This document shows positions 1 to 33,747 of a stretch of 33,747 nucleotides of DNA, one piece after another. Position 1 is the first letter of the stretch. Every line of letters begins with the position of its first letter. Below the pieces are notes generated by a model. It searched no databases. It saw only the letters and a list, made by a program, of their open reading frames with translations, and was not told where the DNA came from. Source of the DNA: Lachnospiraceae bacterium (GTDB lineage: Bacteria > Bacillota > Clostridia > Lachnospirales > Lachnospiraceae); contig SVFG01000022.1 of NCBI GenBank assembly GCA_015056975.1, forward strand, positions 1-33,747, read 5' to 3'. Position numbers and translations under genes: made by a program.

Positions 1-438
1 GGAAGCGTAGTTACCTATGTGCGTTTTGGTGAAAAGGTGTATTCCCCCATTATTGACAAGGGCGAGGCTGATTTTATTGTTTCCTTTGAAAAGCTGGAGG
101 CAGCCCGTTACTTGGAGTATCTGAAGAAGGATGGCCGAATCGTGGTAAATACCCAGGAAATCGACCCCATGCCCGTTATTACAGGTGCGGCACAGTATCC
201 TGAAAACCTGATTGAGAAGCTGAAGGCAGCAGGCGCTCAGGTAGATGCCATGGATTGTCTTTCCCTTGCAGAGGAGGCAGGCTCCTCCAAGGCGGTAAAT
301 ATCGTACTTATGGGCAGATTGTCCAAATATTTCGATTTGCCTGTAGAAAAATGGCAGAAGGCAATTGACGAATGCGTTCCCCCTAAATTTGCCGAGCTAA
401 ACCACAAGGCATTTTTACTCGGACGCGAGAGTGAGTAA
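1..438 (+). CDS. iorB: Indolepyruvate:ferredoxin oxidoreductase beta subunit, 3' part
   Basis: This is the C-terminal 145 codons of a gene that begins left of the window. The frame is open from base 1, reading GSVVTYVRFGEKVYSP, which matches the conserved GGxVxxxVRFG segment of the IorB/2-oxoacid:acceptor oxidoreductase gamma-type domain. The GTG at 19 is therefore not the start. By family, IorB pairs with the TPP-binding IorA to decarboxylate aryl pyruvates from Trp, Phe and Tyr to aryl-acyl-CoA, reducing ferredoxin in the cytoplasm. iorA is expected just upstream, outside the window. The gene ends in a clean intrinsic terminator 24 bp later, so it closes its operon. The family call is confident. 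Substrate preference cannot be read from this fragment. Confidence 0.85.
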   Translation, partial: GSVVTYVRFGEKVYSPIIDKGEADFIVSFEKLEAARYLEYLKKDGRIVVNTQEIDPMPVITGAAQYPENLIEKLKAAGAQVDAMDCLSLAEEAGSSKAVNIVLMGRLSKYFDLPVEKWQKAIDECVPPKFAELNHKAFLLGRESE

Positions 439-461
439 GCAGATATATAGAATGAATTGTG

Positions 462-489
462 AAGAGGATGTCTCGGACATCCTCTTTTT
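462..489 (+). terminator. Intrinsic terminator after iorB
   Basis: GAGGATGTC (464-472) pairs with GACATCCTC (476-484) around a 3-base TCG loop. The stem extends by A-T pairs into a TTTTT tract. It has the classic rho-independent form and lies 24 bp after the iorB stop. Confidence 0.85.
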
Positions 490-547
490 CTGTATGGGGA
501 GTTGTGAAGGCAGAGGAGCGGAAGGGTAGGGTTTTGTCCGTGATAGA

Positions 548-706
548 GACGGTGAGGATAGGATACCATGACCCAAGCAGTGCAATGTGAGCACATCGGC
601 CCTTGGCGAGGTCAAGGCGTGCGCGCCTTCGAGCCTAGTGCCGCTACGTTGCGAACTTTAGCGAGAGCGTGCCTGCGGTGGTTATGGTATCCTATCAGGC
701 ACCGTC
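548..706. other. Highly structured intergenic element (candidate ncRNA or MITE/REP-like repeat)
   Basis: This is the notable content of the 426-bp gene-free stretch 439-864. Arms 548-573 and 680-706 pair as 7 bp (GACGGTG/CACCGTC), a small internal loop, then 17 bp including one G-T pair. Inside are further hairpins: CCAAG/CTTGG enclosing GTGC/GCAC, AAGGCG-TGCG-CGCCTT (614-629), and CGCTA/TAGCG plus CCGC/GCGG. The core is more GC-rich than its flanks. A small ORF across it (568-795) shows no protein-like features. I do not recognise it as a known riboswitch, SRP RNA, 6S RNA or T-box. It could be a noncoding RNA or a non-autonomous palindromic repeat; genome copy number would separate these. 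The structure is certain and the function unknown. Confidence 0.6.
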
Positions 707-790
707 TTTACTATTATGTGATTTTCCTATCTTTTCGCTCTACTGCCGTACAATATTACAATCCATCAATTTTACTTTCCTATAAATCAT

Positions 791-818
791 TTTAAAGTGC
801 TTCATTTTGCGGTACAAT
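791..818 (+). promoter_or_regulatory. Possible promoter of the lacLM operon
   Basis: TTTAAA (791-796), a 16-bp spacer and TACAAT (813-818) lie 46 bp before lacL. A second candidate -10, TATAAA at 828-833 preceded by TGG, lies 10 bp further down. Neither has a good -35 element, which would fit an activator-dependent promoter, for example one served by the AraC-type regulator at 5612. The match alone is weak. Confidence 0.3.
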
Positions 819-864
819 TATCATGGTATAAACTTAGTATTATTGGGAGAAAGGAAACTTTGTT

Positions 865-2763
865 ATGAATGCAGATATCAAATGGCTGGATGACCCGGAA
901 GTTTTTCGGGTAAATCAGATGCCGGCTCACAGCGACCATGCTTTTTATCTGAATGAAGATGGTGTTTTGACAGGGGTGAATCCTCTGGTGCAGTCACTGG
1001 ACGGCGAGTGGGATTTTTGTTACTCGGTAAATTCTATGGAGCGTCCCGCAGAATTTTATAGGGAGGACTTTGATAAGAGTACCTTTGACAAGATTCAGGT
1101 GCCCGGACATATTGAGCTTGCAGGCTACGACAAAATACATTATATCAATGTAATGTACCCTTGGGAGGGACACATTTTCAGAAGACCTGCGCATAGTCTG
1201 GAGGGCAAAGTGCCGGTAGGAGACAGCTTTAGCGGAGCTTCTTACAATCCGGTAGGTTCTTATGTAAAATGCTTTGATTTGGAGCCCGGTTTGTGCGGAA
1301 AACGTGTCAGCATCTTTTTTGAAGGTGTGGAGCAGGCAATGTATGTATGGCTGAACGGACAGTTCGTGGGTTATGCGGAGGACAGTTTTACCCCTTCTGA
1401 GTTCGATTTGACTCCTTATATCAGGGAAAAGGGCAATGTGCTTGCGGTAGAAGTACACAAGAGATGCTGTGCAGCCTTTTTGGAGGACCAGGATTTCTTC
1501 CGCTTCTTTGGTATTTTCAGAAGTGTAAGTCTGCGCGCGAAGCCCGTTTTGCATGTGGATGATATGTGGGCAAAGCCGCTGCTTCTTACAGATAACGTAA
1601 GCGGAAGCTTATCACTGCAGTGCAAGGTATCTGCGGCGGAAGGTGTGTCCATGGAAGGCTGTAAGGCGAAAATATCTCTTCTTGATGCAAACCATGAAAG
1701 CTGCTTTGAGAAAGAGCTTCCCTTGAGTGCGGAGCTTTCCTTTGCACCGGAGGATATTGGTACGGTTATTCCCTGGGACAACCATAATCCCTATTTATAT
1801 ACGCTTGTCATCAGAATTTTTGATGCGGCAGGAGAGCTTACAGAGCTGGTTCCCTACAGAATCGGTTTCCGCAGAATTGAAATCAAAGACGGTGTGATTC
1901 TCTTTAACGGAAAGCGCATTATTTTTAACGGTGTGAACCGTCATGAGTGGAATGCGGAGCGCGGAAGATGTGTAACCATGGAGGATATGGAGTTTGATAT
2001 GAAGGTATTTAAAGAGAATCATATCAATTCCGTGAGAACCTGTCATTATCCCGACCAGATTGCATGGTACTATCTGTGTGATATAAACGGTATCTATATG
2101 ATTGCCGAGACTAATCTGGAGACCCATGGTTCCTGGGCAAAATTTGCTGCATGGGATTTGTCCTGGAATATGCCCGGCGATATGCCTCAGTGGAGAGAAT
2201 GCGTAGTAGACCGCGCAAGAAACAATTTTGAGACCTTTAAGAACCATACTTCTATCGTATTCTGGTCCCTTGGAAATGAATCCTACGCAGGGGAGAATCT
2301 GGCTGCCATGAACGCATATTTCAAAGAGGCGGATGACACCAGACTGGTGCACTATGAAGGTGTTGTGCACAATCGTTCATTAGAGGACAGAATCTCTGAT
2401 GTGGAGAGCAAAATGTATGAGAAGCCATGGGATATTGTAAGGTATCTGGAGAATAATCCCAAGAAGCCTTTCATTCTGTGTGAATATATGCATGATATGG
2501 GTAATTCCATGGGCGGCTTGAAAGCATATATGGATTTATTGGATAAATACCCGGGCTATCACGGAGGATTTATCTGGGATTATATTGATCAGGCAATTAT
2601 GGTAACGGATGAAGTGACGGGTGAGAAAGTGCTCCGTTACGGCGGAGATTTTGATGACAGACCGGCAGATTATGAGTTCTCGGCAGATGGTATTATGTTT
2701 GCGGACAGAACACCCAAGCCGGCAATGCAGGAGGTGAAATATTATTATGGCAAATATGAATAA
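865..2763 (+). CDS. lacL: Beta-galactosidase large subunit LacL (GH2)
   Basis: This 632-residue protein is the catalytic chain of a two-gene GH2 beta-galactosidase, which hydrolyses terminal beta-galactosides such as lactose. The order is sugar-binding domain (roughly 45-220), immunoglobulin-like domain (about 225-335) and TIM barrel (about 340-630). The acid/base is E472 in FWSLGNES and the nucleophile is E540 in ILCEYMHDMGNS, the E. coli LacZ E461 and E537 equivalents. The length matches lactobacillar LacL (about 626-628), and the LacZ C-terminal domain is missing here because lacM encodes it. There is no signal peptide, so the enzyme is cytoplasmic. The ATG at 865 follows AGAAAGGA at good spacing. 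It is first in an apparent operon with lacM and the GH43 gene. A non-lactose plant or host beta-galactoside is possible given the neighbours. Confidence 0.92.
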   Translation: MNADIKWLDDPEVFRVNQMPAHSDHAFYLNEDGVLTGVNPLVQSLDGEWDFCYSVNSMERPAEFYREDFDKSTFDKIQVPGHIELAGYDKIHYINVMYPWEGHIFRRPAHSLEGKVPVGDSFSGASYNPVGSYVKCFDLEPGLCGKRVSIFFEGVEQAMYVWLNGQFVGYAEDSFTPSEFDLTPYIREKGNVLAVEVHKRCCAAFLEDQDFFRFFGIFRSVSLRAKPVLHVDDMWAKPLLLTDNVSGSLSLQCKVSAAEGVSMEGCKAKISLLDANHESCFEKELPLSAELSFAPEDIGTVIPWDNHNPYLYTLVIRIFDAAGELTELVPYRIGFRRIEIKDGVILFNGKRIIFNGVNRHEWNAERGRCVTMEDMEFDMKVFKENHINSVRTCHYPDQIAWYYLCDINGIYMIAETNLETHGSWAKFAAWDLSWNMPGDMPQWRECVVDRARNNFETFKNHTSIVFWSLGNESYAGENLAAMNAYFKEADDTRLVHYEGVVHNRSLEDRISDVESKMYEKPWDIVRYLENNPKKPFILCEYMHDMGNSMGGLKAYMDLLDKYPGYHGGFIWDYIDQAIMVTDEVTGEKVLRYGGDFDDRPADYEFSADGIMFADRTPKPAMQEVKYYYGKYE

Positions 2764-3745
2764 CACAAAACTGCATGTGGTGTATGGTGATGCCACGCTG
2801 GGGCTGCACGGAGAAGGATTTGACTATATTTTTTCCTACGGCGGAGGTCCGGAGTCCATTGTAATTGACGGTAAGGAGTGGCTGTATCGAATCTTAAAGC
2901 CCACCTTCTGGAGAGCGACCACGGACAATGACAGAGGTAACCGTTTACATATGCGTTCCGGAATGTGGCTTTCTGCAGATATGTTTTTACCCTGCAGAGG
3001 AGTAAAGGTATGTATTGACGGCAACGAGGAACTTCCCAAGGCACCGATGAACAATCAGTTTGTGGGAAATGAGACGGCAGAAAATGTAAGCATTACATTT
3101 ACCTACATTACGATTACGGTACCGGAGACAAAGGTGGAGGTTACCTATGATATCACACCTGATGGTAAGATGGTAGTGACAGCTCATTATTTCGGCAATG
3201 ATAAGCTGCCGGAGCTTCCGGTGTTTGGTATGCGCTTTGTTATGCCTACCAAGGCGGACGGTTTTACCTATAAGGGATTGTCAGGTGAGACCTACCCTGA
3301 CAGAATGGCGGGAGGTATTCCCGGAATTTACGAGGTGGAGGGACTTCCTGTCACCAAGTATGTTGTGCCTCAGGACTGTGGCGTACATATGGATACCGAA
3401 TGGGTGAAAATTTACCGCAGCAGAGTGCAGAGCAATGTGGGCAGAGATATTAAGGTATACGGTACCAAAGAGGATAAGCCTCTTGACAGATTTGGTATTC
3501 AGATTTCAGCACATAATGAGAAATTTGCTTTTTCCTGTCTTCCTTATACTGCGGAGGAGCTGGAAAATGCTACCCATCAGGAGGCACTTCCCCCTGCAAG
3601 AAGAACGGTTCTTTGTGTGCTTGGCAGAGTGAGAGGCGTAGGCGGTTTCGACAGCTGGGGTGCAGATGTGGAGGATGCTTACCGCATAAGTGCTGCGGAG
3701 GATATTACATTTTCTTTCGAGATTTTCCCGGTAAAGAACAGCTAA
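2747..3745 (+). CDS. lacM: Beta-galactosidase small subunit LacM
   Basis: This 332-residue protein corresponds to the C-terminal Bgal_small_N domain of LacZ. The conserved FWRATTDNDRG motif lies near residues 49-60, and the chain ends in a beta-supersandwich (…GVGGFDSWG…). It must pair with LacL to complete the active site. The gene starts inside lacL with a 17-bp overlap in another frame. A strong Shine-Dalgarno, AGGAGGTG at 2729-2736, lies within lacL, so the subunits are translationally coupled and made near 1:1. From memory, the same 17-bp overlap is described for Lactobacillus lacLM. The length is slightly above the usual about 318. It is followed 42 bp later by the GH43 gene in the same direction. 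Confidence 0.92.
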   Translation: MANMNNTKLHVVYGDATLGLHGEGFDYIFSYGGGPESIVIDGKEWLYRILKPTFWRATTDNDRGNRLHMRSGMWLSADMFLPCRGVKVCIDGNEELPKAPMNNQFVGNETAENVSITFTYITITVPETKVEVTYDITPDGKMVVTAHYFGNDKLPELPVFGMRFVMPTKADGFTYKGLSGETYPDRMAGGIPGIYEVEGLPVTKYVVPQDCGVHMDTEWVKIYRSRVQSNVGRDIKVYGTKEDKPLDRFGIQISAHNEKFAFSCLPYTAEELENATHQEALPPARRTVLCVLGRVRGVGGFDSWGADVEDAYRISAAEDITFSFEIFPVKNS

Positions 3746-3787
3746 AGGGAAATGGAAGAAATTAGGAAGAAAGGGTAGGAAAATAAA

Positions 3788-5425
3788 GTGAAATATGGTA
3801 AACTTTTGTTAGCGCTGGTCGTTGCGGCGGTCATGTTTTGCGGCTGCGGACAAAAAGACGCACCGGTTTCTGAAAGCAAAGATGCAGAGACCGGACAAAT
3901 AGAATCCACGGATAATTCCGTGGAACAGACCGAATCCGATGCGGAGACGGAAGAAACGGAGGAAACTATGAGTAAAGCAGAATTGGCAGCATCCTATTTT
4001 GAAGGATTAAAAGCAAATTTGGGTTATAAGGGCATCAATGAGACGAATCCTTTGATGACACAGCGTTTCGGCGCAGACCCTTATGCAATGGAGTATGATG
4101 GCAGAGTGTATTTTTACATGACCGCGGACAGCTTTGAGTATGACGCAGCAGGTAATGTAAAGGAGAATTCTTACAGTACCATTAATACAATCAATGTAAT
4201 TTCCACAGATGATATGGTAAACTTTACGGACCATGGTGCAGTATATGCTGCAGGTCCTAACGGCGCAGCAAAATGGGCGCGTAATTCCTGGGCACCCGCG
4301 GCAGCATGGAAGATGATGAACGGTAAGCCCAAATTCTTCCTGTATTTTGCAGATGCAGGCGGAGGAATCGGTGTACTTACTTCAGACAGCCCTACAGGTC
4401 CCTTTGTTGATCCTCTCGGAAAAGGTCTGATTACCAGAGATATGCCCAATTGCGGAAATGTATTGTGGCTGTTTGACCCTGCTGTTTTGGTGGATGATGA
4501 CGGTAAGGCATATATCTACTTTGGTGGTGGTGTTCCTCAGGATAAGATTTCAGCTCCCGGTACCGGACGTGTGGCACAGCTTAGTGAAAGCATGATTGGT
4601 ATCGAAGGAGAGCCGGTTGCGCTGGATGTACCTTATCTGTTTGAGGATTCCGGTATCCACAAGTATGGTAACAAGTATTATTATACATACTGCTCCAACT
4701 GGCAGGTGGATGCAGAAGGTACTGCTAAATACGGCTTTACCAATGCAGAGATTATCAGCATGGAAAGCGACAGCCCCATGGGTCCCTTTGTATTCAAGGA
4801 GAAGATTTTAGAGAATCCCGGAAAATACTGCGGACTGTACGGAAACAACCATCACTGCGTATTCTCCTTTAAGGATGAGTGGTATATTGCATATCATACC
4901 AGAATGCTTGAGAAGAAGATGGGTATTGAGCATGGCTATCGTGCTACCAGTGTTGATAAATTTGAGATGGGTGAGGATGGTACCATCGGTATCATCAAGC
5001 AGACCACAGACGGTAGAGAACAGCTTAAGTATGTTGATGCATATGCCAAGAATCAGGCAGTAACCATGGCGGTTATGAGCGGTCTTGAAACAAAGCCTCT
5101 TACAGAAAAGGGCTCTGACATGATTCTTACAGGCATTGACAGTGGTGATTTTATGAAGGTTCAGGGTGTTGATTTTGGTGACACCACACCTGCAAAGCTG
5201 AATGCAATGATCAGAACCACGGCAGAGAAGGGCGAAAAGTGCGCAATTCAGGTGCGCATCGACAAAATGTACGGTGATGTTATCGGCTATGTTTATGTAG
5301 AAGATTCAGCAGACTTTGCAAATTGCCAGACTGTACTTGAGAAGGAAGTGACAGGCGTGCATGATTTGTTCTTCATTTTCAGCGGAAACGGATATGAGAT
5401 GGAGTCATGGTCATTTGAGAAATAA
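3788..5425 (+). CDS. GH43 glycosidase lipoprotein with C-terminal CBM6-like domain
   Basis: This 545-residue surface lipoprotein is probably an arabinofuranosidase, xylosidase or related exo-enzyme. A hydrophobic signal (residues 4-17) ends in a Cys pair (C18/C20), giving a lipobox. An acidic Ser/Thr/Glu linker follows to about residue 62. The five-bladed GH43 domain spans about 75-410. The catalytic triad is visible as D97 (GADPYAMEYDG), D230 (FDPAVLVDDDGKAYIYFGG) and E286 (FEDSGIHKYGNKYYYTY). Residues about 430-545 look like a CBM6 beta-sandwich. The start is GTG, because the nearby ATG at 3795 is out of frame and AGGAAA precedes the GTG. It probably shares the lacLM transcript and trims side chains outside the cell before import. 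GH43 specificity is too varied to name the substrate. Confidence 0.85.
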   Translation: MKYGKLLLALVVAAVMFCGCGQKDAPVSESKDAETGQIESTDNSVEQTESDAETEETEETMSKAELAASYFEGLKANLGYKGINETNPLMTQRFGADPYAMEYDGRVYFYMTADSFEYDAAGNVKENSYSTINTINVISTDDMVNFTDHGAVYAAGPNGAAKWARNSWAPAAAWKMMNGKPKFFLYFADAGGGIGVLTSDSPTGPFVDPLGKGLITRDMPNCGNVLWLFDPAVLVDDDGKAYIYFGGGVPQDKISAPGTGRVAQLSESMIGIEGEPVALDVPYLFEDSGIHKYGNKYYYTYCSNWQVDAEGTAKYGFTNAEIISMESDSPMGPFVFKEKILENPGKYCGLYGNNHHCVFSFKDEWYIAYHTRMLEKKMGIEHGYRATSVDKFEMGEDGTIGIIKQTTDGREQLKYVDAYAKNQAVTMAVMSGLETKPLTEKGSDMILTGIDSGDFMKVQGVDFGDTTPAKLNAMIRTTAEKGEKCAIQVRIDKMYGDVIGYVYVEDSADFANCQTVLEKEVTGVHDLFFIFSGNGYEMESWSFEK

Positions 5426-5448
5426 AAGATTACAAATTTAGTTGAAGG

Positions 5449-5486
5449 GCCTGCAGACGATTGAATAGCTGCAGGTCTTTCTTTGC
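5449..5486 (+). terminator. Terminator after lacLM-GH43
   Basis: CCTGCAG (5450-5456) pairs with CTGCAGG (5469-5475) over a 12-base loop, followed by TCTTTCTTT. It lies 24 bp after the GH43 stop and closes the operon before the AraC-type regulator. Confidence 0.65.
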
Positions 5487-5536
5487 TGTTAAAAAAGTTG
5501 CATATTGCAAAGAAAATGTTAATAGATGTGTATTTT

Positions 5537-5564
5537 TTGCATTAAAATAATGCTATATTATATC
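5537..5564 (+). promoter_or_regulatory. Promoter region with small palindrome upstream of the AraC-type gene
   Basis: TTGCAT (5537-5542) is 16 bp from TATATC (5559-5564), and TGC-TATATT (5551-5559) could be an extended -10. The perfect short palindrome GCATT-AAAAT-AATGC (5539-5553) overlaps the spacer and could be an operator, possibly for autoregulation. This is inference from position only. Confidence 0.35.
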
Positions 5565-5611
5565 TAAATAGTGAAGTTTTTGAGCGCTATTGTTTATGTT
5601 GGAGGGATGTT

Positions 5612-6478
5612 ATGCAGACAGTACCGAGTAAGTATTTGATTGTATTGGATAATGACATTATGTGTGAATGTAAAGATATCAGTATGGGGTATGACGCAAG
5701 GAATGTACTGCATAATCACGATGGATATGAACTGCTTCTTCTGATAAACGGCAGTCTGGACGTTTATTCCGAAGGAGACGGTAAGTCACTGGGGCGGGGA
5801 GATTTGGTTTGTGTTAAGGCTAACTGTTTTCACCATGTCAGATTAAACAGTCCGGGTGTGTATGACAGGGTTGTAATCAATTTCCGTGAAAATGTGTTGG
5901 AGAGGCTTTGTACGGAGAAAACTGATTTGGGAAAATGCTTCATTTCAAAGGGAGTGGGGAAACTAAATTACCTGCATTTGGATGAAGAACAGGTCCAGCG
6001 GTTTCTACAATATGCAAGAGAATTGCAGGCAGCACTTAAGGAAGGCGGCTTTGGCGCAGATGTATTGTCCTATGCATTGCTCACACAGCTTCTGGTTATG
6101 ACAAATAAGTGTATTTGTGAAAATGTTTTGACAGAGCACAAGGGCATTATGCCCAAGCTGGTGTCAGAAACATTTGCGTATATCGACAAGCATTTGACAG
6201 AGGAGTTGTCACTGTCGGTATTGGAAAAGCAATTGCAGTATAATGGAATATATATCAGCAGATGCTTTAAAAGGGTGATGGGAATTACATTGCAACAATA
6301 CATTATCGCAAAGAGATGCTCGCTTGCGCAGCAATATCTGGCACAGGGATACAGCCCGTGTGATGCCTGTTTTATGACCGGCTTTAATAATTATTCCAGC
6401 TTTTCAAGAACCTTTTTGCAACAGATAGGTGTGTCGCCCAAGAAATATCAGTTGATGCAAATGAAGACGAAGATTTGA
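5612..6478 (+). CDS. AraC-family transcriptional regulator
   Basis: This 288-residue protein has an N-terminal cupin-like sensor, with the pattern HNHDGYELLLLINGSLDVY then GRGDLVCVKANCFHHV at about residues 33-85. Its C-terminal AraC/XylS domain (about 190-285) has two helix-turn-helices. The first is ELSLSVLEKQL…YISRCFKRVMG. The second contains the diagnostic ACFMTGFNNYSSFSRTF…GVSPKKYQ. Such proteins bind a sugar through the cupin and activate nearby catabolic genes. It sits between lacLM-GH43 and the sugar-binding lipoprotein, so control of both is likely though not shown. GGAGGG precedes the ATG. It has its own terminator, so it is monocistronic. Confidence 0.9.
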   Translation: MQTVPSKYLIVLDNDIMCECKDISMGYDARNVLHNHDGYELLLLINGSLDVYSEGDGKSLGRGDLVCVKANCFHHVRLNSPGVYDRVVINFRENVLERLCTEKTDLGKCFISKGVGKLNYLHLDEEQVQRFLQYARELQAALKEGGFGADVLSYALLTQLLVMTNKCICENVLTEHKGIMPKLVSETFAYIDKHLTEELSLSVLEKQLQYNGIYISRCFKRVMGITLQQYIIAKRCSLAQQYLAQGYSPCDACFMTGFNNYSSFSRTFLQQIGVSPKKYQLMQMKTKI

Positions 6479-6484
6479 AGGATG

Positions 6485-6530
6485 CCATGTGACAAGATTA
6501 AGCATAAACCTTTGCCACATGGTTATTTAT
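6485..6530 (+). terminator. Probable terminator after the AraC-type gene
   Basis: CCATGTG (6485-6491) pairs with CACATGG (6516-6522), followed by TTATTTATTTG. The 24-base loop is long, so confidence is moderate. Confidence 0.5.
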
Positions 6531-6745
6531 TTGCCAAAAGCAACTAAAAAGAAGTTTAATTGTGCAAAAAAACTGGTTGTTCTTTTTGTATTTGCTGGCA
6601 GGGAGTGTGTGATATTCTGATTAAAGAAGAGGGGGATGGCAAAGCAAAGTAATGATACGAATCTTCCGCAGGGAAATGTGAAGGTATTGGTATCCGGAAC
6701 CGATAGCTGACAAAACGCGGAGGTTGTATAATAAGGAGGATGAAA

Positions 6746-8224
6746 ATGAAAAATAAAATTTTAAAACGAATTTTGACGGCTATATTGGCAACAGTGATGT
6801 CTTTTAGCATTGCCGGTTGCGGTAATACTGCTGGTTCTGAAGTGACCGGTAGCAATGAAACGGAGACAACGGACAGTACAGAGGCGGCGTCTGATGAAAG
6901 CTCCGAACAGAAGTCTACAGAAGAGGACCTTGGAGCATATTCTATCAGAACAGATGCAAATGGGAACAAGATTGACCTTGGCGGTATTGAAATTATCGTA
7001 CGTGATTTCAATGCAGGAGACGGTACAAGACCGGAAGCTACAGATGCTTATACAGAGGCAAGATATGAATATATAGATTGGGCACAGGAGACCTACAATT
7101 TTACAATCAAAGAAATGGCAATGGGAGATTGGGGAAGCTGTGTTCAGGATCTGGTTGATTATGTTGCGATTGGAGGAGATGATAATTATTATATCTTCCA
7201 TATGCGTACAGCAGATGAAGTGTTTGCGGCAATTAACAGTGATCTTGTATATGACGCTGCAACTCTTAGCTGTGTTGATTTCACAGAAGATAAATGGGTT
7301 GATGCAGTCAGTGAATTGTATGGTAAGGGTGATTCCATATATGGCTTCCGTTCCTATAATATCAGTAATGCGCTTGGCGGAAGAGGAATGTATTTCAACA
7401 AGAGAATTCTTCAGGAGGCAGGTATTAATCCACAGGATATCTATGAATGGCAGGAATCCGGTGAGTGGACATGGAAAAAGTTTGAAGAGGTATGTTCAGC
7501 AGTAGAAGCGGATACCGACAATGACGGTGTTATAGACCGTTATGCGATGGCGGGTCCCAAGAGTATTTGGTTTACCATGGCGGTGTACTCAAATGCAGGT
7601 AATTTTATAGGAAAAGACAATTTGGGTAAATTTTTCAATGACCTTGAGAGTGGTGTAACCATGGAGGCTTTGAATTGGGCAAACGGTATCTGGAATACAT
7701 ATGATGCGCATAAAGCTTATCCGGAGGATGCAGCATGGAATTATTGGGAAACCGTATTTATGAATGGTGAGGCAGCATTTGCGGCAGCAGAACTTTGGAG
7801 AGCAGGAAGCATTGGTTCAACCTTGCTTGATGATTTTGGATTTGTATGTTATCCCAAGGGACCAAACGCAACAGAATATGCTAATGTCTGTTCGGATGCA
7901 GCGTATTACATACCTTCGTGCTATGATGCCGAAAAGGCGTGGAAAATTATGTTCGCATATGATTTGTATACTGAGCCGGTTCCGGGCTTTGAAGATTATG
8001 CACCGTGGAGATCCGGATTTTATCAGCAGTTTAAGGATACGGAGTCTGTAGATTATACGGTCGTAAGACTGATGGAGTGTGCACGTCCTGCCTATGATAC
8101 ATCTGTTCCGGGGGCAAGTCCCGATGATGTAATCAACGGTATTACAGAGGACAACACACCTGCACAACAGGCAGAGAGCTTAAGACCTACATGGGCAGCA
8201 TTGATAGATGCGGTAAATCAGTAA
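6746..8224 (+). CDS. Extracellular sugar-binding lipoprotein (ABC transporter SBP, family 1-like)
   Basis: This 492-residue protein is a predicted carbohydrate-binding component of an ABC importer, tethered outside the membrane. The signal peptide has basic residues, a hydrophobic run and the lipobox SIAGC (lipid-modified C25). A Ser/Thr/Glu-rich linker to about residue 55 leads into an SBP fold with GMYFNKRILQEAG and EWTWKKFEEVCSAVEADTDNDGVIDRYAM; the DTDNDGVID loop looks calcium-binding. The ATG at 6746 sits 5 bp after AAGGAGGA (6733-6740), better than the in-frame ATG at 6740 that overlaps it. No permease or ATPase gene lies nearby; a strong terminator follows, and the next gene is an oxidoreductase. 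It must borrow transporter subunits encoded elsewhere or act only as a binding protein. Confidence 0.85.
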   Translation: MKNKILKRILTAILATVMSFSIAGCGNTAGSEVTGSNETETTDSTEAASDESSEQKSTEEDLGAYSIRTDANGNKIDLGGIEIIVRDFNAGDGTRPEATDAYTEARYEYIDWAQETYNFTIKEMAMGDWGSCVQDLVDYVAIGGDDNYYIFHMRTADEVFAAINSDLVYDAATLSCVDFTEDKWVDAVSELYGKGDSIYGFRSYNISNALGGRGMYFNKRILQEAGINPQDIYEWQESGEWTWKKFEEVCSAVEADTDNDGVIDRYAMAGPKSIWFTMAVYSNAGNFIGKDNLGKFFNDLESGVTMEALNWANGIWNTYDAHKAYPEDAAWNYWETVFMNGEAAFAAAELWRAGSIGSTLLDDFGFVCYPKGPNATEYANVCSDAAYYIPSCYDAEKAWKIMFAYDLYTEPVPGFEDYAPWRSGFYQQFKDTESVDYTVVRLMECARPAYDTSVPGASPDDVINGITEDNTPAQQAESLRPTWAALIDAVNQ

Positions 8225-8240
8225 CATTTTGAAATACACA

Positions 8241-8286
8241 ATGCAAAAGAGAAGTGGTATTTTCCGGGTACCGCTTTTCTTTGCAT
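8241..8286. terminator. Strong bidirectional-type terminator after the SBP gene
   Basis: ATGCAAAAGAGAAGTGGTA and TACCGCTTTTCTTTGCAT pair over nearly their whole length, with G-T pairs and one bulge, around a TTTTCCGGG loop. A-rich and T-rich flanks on the two sides allow termination in either direction. Confidence 0.75.
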
Positions 8287-8301
8287 ATGTTTAGGGACTT
8301 C

Positions 8302-8331
8302 TTGACAGCAGACAGGTAAAAAGAGTATGCT
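8302..8331 (+). promoter_or_regulatory. Promoter for the Gfo/Idh gene
   Basis: A consensus TTGACA (8302-8307) lies 18 bp from TATGCT (8326-8331), just after the SBP terminator and about 70 bp before the oxidoreductase gene. The -35 is good and the -10 is imperfect. Confidence 0.5.
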
Positions 8332-8362
8332 TGATCATATAGAGAAATAAGGATAAAGCAAT

Positions 8363-8384
8363 AAAGCAGAGGGACATCTGCTTT
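8363..8384 (+). promoter_or_regulatory. Hairpin just before the Gfo/Idh start, SD-like bases in its loop
   Basis: AAAGCAGA (8363-8370) and TCTGCTTT (8377-8384) form an 8-bp perfect stem around GGGACA. The only SD-like bases for an ATG at 8385 lie in that loop. A second in-frame ATG at 8400 has its own GGGACAG just outside the hairpin. The fold could control translation or simply show that 8400 is the true start. Confidence 0.4.
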
Positions 8385-8399
8385 ATGCATGGGACAGTT

Positions 8400-9599
8400 A
8401 TGGAGTGTATCAGACTTGGTATTATCGGCATCGGCAATATGGGAAGCGCCCATGCCATGCAGATATTTCAAAATAAGATAGAAGGCATGATACTTGCAAC
8501 GGTGTGTGATACCGATACAGAGCGGCTGGCTTGGGCGGCACAAAGCTTTGGAGATACAGTATGCCGATATCAGGATTATCGGGAATTGTTAGAAGAAAAA
8601 TGCGTGGACGCGGTACTGATTGCAACGCCTCACAGGCTTCATCCACAGATTGCAACGGAAGCATTTGAAGTGGGACTCCATGTGCTTACGGAGAAGCCGT
8701 CCGGTATTGATGTGACAAGTGTCAGAAAGATGAACGAGGCTGCAGCAAAAAGCGGCAGGGTGTTTGGAATTATGTTTAATCAACGTACCAATCCGCTGTT
8801 TCAGGATTTGCGGGAGCTGCTGTTGGAGAAGAGGTTGGGAGAAATCAAGCGTTTTGTCTGGATTGTGAATAACTGGTACAGAACACAGCATTACTATGAT
8901 TCCGGAGAATGGCGTGCCACCTGGAATGGTGAAGGAGGAGGCGTGCTGTTAAATCAGTGCCCGCACAATTTGGATATCTGGCAGTGGATGATGGGGATGC
9001 CAAAGAGGCTGCGCGCATTTTGCAGAGTGGGACAATACCATGATATCTCCGTGGAGGATGACGTGACGATTTATGCGGAATATGAAAACGGTGCAAATGC
9101 CTGCTTTATTACTTCAACAGGAGAATATCCCGGAACCAACCGCATGGAGATAAGCGGAACGAAGGGGAAGGCAGTGCTGGAGGATGGAGTGTTGAAGCTA
9201 TATCTTCTGGAGAAGGATGAAAGGGACATCTGTAGAATGTCAAAGGAGGGTATGCCGGCGGAACATGTGGAAAAGCTTGAAATAATACCTGAGAGGCAGG
9301 ATACAGGGCATTTGGGCATCTTACAGAATTTTGCCAATGCCATTTTATATGGGGAGGCACTTTTGGCACCCGGAGTGGAAGGGATATGCGAGCTTACCAT
9401 CTCAAATGCCGCCTATCTGTCGGATTGGCGGGAGGATTGGGTGGAAATACCTTTTGAGGAAGAAGTGTTTTTAGAAGAACTTTCGATAAAACAGAAGGAG
9501 GAGTGCACAAGAGAGGGCATATATACGGGCATAACGCCCAGGAAGGACAGTGAGGCTTCAGACGGCACTTATTCTGAGAGGTGGAAGGTGCGCTGGTAA
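8400..9599 (+). CDS. Gfo/Idh/MocA-family NAD(P)-dependent oxidoreductase
   Basis: This 399-residue protein (404 if ATG 8385 is used) oxidises or reduces a sugar, sugar acid or inositol-type substrate. The Rossmann motif GIIGIGNMGSAH is at the N terminus, followed by VCDTDTERL, DAVLIATPHRLHP and the family signature LTEKPSG. The C-terminal Gfo/Idh domain includes GGGVLLNQCPHNLDIWQW, with the usual H-x-x-D, and TGEYPGTNRMEISGTKG. ATG 8400 gives the typical short lead-in (MECIRLGIIG) and has GGGACAG 5 bp upstream. There is no secretion signal, so the enzyme is cytoplasmic. It lies between the sugar-binding lipoprotein and the GH95 fucosidase, so its substrate is probably a monosaccharide released in this pathway. 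The specific substrate is not readable. Confidence 0.85.
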   Translation: MECIRLGIIGIGNMGSAHAMQIFQNKIEGMILATVCDTDTERLAWAAQSFGDTVCRYQDYRELLEEKCVDAVLIATPHRLHPQIATEAFEVGLHVLTEKPSGIDVTSVRKMNEAAAKSGRVFGIMFNQRTNPLFQDLRELLLEKRLGEIKRFVWIVNNWYRTQHYYDSGEWRATWNGEGGGVLLNQCPHNLDIWQWMMGMPKRLRAFCRVGQYHDISVEDDVTIYAEYENGANACFITSTGEYPGTNRMEISGTKGKAVLEDGVLKLYLLEKDERDICRMSKEGMPAEHVEKLEIIPERQDTGHLGILQNFANAILYGEALLAPGVEGICELTISNAAYLSDWREDWVEIPFEEEVFLEELSIKQKEECTREGIYTGITPRKDSEASDGTYSERWKVRW

Positions 9600-9658
9600 C
9601 AGCACTTGATAAATTATATGATTTTACTGATGTATTCTACTGTATTGGCAAATTCATT

Positions 9659-9685
9659 TTGTTTTTGTCCCGAATATGGTATAAT
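9659..9685 (+). promoter_or_regulatory. Extended -10 promoter ahead of the GH95 gene
   Basis: A consensus TATAAT (9680-9685) is preceded by TGG, giving an extended -10. TTGTTT at 9659 (15-bp spacer) or TTTTGT at 9657 (17-bp spacer) could be the -35. Transcription would begin near 9692, just before the hairpin at 9703. Confidence 0.6.
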
Positions 9686-9702
9686 AAATCGAAGCAAGCG
9701 CA

Positions 9703-9735
9703 AAGCCGGCGGATTTGTTTTCGCCGGTTTTTGTT
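9703..9735 (+). terminator. Intrinsic terminator or attenuator in the GH95 leader
   Basis: CCGGCG (9706-9711) pairs with CGCCGG (9722-9727). The stem extends by G-T and A-T pairs into TTTTTGTTT. It lies after the apparent promoter at 9659-9685 and before the GH95 ribosome binding site. It may end read-through from the upstream gene, or attenuate GH95 expression if the promoter call is right. Confidence 0.65.
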
Positions 9736-9763
9736 TAGTACAGAGAGAAAGGTTGGTTTTTTT

Positions 9764-12058
9764 ATGAGTAAATTGTGGTATAGACAGCCGGCTCGTATCT
9801 GGGAGGAAGCAATGCCTATCGGAAACGGACGCATGGGAGCCATGATATTTGGCGGAGTACATAGCGAGCAGTTACAGGTGAATGAGGAGAGTATCTGGTA
9901 TGGCGGTAAGGTTGACCGTCTGAATCCGGATGCGTTAAGGTATTTACCGGAAATCAGGGATTTATTAAAGAACGGTCAGATTGGAAAGGCACAGGGACTG
10001 ATGAACAATGCTTTGGCAGCTAACCCCAACAGTGTACATCCTTATCAGACACTGGGAGACGTTCTGTTCTGGTTCGGACAGTCCGGCAAGCTTACCTCTT
10101 ATGAAAGAAGCCTTGATTTGGATACGGCCGTGAGCAGAGTGGAATATACACTTACCCGGGAAGATGAAGGAGTGGATACGGCATTTTCCAGAGAGTACTT
10201 TTTCTCCAAGCCCGCAGACTGTATGGTAATGCGATTTGCGGCGACCGGTGAGCAGGGAATATCATTTAATGCGCGTCTTGAGAGAGGAAGATTTTACGAC
10301 GGCGCAGGTAAGTATGAGGATAAGGGCATCTGTCTGTATGGTAATTTGGGCAAGGGCGGCTTTGATTTTGCTATGCTTCTTCGCGCAAAGACCGTAGGTG
10401 GAAACTGTAAGCTGATTGGTGAGAATATCGTGGTGGAGGATGCAAAGGAAGTATATCTGTACTTTACGGCAGACTGTACCTATCATTATGCGGATAGTGA
10501 GCTTACCGACAGTAAGGCTGACACCGATATGATGCTTAACAATATGGACAGTATTCTTTCTAAGGCGATGGAAGCTGATTATGAGGCTTTAAAGCAGGCT
10601 CATATCGAGGATTATCAGAGCCTCTTTAACAGAGTTAAGCTTACCCTTGAGGGTACTGAAGAAGAGGAGAAGCTTCCTACCGATGAGCGCCTTAAGAGAA
10701 TGCAGGAAGGCCAGTCCGATGTAGGAATGTCAAAATATCTGTTTGACTTTGGCCGTTACCTCTTGATTTCCTGTAGCAGAAAGGGCGGTTTACCTGCAAC
10801 CTTACAGGGTGTTTGGAACAAGGATTTTGCTCCGGCGTGGGACAGCAAATATACCATCAATATCAATACGGAGATGAACTACTGGCCGGCAGAACCCTGT
10901 AACTTATCAGAATGTCATGAGCCGTTGTTTACCTTGATTTATAAGCTTCGTGAAAACGGTAGAAAAACGGCAAAGGAAATGTACGGCTGCCGTGGTTTTG
11001 TGGCTCATCACAATACGGATATGCACGGTGATACTGCGCCTCAGGATATCTATATTCCGGCTACCTACTGGGTGATGGGAGCGGCATGGCTTTGTACTCA
11101 TATGTGGACCCATTATATCTATACGCAGGATAAGGAATTCTTGAAGGAAGCATACCCCTGCATGCTGGAGGCAGCACTTTTCTTTGTTGACTTTTTGCAG
11201 GAGCAGGATGGCTATCTGGTGACCAATCCTTCCGTTTCTCCCGAGAACACTTACATTTTGCCGAGCGGTGAGAGCGGGGCATGTTGCGTAGGCGCAACCA
11301 TGGACTTTGAAATTTTGAATGATTTGTTTGGCGCATGTATCAAGGCTTCCAAGGTTTTGGAAGGGGAGACAATGGACTTTACCATTCCCGGTGTTACGGA
11401 TGTAAAGGAACTGCCCGGACAGTTGGAAGAGATTTTGAAGAAGCTTCCGCCCATCAGGATTGATTCCACAGGCAGAATTATGGAGTGGATGGAGGAATAC
11501 GAGGAGGCAGAGCCCGGACACCGCCATATTTCTCACCTGTATGCATTGTATCCTTCCGAGCAGATTACCGTGGACCAGACTCCCGAGCTTGCGGCGGCTG
11601 CCAGAAAGACCTTGGAGCAGCGTCTTAAGAACGGTGGCGGTCATACCGGTTGGAGCCGTGCATGGATAATGAATCATTACGCAAGACTCTGGGACGGTGA
11701 AAAGGCTTATGAGAATATTGAACTCATGCTTCGCAATTCCACATATCCCAACATGTTTGACAAGCATCCGCCCTTCCAGATTGACGGAAACTTCGGTGCC
11801 TGTGCCGCAATTTCACATATGCTGGTACAGAGTAATGAAGAGCGTGTGATACTGCTTCCGGCACTTCCTGCTGCATGGAAGAGTGGCAGCATAAAGGGCT
11901 TAAGTATCGTTGGCGGTGCTACCATAGACCTTACATGGAAGGATGGAAAAGTGACTGAGTGTACGATTCATGCGCTGAAGGAAATTGATACCGTCGTTAA
12001 GTGCGGTGAACAGAATTACGCTGTAAGTGTTCCTGCAGGAACTGACTGGAATTTATAA
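9764..12058 (+). CDS. GH95 alpha-L-fucosidase (or alpha-L-galactosidase), cytoplasmic
   Basis: This 764-residue inverting glycosidase starts MSKLWYRQPARIWEEAMPIGNGRMGAMIFGG, the hallmark GH95 N terminus. Family residues are visible: N366 and N368 in NINTEMNYWPAEPCNLSE, E494 in NPSVSPENTY, the GWSRAW segment, and D674 in FQIDGNFGACAAI. By comparison with the Bifidobacterium AfcA active site, these are the assisting Asn pair, the general acid and a further essential acidic residue. The usual order is N-terminal beta domain, (alpha/alpha)6 barrel, C-terminal beta domain. There is no signal peptide, so it acts on imported oligosaccharides. The open frame extends back to 9581, but those 61 codons cross a promoter and terminator and read like noncoding DNA. 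An RBS-like AGAAAGG precedes ATG 9764. It completes the cluster's set of beta-galactosidase, GH43 and fucosidase. Confidence 0.9.
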   Translation: MSKLWYRQPARIWEEAMPIGNGRMGAMIFGGVHSEQLQVNEESIWYGGKVDRLNPDALRYLPEIRDLLKNGQIGKAQGLMNNALAANPNSVHPYQTLGDVLFWFGQSGKLTSYERSLDLDTAVSRVEYTLTREDEGVDTAFSREYFFSKPADCMVMRFAATGEQGISFNARLERGRFYDGAGKYEDKGICLYGNLGKGGFDFAMLLRAKTVGGNCKLIGENIVVEDAKEVYLYFTADCTYHYADSELTDSKADTDMMLNNMDSILSKAMEADYEALKQAHIEDYQSLFNRVKLTLEGTEEEEKLPTDERLKRMQEGQSDVGMSKYLFDFGRYLLISCSRKGGLPATLQGVWNKDFAPAWDSKYTININTEMNYWPAEPCNLSECHEPLFTLIYKLRENGRKTAKEMYGCRGFVAHHNTDMHGDTAPQDIYIPATYWVMGAAWLCTHMWTHYIYTQDKEFLKEAYPCMLEAALFFVDFLQEQDGYLVTNPSVSPENTYILPSGESGACCVGATMDFEILNDLFGACIKASKVLEGETMDFTIPGVTDVKELPGQLEEILKKLPPIRIDSTGRIMEWMEEYEEAEPGHRHISHLYALYPSEQITVDQTPELAAAARKTLEQRLKNGGGHTGWSRAWIMNHYARLWDGEKAYENIELMLRNSTYPNMFDKHPPFQIDGNFGACAAISHMLVQSNEERVILLPALPAAWKSGSIKGLSIVGGATIDLTWKDGKVTECTIHALKEIDTVVKCGEQNYAVSVPAGTDWNL

Positions 12059-12066
12059 TAATTTTA

Positions 12067-12095
12067 TTGCTTCAAATAATAAATTCTGTTATGAT
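12067..12095 (+). promoter_or_regulatory. Promoter of the YqeY-like gene
   Basis: TTGCTT (12067-12072), a 17-bp spacer and TATGAT (12090-12095) lie 40 bp before the ATG and 8 bp after the GH95 stop. It marks a new transcription unit. Confidence 0.6.
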
Positions 12096-12135
12096 AAATA
12101 TAGTTTTTGTTTGAAGTAAGAAAGGTGGGGTAGCC

Positions 12136-12573
12136 ATGAAGCTGGAACAGTTACAACAGGATATGATTGCAGCCATGAAGGCAAGGGAGAAGTCCAAAAA
12201 GGATTCTATTTCTGCATTGGTGGCAGCGGTAAAAAAGGTCGCTATAGATGAGGGCTGCAGAGAGGATGTACCCGAAGAGTTGGTTGACAGGGTCATACTC
12301 AAGGAGCTTAAGACAGTAAAGGAGCAGATAGATACCTGTCCGGCGGACAGAACGGATTTGCTCGCAGAGTATCAGGCACGTTATGATGTAATGTCTAAGT
12401 ATGCACCGCAGATGATGTCGGCGGAGGAGGTTACATCCTATATAACAAGTCATTTTGCAGAGGTAGCGGCTACAAAGAATAAAGGACAGATTATGAAGGC
12501 TGTAATGGCTGAGCTCAAAGGAAAAGCAGAGGGCAAGGTTATCAATGAAGTAGTAGCAAAGCTTTGTGAATAG
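12136..12573 (+). CDS. yqeY: YqeY/GatB-like domain protein
   Basis: This 145-residue protein is the full length of the YqeY family, which resembles the tRNA-binding tail of the amidotransferase subunit GatB. Recognisable parts are the N-terminal helix with DMIAAMKAREKSKKDSISAL, the central KELKTVKEQI, and the C-terminal KNKGQIMKAVMAELKGKAEGKVINEVV. In this family that last segment ends the second helical bundle (usually GkvMg.lM...kGkaDg). The role is poorly defined; a link to tRNA or ribosome function is usually inferred. AGGTGGGG precedes the ATG. It is flanked by its own promoter and a hairpin terminator, so it appears monocistronic. Confidence 0.9.
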   Translation: MKLEQLQQDMIAAMKAREKSKKDSISALVAAVKKVAIDEGCREDVPEELVDRVILKELKTVKEQIDTCPADRTDLLAEYQARYDVMSKYAPQMMSAEEVTSYITSHFAEVAATKNKGQIMKAVMAELKGKAEGKVINEVVAKLCE

Positions 12574-12581
12574 GTTGTATG

Positions 12582-12608
12582 AGGGCTGCCTGGTAGGGCA
12601 GCCCTTTG
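12582..12608 (+). terminator. Terminator after yqeY
   Basis: AGGGCTGCC (12582-12590) pairs perfectly with GGCAGCCCT (12597-12605) around TGGTAG. The trailing T tract is short (TTTGTG), so termination may be partial and allow some read-through to citrate synthase. Confidence 0.6.
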
Positions 12609-12637
12609 TGCTTAGGAAAAGAGAAGGAGGATAATGG

Positions 12638-13987
12638 ATGAAGAGAACCGGAATTGATTATGAGGGATATGCAGCTTTATGCAGGGAGGCAGATAAGATT
12701 GAGGCGCCGTTATTTGATGAGCATGGGGTGCTCAGAGGATTAAGGGACAAGAACGGAAATGGTGTTGTGGCAGGTCTTACCAACATTTCCAAGATTGAGT
12801 CTTTTAAGGTGGAGAACGGTCAGAAGACACCCTGCGAGGGGAGGCTATGGTACCGTGGCTATGATTGCATCGAATTGGTAGAAGGTTTCCGCAGAAAGCG
12901 TTTTGGATTTGAGGAAATCGCATATCTGCTATTGTTTGGAGAATTGCCTACAGAGGAGCAGTTTGCGCAGTTTAGTGAAGTGCTGGCAGCTCACAGGACG
13001 CTTCCAACTAACTTTACCAGAGATGTTATTATGAAGGCACCCAGCAGTGATATCATGAATTCCCTAACCAGAAGCGTACTTACTTTGGCTTCTTATGACA
13101 AGAACTGTAGTGATACTTCCGTAGAAAATGTACTGCGTCAGTGTATCGGTTTAATCAGTGTATTTCCCATGCTGTCCGTTTACGGATATCATGCTTATAA
13201 TCACTATACCAATGATGAGAGTATGTACATACACCGCCCTCAGCGCAAGCTATCAACGGCAGAGAATCTGCTTATGATGCTTCGACCGGATAAGAAGTAT
13301 ACAGAGCTTGAAGCGCGTGTACTGGATATTGCACTGGTGTTACATATGGAGCACGGTGGTGGTAATAATTCCACATTCACTACAAGAGTTGTAACTTCCT
13401 CCGGTTCCGATACTTATTCCGTAATAGCAGCAGCGTTATCGTCTCTGAAGGGTCCCAAACACGGTGGCGCCAATATCAAGGTTGTGGAAATGATGCGTGA
13501 CATCGAAAAGAATGTCTCCGATTGGACGGACGAGGATGCAGTCAGAAGTTATCTGCAAAAGATTTTGAACAAAGAAGTATTTGATAAAAAGGGACTGATT
13601 TACGGAATGGGTCATGCGGTTTATTCCCTGTCAGATCCCAGAGCACAGGTATTTAAAGGCTTTGTGGAGCAGCTTGCAACGGCCAAGGGCAGAGAAAAGG
13701 ATTTTGCTCTGTATTCCATGATTGAGCGTCTGGCTCCCGAGGTGATTGCCGGAAAAGCCCGCATATATAAAGGTGTCAGTGCCAATGTGGACTTCTACAG
13801 CGGTTTTGTTTACAGTATGCTTGAGATTCCCTTGGAGCTATATACACCTATTTTTGCCATTGCCAGAATTGTTGGTTGGAGTGCACACCGCATAGAAGAA
13901 TTGATAAATATGGATAAAATTATCCGCCCTGCTTATAAGAGTATTATGCAGGAAAGAGAATATGTAGATATTTCAGAACGTGTATAA
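12638..13987 (+). CDS. gltA: Citrate synthase
   Basis: This 449-residue protein is a complete citrate/2-methylcitrate synthase, which condenses oxaloacetate with an acyl-CoA. Catalytic segments are LHMEHGGGNNSTFTTR (first His), GPKHGGAN, YGMGHAVYSLSDPRA (second His) and SANVDFYSGFVY (catalytic Asp). The N-terminal extension of about 45 residues before IESFKVENGQ is usual for the clostridial form. AGGAGG at 12625-12630 lies 7 bp before ATG 12638; the ATG at 12634 is out of frame. No aconitase or isocitrate dehydrogenase gene is adjacent, so it works alone here, probably feeding the oxidative branch to 2-oxoglutarate and glutamate. A methylcitrate role cannot be excluded by reading alone. Confidence 0.93.
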   Translation: MKRTGIDYEGYAALCREADKIEAPLFDEHGVLRGLRDKNGNGVVAGLTNISKIESFKVENGQKTPCEGRLWYRGYDCIELVEGFRRKRFGFEEIAYLLLFGELPTEEQFAQFSEVLAAHRTLPTNFTRDVIMKAPSSDIMNSLTRSVLTLASYDKNCSDTSVENVLRQCIGLISVFPMLSVYGYHAYNHYTNDESMYIHRPQRKLSTAENLLMMLRPDKKYTELEARVLDIALVLHMEHGGGNNSTFTTRVVTSSGSDTYSVIAAALSSLKGPKHGGANIKVVEMMRDIEKNVSDWTDEDAVRSYLQKILNKEVFDKKGLIYGMGHAVYSLSDPRAQVFKGFVEQLATAKGREKDFALYSMIERLAPEVIAGKARIYKGVSANVDFYSGFVYSMLEIPLELYTPIFAIARIVGWSAHRIEELINMDKIIRPAYKSIMQEREYVDISERV

Positions 13988-14050
13988 AATGAATATCCTC
14001 ACTAAAGTTGCACATGCTATGTAATAAAATGCAGAATGTGAGAGGACAAC

Positions 14051-15163
14051 ATGAAAGGAACCATACTGAATTATTTGCAGGAATATGGAAATGTACCGTT
14101 TGACAGGCTGCCCATGAATGATGTGGACAGCCTGATTTTATGCCAATTGTCTTATTTAAAGTTTGACGGAATGGTGTCGGATGTGCGAAGGAACGGTCCT
14201 TTTGTGACGCTTAAGCAGATAAAGGCGCATAAGGATTTTGAGAAGCTGTTTGCGGATACCAGATATGAAAAGGTGAACAGAGCTTTGTTTGAGGGGCTCC
14301 TTGCGGGGAAGCGGTTTTGCAATATCCGTTTGAACTGCTATATTAGTATGTTATTTAAGGAATCTGAGACGCAGTTTTCAGCGATAACCATACTCTTAGA
14401 GGACGGTACCATGTATATCGCCTTTCGGGGACCAGATGAGACTATCGTGGGGTGGAAAGAGGATTTCAACATGGCGTACCTATCACCGGTACCCAGTCAG
14501 GAGTACAGTGTAAAGTATTTAAATCTGGTATCGGACATGCTTAAAAGGCCCTTTTATGTGGGCGGACATTCCAAGGGCGGTAATCTGGCAGTATATAGTG
14601 CCATGAACTGCAAAAAGCAGGTACAGGAGAGAATTATTAAAATTTACAGTATGGACGGTCCGGGATTTCGACCGGAGGTGTTTAAAAAGGGAAGCTATGA
14701 AGCCATAGCCGGAAGAATCGTGAAAATTTTGCCACGTTCCTCCGTTATCGGAATGATGTTTGATTCGGATAAGCACTATCGGGTGGTGGAGAGTAAAACC
14801 ATCGGGTTGGCACAGCATGACCCCTATACGTGGGTGGTAACCGGTGTGGGATTTTCGGAAGTGAATGATATTTGTAAGCGGCGCAAAAGAATGGACGCCG
14901 CGGTAAATGAATGGATATTTTCTTTAAACAGACGACAACTGCAACTTCTGGTGGATACTCTGTACAAGGTGGTGTCGGCTTCGGGAGCAGACGATTTGAT
15001 TGTGATGGCGCAAAAGCCATGGGTAAGCGTAAGCCGGATGTTCCGGGCAGTGCGGGAGATTGAAGAGCAGGATGCCCGGATTTTAAAAAAGATGCTGAAA
15101 CAATTGTTTCAAATTATCAAGAGTAACAGGGAAAATCAGTGTGAAATCAGGGAGGCAAAGTAG
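14051..15163 (+). CDS. Mbeg1-like (DUF2974) alpha/beta-hydrolase protein
   Basis: This 370-residue protein matches the Firmicutes Mbeg1-like/DUF2974 group. The N terminus (LPMNDVDSLILCQLSYLKF) is typical. A lipase-like core follows: MYIAFRGPDETIVGWKEDFNM, then the nucleophile elbow VGGHSKGGNLAVYSA with S174, then YSMDGPGF. These features suggest serine hydrolase activity on a lipid or ester, but no substrate is established for this branch. There is no signal peptide or clear membrane segment. The last 28 bp overlap the 3' end of the opposing amidotransferase-like gene. A start at 14051 is supported by GAGAGGAC just upstream. Confidence 0.8.
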   Translation: MKGTILNYLQEYGNVPFDRLPMNDVDSLILCQLSYLKFDGMVSDVRRNGPFVTLKQIKAHKDFEKLFADTRYEKVNRALFEGLLAGKRFCNIRLNCYISMLFKESETQFSAITILLEDGTMYIAFRGPDETIVGWKEDFNMAYLSPVPSQEYSVKYLNLVSDMLKRPFYVGGHSKGGNLAVYSAMNCKKQVQERIIKIYSMDGPGFRPEVFKKGSYEAIAGRIVKILPRSSVIGMMFDSDKHYRVVESKTIGLAQHDPYTWVVTGVGFSEVNDICKRRKRMDAAVNEWIFSLNRRQLQLLVDTLYKVVSASGADDLIVMAQKPWVSVSRMFRAVREIEEQDARILKKMLKQLFQIIKSNRENQCEIREAK

Positions 15164-15753
15164 GAAAGCAGAGCTGTGTCATGTAATCTCTCAGGATGCC
15201 ACTGAAGTCCCAAAACGGGTAAGGTTTCATGGACAATTGCCTCCACACAATGGTCTGCTTCACACCATTGAAAGGGGATTAAACCGGCTCCTATTTTGTT
15301 TACGCCCTGATGGTGCGCGCTGTTTACTACAAGGCGGTTTCCATAAAGCGGATACAGGCATGAGGTTTCGGAAATGATTGTAGAGTGATATTGGTCACCT
15401 TCCCTGTAGCAGTGTAATTCTGCGGTGGGCAGATGCTGCGTTATGGTACCGCCGAATGCAACATTTATTATTTGCATACCTTTGCAGATGCCAAGTACAG
15501 GAAGGGAATGACTGAGTGCAAATTCCAATGCCTGAAGTTGCAAAATATCAAGCTCTGTGTCAATGTTACGGGAAGCGGTATTTTGTTCTCCGAACAGACA
15601 GGGATTGATATCTCCGCCACCGGGAAGAATGAGGCCGTCACAGCAGGAGAGCTCACCGGGGCTTAATGTGACAATGGGTGTGGCAGGAAGTGCCAGAATA
15701 TAGTGCTCATAGTTGATGGTATCTGCCTTTCTGCCTACAATAGCTATTTTCAT
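15136..15753 (-). CDS. Gamma-glutamyl-gamma-aminobutyrate hydrolase-like class I glutamine amidotransferase (peptidase C26)
   Basis: This 205-residue protein on the reverse strand carries the C26 triad: C90 in LGICKGMQIINVAFGG, H186 and E188 in LQWHPER. The oxyanion-region motif LILPGGGDINP also fits PuuD-like enzymes. By family it hydrolyses gamma-glutamyl amide bonds, for example in polyamine degradation, or acts as a free-standing glutaminase. It is somewhat shorter than PuuD (about 254), with a compact N terminus. It converges on the DUF2974 gene with a 28-bp overlap and diverges from yfhO, so it stands alone. The substrate cannot be deduced. Confidence 0.85.
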   Translation of the reverse strand: MKIAIVGRKADTINYEHYILALPATPIVTLSPGELSCCDGLILPGGGDINPCLFGEQNTASRNIDTELDILQLQALEFALSHSLPVLGICKGMQIINVAFGGTITQHLPTAELHCYREGDQYHSTIISETSCLYPLYGNRLVVNSAHHQGVNKIGAGLIPFQWCEADHCVEAIVHETLPVLGLQWHPERLHDTALLSYFASLISH

Positions 15754-15861
15754 AAATGAAGTCCTAAAGATATTTTAAATAATATATGCAAGCGGAAGGC
15801 ATTTTAGCTCTTTTGTTTTTTGAGTAAATGGAGTACAATAAGAGGGCTGGAGGAATTTGGA

Positions 15862-18360
15862 ATGCGTAAAATATTAAAGGAATCTCATTTTGAAAAGTTT
15901 ACATGGATAATGTCATTTATGATACCGGTGGGCATCATGCTGGGCATATTTGTATATCGGAAAATATATCCCTTTGGAGACAGAAGCTTTTTGTTTTCCG
16001 ATATGTATCATCAGTACATGCCCTTTTTCAGTGAGTTTATAGATAAGATAAAGGCAGGAGAGGGGTTAAGCTATTCCTACAATGTGGGAATAGGAAGCAA
16101 CTTCTTGGCTTTGTATGTTTACTATCTGGCGAGTCCCCTGCACTGGCTGGCATTTTTGGTGCCCAAGGCACATCTAATGGAGTTTATGAGCTATCTGGCT
16201 GTTGTGAAGGTTGGATTGTGTGGTCTGACAGCCTTTTATTATCTGCGGAAGCACTTTGGCAGGAAGGATTTTGCATCCCTGTTATTCTCAGTGTTTTATG
16301 CTTTGTCCGGATTTATGGCTGCATATAACTGGAATATCATGTGGCTTGACTGTGTAGTACTTTTGCCGCTTATTATGCTGGGACTGGAGAGACTGGTAAA
16401 GGAAGGCAAGTGTGGTATGTACTGTGTGACACTGGCACTTTCCATTTTTACCAATTACTATATCTCCATCATGATTTGTATCTTTCTGGTGCTGTATTTT
16501 GCGGTGCTTTTATTGTCGGAGAAAAGAAGCTTTAAGATAGTGGTAAACTTTGCATTGTATTCCCTGCTCGCAGGAGGAATGGAGGCGATTCTTCTGATAC
16601 CGGAGGTCTGTGCCATCCTAAAGACCAGCTTCGGAAACTCAGCCTTTCCCGAAAAGGTGGAAAGCTATTTTTCCGTGCTTGATATGCTGGCAAGACACAG
16701 CCTTGCGGTCACTACGCACAGAGGACTTGACCATTGGCCCAATATTTATTGTGGTGTTGCAGTGTTTATGCTTTTGCCCATGTATGTAACCAATGTAAAA
16801 GTGCCCATGAAAAGGCGTTTTGGAATGCTTGGACTGGCAGGAATTATGCTTGTAAGCTTTAGTACCAATGTGCTTGATTTTATCTGGCACGGCTTTAATT
16901 ATCCGGATTCCCTGCCGGCGAGACAGTCCTTTATATACATTTTTCTGCTGATTGTGATGAGCTATGAAGCCTTTGTAACAGTAAAGGAATCTGAGACTAA
17001 GCAGATATTATATAGTTATCTCGCAGGGGTGGTCTTCTTACTGTTTTGTGAAAAGTTTGTGGACAGTAAAGATTTCATGACCGGTATCTTTATTGTTACC
17101 ATATTGTTTGTGACGGCATATGCGGTGATTCTCTATCTGTATCGTACCCGTGAGGGGAAAAGGTGGCGGTTCCTTATCAGCTTTGCGGCATTTGCACTGG
17201 TTGTTACGGAGAGTACGGTTAATACTTTAAATACTACGATAGGAACTACAGGGAGAAGCGCCTATCTGAATGAAATTAAGGATTATCAGGCATTATATGA
17301 GTTGACACAGGAGAAGGAGGACGGTTTTTACAGGGTGGAGAAATTTACCCGCAAGACCAAGAATGACGGTACTTTGGCAGGATATCCCACAGCCTCCGTT
17401 TTTTCCTCCACCATGAATTCTCAGGTGAAGGAGTTGTATAAACGTCTGGGGATGCGGCACAGCAAGGTGTATTACGGGTATGATGGTGCTACGTCATTTA
17501 CATCAGCGCTTCTCAATGTGGACTATATGTTTGGAGAGTCCGATAAATATGAGAACTACCTGTATGATTTCGTGGAGAAAAGTGGAGATATTTATCTGTA
17601 TGAAAACCTTGTGACACTTCCCTTTGGTTATGTAGCCCCCTATGGTTATGATTTGCCGGAGGGTTACGCAAACAGTCCTCTGCGCCTGCAAAATGAAATG
17701 ATAAAGGGGCTTGGATTTACAGAAGCACTGTTTCGGGAAGCAAGCTGCAAGGATGATGGAGGCGATAAGGTGATAACAGCATATGAGCCTGGTGTCTATT
17801 ATGCAGTACTTACCAATTCGAGTACGAAAAAGCTGGCTGTTATCGGCGGAGCGCTGGAGGAACAGAAGCATAAGGATTTAAAAAACGGTGGGGTTGTATA
17901 CCTTGGATATCTGGAAAAGGGAGAAAGTGTTACCCTGACAAACGATGATGAAGAGGACGATACGCCCAAAGTGGGAGCAAAGGCATACATCATGAATGAA
18001 CAGCTGCTTAAGAAAGTTATCGATAAGCTTTCAGAACAGCATATGACCAATGTAGAGTATGACAGTACGCATGTTAGTGGTGAATTAAGCCTGAAAGAGA
18101 GGGGAAGATTGATTTTGTCCATACCTTATGAGGATGGCTGGGCGGTAACCATAAACGGTAAAGAGAAAGAACCGGCATTGTTTGGAGAAGCCCTGATGGC
18201 ATTTGATTTGGAAGCGGGAGAATACCATTTTGAGATGCATTATGTTCCAACAGGGACGTGGGCAGGTATCATAGTCAGTATTGTTAGCGTGGGAATATTT
18301 GCCTTAATTATGATTGGTAGCAGGATGTTGGAGCGCAGAAGAAAAAATACAAAAAAATAA
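15862..18360 (+). CDS. YfhO-family polytopic membrane protein
   Basis: This 832-residue protein is of the YfhO family, GT-C-like membrane proteins that in Bacillus are linked to glycosylation of lipoteichoic acid. The signature start is present: a first membrane helix (about 16-35), then YPFGDRSFLFSDMYHQYMPFF in two short pieces and SYSYNVGIGSNFLALYVYY. About twelve membrane segments lie in the first 440 residues. A large extracytoplasmic region (about 445-795) ends in a single membrane helix and a basic tail. ATG 15862 is chosen because GGAGGA at 15849-15854 precedes it by 7 bp; the 14 codons upstream would need a TTG start without an RBS. The sugar donor and acceptor are unknown. Confidence 0.85.
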   Translation: MRKILKESHFEKFTWIMSFMIPVGIMLGIFVYRKIYPFGDRSFLFSDMYHQYMPFFSEFIDKIKAGEGLSYSYNVGIGSNFLALYVYYLASPLHWLAFLVPKAHLMEFMSYLAVVKVGLCGLTAFYYLRKHFGRKDFASLLFSVFYALSGFMAAYNWNIMWLDCVVLLPLIMLGLERLVKEGKCGMYCVTLALSIFTNYYISIMICIFLVLYFAVLLLSEKRSFKIVVNFALYSLLAGGMEAILLIPEVCAILKTSFGNSAFPEKVESYFSVLDMLARHSLAVTTHRGLDHWPNIYCGVAVFMLLPMYVTNVKVPMKRRFGMLGLAGIMLVSFSTNVLDFIWHGFNYPDSLPARQSFIYIFLLIVMSYEAFVTVKESETKQILYSYLAGVVFLLFCEKFVDSKDFMTGIFIVTILFVTAYAVILYLYRTREGKRWRFLISFAAFALVVTESTVNTLNTTIGTTGRSAYLNEIKDYQALYELTQEKEDGFYRVEKFTRKTKNDGTLAGYPTASVFSSTMNSQVKELYKRLGMRHSKVYYGYDGATSFTSALLNVDYMFGESDKYENYLYDFVEKSGDIYLYENLVTLPFGYVAPYGYDLPEGYANSPLRLQNEMIKGLGFTEALFREASCKDDGGDKVITAYEPGVYYAVLTNSSTKKLAVIGGALEEQKHKDLKNGGVVYLGYLEKGESVTLTNDDEEDDTPKVGAKAYIMNEQLLKKVIDKLSEQHMTNVEYDSTHVSGELSLKERGRLILSIPYEDGWAVTINGKEKEPALFGEALMAFDLEAGEYHFEMHYVPTGTWAGIIVSIVSVGIFALIMIGSRMLERRRKNTKK

Positions 18361-18371
18361 CGTGGAAGTAC

Positions 18372-18399
18372 TTGCTAAAATATGCGGAAATGCTATAAT
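18372..18399 (+). promoter_or_regulatory. Promoter of the KDPG aldolase-KDG kinase operon
   Basis: TTGCTA (18372-18377), a 16-bp spacer and a consensus TATAAT (18394-18399) preceded by TGC form an extended -10 promoter. It lies 12 bp after the yfhO stop and 86 bp before the aldolase ATG. It overlaps the cre-like site at 18398. Confidence 0.75.
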
Positions 18400-18413
18400 G
18401 TAAGTGCTTTCAT
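18398..18413 (+). promoter_or_regulatory. cre-like CcpA operator overlapping the -10
   Basis: ATGTAAGTGCTTTCAT matches the relaxed Gram-positive cre consensus WTGNNARCGNWWWCAW at all but one fixed position (T for C in the central CG). It begins within the -10 hexamer and covers the expected start point, where CcpA binding would block transcription. It suggests glucose repression of KDG catabolism. Read by eye; no scoring was done. Confidence 0.5.
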
Positions 18414-18485
18414 AAAAGCGGAAACAAATTATGAATGATGTGGCGCAAGGTTCTAAAGACCGGATGGCGCAGAAAAGAGGAAAAT

Positions 18486-19451
18486 ATGGATGCAGTTTTA
18501 GAACAAATCAGTAAAATCGGTATTGTACCGGTTGTAAAAATTGACAGGGCAGAGGACGCGCTTCCTCTGGCAAAGGCACTTTGTGCAGGAGGACTTCCCT
18601 GTGCTGAGGTAACCTTCCGTACCGATGCGGCAGCAGAGGCTATCAAGATTATGACAGAAAACTTCCCTAATATGTGTGTGGGCGCAGGTACTGTTTTGAA
18701 TGCTGCTCAGGTAGATGCGGCAGTGGAAGCGGGAGCTAAGTTTATTGTTAGCCCGGGCTTAAATCCTAAGACTGTTAAATATTGTATAGAGAAGAAGGTT
18801 CCTATCACTCCCGGTACTTCAAGTCCCAGTGATATTGAGCAGGCAATTGAGCTTGGCCTTGAGGTTGTTAAGTTTTTCCCGGCAGAGCAGTCCGGCGGAC
18901 TTGCAAAGATTAAGGCTATGGCAGCTCCTTATGTAAATATGAAGTTTATGCCTACCGGTGGTATCAGTGCAAAAAATCTTACATCTTATTTGGATTTCAA
19001 TAAGATTATTGCATGTGGTGGTTCCTGGATGGTTCCCGGCGATTTGATCAATGCAGGTGAGTGGGACAAGATTGAGCAGCTTACCAGAGAGGCTGTACAG
19101 ACCATGCTTGGCTTTGAACTTGCGCATGTGGGTATCAATGCAGAGAATGAAGAGGCTGCATTAAAGGCGGCTAACCGCTTTGCATTTATCTTTGGTATGC
19201 CTGCTAAGAATGGCAACAGCTCTGTATTTGCAGGAAGTGCAGTAGAGGTGATGAAGAATCCTTACCTTGGAAAGATGGGACACATAGCTGTGAGAACCAA
19301 TTATATTGAAAGAGCAGTTAACTATCTGGCAACCGTACTTGGTGTAGAGTTCAATGAAGAATCTGCAAAGAGAGATGATAAGGGTAACTTAAAGGCGATT
19401 TATCTCAAGGAAGAAATCGGCGGATTTGCAGTACATTTGGTGCAGAAATAA
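18486..19451 (+). CDS. eda: KDPG/KHG aldolase fused to a C-terminal VOC-like domain
   Basis: This 321-residue protein cleaves 2-keto-3-deoxy-6-phosphogluconate to pyruvate and glyceraldehyde-3-phosphate. Residues 1-210 are a full class I KDPG aldolase: E41 in AEVTFRT, VGAGTVLN, PGTSSPSD, and the Schiff-base lysine K129 in VVKFFPAEQSGG, with PTGGIS for phosphate binding. Residues about 214-321 are extra (Eda is usually about 213). ELAHVGINAENEEAALKAAN followed by GHIAVRTNYIERAVNYLATVLG and a C-terminal strand resembles the vicinal-oxygen-chelate fold. The ATG at 18486 follows AGAGGAAA; the 17 codons before it lack an RBS. It lies 28 bp before kdgK in an evident operon. The role of the added domain is unknown. 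Confidence 0.9.
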   Translation: MDAVLEQISKIGIVPVVKIDRAEDALPLAKALCAGGLPCAEVTFRTDAAAEAIKIMTENFPNMCVGAGTVLNAAQVDAAVEAGAKFIVSPGLNPKTVKYCIEKKVPITPGTSSPSDIEQAIELGLEVVKFFPAEQSGGLAKIKAMAAPYVNMKFMPTGGISAKNLTSYLDFNKIIACGGSWMVPGDLINAGEWDKIEQLTREAVQTMLGFELAHVGINAENEEAALKAANRFAFIFGMPAKNGNSSVFAGSAVEVMKNPYLGKMGHIAVRTNYIERAVNYLATVLGVEFNEESAKRDDKGNLKAIYLKEEIGGFAVHLVQK

Positions 19452-19479
19452 TATTATTATATAAAGAGAGGACAATAAA

Positions 19480-20511
19480 ATGGCAAAAGTAATTACAATG
19501 GGTGAAATCATGCTGAGACTTTCCACCCCCAATTTTGAAAAATTTATTCAGGCAGACGAGTTTGATGTAAACTATGGCGGTGGTGAGGCAAACGTGGCAG
19601 TATCACTGGCAAACTATGGTCATGATGCAGAGTTCGTGACTGCAGTACCCGATAACGAAATCGGTGAGTGCGCAGTAGCAGCTTTAAGAAAGTACAATGT
19701 TTGCACCAAGCATATCGCTAAGTGCGGCGAGAGACTGGGTATCTACTTCTTGGAGAGTGGTTCTTCCATGAGACCCTCCAAGGTTGTTTACGATAGAGCA
19801 CATTCCTCTATCTCCACAGCTACTGAGGCTGATTTTGACTTTGACGATATCTTTAAAGGCGCAGACTGGTTCCATTTTACCGGTATCACTCCCGCAGTTT
19901 CCGATGCTGCTGCTGAGCTTACCGAGAAGGCTCTGATTGCAGCAAAGAAGCATGGTGTAAAAGTATCTGTTGACTTAAACTTCCGTAAGAAGCTGTGGTC
20001 CTCCGAGAAGGCTCAGAGAGTTATGACCAACTTAATGAAGTATGTTGACGTATGTATTGGTAACGAGGAGGACGCTGAATTGGTACTTGGCTTTAAGCCC
20101 GGTAAGACCGATGTAACCAGTGGTGAGCTTGAGCTTGCAGGCTACAAGTCCATTTTTGAGCAGATGGTTGAGAAGTTTAACTTTGAATACTGTGTATCCT
20201 CTCTGCGTGTAAGCCATTCTGCATCCGATAACGGTTGGTCCGCATGTATTTACTGCAGAGATACCAAGGAATTCTATCATTCCAAGGAATACAGCATCCA
20301 TCCCATCGTAGACCGTGTAGGTGGTGGTGACTCCTTCGCAGCAGGTGTTATCTGCGGTATGCTTGACGGCAAGGACTTTAAGGCAGCTTTAGAATATGGT
20401 GTGGCTGCTTCCGCATTGAAGCACACCATCCCCGGAGATTTCAACCTGGTATCCAGAAAAGAGGTTGAGACCTTGGCAGGCGGAGATGCATCAGGACGAG
20501 TTCAGAGATAA
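19480..20511 (+). CDS. kdgK: 2-keto-3-deoxygluconate kinase (PfkB family)
   Basis: This 343-residue ribokinase-fold protein phosphorylates KDG at O6, supplying the aldolase encoded immediately upstream. The N-terminal signature VNYGGGEANVAVSLANYG and the C-terminal ATP and catalytic motif DRVGGGDSFAAG, with catalytic Asp D284, are intact. SVDLNFRKKLW matches the KDG kinase subgroup. GAGAGGAC precedes the ATG. Codon use resembles a well expressed gene. The pair could serve pectin or uronate breakdown; no uronate isomerase or dehydratase gene lies in the window. Confidence 0.9.
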   Translation: MAKVITMGEIMLRLSTPNFEKFIQADEFDVNYGGGEANVAVSLANYGHDAEFVTAVPDNEIGECAVAALRKYNVCTKHIAKCGERLGIYFLESGSSMRPSKVVYDRAHSSISTATEADFDFDDIFKGADWFHFTGITPAVSDAAAELTEKALIAAKKHGVKVSVDLNFRKKLWSSEKAQRVMTNLMKYVDVCIGNEEDAELVLGFKPGKTDVTSGELELAGYKSIFEQMVEKFNFEYCVSSLRVSHSASDNGWSACIYCRDTKEFYHSKEYSIHPIVDRVGGGDSFAAGVICGMLDGKDFKAALEYGVAASALKHTIPGDFNLVSRKEVETLAGGDASGRVQR

Positions 20512-20524
20512 TGGAGTTTAGACA

Positions 20525-21598
20525 GTGGCAGAGCTAATGACAAAAGAAAACACAATTGCAAAGGGACGTTTGCTGCATTTTGATTTACTGCGCATTTTGG
20601 CATGCTTCAGTGTGGTTATGTTGCACAGTGCGGCACAGTTTTGGTATGTTGTCCCGGTGACGGACCCGGAGTGGTTCGTAATAAATGCTTATGATGCGGT
20701 AGTCCGCTTCGGAGTGCCGGTGTTTGTTATGATTAGCGGAGCCCTGTTTCTGAATGCTGAGAAAGAGATAAGCTTTAAAAGGCTTTTTCTGCACAATATT
20801 TTAAGGATGATTATTTTGTATCTGGTATGGTCGCTTATCTATGGTTTGTTTGACTGTCGGCTGTACCAGACACAAATCGGATTTGATGTAGTTTTGCAGG
20901 AGTTAATCGTAGGACGATATCATTTATGGTTTTTACGCATGATAGCCGGTATTTATTTGTTGTTGCCGATTATTAAGACTTGGCTAATCAATGCCTCAAA
21001 GAAGCATGTTGAGTATTTTCTGATACTCTTTATGATATTTCAGGTGGGCAGGGAAACCCTTCATGCTGTAATCAAATGGAATTGGATGAATTTCTTGAGC
21101 AACAGCGTAGAGATAGACATGGTTTGCGGCTATCTGGGTTATTTTGTGCTGGGATATTACATCGTTCATTATGGTATTGATAAGAAGTGGCATAAATGGA
21201 TTTATGCAGGGGGCATTTTGAGTGTACCGGCAAATATTCTGGGCAGTTATGTGTTGTCTGTACGGGCGAACATGGCAGTGGGAGAGCTGTTCGACAGCTT
21301 TGGTATCTTTACTTTCATGATTTCACTTGCACTGTTTTTGTTCTTTACGGAAAAAGTCAGCAAGGTACACTATGCGGAAGGTGCGACAAGAATTATCAGG
21401 GAATTGTCATCCGCAACTTTGGGAATTTATCTGATGCACCTTTTGTTTATTGAATTTTTCGGCACCTATGGGTTCCACAGTAGGATGATACCCTCCATTG
21501 TAGGAATTCCGGTTCTTGCAGTTGCATGTTTTGCAGTGTGTTTTGTGATTTCAGCGATTGTCAGAAGGATTCCGTTGGTTGGAAAATACCTGTGCTAA
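20525..21598 (+). CDS. Acyltransferase 3 family membrane protein
   Basis: This 357-residue polytopic protein starts with the family hallmark FDLLRILACFSVVMLH, where the Arg and His belong to the presumed active site. About ten membrane helices follow (RFGVPVFVMISGALFL, HLWFLRMIAGIYLLLPI, LGIYLMHLLFIEFF and others). Such enzymes O-acylate cell-surface sugars or peptidoglycan across the membrane. A GTG start at 20525 is 7 bp after GGAG; ATG 20537 is in frame but poorly spaced. It lies 13 bp after kdgK and may be co-transcribed, though the roles seem unrelated. The acceptor is not predictable. Confidence 0.85.
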   Translation: MAELMTKENTIAKGRLLHFDLLRILACFSVVMLHSAAQFWYVVPVTDPEWFVINAYDAVVRFGVPVFVMISGALFLNAEKEISFKRLFLHNILRMIILYLVWSLIYGLFDCRLYQTQIGFDVVLQELIVGRYHLWFLRMIAGIYLLLPIIKTWLINASKKHVEYFLILFMIFQVGRETLHAVIKWNWMNFLSNSVEIDMVCGYLGYFVLGYYIVHYGIDKKWHKWIYAGGILSVPANILGSYVLSVRANMAVGELFDSFGIFTFMISLALFLFFTEKVSKVHYAEGATRIIRELSSATLGIYLMHLLFIEFFGTYGFHSRMIPSIVGIPVLAVACFAVCFVISAIVRRIPLVGKYLC

Positions 21599-21639
21599 TA
21601 ATTGTTTGAAAAATTCCAACAAATTTTTATAAAAAGCGA

Positions 21640-21668
21640 TTGACATTTTGAAAGGAAAGTGCTATTAT
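21640..21668 (+). promoter_or_regulatory. Strong promoter for tRNA-Leu
   Basis: A perfect TTGACA (21640-21645), a 17-bp spacer and TATTAT (21663-21668) preceded by TGC form a near-consensus stable-RNA promoter. Between it and the tRNA is a perfect palindrome, CTTGCGC-AGT-GCGCAAG (21673-21689), likely a 5' leader hairpin. Confidence 0.85.
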
Positions 21669-21696
21669 CATACTTGCGCAGTGCGCAAGCAGTGAT

Positions 21697-21780
21697 GCGG
21701 AAGTGTCGGAACTGGCAGACGAGCAAGACTAAGGATCTTGTGGTGGTTACACCGTGTGGGTTCAAGTCCCATCTTCCGCA
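21697..21780 (+). tRNA. tRNA-Leu (anticodon AAG)
   Basis: An 84-nt class II tRNA. The acceptor stem is GCGGAAG/CTTCCGC with discriminator A. The anticodon stem CAAGA/TCTTG encloses CTAAGGA, giving anticodon AAG. The long variable arm GGTG-GTTA-CACC is diagnostic of Leu/Ser/Tyr types. The T-loop is TTCAAGT. CCA is not encoded. A34 would be expected to be modified to inosine to read CUN codons. The 3' end serves as the attachment site for the elements downstream. Confidence 0.95.
21761..21780 (+). repeat. att core in the tRNA 3' end
   Basis: TTCAAGTCCCATCTTCCGCA covers the T-loop, the 3' T-stem strand and the 3' acceptor strand. It is repeated exactly at 23328-23347 and 24607-24626. Integrase-mediated insertion at such a site restores the tRNA, which explains the intact gene. 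Confidence 0.85.
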
Positions 21781-21825
21781 CGAAAAGGAAATAAGCAGGT
21801 CGATGACCTGCTTATTTCTTTTTCG
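21781..21825. terminator. tRNA-Leu terminator (long perfect palindrome)
   Basis: GAAATAAGCAGGTC (21788-21801) and GACCTGCTTATTTC (21805-21818) flank GAT. Pairing continues outward to 21781 and 21825 with one G-T, giving 21-bp arms ending in TTTTT. A close copy follows the att site at 24626. Confidence 0.85.
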
Positions 21826-21834
21826 TGCGGAAAA

Positions 21835-21905
21835 GACCTTGAGCCCAGGGCTCAAGGTCTCCGCTTCGCTCCGGTCGGCGCAGAGCCGAGGTCCCCCGGA
21901 CCTCG
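21835..21905. repeat. GC-rich palindromes between the tRNA and the first module
   Basis: GACCTTGAGCCC (21835-21846) and GGGCTCAAGGTC (21848-21859) form a perfect 12-bp inverted repeat around a single A. CGAGGTCC-CCC-GGACCTCG (21887-21905) is a second hairpin. The GC content contrasts sharply with the AT-rich module that follows. The 386-bp stretch 21599-21984 holds only these, the tRNA, its promoter and terminator, and two att-like 12-mers; I see no gene in it. Confidence 0.7.
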
Positions 21906-21910
21906 TGCGC

Positions 21911-21972
21911 CCCATCTTCCGCGCATATGCCGCGTCGGTCGGTTCGATTTTCTGTCTCATCCCATCTTCCGC
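21911..21972 (+). repeat. Two partial att copies 50 bp apart
   Basis: CCCATCTTCCGC, the last 12 paired bases of the tRNA 3' end, occurs at 21911-21922 and again at 21961-21972. The second copy is followed at once by the truncated Rep gene. They look like scars of earlier insertions or deletions at the attachment site. Confidence 0.6.
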
Positions 21973-21975
21973 TGA

Positions 21976-22566
21976 AAAAGAATAGTCTATGAATATGCGT
22001 TCGCAAATGATTGGAGTGGTGGTTGGTTCTTCACTATCACTTTTGACCCTGAACAAGTAGATAGTTTTAACTATGAAGAATGTTATAATCGTGTTTATCA
22101 GTTCTTAAAGAATGTGAAAAACCAAAACCCAGACTTTAAATATTTATTTGTTCCAGAATTGCACAAAAGCAAACGCTGGCATTTTCATGGTATCGGTGTA
22201 AATTGCGATAAGTTGAAATTTGAAAATAGTGGCATTGTCAAAAATGGGAAAGAAATCTATAACATCAATAAGCGTAGTTTCAAATATGGTTTCACTACTG
22301 CCACCAAAATAGAAAGCACCGAGAAAGTGAGCAACTACATCACAAAGTACATAACAAAAGAACTAATTACCATGTCAAAAGGACAGCACCGCTATTTATA
22401 CAGTAAGAACTTAGCCAAGCCACAAAGTGAAACGCTATTTGAAGAAGATTTGAAATTTATGGAGTTGCTTCTTACCAAGAATAAAAACTTTGTGAAGATT
22501 AAAAAGGTGAAAGATGAAGAGTGTGGAATTGAAACGACATATATCACGATTAAAAAAACAGAATAA
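21976..22566 (+). pseudogene. 5'-truncated HUH rolling-circle replication protein (REP_ORF2/G2P-like)
   Basis: An open frame of 196 codons without a proper start. It reads WSGGWFFTITFDPE near the front, which is the first Rep motif. RWHFHGIG then supplies the metal-binding HUH (His codons at 22180 and 22186), and VSNYITKYITKEL matches the tail typical of phage and plasmid initiators of the G2P/ORF2 type. The extreme N terminus is missing: the frame begins 4 bases after the partial att copy at 21961-21972, so a deletion joined att to the middle of rep. ATG 22114 would omit the first motif. By family the intact protein nicks one strand to start rolling-circle replication. It is probably inactive, but its 3' end supplies the promoter for the passenger gene behind it. 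A relaxase-like role is a less likely alternative. Confidence 0.75.
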
Positions 22567-22573
22567 AATTTGA

Positions 22574-22601
22574 TTGCTCATGTTGGAAAGCGTGATATAA
22601 T
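22574..22601 (+). promoter_or_regulatory. Module promoter 1 (drives GNAT 1)
   Basis: TTGCTC (22574-22579), a 16-bp spacer with ATGTTGGAAA, then TGA-TATAAT (22596-22601). The same arrangement stands before the other two passengers at 23959 and 24795. It lies just after the rep stop codon. Confidence 0.8.
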
Positions 22602-22649
22602 GATAGATAAATTGAATTTATCTGTTTGAGATAAAAGGGAGATGACATT

Positions 22650-23207
22650 ATGAAACATTGTGGAACACAGAGATTAGAAACCGAAAGATTGATTTTAAGG
22701 AGATTTGTTAGCGAAGATGCAGATGCTATGTACAAAAATTGGGCATCAGATAGTGAAGTAACCAAATTTTTAACATGGCCTACACATTCAAGTGTTGATG
22801 TAAGTAAATATGTAACAGATGATTGGGTAAATTCTTATTCTAACGAGAAATATTATCAATGGGCTATTGTTTTAAAAGAAAATGGGGATGTGCCTATTGG
22901 TAGCATAAGTGCTGTTGATATGAAAGAAGACATTTCCATGGTTCAGATTGGATATTGCATAGGGCGTAATTGGTGGAATAAGGGAATTACTTCTGAAGCA
23001 ATGCAAGAAGTAATGAAGTTCTTTTTTGAAGAGATTGGAGTTAATCGTGTTGAAGCTAGACATGACCCTAAAAATCCTAATTCTGGTAAGGTAATGGAGA
23101 AGTGTGGAATGAAATATGAGGGAACTATGCGAAGCGCAGACAAAAACAATCAAGGAATTTGTGATGCAGTTTATTATGCATTGTTAAAATCAGAATGGGA
23201 AAAGTAA
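22650..23207 (+). CDS. GNAT N-acetyltransferase, RimJ/RimL type (passenger 1)
   Basis: This 185-residue protein has ETERLILRRFVSEDADAMYKNWASD at the N terminus, the RimJ/RimL-type opening (written here in full as one motif broken over residues 10-34). The acetyl-CoA-binding segment is IGYCIGRNWWNKGITSEAM, and NPNSGKVMEKCGMKYEG forms the C-terminal core. The fold is complete, so it may be active. Possible substrates include N-terminal amines of proteins or a small-molecule toxin or antibiotic; sequence alone does not decide. GGGAG precedes the ATG. It sits between the Rep 3' end with its module promoter and the first conserved att segment, exactly where the other modules carry unrelated genes. 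The AT-rich composition supports transfer. Confidence 0.85.
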   Translation: MKHCGTQRLETERLILRRFVSEDADAMYKNWASDSEVTKFLTWPTHSSVDVSKYVTDDWVNSYSNEKYYQWAIVLKENGDVPIGSISAVDMKEDISMVQIGYCIGRNWWNKGITSEAMQEVMKFFFEEIGVNRVEARHDPKNPNSGKVMEKCGMKYEGTMRSADKNNQGICDAVYYALLKSEWEK

Positions 23208-23235
23208 TAGGATATTCTACAAAATTTCATTTGTA

Positions 23236-23347
23236 AAGGTCATGCGGAAGTTTGTTACACTTTTGTTACACTTGAAGATGATGTGCTGAAAAGCCCTTTC
23301 TATCGTGTTTTTTTAGGTACAAATTCATTCAAGTCCCATCTTCCGCA
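23236..23347 (+). repeat. Conserved att segment, copy 1
   Basis: About 112 bp, matching 24513-24626 with roughly four differences by eye. It starts AAGGTCATGCGGAAG and carries two TTGTTACAC repeats 11 bp apart (23252, 23263), the pattern of integrase arm sites. It ends in the exact 20-bp tRNA 3' sequence (23328-23347). It follows passenger 1 by 28 bp. I see no gene in 23208-23424. Confidence 0.8.
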
Positions 23348-23357
23348 TTAACCTTTT

Positions 23358-23394
23358 AAGAAAAAGCCTTGAAAATTCAAGGCTTTTTTCTTTT
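23358..23394. terminator. Bidirectional terminator between att copy 1 and the integrase remnant
   Basis: GCCTTGAA (23366-23373) and TTCAAGGC (23376-23383), extended by A/T runs on both sides, can stop transcripts from either strand. It closes the reverse-strand integrase and differs from the tRNA terminator, so it belongs to the element's left end. Confidence 0.8.
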
Positions 23395-23411
23395 GTCTGT
23401 ATGAAATTTTT

Positions 23412-23430
23412 TTGTTACACTTTGTTATAC
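23412..23430. repeat. Left-end arm-type repeats
   Basis: TTGTTACAC (23412-23420) and TTGTTATAC (23422-23430) are spaced 10 bp apart and overlap the integrase stop codon. They match the paired repeats in both right-end att segments, as expected for arm sites bound by the integrase N-terminal domain on both sides of attP. Confidence 0.6.
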
Positions 23431-23898
23431 CGCCTTTGGCTTGAAAACTTTGGCAAAAACATCTGCTTTATCCGTAAGTGGTGTAACAGAATGAATATAA
23501 TATTTCTGTGTTGTAGAAATATCTTTATGACCTGCAAAGTCAGAAATTATTCGGTCTGGTAAAAGTTGGCTGTCATGTAGTTCCGAAATGCAAGTTTTTC
23601 TAATTGCATGGTTTCCGCTAGGCTTACCAGAAATAATAAAGCGGTCTTTTTCATTTCTAACGCCGTTGCAACGACGAAGTACATTATTCACAACATATTC
23701 ATGCATTCTTTCGCCAGACTTACTAACAAAGATATAATCTTTATCGCTTCGCCCATTGGCTTTGTTTTCATCAAGTGCCATTTTAATATATTTTTTGGCA
23801 TCTGGTGTTAAAACCAAGGTTCTAATGCCTGCGTCTGTTTTTGGGTGTTGTGCAATTCTGTATCCGTCTGCGTGTATCTTACCATTTTCATCTTTGGT
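23425..23898 (-). pseudogene. int: Tyrosine integrase, C-terminal fragment
   Basis: About 157 codons of the catalytic domain survive: PKTDAGIRTLVL, the H-x-x-R box in GNHAIRKTCISELHD, and the terminal GHKDISTTQKYYIHSV with the Tyr nucleophile. The arm-binding domain, core-binding domain and first catalytic Arg are gone, so it cannot recombine. At 23898/23899 the frame runs into the reverse complement of a Rep gene tail, so the ATG at 23925 is chimeric. Its 3' end faces att copy 1, the usual int-next-to-att layout. By inference the full enzyme inserted these elements at tRNA-Leu. Confidence 0.85.
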
Positions 23899-23951
23899 AT
23901 GAAGAGTGTGGAATTGAAACAACATATATCACGATTAAGAAGAATAAGTAA
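23899..23951 (+). pseudogene. Rep 3'-end remnant, module 2
   Basis: The last 17 codons of the Rep gene, reading EECGIETTYITIKK then a stop, are nearly identical to the end of the frame at 21976-22566 (corresponding bases 22514-22566). It is joined head-on to the truncated integrase, marking a large deletion that removed most of int and rep. Confidence 0.8.
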
Positions 23952-23958
23952 AAAGTGT

Positions 23959-23986
23959 TTATACATGTTGGAAACAATGATATAAT
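23959..23986 (+). promoter_or_regulatory. Module promoter 2 (drives DHFR)
   Basis: TTATAC (23959-23964), a 16-bp spacer containing ATGTTGGAAA, then TGA-TATAAT (23981-23986). The spacer and -10 are nearly identical to module promoter 1; the -35 is weaker. Confidence 0.7.
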
Positions 23987-24029
23987 GATAGGTAGACAAC
24001 GATGAGTTTAGGTTTGTGGAGGATAAGGT

Positions 24030-24497
24030 ATGATTGCTCTAATCGTGGCTTTTGCCAAAAATCAAGTAATTGGCAATAATGGTTGCATTCCCTGGAAAAT
24101 AAAAGGAGAACAAAAACGGTTTAAGGAACTGACAACCGAAAATGTGGTTATTATGGGGAGACGTTCTTATGAAGAGATAGGAAAGCCATTACCAAATAGA
24201 ACAACAATTGTTATATCTAATACTAAAAATTTTAATGGAGAAAATTGTTTTACTGCAAAAACGTTAAAAGAAGCAATTGAATTAGCAGGAGATAAAGATA
24301 TATATATTTCAGGTGGTGCAAAGTTATATGAAGAAGCATTGCCACTAGTTGAAAAAATGTATATTACTGAAATTGACTGTGATATTAACGGAGATACATT
24401 TTTTCCGCCTTTTGATAAAGAGCAGTTCATAAAAGAAATTGATGAACGATATGAGGGTGAAATTCCTTACACCTATGTAACATACACAAGGAAGTAA
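24030..24497 (+). CDS. dfr: Dihydrofolate reductase, DfrF/DfrA-like (passenger 2)
   Basis: This complete 155-residue DHFR reduces dihydrofolate with NADPH. Visible landmarks are MIALIVAFAKNQVIGNNG, IPWKIKGEQKRFKELT, VVIMGRRSYEEIG, LPNRTTIVIS and the NADPH loop YISGGAKLYEEALP. The acidic active-site residue is E27 in a KGEQ context, where chromosomal enzymes usually have Asp. IPWxxKGEQ is shared, from memory, by acquired trimethoprim-resistance enzymes such as DfrA1 and DfrF, and the whole chain reads closest to DfrF. It may therefore confer trimethoprim resistance; this is inference. GGAGG precedes the ATG. It is an island passenger, not part of a folate operon: no thyA lies beside it. Confidence 0.88.
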   Translation: MIALIVAFAKNQVIGNNGCIPWKIKGEQKRFKELTTENVVIMGRRSYEEIGKPLPNRTTIVISNTKNFNGENCFTAKTLKEAIELAGDKDIYISGGAKLYEEALPLVEKMYITEIDCDINGDTFFPPFDKEQFIKEIDERYEGEIPYTYVTYTRK

Positions 24498-24512
24498 ATT
24501 CTATATTTTCTT

Positions 24513-24626
24513 AAGGTCATGCGGAAGTTTTGTTACACTTTTGTTACACTTGCAGATGATGTGCTGAAAAGCCCTTTCTATCGTAGTTTTTTGAGGTACA
24601 AATTCATTCAAGTCCCATCTTCCGCA
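24513..24626 (+). repeat. Conserved att segment, copy 2
   Basis: About 114 bp and near-identical to 23236-23347. It includes paired TTGTTACAC repeats 11 bp apart (24530, 24541) and the exact 20-bp tRNA end at 24607-24626. It follows the DHFR stop by 15 bp. The gene-free stretch 24498-24852 (355 bp) holds this segment, a terminator copy, a Rep remnant and a promoter. Confidence 0.85.
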
Positions 24627-24669
24627 CGAAAAAGGAAATAAGCAGGTCGATGACCTGCTTATTTCTTTT
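24627..24669. terminator. Second copy of the tRNA-Leu terminator
   Basis: GAAATAAGCAGGTC-GAT-GACCTGCTTATTTC followed by TTTT repeats the hairpin found right after the tRNA. Here it follows att copy 2, and may be the original chromosomal tRNA terminator displaced by insertions, or a copy carried by an element. Confidence 0.85.
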
Positions 24670-24704
24670 CCGCTGAAAAAATAATCTGTGATGAAAATAG
24701 CATT

Positions 24705-24794
24705 CTATTTGCATGGCAAGAACCTAGCCAAGAAACGCTGTTTGAAGAAGATTTGAAATTTATGGAGTTGCTTCTTACCGAGAATAAAATTTGA
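24705..24794 (+). pseudogene. Rep 3'-end remnant, module 3
   Basis: Matches bases from about 22392 onward of the module 1 Rep frame (…AAGAACCTAGCCAAG…GAAGAAGATTTGAAATTT…). A 10-bp deletion shifts the frame. A further ~82-bp deletion has collapsed between two AGAATAAAA repeats, so the frame ends just before the module promoter. Confidence 0.7.
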
Positions 24795-24822
24795 TTGCTC
24801 ATGTTGAAAAGAATGGTATAAT
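24795..24822 (+). promoter_or_regulatory. Module promoter 3 (drives GNAT 2)
   Basis: TTGCTC (24795-24800), a 16-bp spacer containing ATGTTGAAAA, then TGG-TATAAT (24817-24822). The -35 and spacing equal module promoter 1, although the Rep coding sequence before it is mostly lost. Confidence 0.8.
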
Positions 24823-24852
24823 AAAGACAAGTTTGATTTTACGGAGGTTGTG

Positions 24853-25281
24853 ATGGTAAGGATAGCGACTGTAGTTGACGCTGAACAATTAAGTGTTTTA
24901 AATGAAGAGTTTAACGGTGAAGGCGAAACAACCATTGAGAATATAAAAGATTCGCTTCAAGACAATAAACAGGAGGTTGTAATTGTAGATGAGGAAAGCG
25001 GAGTATTAACCGGTTTTGTTTGTGTCCAGTTAAAAAGATCCTTTTGTTATGATGATTATATGCCTGAAATTACGGAAGTATATGTTAATCCTAAATTCAG
25101 AAAAAAGGGAATTGCAAGCAAAATGATTGGTTTCGCAGAGGAGTATTGTGCAAAGAATTATCCTCTTCATAAATACGAACTTCTTACGGGAACTGAAAAC
25201 ACTGTTGCACAGTCTGTGTACAGTAAATTAGGATATACAGATGATAAAGAGCTTCATTTATCAAAGCGAATAAAGCGTTAG
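24853..25281 (+). CDS. GNAT N-acetyltransferase (passenger 3)
   Basis: This 142-residue single-domain GNAT reads MVRIATVVDAEQLSVLNEEF at the start. It has ITEVYVNPKFRKKGIASKMI (beta-4 and the acetyl-CoA loop R/QxxGxA) and NTVAQSVYSKLGY (C-terminal core). It is not closely similar to passenger 1, so the two were acquired separately. Its small size and ITEVYV core resemble small-molecule acetyltransferases, but no substrate can be named. ATG 24853 is 5 bp after ACGGAGG; a GTG one codon earlier is the alternative. The next gene starts 11 bp after the stop, so they may be co-transcribed. Confidence 0.82.
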   Translation: MVRIATVVDAEQLSVLNEEFNGEGETTIENIKDSLQDNKQEVVIVDEESGVLTGFVCVQLKRSFCYDDYMPEITEVYVNPKFRKKGIASKMIGFAEEYCAKNYPLHKYELLTGTENTVAQSVYSKLGYTDDKELHLSKRIKR

Positions 25282-25292
25282 GAGTCTGACTT

Positions 25293-26327
25293 ATGAGAAT
25301 TATTTTTGTACGCCACGGACACCCAAATTATGCTAAAGATTGTTTGGCGGAACTGGGACATAAGCATGCGGTTGCTGTTGCAGAGCGCCTTAAGGATGAA
25401 GGCATCGAGGAAATCTATTCTTCCACCTGCGGGCGCGCTTATGAAACAGCAGGCTATGTAGCAAAAGAATACAATCTTCCCATTATAAAATGCGAATTCA
25501 TGCGTGAGATTTCCTGGGGCTCCATAAATGGAGAGCCTTTATTTAACGATGGACACCCTTGGTCTACCGTAGACAATATGGTTGCAAACGGAGAAAATGT
25601 CTGGGATTATGATTGGGCTTCAAAGGCACCTTTCGCAAACAATAAAATGGTTGGTTGTGTGGAAAATATAGCAATCGCCTTAGATAAATGGTTAGAAACG
25701 CTGGGATACAAAAGAGAGGGGTTATATTATAGAGTAATGGAAGGGATTAATACTCAAAAGACCATTGCTGCTTTTGGGCATGGTGGAGCGGGCTCCGCAA
25801 TTTTATGTCACTTATTTAATCTTCCGTACCCTTTTGTATGTACTACCTTTGGTCAGGATTACACCGGTATTACCATTGTAACCCTATCTGATACACCCGG
25901 AGCACTTGTTAAACCGTCTATTGAAATAATGAACGACGCAAGACATATAAAAGATTTACAAATTGAGAATGTGTTTGGCAATTCAGAATGCTTAAATTGT
26001 AAAGAATTACAAAATGATATGTTAAACGCTGAAAAAGACCCTCATAGTATGTTAATTCCGACCTATGAGAAGCTAAAGCGCATGTATGAAAGCAATAAGC
26101 TTAAGCTGGTTATCTCGGATTGTTCTTTTGAGCATTTTATGCAGGAAGTGGCTGAAGAAAGGCATTATACCTATCAGGCATATCTTCAGTGTCCGGAATG
26201 TAAAGCGTTCTTTCATCTGGGAGTATGTGTGAGAGGAACTCCCATATATGAGGTGACAAATTGTCCTCCCGATATGGAGAAATTCATAGACATTGCTAAG
26301 CAGGATGGAAAGGTGATTTATCGGTGA
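25293..26327 (+). CDS. Histidine phosphatase-like protein with Cys-containing C-terminal extension
   Basis: This 344-residue protein has a histidine phosphatase domain at about 1-215. IIFVRHGHPNYA supplies the RHG with phospho-acceptor H8, IYSSTCGRAYETA carries the phosphate-binding Arg, FMREISWG the candidate acid, and FGHGGAGSAI the second His. Residues about 250-344 form an added domain that I do not recognise. It contains LQCPECKAFFHLGVC, a possible metal-binding cluster. Typical single-domain members are near 200 residues. The gene lies 11 bp after passenger 3 and 34 bp before the zinc-ribbon gene. Composition is nearer the host than the modules before it. The substrate is unknown. Confidence 0.75.
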   Translation: MRIIFVRHGHPNYAKDCLAELGHKHAVAVAERLKDEGIEEIYSSTCGRAYETAGYVAKEYNLPIIKCEFMREISWGSINGEPLFNDGHPWSTVDNMVANGENVWDYDWASKAPFANNKMVGCVENIAIALDKWLETLGYKREGLYYRVMEGINTQKTIAAFGHGGAGSAILCHLFNLPYPFVCTTFGQDYTGITIVTLSDTPGALVKPSIEIMNDARHIKDLQIENVFGNSECLNCKELQNDMLNAEKDPHSMLIPTYEKLKRMYESNKLKLVISDCSFEHFMQEVAEERHYTYQAYLQCPECKAFFHLGVCVRGTPIYEVTNCPPDMEKFIDIAKQDGKVIYR

Positions 26328-26361
26328 AAAGGGAACTAAGGAATTTAGCGGAGGAATAGGG

Positions 26362-27174
26362 ATGGCTTTTGTAGCAGCAATTTGTACACAATGCGGAGCG
26401 CAAATAGAGATGGACGATACATACGAGACCGGTATATGTAAGCATTGTGGAACAACATTTGTAGTTGATAAGGCGGCAAATGAATTAGAGCAACTGATAA
26501 GAATGGCAGAGGGATTGCAACAACTAGGTGAATATGAGAAAGCATTGGAGAAATATCAGAAGATAACCGAAAAATACCCTCAGGATGTCCGTGGATGGCT
26601 TGGATGTGTATATAATTATTCAGATGGCACTTTCATACAAGAGCCCGGTGGCTGGGATGCAGAGTGGCTTGATAAAGAGCCTTTTTCGGTTTGGTATCAA
26701 AAGGCATATCTATTAGCGGAGGATGACACCAGACTGAAACTTTCCCAAAGGAAAGAAACCTATGCGGATGTTGTAAAAAGAAATTGGGAAAGATTTAAGT
26801 CTGTATTATCGTTTGCATCATTCAAGCAGTTCATTGGGAACAAGGTATTTGGTTGTGGATTAAGTGCTATAACAGAAAAAATATATATGTCTCAAGGCAG
26901 ATTGTATATTGTAATTTATTATTATTTGAACCGTTCAACTTCATATGTCAGATTTGAGATAACCGATATGGACTTAAATGGTAATCTGAGTGTGCGGGTT
27001 GATAAATCATTTGCGGACACATCTTTTTTGGGTGATAATGCATATGCAAGAAAGCAAAAAAGGGACTGGGTCAGGAATGCAGAGAATAGTCAATTAAAAG
27101 TACATGTTTATGATGATGGCATGTTGAAAATGTATATTAACGGGTATTTGACAGATTTTAGGGAAGTGGAGTAG
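26362..27174 (+). CDS. Zinc-ribbon/TPR-like protein of unknown function
   Basis: This 270-residue protein begins with a four-cysteine zinc ribbon, CTQCG and CKHCG (residues about 8-31). A TPR-like repeat follows (MAEGLQQLGEYEKALEKYQKI, then a second helix pair at about 48-85). The C-terminal half (about 130-270) is a beta-rich domain I do not recognise. No signal peptide or membrane helix is visible, so it is probably cytoplasmic. GGAGG precedes the ATG. It is co-directional with the phosphatase (34 bp before) and the deaminase (21 bp after). No function is proposed. Confidence 0.7.
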   Translation: MAFVAAICTQCGAQIEMDDTYETGICKHCGTTFVVDKAANELEQLIRMAEGLQQLGEYEKALEKYQKITEKYPQDVRGWLGCVYNYSDGTFIQEPGGWDAEWLDKEPFSVWYQKAYLLAEDDTRLKLSQRKETYADVVKRNWERFKSVLSFASFKQFIGNKVFGCGLSAITEKIYMSQGRLYIVIYYYLNRSTSYVRFEITDMDLNGNLSVRVDKSFADTSFLGDNAYARKQKRDWVRNAENSQLKVHVYDDGMLKMYINGYLTDFREVE

Positions 27175-27195
27175 GTTACAAGGAGGGGAGATATT

Positions 27196-27822
27196 GTGAA
27201 GTACAGCGAATTACCAAAACAGTGGAAAAGGATTTTTGATTTGGAATGGCAGTCGGTTTGTGAGGGAAGTAAGGCTATTGCTGCGGTGATTGTAGATGAA
27301 AACGGTGAGATTGTCTCGGAGGGCAGGAATCAGATTTCGGAGTGTACGGTTCCCAACCCTGCTACGGCACATGCGGAGACGGAGGCTATCAGAAATCTGG
27401 ATGTGAGCAAATACCCGAACCCGAAGGCCTATACGCTGTACGCGGGCTTAGAGCCGTGCATTATGTGCATGGGTACCTTGGTAATGGGGCATATCCGCAA
27501 GGTGGTTATTGCAGCAAGGGATGATTACGGCGGAGCCATGTACCTGATTGGGAAGAGTGCCTTTGCAAAGAGTAAAGGGATTGAAATCACGTGGCTGGAT
27601 AATGAATTAGGTGATATGCAGAGGGCTTTCCAGACAATACGGGAACTGCTATATAATCATGATGAACACAGAAGAAAGCTGATGTTATTGGATTTCTCGG
27701 TCTACAATAAAAGAGGCGTGGAGGCAGCAGTGAAGCTTGTGGAAGAAGGCTTCTTTGAAAAGCGGAAACTTTTCGATATCACTGCGCAGGAAGTGTTTGA
27801 TGCGCTATTTGAAAGGATGTAA
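27196..27822 (+). CDS. CMP/dCMP-type zinc deaminase
   Basis: This 208-residue protein carries the deaminase zinc site: H59 and E61 in TAHAETEAI, and C88 and C91 in LEPCIMCMG. It hydrolytically deaminates a nucleoside, base or related amine; the layout resembles guanine and tRNA-adenosine deaminases (TadA/GuaD). The usual domain is about 150 residues. A C-terminal extension of about 55 residues (LDFSVYNKRGVEAAVKL… to the end) is extra. The start is GTG at 27196 after AGGAGGGG. It precedes the YdcF-like gene by 12 bp. This is unlikely to be the housekeeping TadA given the extension, but that is not proven. Confidence 0.8.
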   Translation: MKYSELPKQWKRIFDLEWQSVCEGSKAIAAVIVDENGEIVSEGRNQISECTVPNPATAHAETEAIRNLDVSKYPNPKAYTLYAGLEPCIMCMGTLVMGHIRKVVIAARDDYGGAMYLIGKSAFAKSKGIEITWLDNELGDMQRAFQTIRELLYNHDEHRRKLMLLDFSVYNKRGVEAAVKLVEEGFFEKRKLFDITAQEVFDALFERM

Positions 27823-27834
27823 TTATAGAACGAA

Positions 27835-28440
27835 ATGTGGGTATCTGAAATAACAGAAGAAAACTTAACAGAGGAATTAATAGATAAATTACTTTATGAC
27901 GGTCTGGAAGACACTGGAGAAGATGTTGATTGTATCATTGTTCTCGGAAGTATCAAGGCTCCTAAGTATCGGGTGCCAGTAGCGGTAAAGGCCTATCTGG
28001 CAGGGCGCGCAGACAAAATTATGCTGTGTGGCGGTGCGGTGAGAGATTTTCCTGATGGGGAAGATACGGAATACGGTCATATGCTCAAAATGGCATTGGA
28101 ACTTGGTGTACCGAAAGAGGATATTATTTTGGAGACAACCTCCATGAGTACTGTGGAAAATCTTCTTTGTGCACTGGTGGAGCTACAGCGAACATTTTGG
28201 TTAAACAGAGTAAAGAAGGTGCTTTTGGTTACAACTACTTATCACATGAGGCGCAGCCTGGCAATTGCAAGGTATCTGTTTCCGGCACATATTGAGATTA
28301 TCCCTTGTCCTGCGGCTGATGATAATACCAACAGGGATAACTGGATGAATACTCCTAAGGGCAGACAAAGAGCTGTAGCGGAAGCGCTGAATATTGTAAA
28401 CTGTGTTAAAAACGGTGTGTTTCCGGATTTTGAGATATAG
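27835..28440 (+). CDS. YdcF-like (DUF218) protein
   Basis: This 201-residue protein shows the DUF218 pattern: DCIIVLGS, then KIMLCGGAVR, EYGHMLKMALELGVPKEDIILE, STVENL, and VLLVTTTYHMRRSLAIARYLFP. The fold is Rossmann-like. Relatives include the vancomycin-sensitivity protein SanA and E. coli YdcF, which binds S-adenosylmethionine; no enzyme activity is settled. Most family members have membrane helices before the domain, but this one has none and is cytoplasmic. It has a weak RBS and a 12-bp gap from the deaminase, suggesting translational coupling. No terminator is evident after it. Confidence 0.8.
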   Translation: MWVSEITEENLTEELIDKLLYDGLEDTGEDVDCIIVLGSIKAPKYRVPVAVKAYLAGRADKIMLCGGAVRDFPDGEDTEYGHMLKMALELGVPKEDIILETTSMSTVENLLCALVELQRTFWLNRVKKVLLVTTTYHMRRSLAIARYLFPAHIEIIPCPAADDNTNRDNWMNTPKGRQRAVAEALNIVNCVKNGVFPDFEI

Positions 28441-28570
28441 ATACTGCAAATGGCAATAATCGCACAGTGCCCACCAAATTCTTAGGGCGCGAATTTAAAA
28501 TCTAGGAAATTTTTGCATATCTTGCCTTTTTGAGGAGCACATCTTGCTATAAAATACAATTCATTTTTGG

Positions 28571-28599
28571 TTGTAAAAACGACTAAAATATGCTACAAT
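28571..28599 (+). promoter_or_regulatory. Promoter of the esterase gene
   Basis: TTGTAA (28571-28576), a 17-bp spacer and TGC-TACAAT (28594-28599), an extended -10, lie 44 bp before the ATG. The rest of 28441-28570 shows nothing clear. Confidence 0.65.
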
Positions 28600-28643
28600 G
28601 AAAAGGATGAAAAATAACTAAATTATAGATTAGGAGGGTTATT

Positions 28644-30239
28644 ATGGCAATGACAAAAAGACCTGCTGTCAGCACAATGGCTGATGGTGGAAAGTATTGG
28701 GAGTATGAGTATGAGAAGTTTTATCTCAAGACATACGTACCTGCAACAGATATCGACGGACAGGTAGTGAATTATACATTCCGTGCACCTTTACTTCTGG
28801 TATTTGAAGAGAACAGACAGAGCATGGATGAAGCAATTGCTTTCGCTAAGGAGAGCGGACTTGCTGATATCGCATCCGCAGTGGATTCCAGCGTATTGTT
28901 TATTTATCCTACCAATGAGGGTGGCTGGAAGAATGCTCCCGAAGATTTGTATGCAGCAATTATTTCCGAAGTTAAGATGAATCCTTATTACTCTGACGGT
29001 ATTGTAGAGATTACAGATTTCTTTACCCGCGAGTTCAAGGGATGCTTTATCAGAGGAGCTATCTTTAGAGCTGATATTTACAGCTACGGCAAATCTGCAG
29101 ACTATGTTGCAAAGAACCTGCTTAAGACCTTACAGGGTGAGTATCTGTGGGGCCCCGGAGAGATTACACCCGCTATGTGCTCCATGCAGAACTTAAGTGT
29201 TATCCCTACTGTTGAGCGTACCGATATCGGTATCTTAAGCGTGGGTAACTCTGATGAAGTGAATGCAGCGTTTAAGGATTGCACCAATCTGCTTGTGAAG
29301 GATGAAGCTGATTATAAGGCTGATTTCAAAGCATTTGTTCGCAAGTTTAAGATGTGGTGCGGTAATATGGAGATTGAGCCTGATTTCGAAGAGATGAATA
29401 TGACCGAGGAGACAGGCTGTGTAGTTGTTAAGACTTCACCTGACAACAGAGGCAGGTACAAGGATGATGCAGAGCATAAGGTAGGCTATTTCGCTTACTA
29501 CAATAATGACCTGTTTGATAACGGACCGGCACCTTTGCTTCTCGGCTTCCACGGCGGCGGAGATTCCACCATGTACTTAACCTTTGTATCCGGTTGGTAC
29601 GAGATTGCTCACAGATACAATTTCCTTTATGTGCCCATTGAGAATCATCAGGATGTAACCGCTACAGAGGCTATTGAGGTTCTTGAGAGCTTAAAGAAGC
29701 GTTACAATATTGATGAGAGTCGTATTTATGCGACAGGCTTCTCCATGGGTAGCGGAAAGACCTGGAACATGTTCGAAGAGTATCCTGAGATTTTTGCAGG
29801 AATTGCACCCGCAAGTGCATTGTTCCCTGTAAAGAGCAATCCGATGTTCCCTTCCGGCAATGAAAACAAGAACATGACAGTGTCTGTACCTATTTTCTAT
29901 TCCGGCGGTGAGAAGTCCCATGTGCCCGAGTTACCTTTCCAGGCAGAGTCCGGTCTTGAGAGAATTCAGTATTGTGCAGAGGTTAACAAGCTGAACAAGA
30001 AATTTGATGTTAACTTCGCTGATAAGGAGAACTGGGTTGACCGTGTTTGGGGTATTGAGGCTGACCGCGTGGAGACGATTCATGATGACTCCAGAGACAG
30101 TGACCTGATTATTCACTACTTTGACAGTGAAGACGGTGTTTGCAGAACTGCTTTTGCAAACATTCCCCAGCAGGTACATGAGTCCAGACATCATACCAAT
30201 GAGCATGCTTGGAAGTTCATTTCACAGTTTACCAGATAA
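28644..30239 (+). CDS. Alpha/beta-hydrolase esterase, two-domain
   Basis: This 531-residue cytoplasmic protein has a C-terminal esterase domain (about 270-531) of the PHB-depolymerase/feruloyl-esterase type. [12 protein letters not shown] supplies the oxyanion region, [20 protein letters not shown] the nucleophile elbow with S367, and [12 protein letters not shown] a candidate catalytic His. The N-terminal half (about 30-230) also reads like a hydrolase core ([27 protein letters not shown]) but shows no GxSxG, so it may be a degenerate duplicate or a lid domain. GGAGGG precedes ATG 28644. It has its own promoter and a strong terminator. Deacylation of an imported oligosaccharide is possible but unproven. 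Confidence 0.75.
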
Positions 30240-30251
30240 TATTACATATAG

Positions 30252-30289
30252 AATCCATGAGATTATTTTCAGTAATCTCATGGATTTTT
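30252..30289 (+). terminator. Strong terminator after the esterase gene
   Basis: AATCCATGAGATTA (30252-30265) pairs perfectly with TAATCTCATGGATT (30273-30286) around a 7-base loop and runs into TTTTT. Confidence 0.88.
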
Positions 30290-30300
30290 CAGTTATTTAA

Positions 30301-30329
30301 TTGAAATTTTGTGTAAAAATTGGTATGAT
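30301..30329 (+). promoter_or_regulatory. Promoter of the hybrid kinase operon
   Basis: TTGAAA (30301-30306), a 17-bp spacer and TGG-TATGAT (30324-30329), an extended -10, lie just after the esterase terminator. Confidence 0.7.
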
Positions 30330-30373
30330 AATTGTGTGATGTAACGCTATATAAACGTATGAAGAGGTGTCTT

Positions 30374-32575
30374 ATGTTTAATGTACTGGTAGGTTTGCAG
30401 ATTTTTGCCATCATATTGATTGTGTATGCACTGGTGTACATATACCGCAGGGGGTCGACTTATGCGCAGAGATTGATGCTATCGTTTATGATTGCGGAGC
30501 TTGTTCATAACGCGGCCTATTTATTGGAGTTGTTTGCGCAGAATGAGCGGGAAGCAATGCTGGCTGTTAAGATCGAGTATCTGGGCAGCAGTGTTATGAC
30601 AATTTTCTTTATGATGTTTATCCGTAATTACTGTGGTAAAAAGGAAATGGTATGGATGGAGAGAATTCTTCTTTTATGTGCTTGCATTTCCGTCATATTG
30701 ATATGGACCGGTTCCATGCACAATATTTATTATACAGAGGTTGAGTTTGTTGAAAGCGGCATATATCCTCATGTAAAGCTTACCTACGGTCCGGGCTTCT
30801 ATTTCTTTATGATTACGTGTATGGTTATCCCGTGGGGAGTGTCGGTAGGTGTACTGATTGAAACACTTATCAGAAAAAAGAATTCGAAGAGAAGCGGAAA
30901 ACTTAAGTTTATTATAGGCGGTGCTTTTTTTGCAATTTCCGTGTTTATTCTGTATGTGCTTCGTGTATTCCCGGAAGGGTATGACCCCACCCCCCTTGCT
31001 ATGGCTGTTATGTTTTTTACATTGGTAGTATTTGTGTGGAACCGCAAGGACTTTGACCTTACCAGAATGGCTACTGATACAGTATTGAACTCTCTTGGAG
31101 ACGGTATGATTACCTTGGATGAAAATCGTACGGTACTGATGTACAATGATGCGGCAAAGCGCATGTTCCCCAATCTTATGATATATAAAAAGATTGAGGA
31201 TGTGGAAAATTTCCCGATGCATATCATAGAAGAAAGCACACAGGAGCGGTTTGAGGTAAAAGGTCGGTATTATGAGGGGCATTTACATTCGGTCATGGAC
31301 TTTGAACAGATTGTGCGTGGTTATACGGTACTTATGGTGGATGTAACTGAGACCTATGAGTACATCAAAAAGCTGAATGAAATGAGAGAAGAGGCGGAGG
31401 AAGCGAACCGGGCAAAATCCAACTTCCTGGCAAATATGTCTCATGAAATCCGTACGCCTATGAATGCGGTGGTGGGAATGAGCGAGCTTATTATTGAAGA
31501 GAGCCGCGGACGTAAGATGTACGACTATGCTTGTGATATTAAGACGGCAGCACTGAACCTGCTATCTATTATCAATGACATTTTAGATTTGTCCAAGGTG
31601 GAAGCCGGCAGAATGGAGCTGGTTGAGGAGGATTATTTTGTCCAGGTAATGATACAGGATACTGTGAATTTGGTGCGGATGGCAGCGGAGCAAAAGGGAC
31701 TTAAGATGAATGTGGAAGTGGCGGAAGACATTCCTCATAAGCTTAGGGGTGATGTGGGAAGAATCCGTCAGGTGCTGATTAATATTATAAACAATGCTAT
31801 CAAATTTACGAAGGTGGGTAGTGTCAGCTTGGCAGTTTCCAGCCACTATACGGAAGATAATACAATTGAATTGCAGTTTGTTGTAAAAGATACCGGAATC
31901 GGTATTAAGGAAGAGGATAAGGCTGTAATATTTGAATCTTTCCGCCAGCTGGATATGAACAGGAACCGCAAGACGGAAGGCACCGGTTTGGGATTAGCAA
32001 TTACCAAACAGCTGGTTGCACTGATGCAGGGTGATATTCAATTGGAAAGTGAATATGGTAAAGGCACATGCTTTACCGTTCATATCATACAGCAGGTTGC
32101 GGATAAACGTACGATTAGTGAGAATCCAATGGTGCGTCATGCAATGGAGGAAAAGCAGGATAAGAACTTTGTCTGCAGGGATTACAGGGTGTTGGTAGTG
32201 GATGACAATACGATTAACCGTAAGGTGGCAACATCCATGCTCAAGCTGTATGGTGTTCAGATTCATGAGGCAAACAGTGGTAAGGCGGCAATTGATCTTG
32301 TAAAGACGCATGAGTATGACATGATTTTTATGGATCATATGATGCCGGAGATGGATGGTATGGAAGCTACAAGAATTATCCGTACGGAATGCACTGAGAC
32401 AGCGGCTAATACCATCATTATTGCACTGACAGCAAATGCAATCCAGGGGGCGAGAGAGATGTACCTGGAGAACGGGTTCGAAGATTTTCTTTCCAAGCCT
32501 TTCGAACGTACCCAGATGCGAGAATTGTTAGAACGTTGGGTGCCGGATGAGATGCGCGAATATGTGGAAGAATAG
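30374..32575 (+). CDS. 7TM-sensor hybrid histidine kinase with receiver domain
   Basis: This 733-residue membrane signalling protein has about seven N-terminal membrane helices (about 1-215), like the 7TM histidine-kinase sensor family. A PAS-like domain follows (about 228-325, LNSLGDGMITLDENRTVLMYN in part). Next are a short coiled coil, HisKA with H357 in NMSHEIRTPMNAV, and HATPase_c with its N, G1 and G2 boxes NIINNAIKF, DTGIGI and GTGLGLAI. A C-terminal receiver has VLVVDDNTINRK and phospho-acceptor D654 in MIFMDHMMPEMDG. No Hpt domain or separate regulator is nearby, so output would need a remote partner. ATG 30374 follows GAAGAGGTG at 5-bp spacing; a TTG-initiated 14-codon extension is unlikely. 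Confidence 0.88.
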   Translation: MFNVLVGLQIFAIILIVYALVYIYRRGSTYAQRLMLSFMIAELVHNAAYLLELFAQNEREAMLAVKIEYLGSSVMTIFFMMFIRNYCGKKEMVWMERILLLCACISVILIWTGSMHNIYYTEVEFVESGIYPHVKLTYGPGFYFFMITCMVIPWGVSVGVLIETLIRKKNSKRSGKLKFIIGGAFFAISVFILYVLRVFPEGYDPTPLAMAVMFFTLVVFVWNRKDFDLTRMATDTVLNSLGDGMITLDENRTVLMYNDAAKRMFPNLMIYKKIEDVENFPMHIIEESTQERFEVKGRYYEGHLHSVMDFEQIVRGYTVLMVDVTETYEYIKKLNEMREEAEEANRAKSNFLANMSHEIRTPMNAVVGMSELIIEESRGRKMYDYACDIKTAALNLLSIINDILDLSKVEAGRMELVEEDYFVQVMIQDTVNLVRMAAEQKGLKMNVEVAEDIPHKLRGDVGRIRQVLINIINNAIKFTKVGSVSLAVSSHYTEDNTIELQFVVKDTGIGIKEEDKAVIFESFRQLDMNRNRKTEGTGLGLAITKQLVALMQGDIQLESEYGKGTCFTVHIIQQVADKRTISENPMVRHAMEEKQDKNFVCRDYRVLVVDDNTINRKVATSMLKLYGVQIHEANSGKAAIDLVKTHEYDMIFMDHMMPEMDGMEATRIIRTECTETAANTIIIALTANAIQGAREMYLENGFEDFLSKPFERTQMRELLERWVPDEMREYVEE

Positions 32576-32590
32576 ATTTGGAGAAATAAT

Positions 32591-33439
32591 ATGAATTCAA
32601 AAGACTATGCAGTAATCAGCGATGTGCATGGTAATTATAAGGCTTTGGAGGCGTTCCTCAAATATTGTAGTGATCATCCGGTAGATGGTATTATCTGTCT
32701 GGGAGATTATGTGACGGACAGTCCTTACCCGGAACGCACCATGGAGCTTCTTTACAGGATGCGGGAGGAGTATTCCTGCTATATGATTCGTGGCAATCGA
32801 GAAAATTATCTTATCAATAATCTGCGTGTGAATCAGGGCTGGAAGCCTTCCTCGCAGAGCGGTTGTTTTTATTACACATCGCAGCACTTATCCGATGATG
32901 ATATGGCATTTTTTGAGAGTCTTCCGGAAGAGATGACGGTGAGGATAGAGGATTGCCCGGAGCTGTTTATCTGTCATGGTACACCGGGAGAGGTTCGTGG
33001 AAACGTGGATTTAAACCCGGAATTAAAGGTGCCGGCTCTGCAAAAAATAGAGGGGAATTATCTCCTTGGCGGTCACAGCCATATGCAGGAAATTTTTAGA
33101 TGGAATGGCAAGACTTATGTTAATCCCGGCTCCTTGGGACTTACACTTGACGGTATCGGACGGAACGCACAGTTTGTTGTGCTACACGGAGATAAGGCAG
33201 GATGGACGCCGGAGCTTTGTTCCATTCCCTATGATGCGGAGACTTTCCTTGCAGATTTTACCGAGAGCGGATTGGATGAGCTTGCGTTTGTATTAAACAG
33301 AGCTGTAAAAAAGACTATTAACACAGGAGTCAACTATGTGATTCAGTGTGTGGATGAGGTGGAAAAGGAAGCCGAGTGCCCGGTCTCCATGGCTTCGGAA
33401 GAGGTGTGGGAGAAGGTGGCAGGAATGTTAGAGGTATAA
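32591..33439 (+). CDS. Calcineurin-like metallophosphoesterase
   Basis: This 282-residue protein has the ordered metal ligands of the YfcE/MJ0936-type family: SDVHGN, CLGDYV, RGNRE, ICHGTPG and GGHSHMQ, ending NPGSLG. It hydrolyses a phosphoester or phosphodiester; the target is unknown. The C-terminal about 65 residues (from roughly LADFTESG) exceed the basic domain. The start is 15 bp after the kinase stop, suggesting one operon. A second related gene follows after 5 bp. Confidence 0.85.
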   Translation: MNSKDYAVISDVHGNYKALEAFLKYCSDHPVDGIICLGDYVTDSPYPERTMELLYRMREEYSCYMIRGNRENYLINNLRVNQGWKPSSQSGCFYYTSQHLSDDDMAFFESLPEEMTVRIEDCPELFICHGTPGEVRGNVDLNPELKVPALQKIEGNYLLGGHSHMQEIFRWNGKTYVNPGSLGLTLDGIGRNAQFVVLHGDKAGWTPELCSIPYDAETFLADFTESGLDELAFVLNRAVKKTINTGVNYVIQCVDEVEKEAECPVSMASEEVWEKVAGMLEV

Positions 33440-33444
33440 GGATT

Positions 33445-33747
33445 ATGAATATTGCAGTGTTTTCAGATATCCATGGTAATCATGTGGCATTTGAGGCGTG
33501 TTTAAACTATGCCCTGTCACATGATGTTACCACTTTTCTTTTTTTAGGGGATTATCTCGGAGAATTTGCCTATCCCCAAAAGACTATGGAGATGATATAT
33601 GAGTTAAAAGAAAAGTATAATTGTTATTTTATAAAAGGGAACAAGGAAGATTATTGGATAAACCGCAAATATGATAACAATTGTGAGTGGAAGGATGGCA
33701 ATTTGACAGTTGGTGCCATGCTTTATTGTTATGCAAATCAGACGGAA
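33445..33747 (+). CDS. Second metallophosphoesterase, 5' part (cut by window end)
   Basis: The first 101 codons read MNIAVFSDIHGNHVAFEACL, then LFLGDYLGEF and IKGNKEDYW, parallel to SDVHGN, LGDYV and GNRENY in the gene just upstream. The two are tandem paralogs separated by 5 bp. The remaining metal ligands lie beyond the window. ATG 33445 overlaps the RBS region AGGTATAAGG. Confidence 0.8.
   Translation, partial: MNIAVFSDIHGNHVAFEACLNYALSHDVTTFLFLGDYLGEFAYPQKTMEMIYELKEKYNCYFIKGNKEDYWINRKYDNNCEWKDGNLTVGAMLYCYANQTE

Follow-up and report, generated by a model that had tools for sequence, protein, structure and literature searches.

Behind a tRNA-Leu(AAG) gene of a Lachnospiraceae bacterium (assembly GCA_015056975.1, contig SVFG01000022.1), three modules follow each other in a row, and each of them is composed of a Rep 3′ remnant, a promoter-like box and one open gene. 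The question raised by this locus is how such an array is formed and what its units are. The region covers positions 21697–25281 of the window, by which the whole analysed stretch of 33,747 nt is meant. The source genome consists of 164 contigs, is 85.6% complete and shows 4.5% contamination. The open genes, here called passengers, encode a GNAT acetyltransferase, a dihydrofolate reductase (DHFR) and a second GNAT acetyltransferase, in this order. Very probably, three decayed integrative and mobilizable elements (IMEs) of one family, now CIME-like units, stand here in tandem.

The array behind tRNA-Leu(AAG)

The tRNA gene was called by ARAGORN at 21697–21781 on the plus strand; it is the putative integration target, and its 3′ end corresponds to the att core. 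The 20-nt 3′ end, TTCAAGTCCCATCTTCCGCA, occurs in the window only at 21761, 23328 and 24607 when both strands are searched. The last two copies lie within the att segments that close modules 1 and 2 (23230–23347 and 24507–24626). These segments are about 118 bp long and 95% identical, and both contain the exact 20-mer. The tRNA is followed by its terminator (copy A, 21782–21832, plus strand), an inverted repeat that is present twice in the region (21783–21825 and 24630–24672, 98% identity). Structured GC-rich repeats without a recognised gene occupy 21833–21972 (plus strand) and carry two extra 12-nt core copies between the tRNA and module 1 (21911–21922 and 21961–21972). The fold z-score is −5.85 for 21833–21922 alone and −10.4 when the terminator is included. 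The tRNA alone scored above the gathering score in an Rfam search of 21600–25400. A repeat like that at 21833–21972 is also found behind other tRNAs.

All features of module 1 lie on the plus strand. A truncated HUH Rep (PF23343, located by tblastn) spans about 21976–22566 and aligns to residues 103–300 of a 300-aa Rep with 93% identity. It is followed by a promoter-like segment (22567–22649) with an extended −10 box, TGATATAAT, which was recognised by its conservation across modules and missed by a consensus scan. Passenger 1, GNAT1 (22650–23207, 185 aa), is open, with a complete Pfam domain (PF13302, E 9.4e-38, model positions 1–138 of 138); a 99% copy is present at locus L065. Sequence comparison delimits attR at 23230–23347, with a GCGGAAG border, TTGTTACAC repeats and the copy of the tRNA 3′ end.

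Module 2 begins with an attL (23335–23425, plus strand) made of the core, a terminator hairpin and an arm-type repeat, 97–98% identical to the attL of L065 and L041. A C-terminal integrase fragment on the minus strand (23428–23925; PF00589, E 3.1e-12) aligns with 97% identity to residues 283–440 of 440. The last Rep codons (Rep 3′ end at about 23899–23957) are fused to this fragment and followed by a promoter-like segment (together 23899–23994, plus strand). Passenger 2, the DHFR (24030–24497, plus strand, 155 aa), is open and also has a complete Pfam domain (PF00186, E 8.8e-48, model positions 1–159 of 159), with a 99% copy at L070. Behind it lie attR 2 (24507–24626, plus strand), 95% identical to attR 1, and terminator copy B (24627–24672, plus strand) in a five-A form that also occurs in the related genome G303. 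Module 3, again on the plus strand, retains Rep scraps with an internal deletion (24717–24797), a promoter-like segment (24781–24839, 83% identical to the module 1 promoter) and passenger 3, the open GNAT2 (24850–25281; GTG at 24850, ATG at 24853; PF00583, E 6.3e-14). No attR was found behind this passenger.

A sequence-only reading of the region had described three equally ordered modules behind one tRNA, the first two closed by the same att segment of about 113 bp with an exact tRNA 3′ end, and broken mobility genes next to open passenger frames; apart from the slightly greater length of the segments, this description holds. The minus-strand integrase fragment, the extra core copies and the doubled terminator were absent from it. 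The promoters, previously called near-identical, are related only, with 79% and 66% identity to module 1 over 61 nt. A generic sigma-70 scan of the region performed no better than shuffled sequences (14 found, mean of 12.6 expected). The promoter call is thus based on the conservation of the box across modules and not on the scan, and the conserved box after rep is a putative promoter.

The integrase is represented in the window by residues 283–440 only, and no Mob is present. Queries of the genome with Rep, Int and Mob returned nothing beyond the window remnants; at 85.6% completeness, a copy elsewhere is possible. The att sites of modules 1 and 2 consist of a core on the left and an attR on the right. 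Judged by these sequence features, the window modules are derived from an IME by loss of the integrase and the relaxase. Module 3 is not a full CIME since it has no attR.

Fuller relatives and the passenger slot

The sequence-only reading had suggested a search of related genomes for intact elements with the order att-int-rep-passenger-att. A fuller relative with the order att-Int-Mob-Rep-passenger-att was found in a goat-colon Lachnospiraceae MAG (L065). It is located at tRNA-Leu(AAG), measures 4,902 bp from core to core and contains the core, Int, a MobV-type relaxase, an HUH Rep, the promoter box, one gene, attR and a core. The proposed site-specific integration at tRNA-Leu is supported. 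No other close relative was seen in full between its two cores; the majority of the relatives come from MAG contigs, which often break off within the element. Roseburia hominis An869 (L015/L072) carries a 4,158 bp version with open Int, Mob and Rep; the three genes are likewise open in L041/L064, where the contig stops within the slot. Cores at the tRNA-Leu 3′ end and in attR are present in L065 and L072. tRNA genes were called at 13 of 25 scanned loci, and all 13 include tRNA-Leu (AAG in 11, only CAG in two); many of the 12 loci without a call are explained by contig ends.

The Pfam families PF00589, PF01076 and PF23343 were detected on the proteins of L041 and L015. The PF00589 integrases of L041, L065 and L015 are open and 436–441 aa long. 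PF01076 (Mob_Pre) scores above its cut-off in L041 and L015, whereas the NCBIfam MobV model gives 95.0 and 90.4, just below its cut-off of 100. Residues R256, H380xxR383, H407 and Y416/417 are invariant in three Ints, and HFHG and Y225xxxY229 in four Reps; we take these to be the catalytic residues. The space between the cores leaves room for no other long frame, only for short ones such as a 57-aa frame between Mob and Rep. With their own integrase and relaxase, no further long frame for a conjugation pore, and att repeats at a specific target, the fuller relatives qualify as an IME by sequence.

The Rep 3′ segment is 91–95% identical among 11 copies, and the 20 readable slots behind it hold 18 different first genes. 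The expectation that unrelated passengers occupy the same slot in other genomes is thereby borne out. Besides the window genes, slots contain shikimate-dehydrogenase-like, PurN, epimerase, YeiH-like, S66 peptidase and XRE genes, among others. The majority of passengers do not resemble resistance genes; they are mostly metabolic, regulatory or acetyltransferase genes. The earlier view of the passengers as typical resistance-cassette genes is weakened by this catalogue and by the DHFR itself, which is DfrF-like but scores 195.6 bits with the DfrF model (NCBIfam NF000333, cut-off 320), so that its identification as DfrF was rejected. PADLOC, run on ten slot genes (three from the window and seven from other loci), returned only helix-turn-helix matches, in two XRE proteins.

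The slot is bordered by the −10 box on one side; on the other lies GCGGAAG, which repeats the att core in inverted orientation. The distance from the box to the passenger start is 30–62 nt in 16 of the 18 modules with a box found (19 were given), and that from the passenger stop to the GCGGAAG border is 4–51 nt in 16 of the 17 modules with a border found. The exceptions are L043 and L075, with the box more than 110 nt ahead of the slot gene, and L114, with attR 226 nt behind it; in L113 the script found no box. The distances for L075 and L072 are approximate, and L045 is not in the distance set; it is included among the 20 modules although its box is weak (76%) and its gene is not followed by an attR. 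Left out of this count were L040/L093 (module 3 again, in G303), L042 and L014 (the loci of L070 and L071 once more), L046 (truncated slot gene), L041/L064 (slot cut off by the contig end), L083 and L090 (ends of contigs) and L115–L118 (attR-like match only). The blastp set does not include the 26-aa slot frame of L072. The border profile was made without second copies of one passenger and without divergent copies, and lost L071 on the right; its left side was anchored on TATAAT, so the box is fixed there by construction. Slot genes were chosen as long open frames, which makes their openness partly a matter of selection, and strongly eroded modules are under-counted because loci were found via Rep, Int or attR.

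Origin of the array

We propose that the tyrosine integrase would recombine the core equal to the tRNA-Leu 3′ end, that the MobV-type relaxase would allow a helper conjugation system to transfer the excised circle, and that the HUH Rep would replicate this circle by the rolling-circle mode. The single passenger occupies the slot that runs from the promoter box, directly behind rep, to attR. Once the element is integrated, deletions would strip int, mob and most of rep, while the promoter box, the passenger and usually attR remain. Every event would thus lengthen the array behind the tRNA by a small unit with one gene, and the leftover core would allow the next element to insert alongside. Module 3 is probably the oldest. 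The terminator is duplicated, and for this reason a joint arrival of modules 1 and 2, as a composite from the tRNA-Leu locus of a related genome, is probable. Separate insertions, as assumed in the sequence-only reading, need not have produced these two modules.

Different deletions around one and the same passenger are evident from close copies. GNAT1 differs between the window and L065 at 2 of 555 nt, yet the deletions around it are different; the same applies to the DHFR of the window and L070, with 3 differences in 465 nt. In the relatives, broken copies tend to retain the gene and lose the machinery. GNAT2 of the window and of G303 share the same decayed left side and are separated by nine synonymous and three non-synonymous changes (omega 0.08, binomial P 7e-5). 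GNAT2 is under purifying selection after decay. Omega is equally low for the Rep and Int remnants of the window (0.03–0.08) and in two intact-copy comparisons (0.04 and 0.11); since the remnant values mostly reflect the time before decay, evidence of selection on a passenger comes from the GNAT2 comparison only.

The decayed modules could also act as a passenger reservoir, in which an incoming intact element swaps its gene for a stored one; we regard this extension as possible but doubtful. The swap would occur by recombination between repeated sequences, namely the Rep 3′ end with the promoter at the left side and attR at the right side; no such swap was observed. It would provide integron-like storage and re-mobilisation of single genes, metabolic ones too, without integron machinery. 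At L065, a decayed module carrying GNAT1 at 99% directly follows the intact element, which is the substrate predicted by this reading.

The alternative that survives best, although we consider it unlikely, regards the left-truncated modules as non-autonomous cassettes (core, Rep scrap, promoter box, gene and attR) moved in trans by the Int of an intact element, instead of separate decays in place. Module 1 and L069 (an Agathobacter MAG) both follow a core copy and begin at nearly the same point of Rep while their passengers differ, module 3 begins with a similar junction, and attR and arm repeats are retained in many modules. However, the common left breakpoint of modules 1, 3 and L069 was rejected as proof of a mobile truncated form, as the A-tracts at this position are a microhomology hot spot and could produce it twice. 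L069 and module 3 have no attR, and neither a circular form nor an insertion of a truncated unit was observed. Window module 2, the second module of L065, L070 and L075 keep an attL or Int stub with differing breakpoints, as decay in place predicts.

Duplication of one module in tandem with later replacement of the passengers would account for the backbone common to all three modules and the attR common to the first two, but is highly improbable: deletions and remnants differ between the modules, with an Int fragment in module 2 only, and two of the passengers occur elsewhere with other deletions, at L065 and L070. No more credible is an assembly artefact with repeats collapsed or misjoined in the MAG. 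The contig number, completeness and contamination given above allow for it, and the contigs of several relatives stop inside repeats. Against it, a similar architecture is present in independent assemblies, including the strain records Falcatimonas sp. MSJ-15 and Roseburia hominis An869, and module 3 is syntenic with its downstream genes in G303. As the G303 contig stops inside the core, it is no proof of a site lacking modules 1 and 2. The least probable explanation, an old gene block inherited vertically, could draw on module 3 and its 97% identical GNAT2 (nucleotide level) being shared with G303, but is contradicted for modules 1 and 2 by their att repeats, by passengers 99% identical at loci without this synteny and by flanking genes of the window not found in L065.

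Relation to known systems

In integron gene cassette arrays, individual open frames lie beside recombination sites. The modules resemble them in that the passenger is closely followed by a site with an inverted-repeat border; the terminal GCGGAAG/CTTCCGC of attR is inverted, with fold z-scores of only −2.3 and −1.6. Unlike in integron arrays, a promoter-like box belongs to every single module, and the units include Rep and Int debris. An integron was rejected because of these boxes and of the integrase scores: three intact Ints score 26.6–34.4 bits against 220 for the XerA/integron-integrase model and 38–43 against 335 for XerC.

The array resembles CIMEs, which, as described in PMC5704250 and PMC7563491, have lost integrase and relaxase, kept their att sites and accumulated in tandem at one target gene, and in their classical form retain cargo. 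Gene-less microCIMEs of 130–220 bp described there resemble the segment between the tRNA and module 1. In contrast to those CIMEs, a unit here carries in essence a single gene and a promoter-like box of its own, and units of one IME family stand side by side. According to the S. salivarius study (PMC5704250/PMC7563491), two IMEs of one superfamily never occur in tandem; as that rule covers undecayed IMEs, the intact and decayed pair at L065 is no strict contradiction. Decay into a tandem array, as set out in the sequence-only reading, is a known process; as a principle it is not new and corresponds to the CIME accretion model already published in these sources.

The streptococcal IMEs of class 10, as presented in PMC5357655, share a tyrosine integrase, a MobV relaxase, a rolling-circle-type initiator, the absence of conjugation pore genes and reported tandems with decayed elements. 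They differ from the present family, whose Rep belongs to PF23343 and not PF02486, and which has one-gene cargo in a fixed slot, a tRNA-Leu target and a size of about 4.2–4.9 kb versus 5–18 kb (one of 53 kb) in that survey. Tn5520, named the smallest mobilizable transposon in PMC5704250, is similar with 4.7 kb and a single integrase and mobilization gene, but has no cargo and prefers AT-rich DNA, whereas the family here has one tRNA target and a cargo slot. Staphylococcal rolling-circle plasmids, as described in PMC5703833, likewise combine a small backbone with a gene that can be exchanged, and their junctions are abrupt; they carry mostly resistance genes, in contrast to the tRNA-Leu location and largely metabolic, regulatory or acetyltransferase passengers here. 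Module exchange is attributed there to rolling-circle single-stranded DNA, and by analogy recombination of such DNA may be the most likely route of slot gene exchange.

IME decay to CIMEs and tandem accretion are known; the family itself is a compact one-gene, slot-swapping IME. A family of this kind was not found in the open-access literature searched, which is weak evidence of novelty, nor in the parts of PMC5704250, PMC5357655, PMC7563491, PMC6907783 and PMC5703833 available. It offers a clean natural example of a minimal mobile element that delivers one gene to a fixed chromosomal site and then decays while the gene stays, and the slot holds ordinary metabolic genes, not just resistance-like ones. 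The constant backbone (91–95% over the compared part) with its changing passenger makes two questions testable: how mobile elements pick up single genes with such tight borders, and how often a gene stays under selection after its delivery, once the carrier decays.

A filamentous (inovirus) prophage, which would have Zot-family and coat genes beside a G2P-type Rep, was also considered and rejected, as the element has no further long frame. Searches of plasmids and phages matched the passengers or the tRNA region, with Rep and Int distant only, and in IMG/VR the Rep query found two loci, both distant. The distant Reps of L008 and L006 have a Zot-family neighbour (PF05707), and the Rep family is common to both settings.

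Array at tRNA-Leu and its source element

The tRNA-Leu(AAG) gene (21697-21781) is followed by structured DNA without a recognised gene, in which a short piece of the tRNA 3′ end recurs twice (21911 and 21961), and then by the three modules. Module 1 consists of a remnant of the replication gene rep, a promoter box, the passenger GNAT1 and an attR. Module 2 comprises attL, a C-terminal integrase fragment on the minus strand that is fused to the last Rep codons, a promoter box, the DHFR gene and attR. The tRNA terminator recurs between modules 2 and 3; module 3 contains Rep scraps, a promoter box and GNAT2 and lacks attR. The window has three copies of the 20-nt tRNA 3′ end, one in the tRNA and one at each attR site, so that the first two modules do close with an exact copy of it, as the sequence-only reading had claimed. 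The genome holding the window is fragmented (2.7 Mb, 164 contigs, completeness 85.6%).

The source element was reached through a DNA search of the genus (61 genomes) and through Rep matches in named genome contigs (31 loci, 14 of them with an identity of at least 89%). The locus L041/L064 shows the order tRNA-Leu(CAG), core, attL, Int (440 aa, minus strand), Mob (244 aa, minus), Rep (300 aa, plus) and promoter box, where the contig ends. The intact relative at the same tRNA that the sequence-only reading had anticipated is present in L065, from a goat-colon Lachnospiraceae MAG: a complete element of 4,902 bp, core to core, at tRNA-Leu(AAG), whose passenger is shikimate-dehydrogenase-like; behind it comes a decayed module carrying GNAT1. 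The version in Roseburia hominis An869 is divergent (Int 72%, Mob 60% and Rep 55-59% identical) and measures 4,158 bp; its slot holds a 26-aa frame only. All three backbone proteins of L041 and R. hominis are supported by Pfam.

All prevalence counts include the genome of the window itself. Rep matches were obtained in 4/138 genomes of the genus and, at a looser cut-off that takes in distant Reps, in 11/250 of the family. attR matches were found in 11/138 genus genomes, in three of them (G251, G258 and G328) through the core/attL end of the query alone, and in 6/397 family genomes; the R. hominis Int gave strong matches in 7/397. Integrases 36-65% identical to the element Int were also noted at five further loci (L142 to L146), adjoining tRNA-Leu (CAG or AAG) in four and tRNA-Ser(TGA) in one; the integrase family is thus wider than the one-gene element. 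Distant Rep relatives in other Lachnospiraceae genera (L006, L008) adjoin a Zot-family protein, which suggests filamentous-phage-like elements with a replication gene in common.

Passenger slot

Cataloguing the passengers bore out their variability: the 20 modules with a readable slot carry 18 different first genes, and only GNAT1 and DHFR occur repeatedly. Assigned by Pfam or NCBIfam, these comprise five different GNATs, DHFR, an AroE-like protein (165 bits, cut-off 200), PurN (177.8, cut-off 150.1), an NAD epimerase, a YeiH-like protein (136 of 233), an S66 peptidase, a YcxB-like protein, an XRE protein, an XRE protein with an FlhA-like part, a gene pair with a Barstar-like second frame, a lipoprotein-like frame with no family above cut-off, a 148-aa frame with no assigned kind and the 26-aa frame.

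The slot has a border on each side. Among 11 copies, the Rep 3′ segment has an identity of 91-95%. Similarity drops past the -10 box on the left (17 modules, alignment anchored on that box) and starts at GCGGAAG on the right (14 modules). This motif repeats CTTCCGC of the core in inverted form and is exact in 15 of the 21 attR copies. The start codon lies 30-62 nt past the -10 box in 16/18 modules, and the stop codon 4-51 nt ahead of the GCGGAAG border in 16/17.

Two loci in two genomes (L043:6764-7501 and L046:5401-5883) carry a passenger that fuses an XRE-type DNA-binding domain with a stretch matching FlhA/FHIPEP. The copies are 99% identical over 160 aa; that of L046 is truncated, and the locus was left out of the 20-module count. 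In another genus, a GNAT1 homologue (77% aa identity) lies shortly downstream of an attR-like segment (L115:191-1505) and may represent a remoter branch of the one-gene element family.

The proposal that the passengers are of resistance-cassette kinds was weakened. The DHFR does resemble DfrF, but it scores far under the DfrF cut-off, and the slot holds mostly non-resistance-like genes. The passenger DHFR is an extra copy, since the same genome encodes another DHFR with 36% identity to it. Relatives of GNAT2 (~75% nucleotide identity) are found on plasmids, in Campylobacter jejuni near aminoglycoside-resistance genes and in Enterococcus faecalis close to apmA and a gene of the aminoglycoside-phosphotransferase family; among the genes listed for a Kurthia plasmid, no neighbour of aminoglycoside-resistance type was seen.

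Decay, selection and probable order of events

The same passenger is preceded by different deletions in different genomes. Left of GNAT1, a core copy in the window runs directly into Rep at about residue 103, and in L065 attL and roughly the last 48 Int residues are joined to the promoter box (a longer Int match, 327-440, is an overextended alignment). Left of DHFR, the last Rep codons are joined to Int residues 283-440 in the window; in L070, Int residues ~417-440 adjoin a Rep that starts at about residue 110 and whose frame is broken around residue 131. The passengers themselves differ at 2 positions in 555 nt (GNAT1, window versus L065) and 3 in 465 nt (DHFR, window versus L070).

Module 3 occurs with the same decayed left side in genome G303, whose flanking phosphatase and deaminase genes are 89% and 94% identical to those of the window in nucleotides. 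GNAT2 shows nine synonymous and three non-synonymous changes between the two (omega 0.08; P 7e-5 versus a neutral split). The Rep and Int remnants of the window, compared with intact copies, have a likewise low omega of 0.03-0.08, and the decay of modules 1 and 2 was therefore probably too recent for a contrast. In the window, a zinc-dependent deaminase of the cytidine/dCMP type (PF00383) is encoded at 27196-27822. A tRNA-Leu whose anticodon has A at position 34 is 5.4 kb away, which may be coincidence.

Module 3 is probably the oldest of the three, as it has eroded furthest, has no attR and is common to the window and G303. The tRNA-Leu terminator is present twice (21783-21825 and 24630-24672, 98% identical), flanking modules 1 and 2, and is possibly the scar of a composite insertion. 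Modules 1 and 2 would have entered as one composite with its own terminator, at the tRNA core ahead of module 3, in line with the cis-mobilisation model. The terminator pattern fits this order, with five A in G303 and in copy B before module 3 and four A in copy A behind the tRNA; it is a single indel, thin as a basis, and the G303 contig ends inside the core.

Integration, decay to CIMEs and accretion at the same site are described in an IME review (PMC5704250), and classical CIMEs and gene-less microCIMEs in an S. salivarius survey (PMC7563491). Staphylococcal plasmids are described with interchangeable modules and abrupt junctions, ascribed to rolling-circle single-stranded DNA (PMC5703833). 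Since these are published, each principle behind the window array is already known. Their combination, a small IME at tRNA-Leu whose one-gene slot holds mostly non-resistance-like genes, was not found in the open-access literature searched.

Repeats behind tRNA genes

A GC-rich structured repeat lies behind tRNA terminators, in the window (21833-21972) and at other tRNAs of the genus (L122-L129); in L122 as many as three hairpin copies stand in tandem. In all six tRNA-Gly(GCC) loci examined, which were chosen because they matched the repeat in the genus DNA search, the repeat closes 123-130 nt downstream with 12-13 nt that exactly match the 3′ end of the preceding tRNA. A 17-nt copy was seen at a tRNA-Met locus and none at a tRNA-Pro locus; tRNA-Leu(AAG) loci have a 12-13-nt copy in 4/6 and none in 2/6. 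The tRNA-Leu versions of the repeat offer extra core sites to the mobile element.
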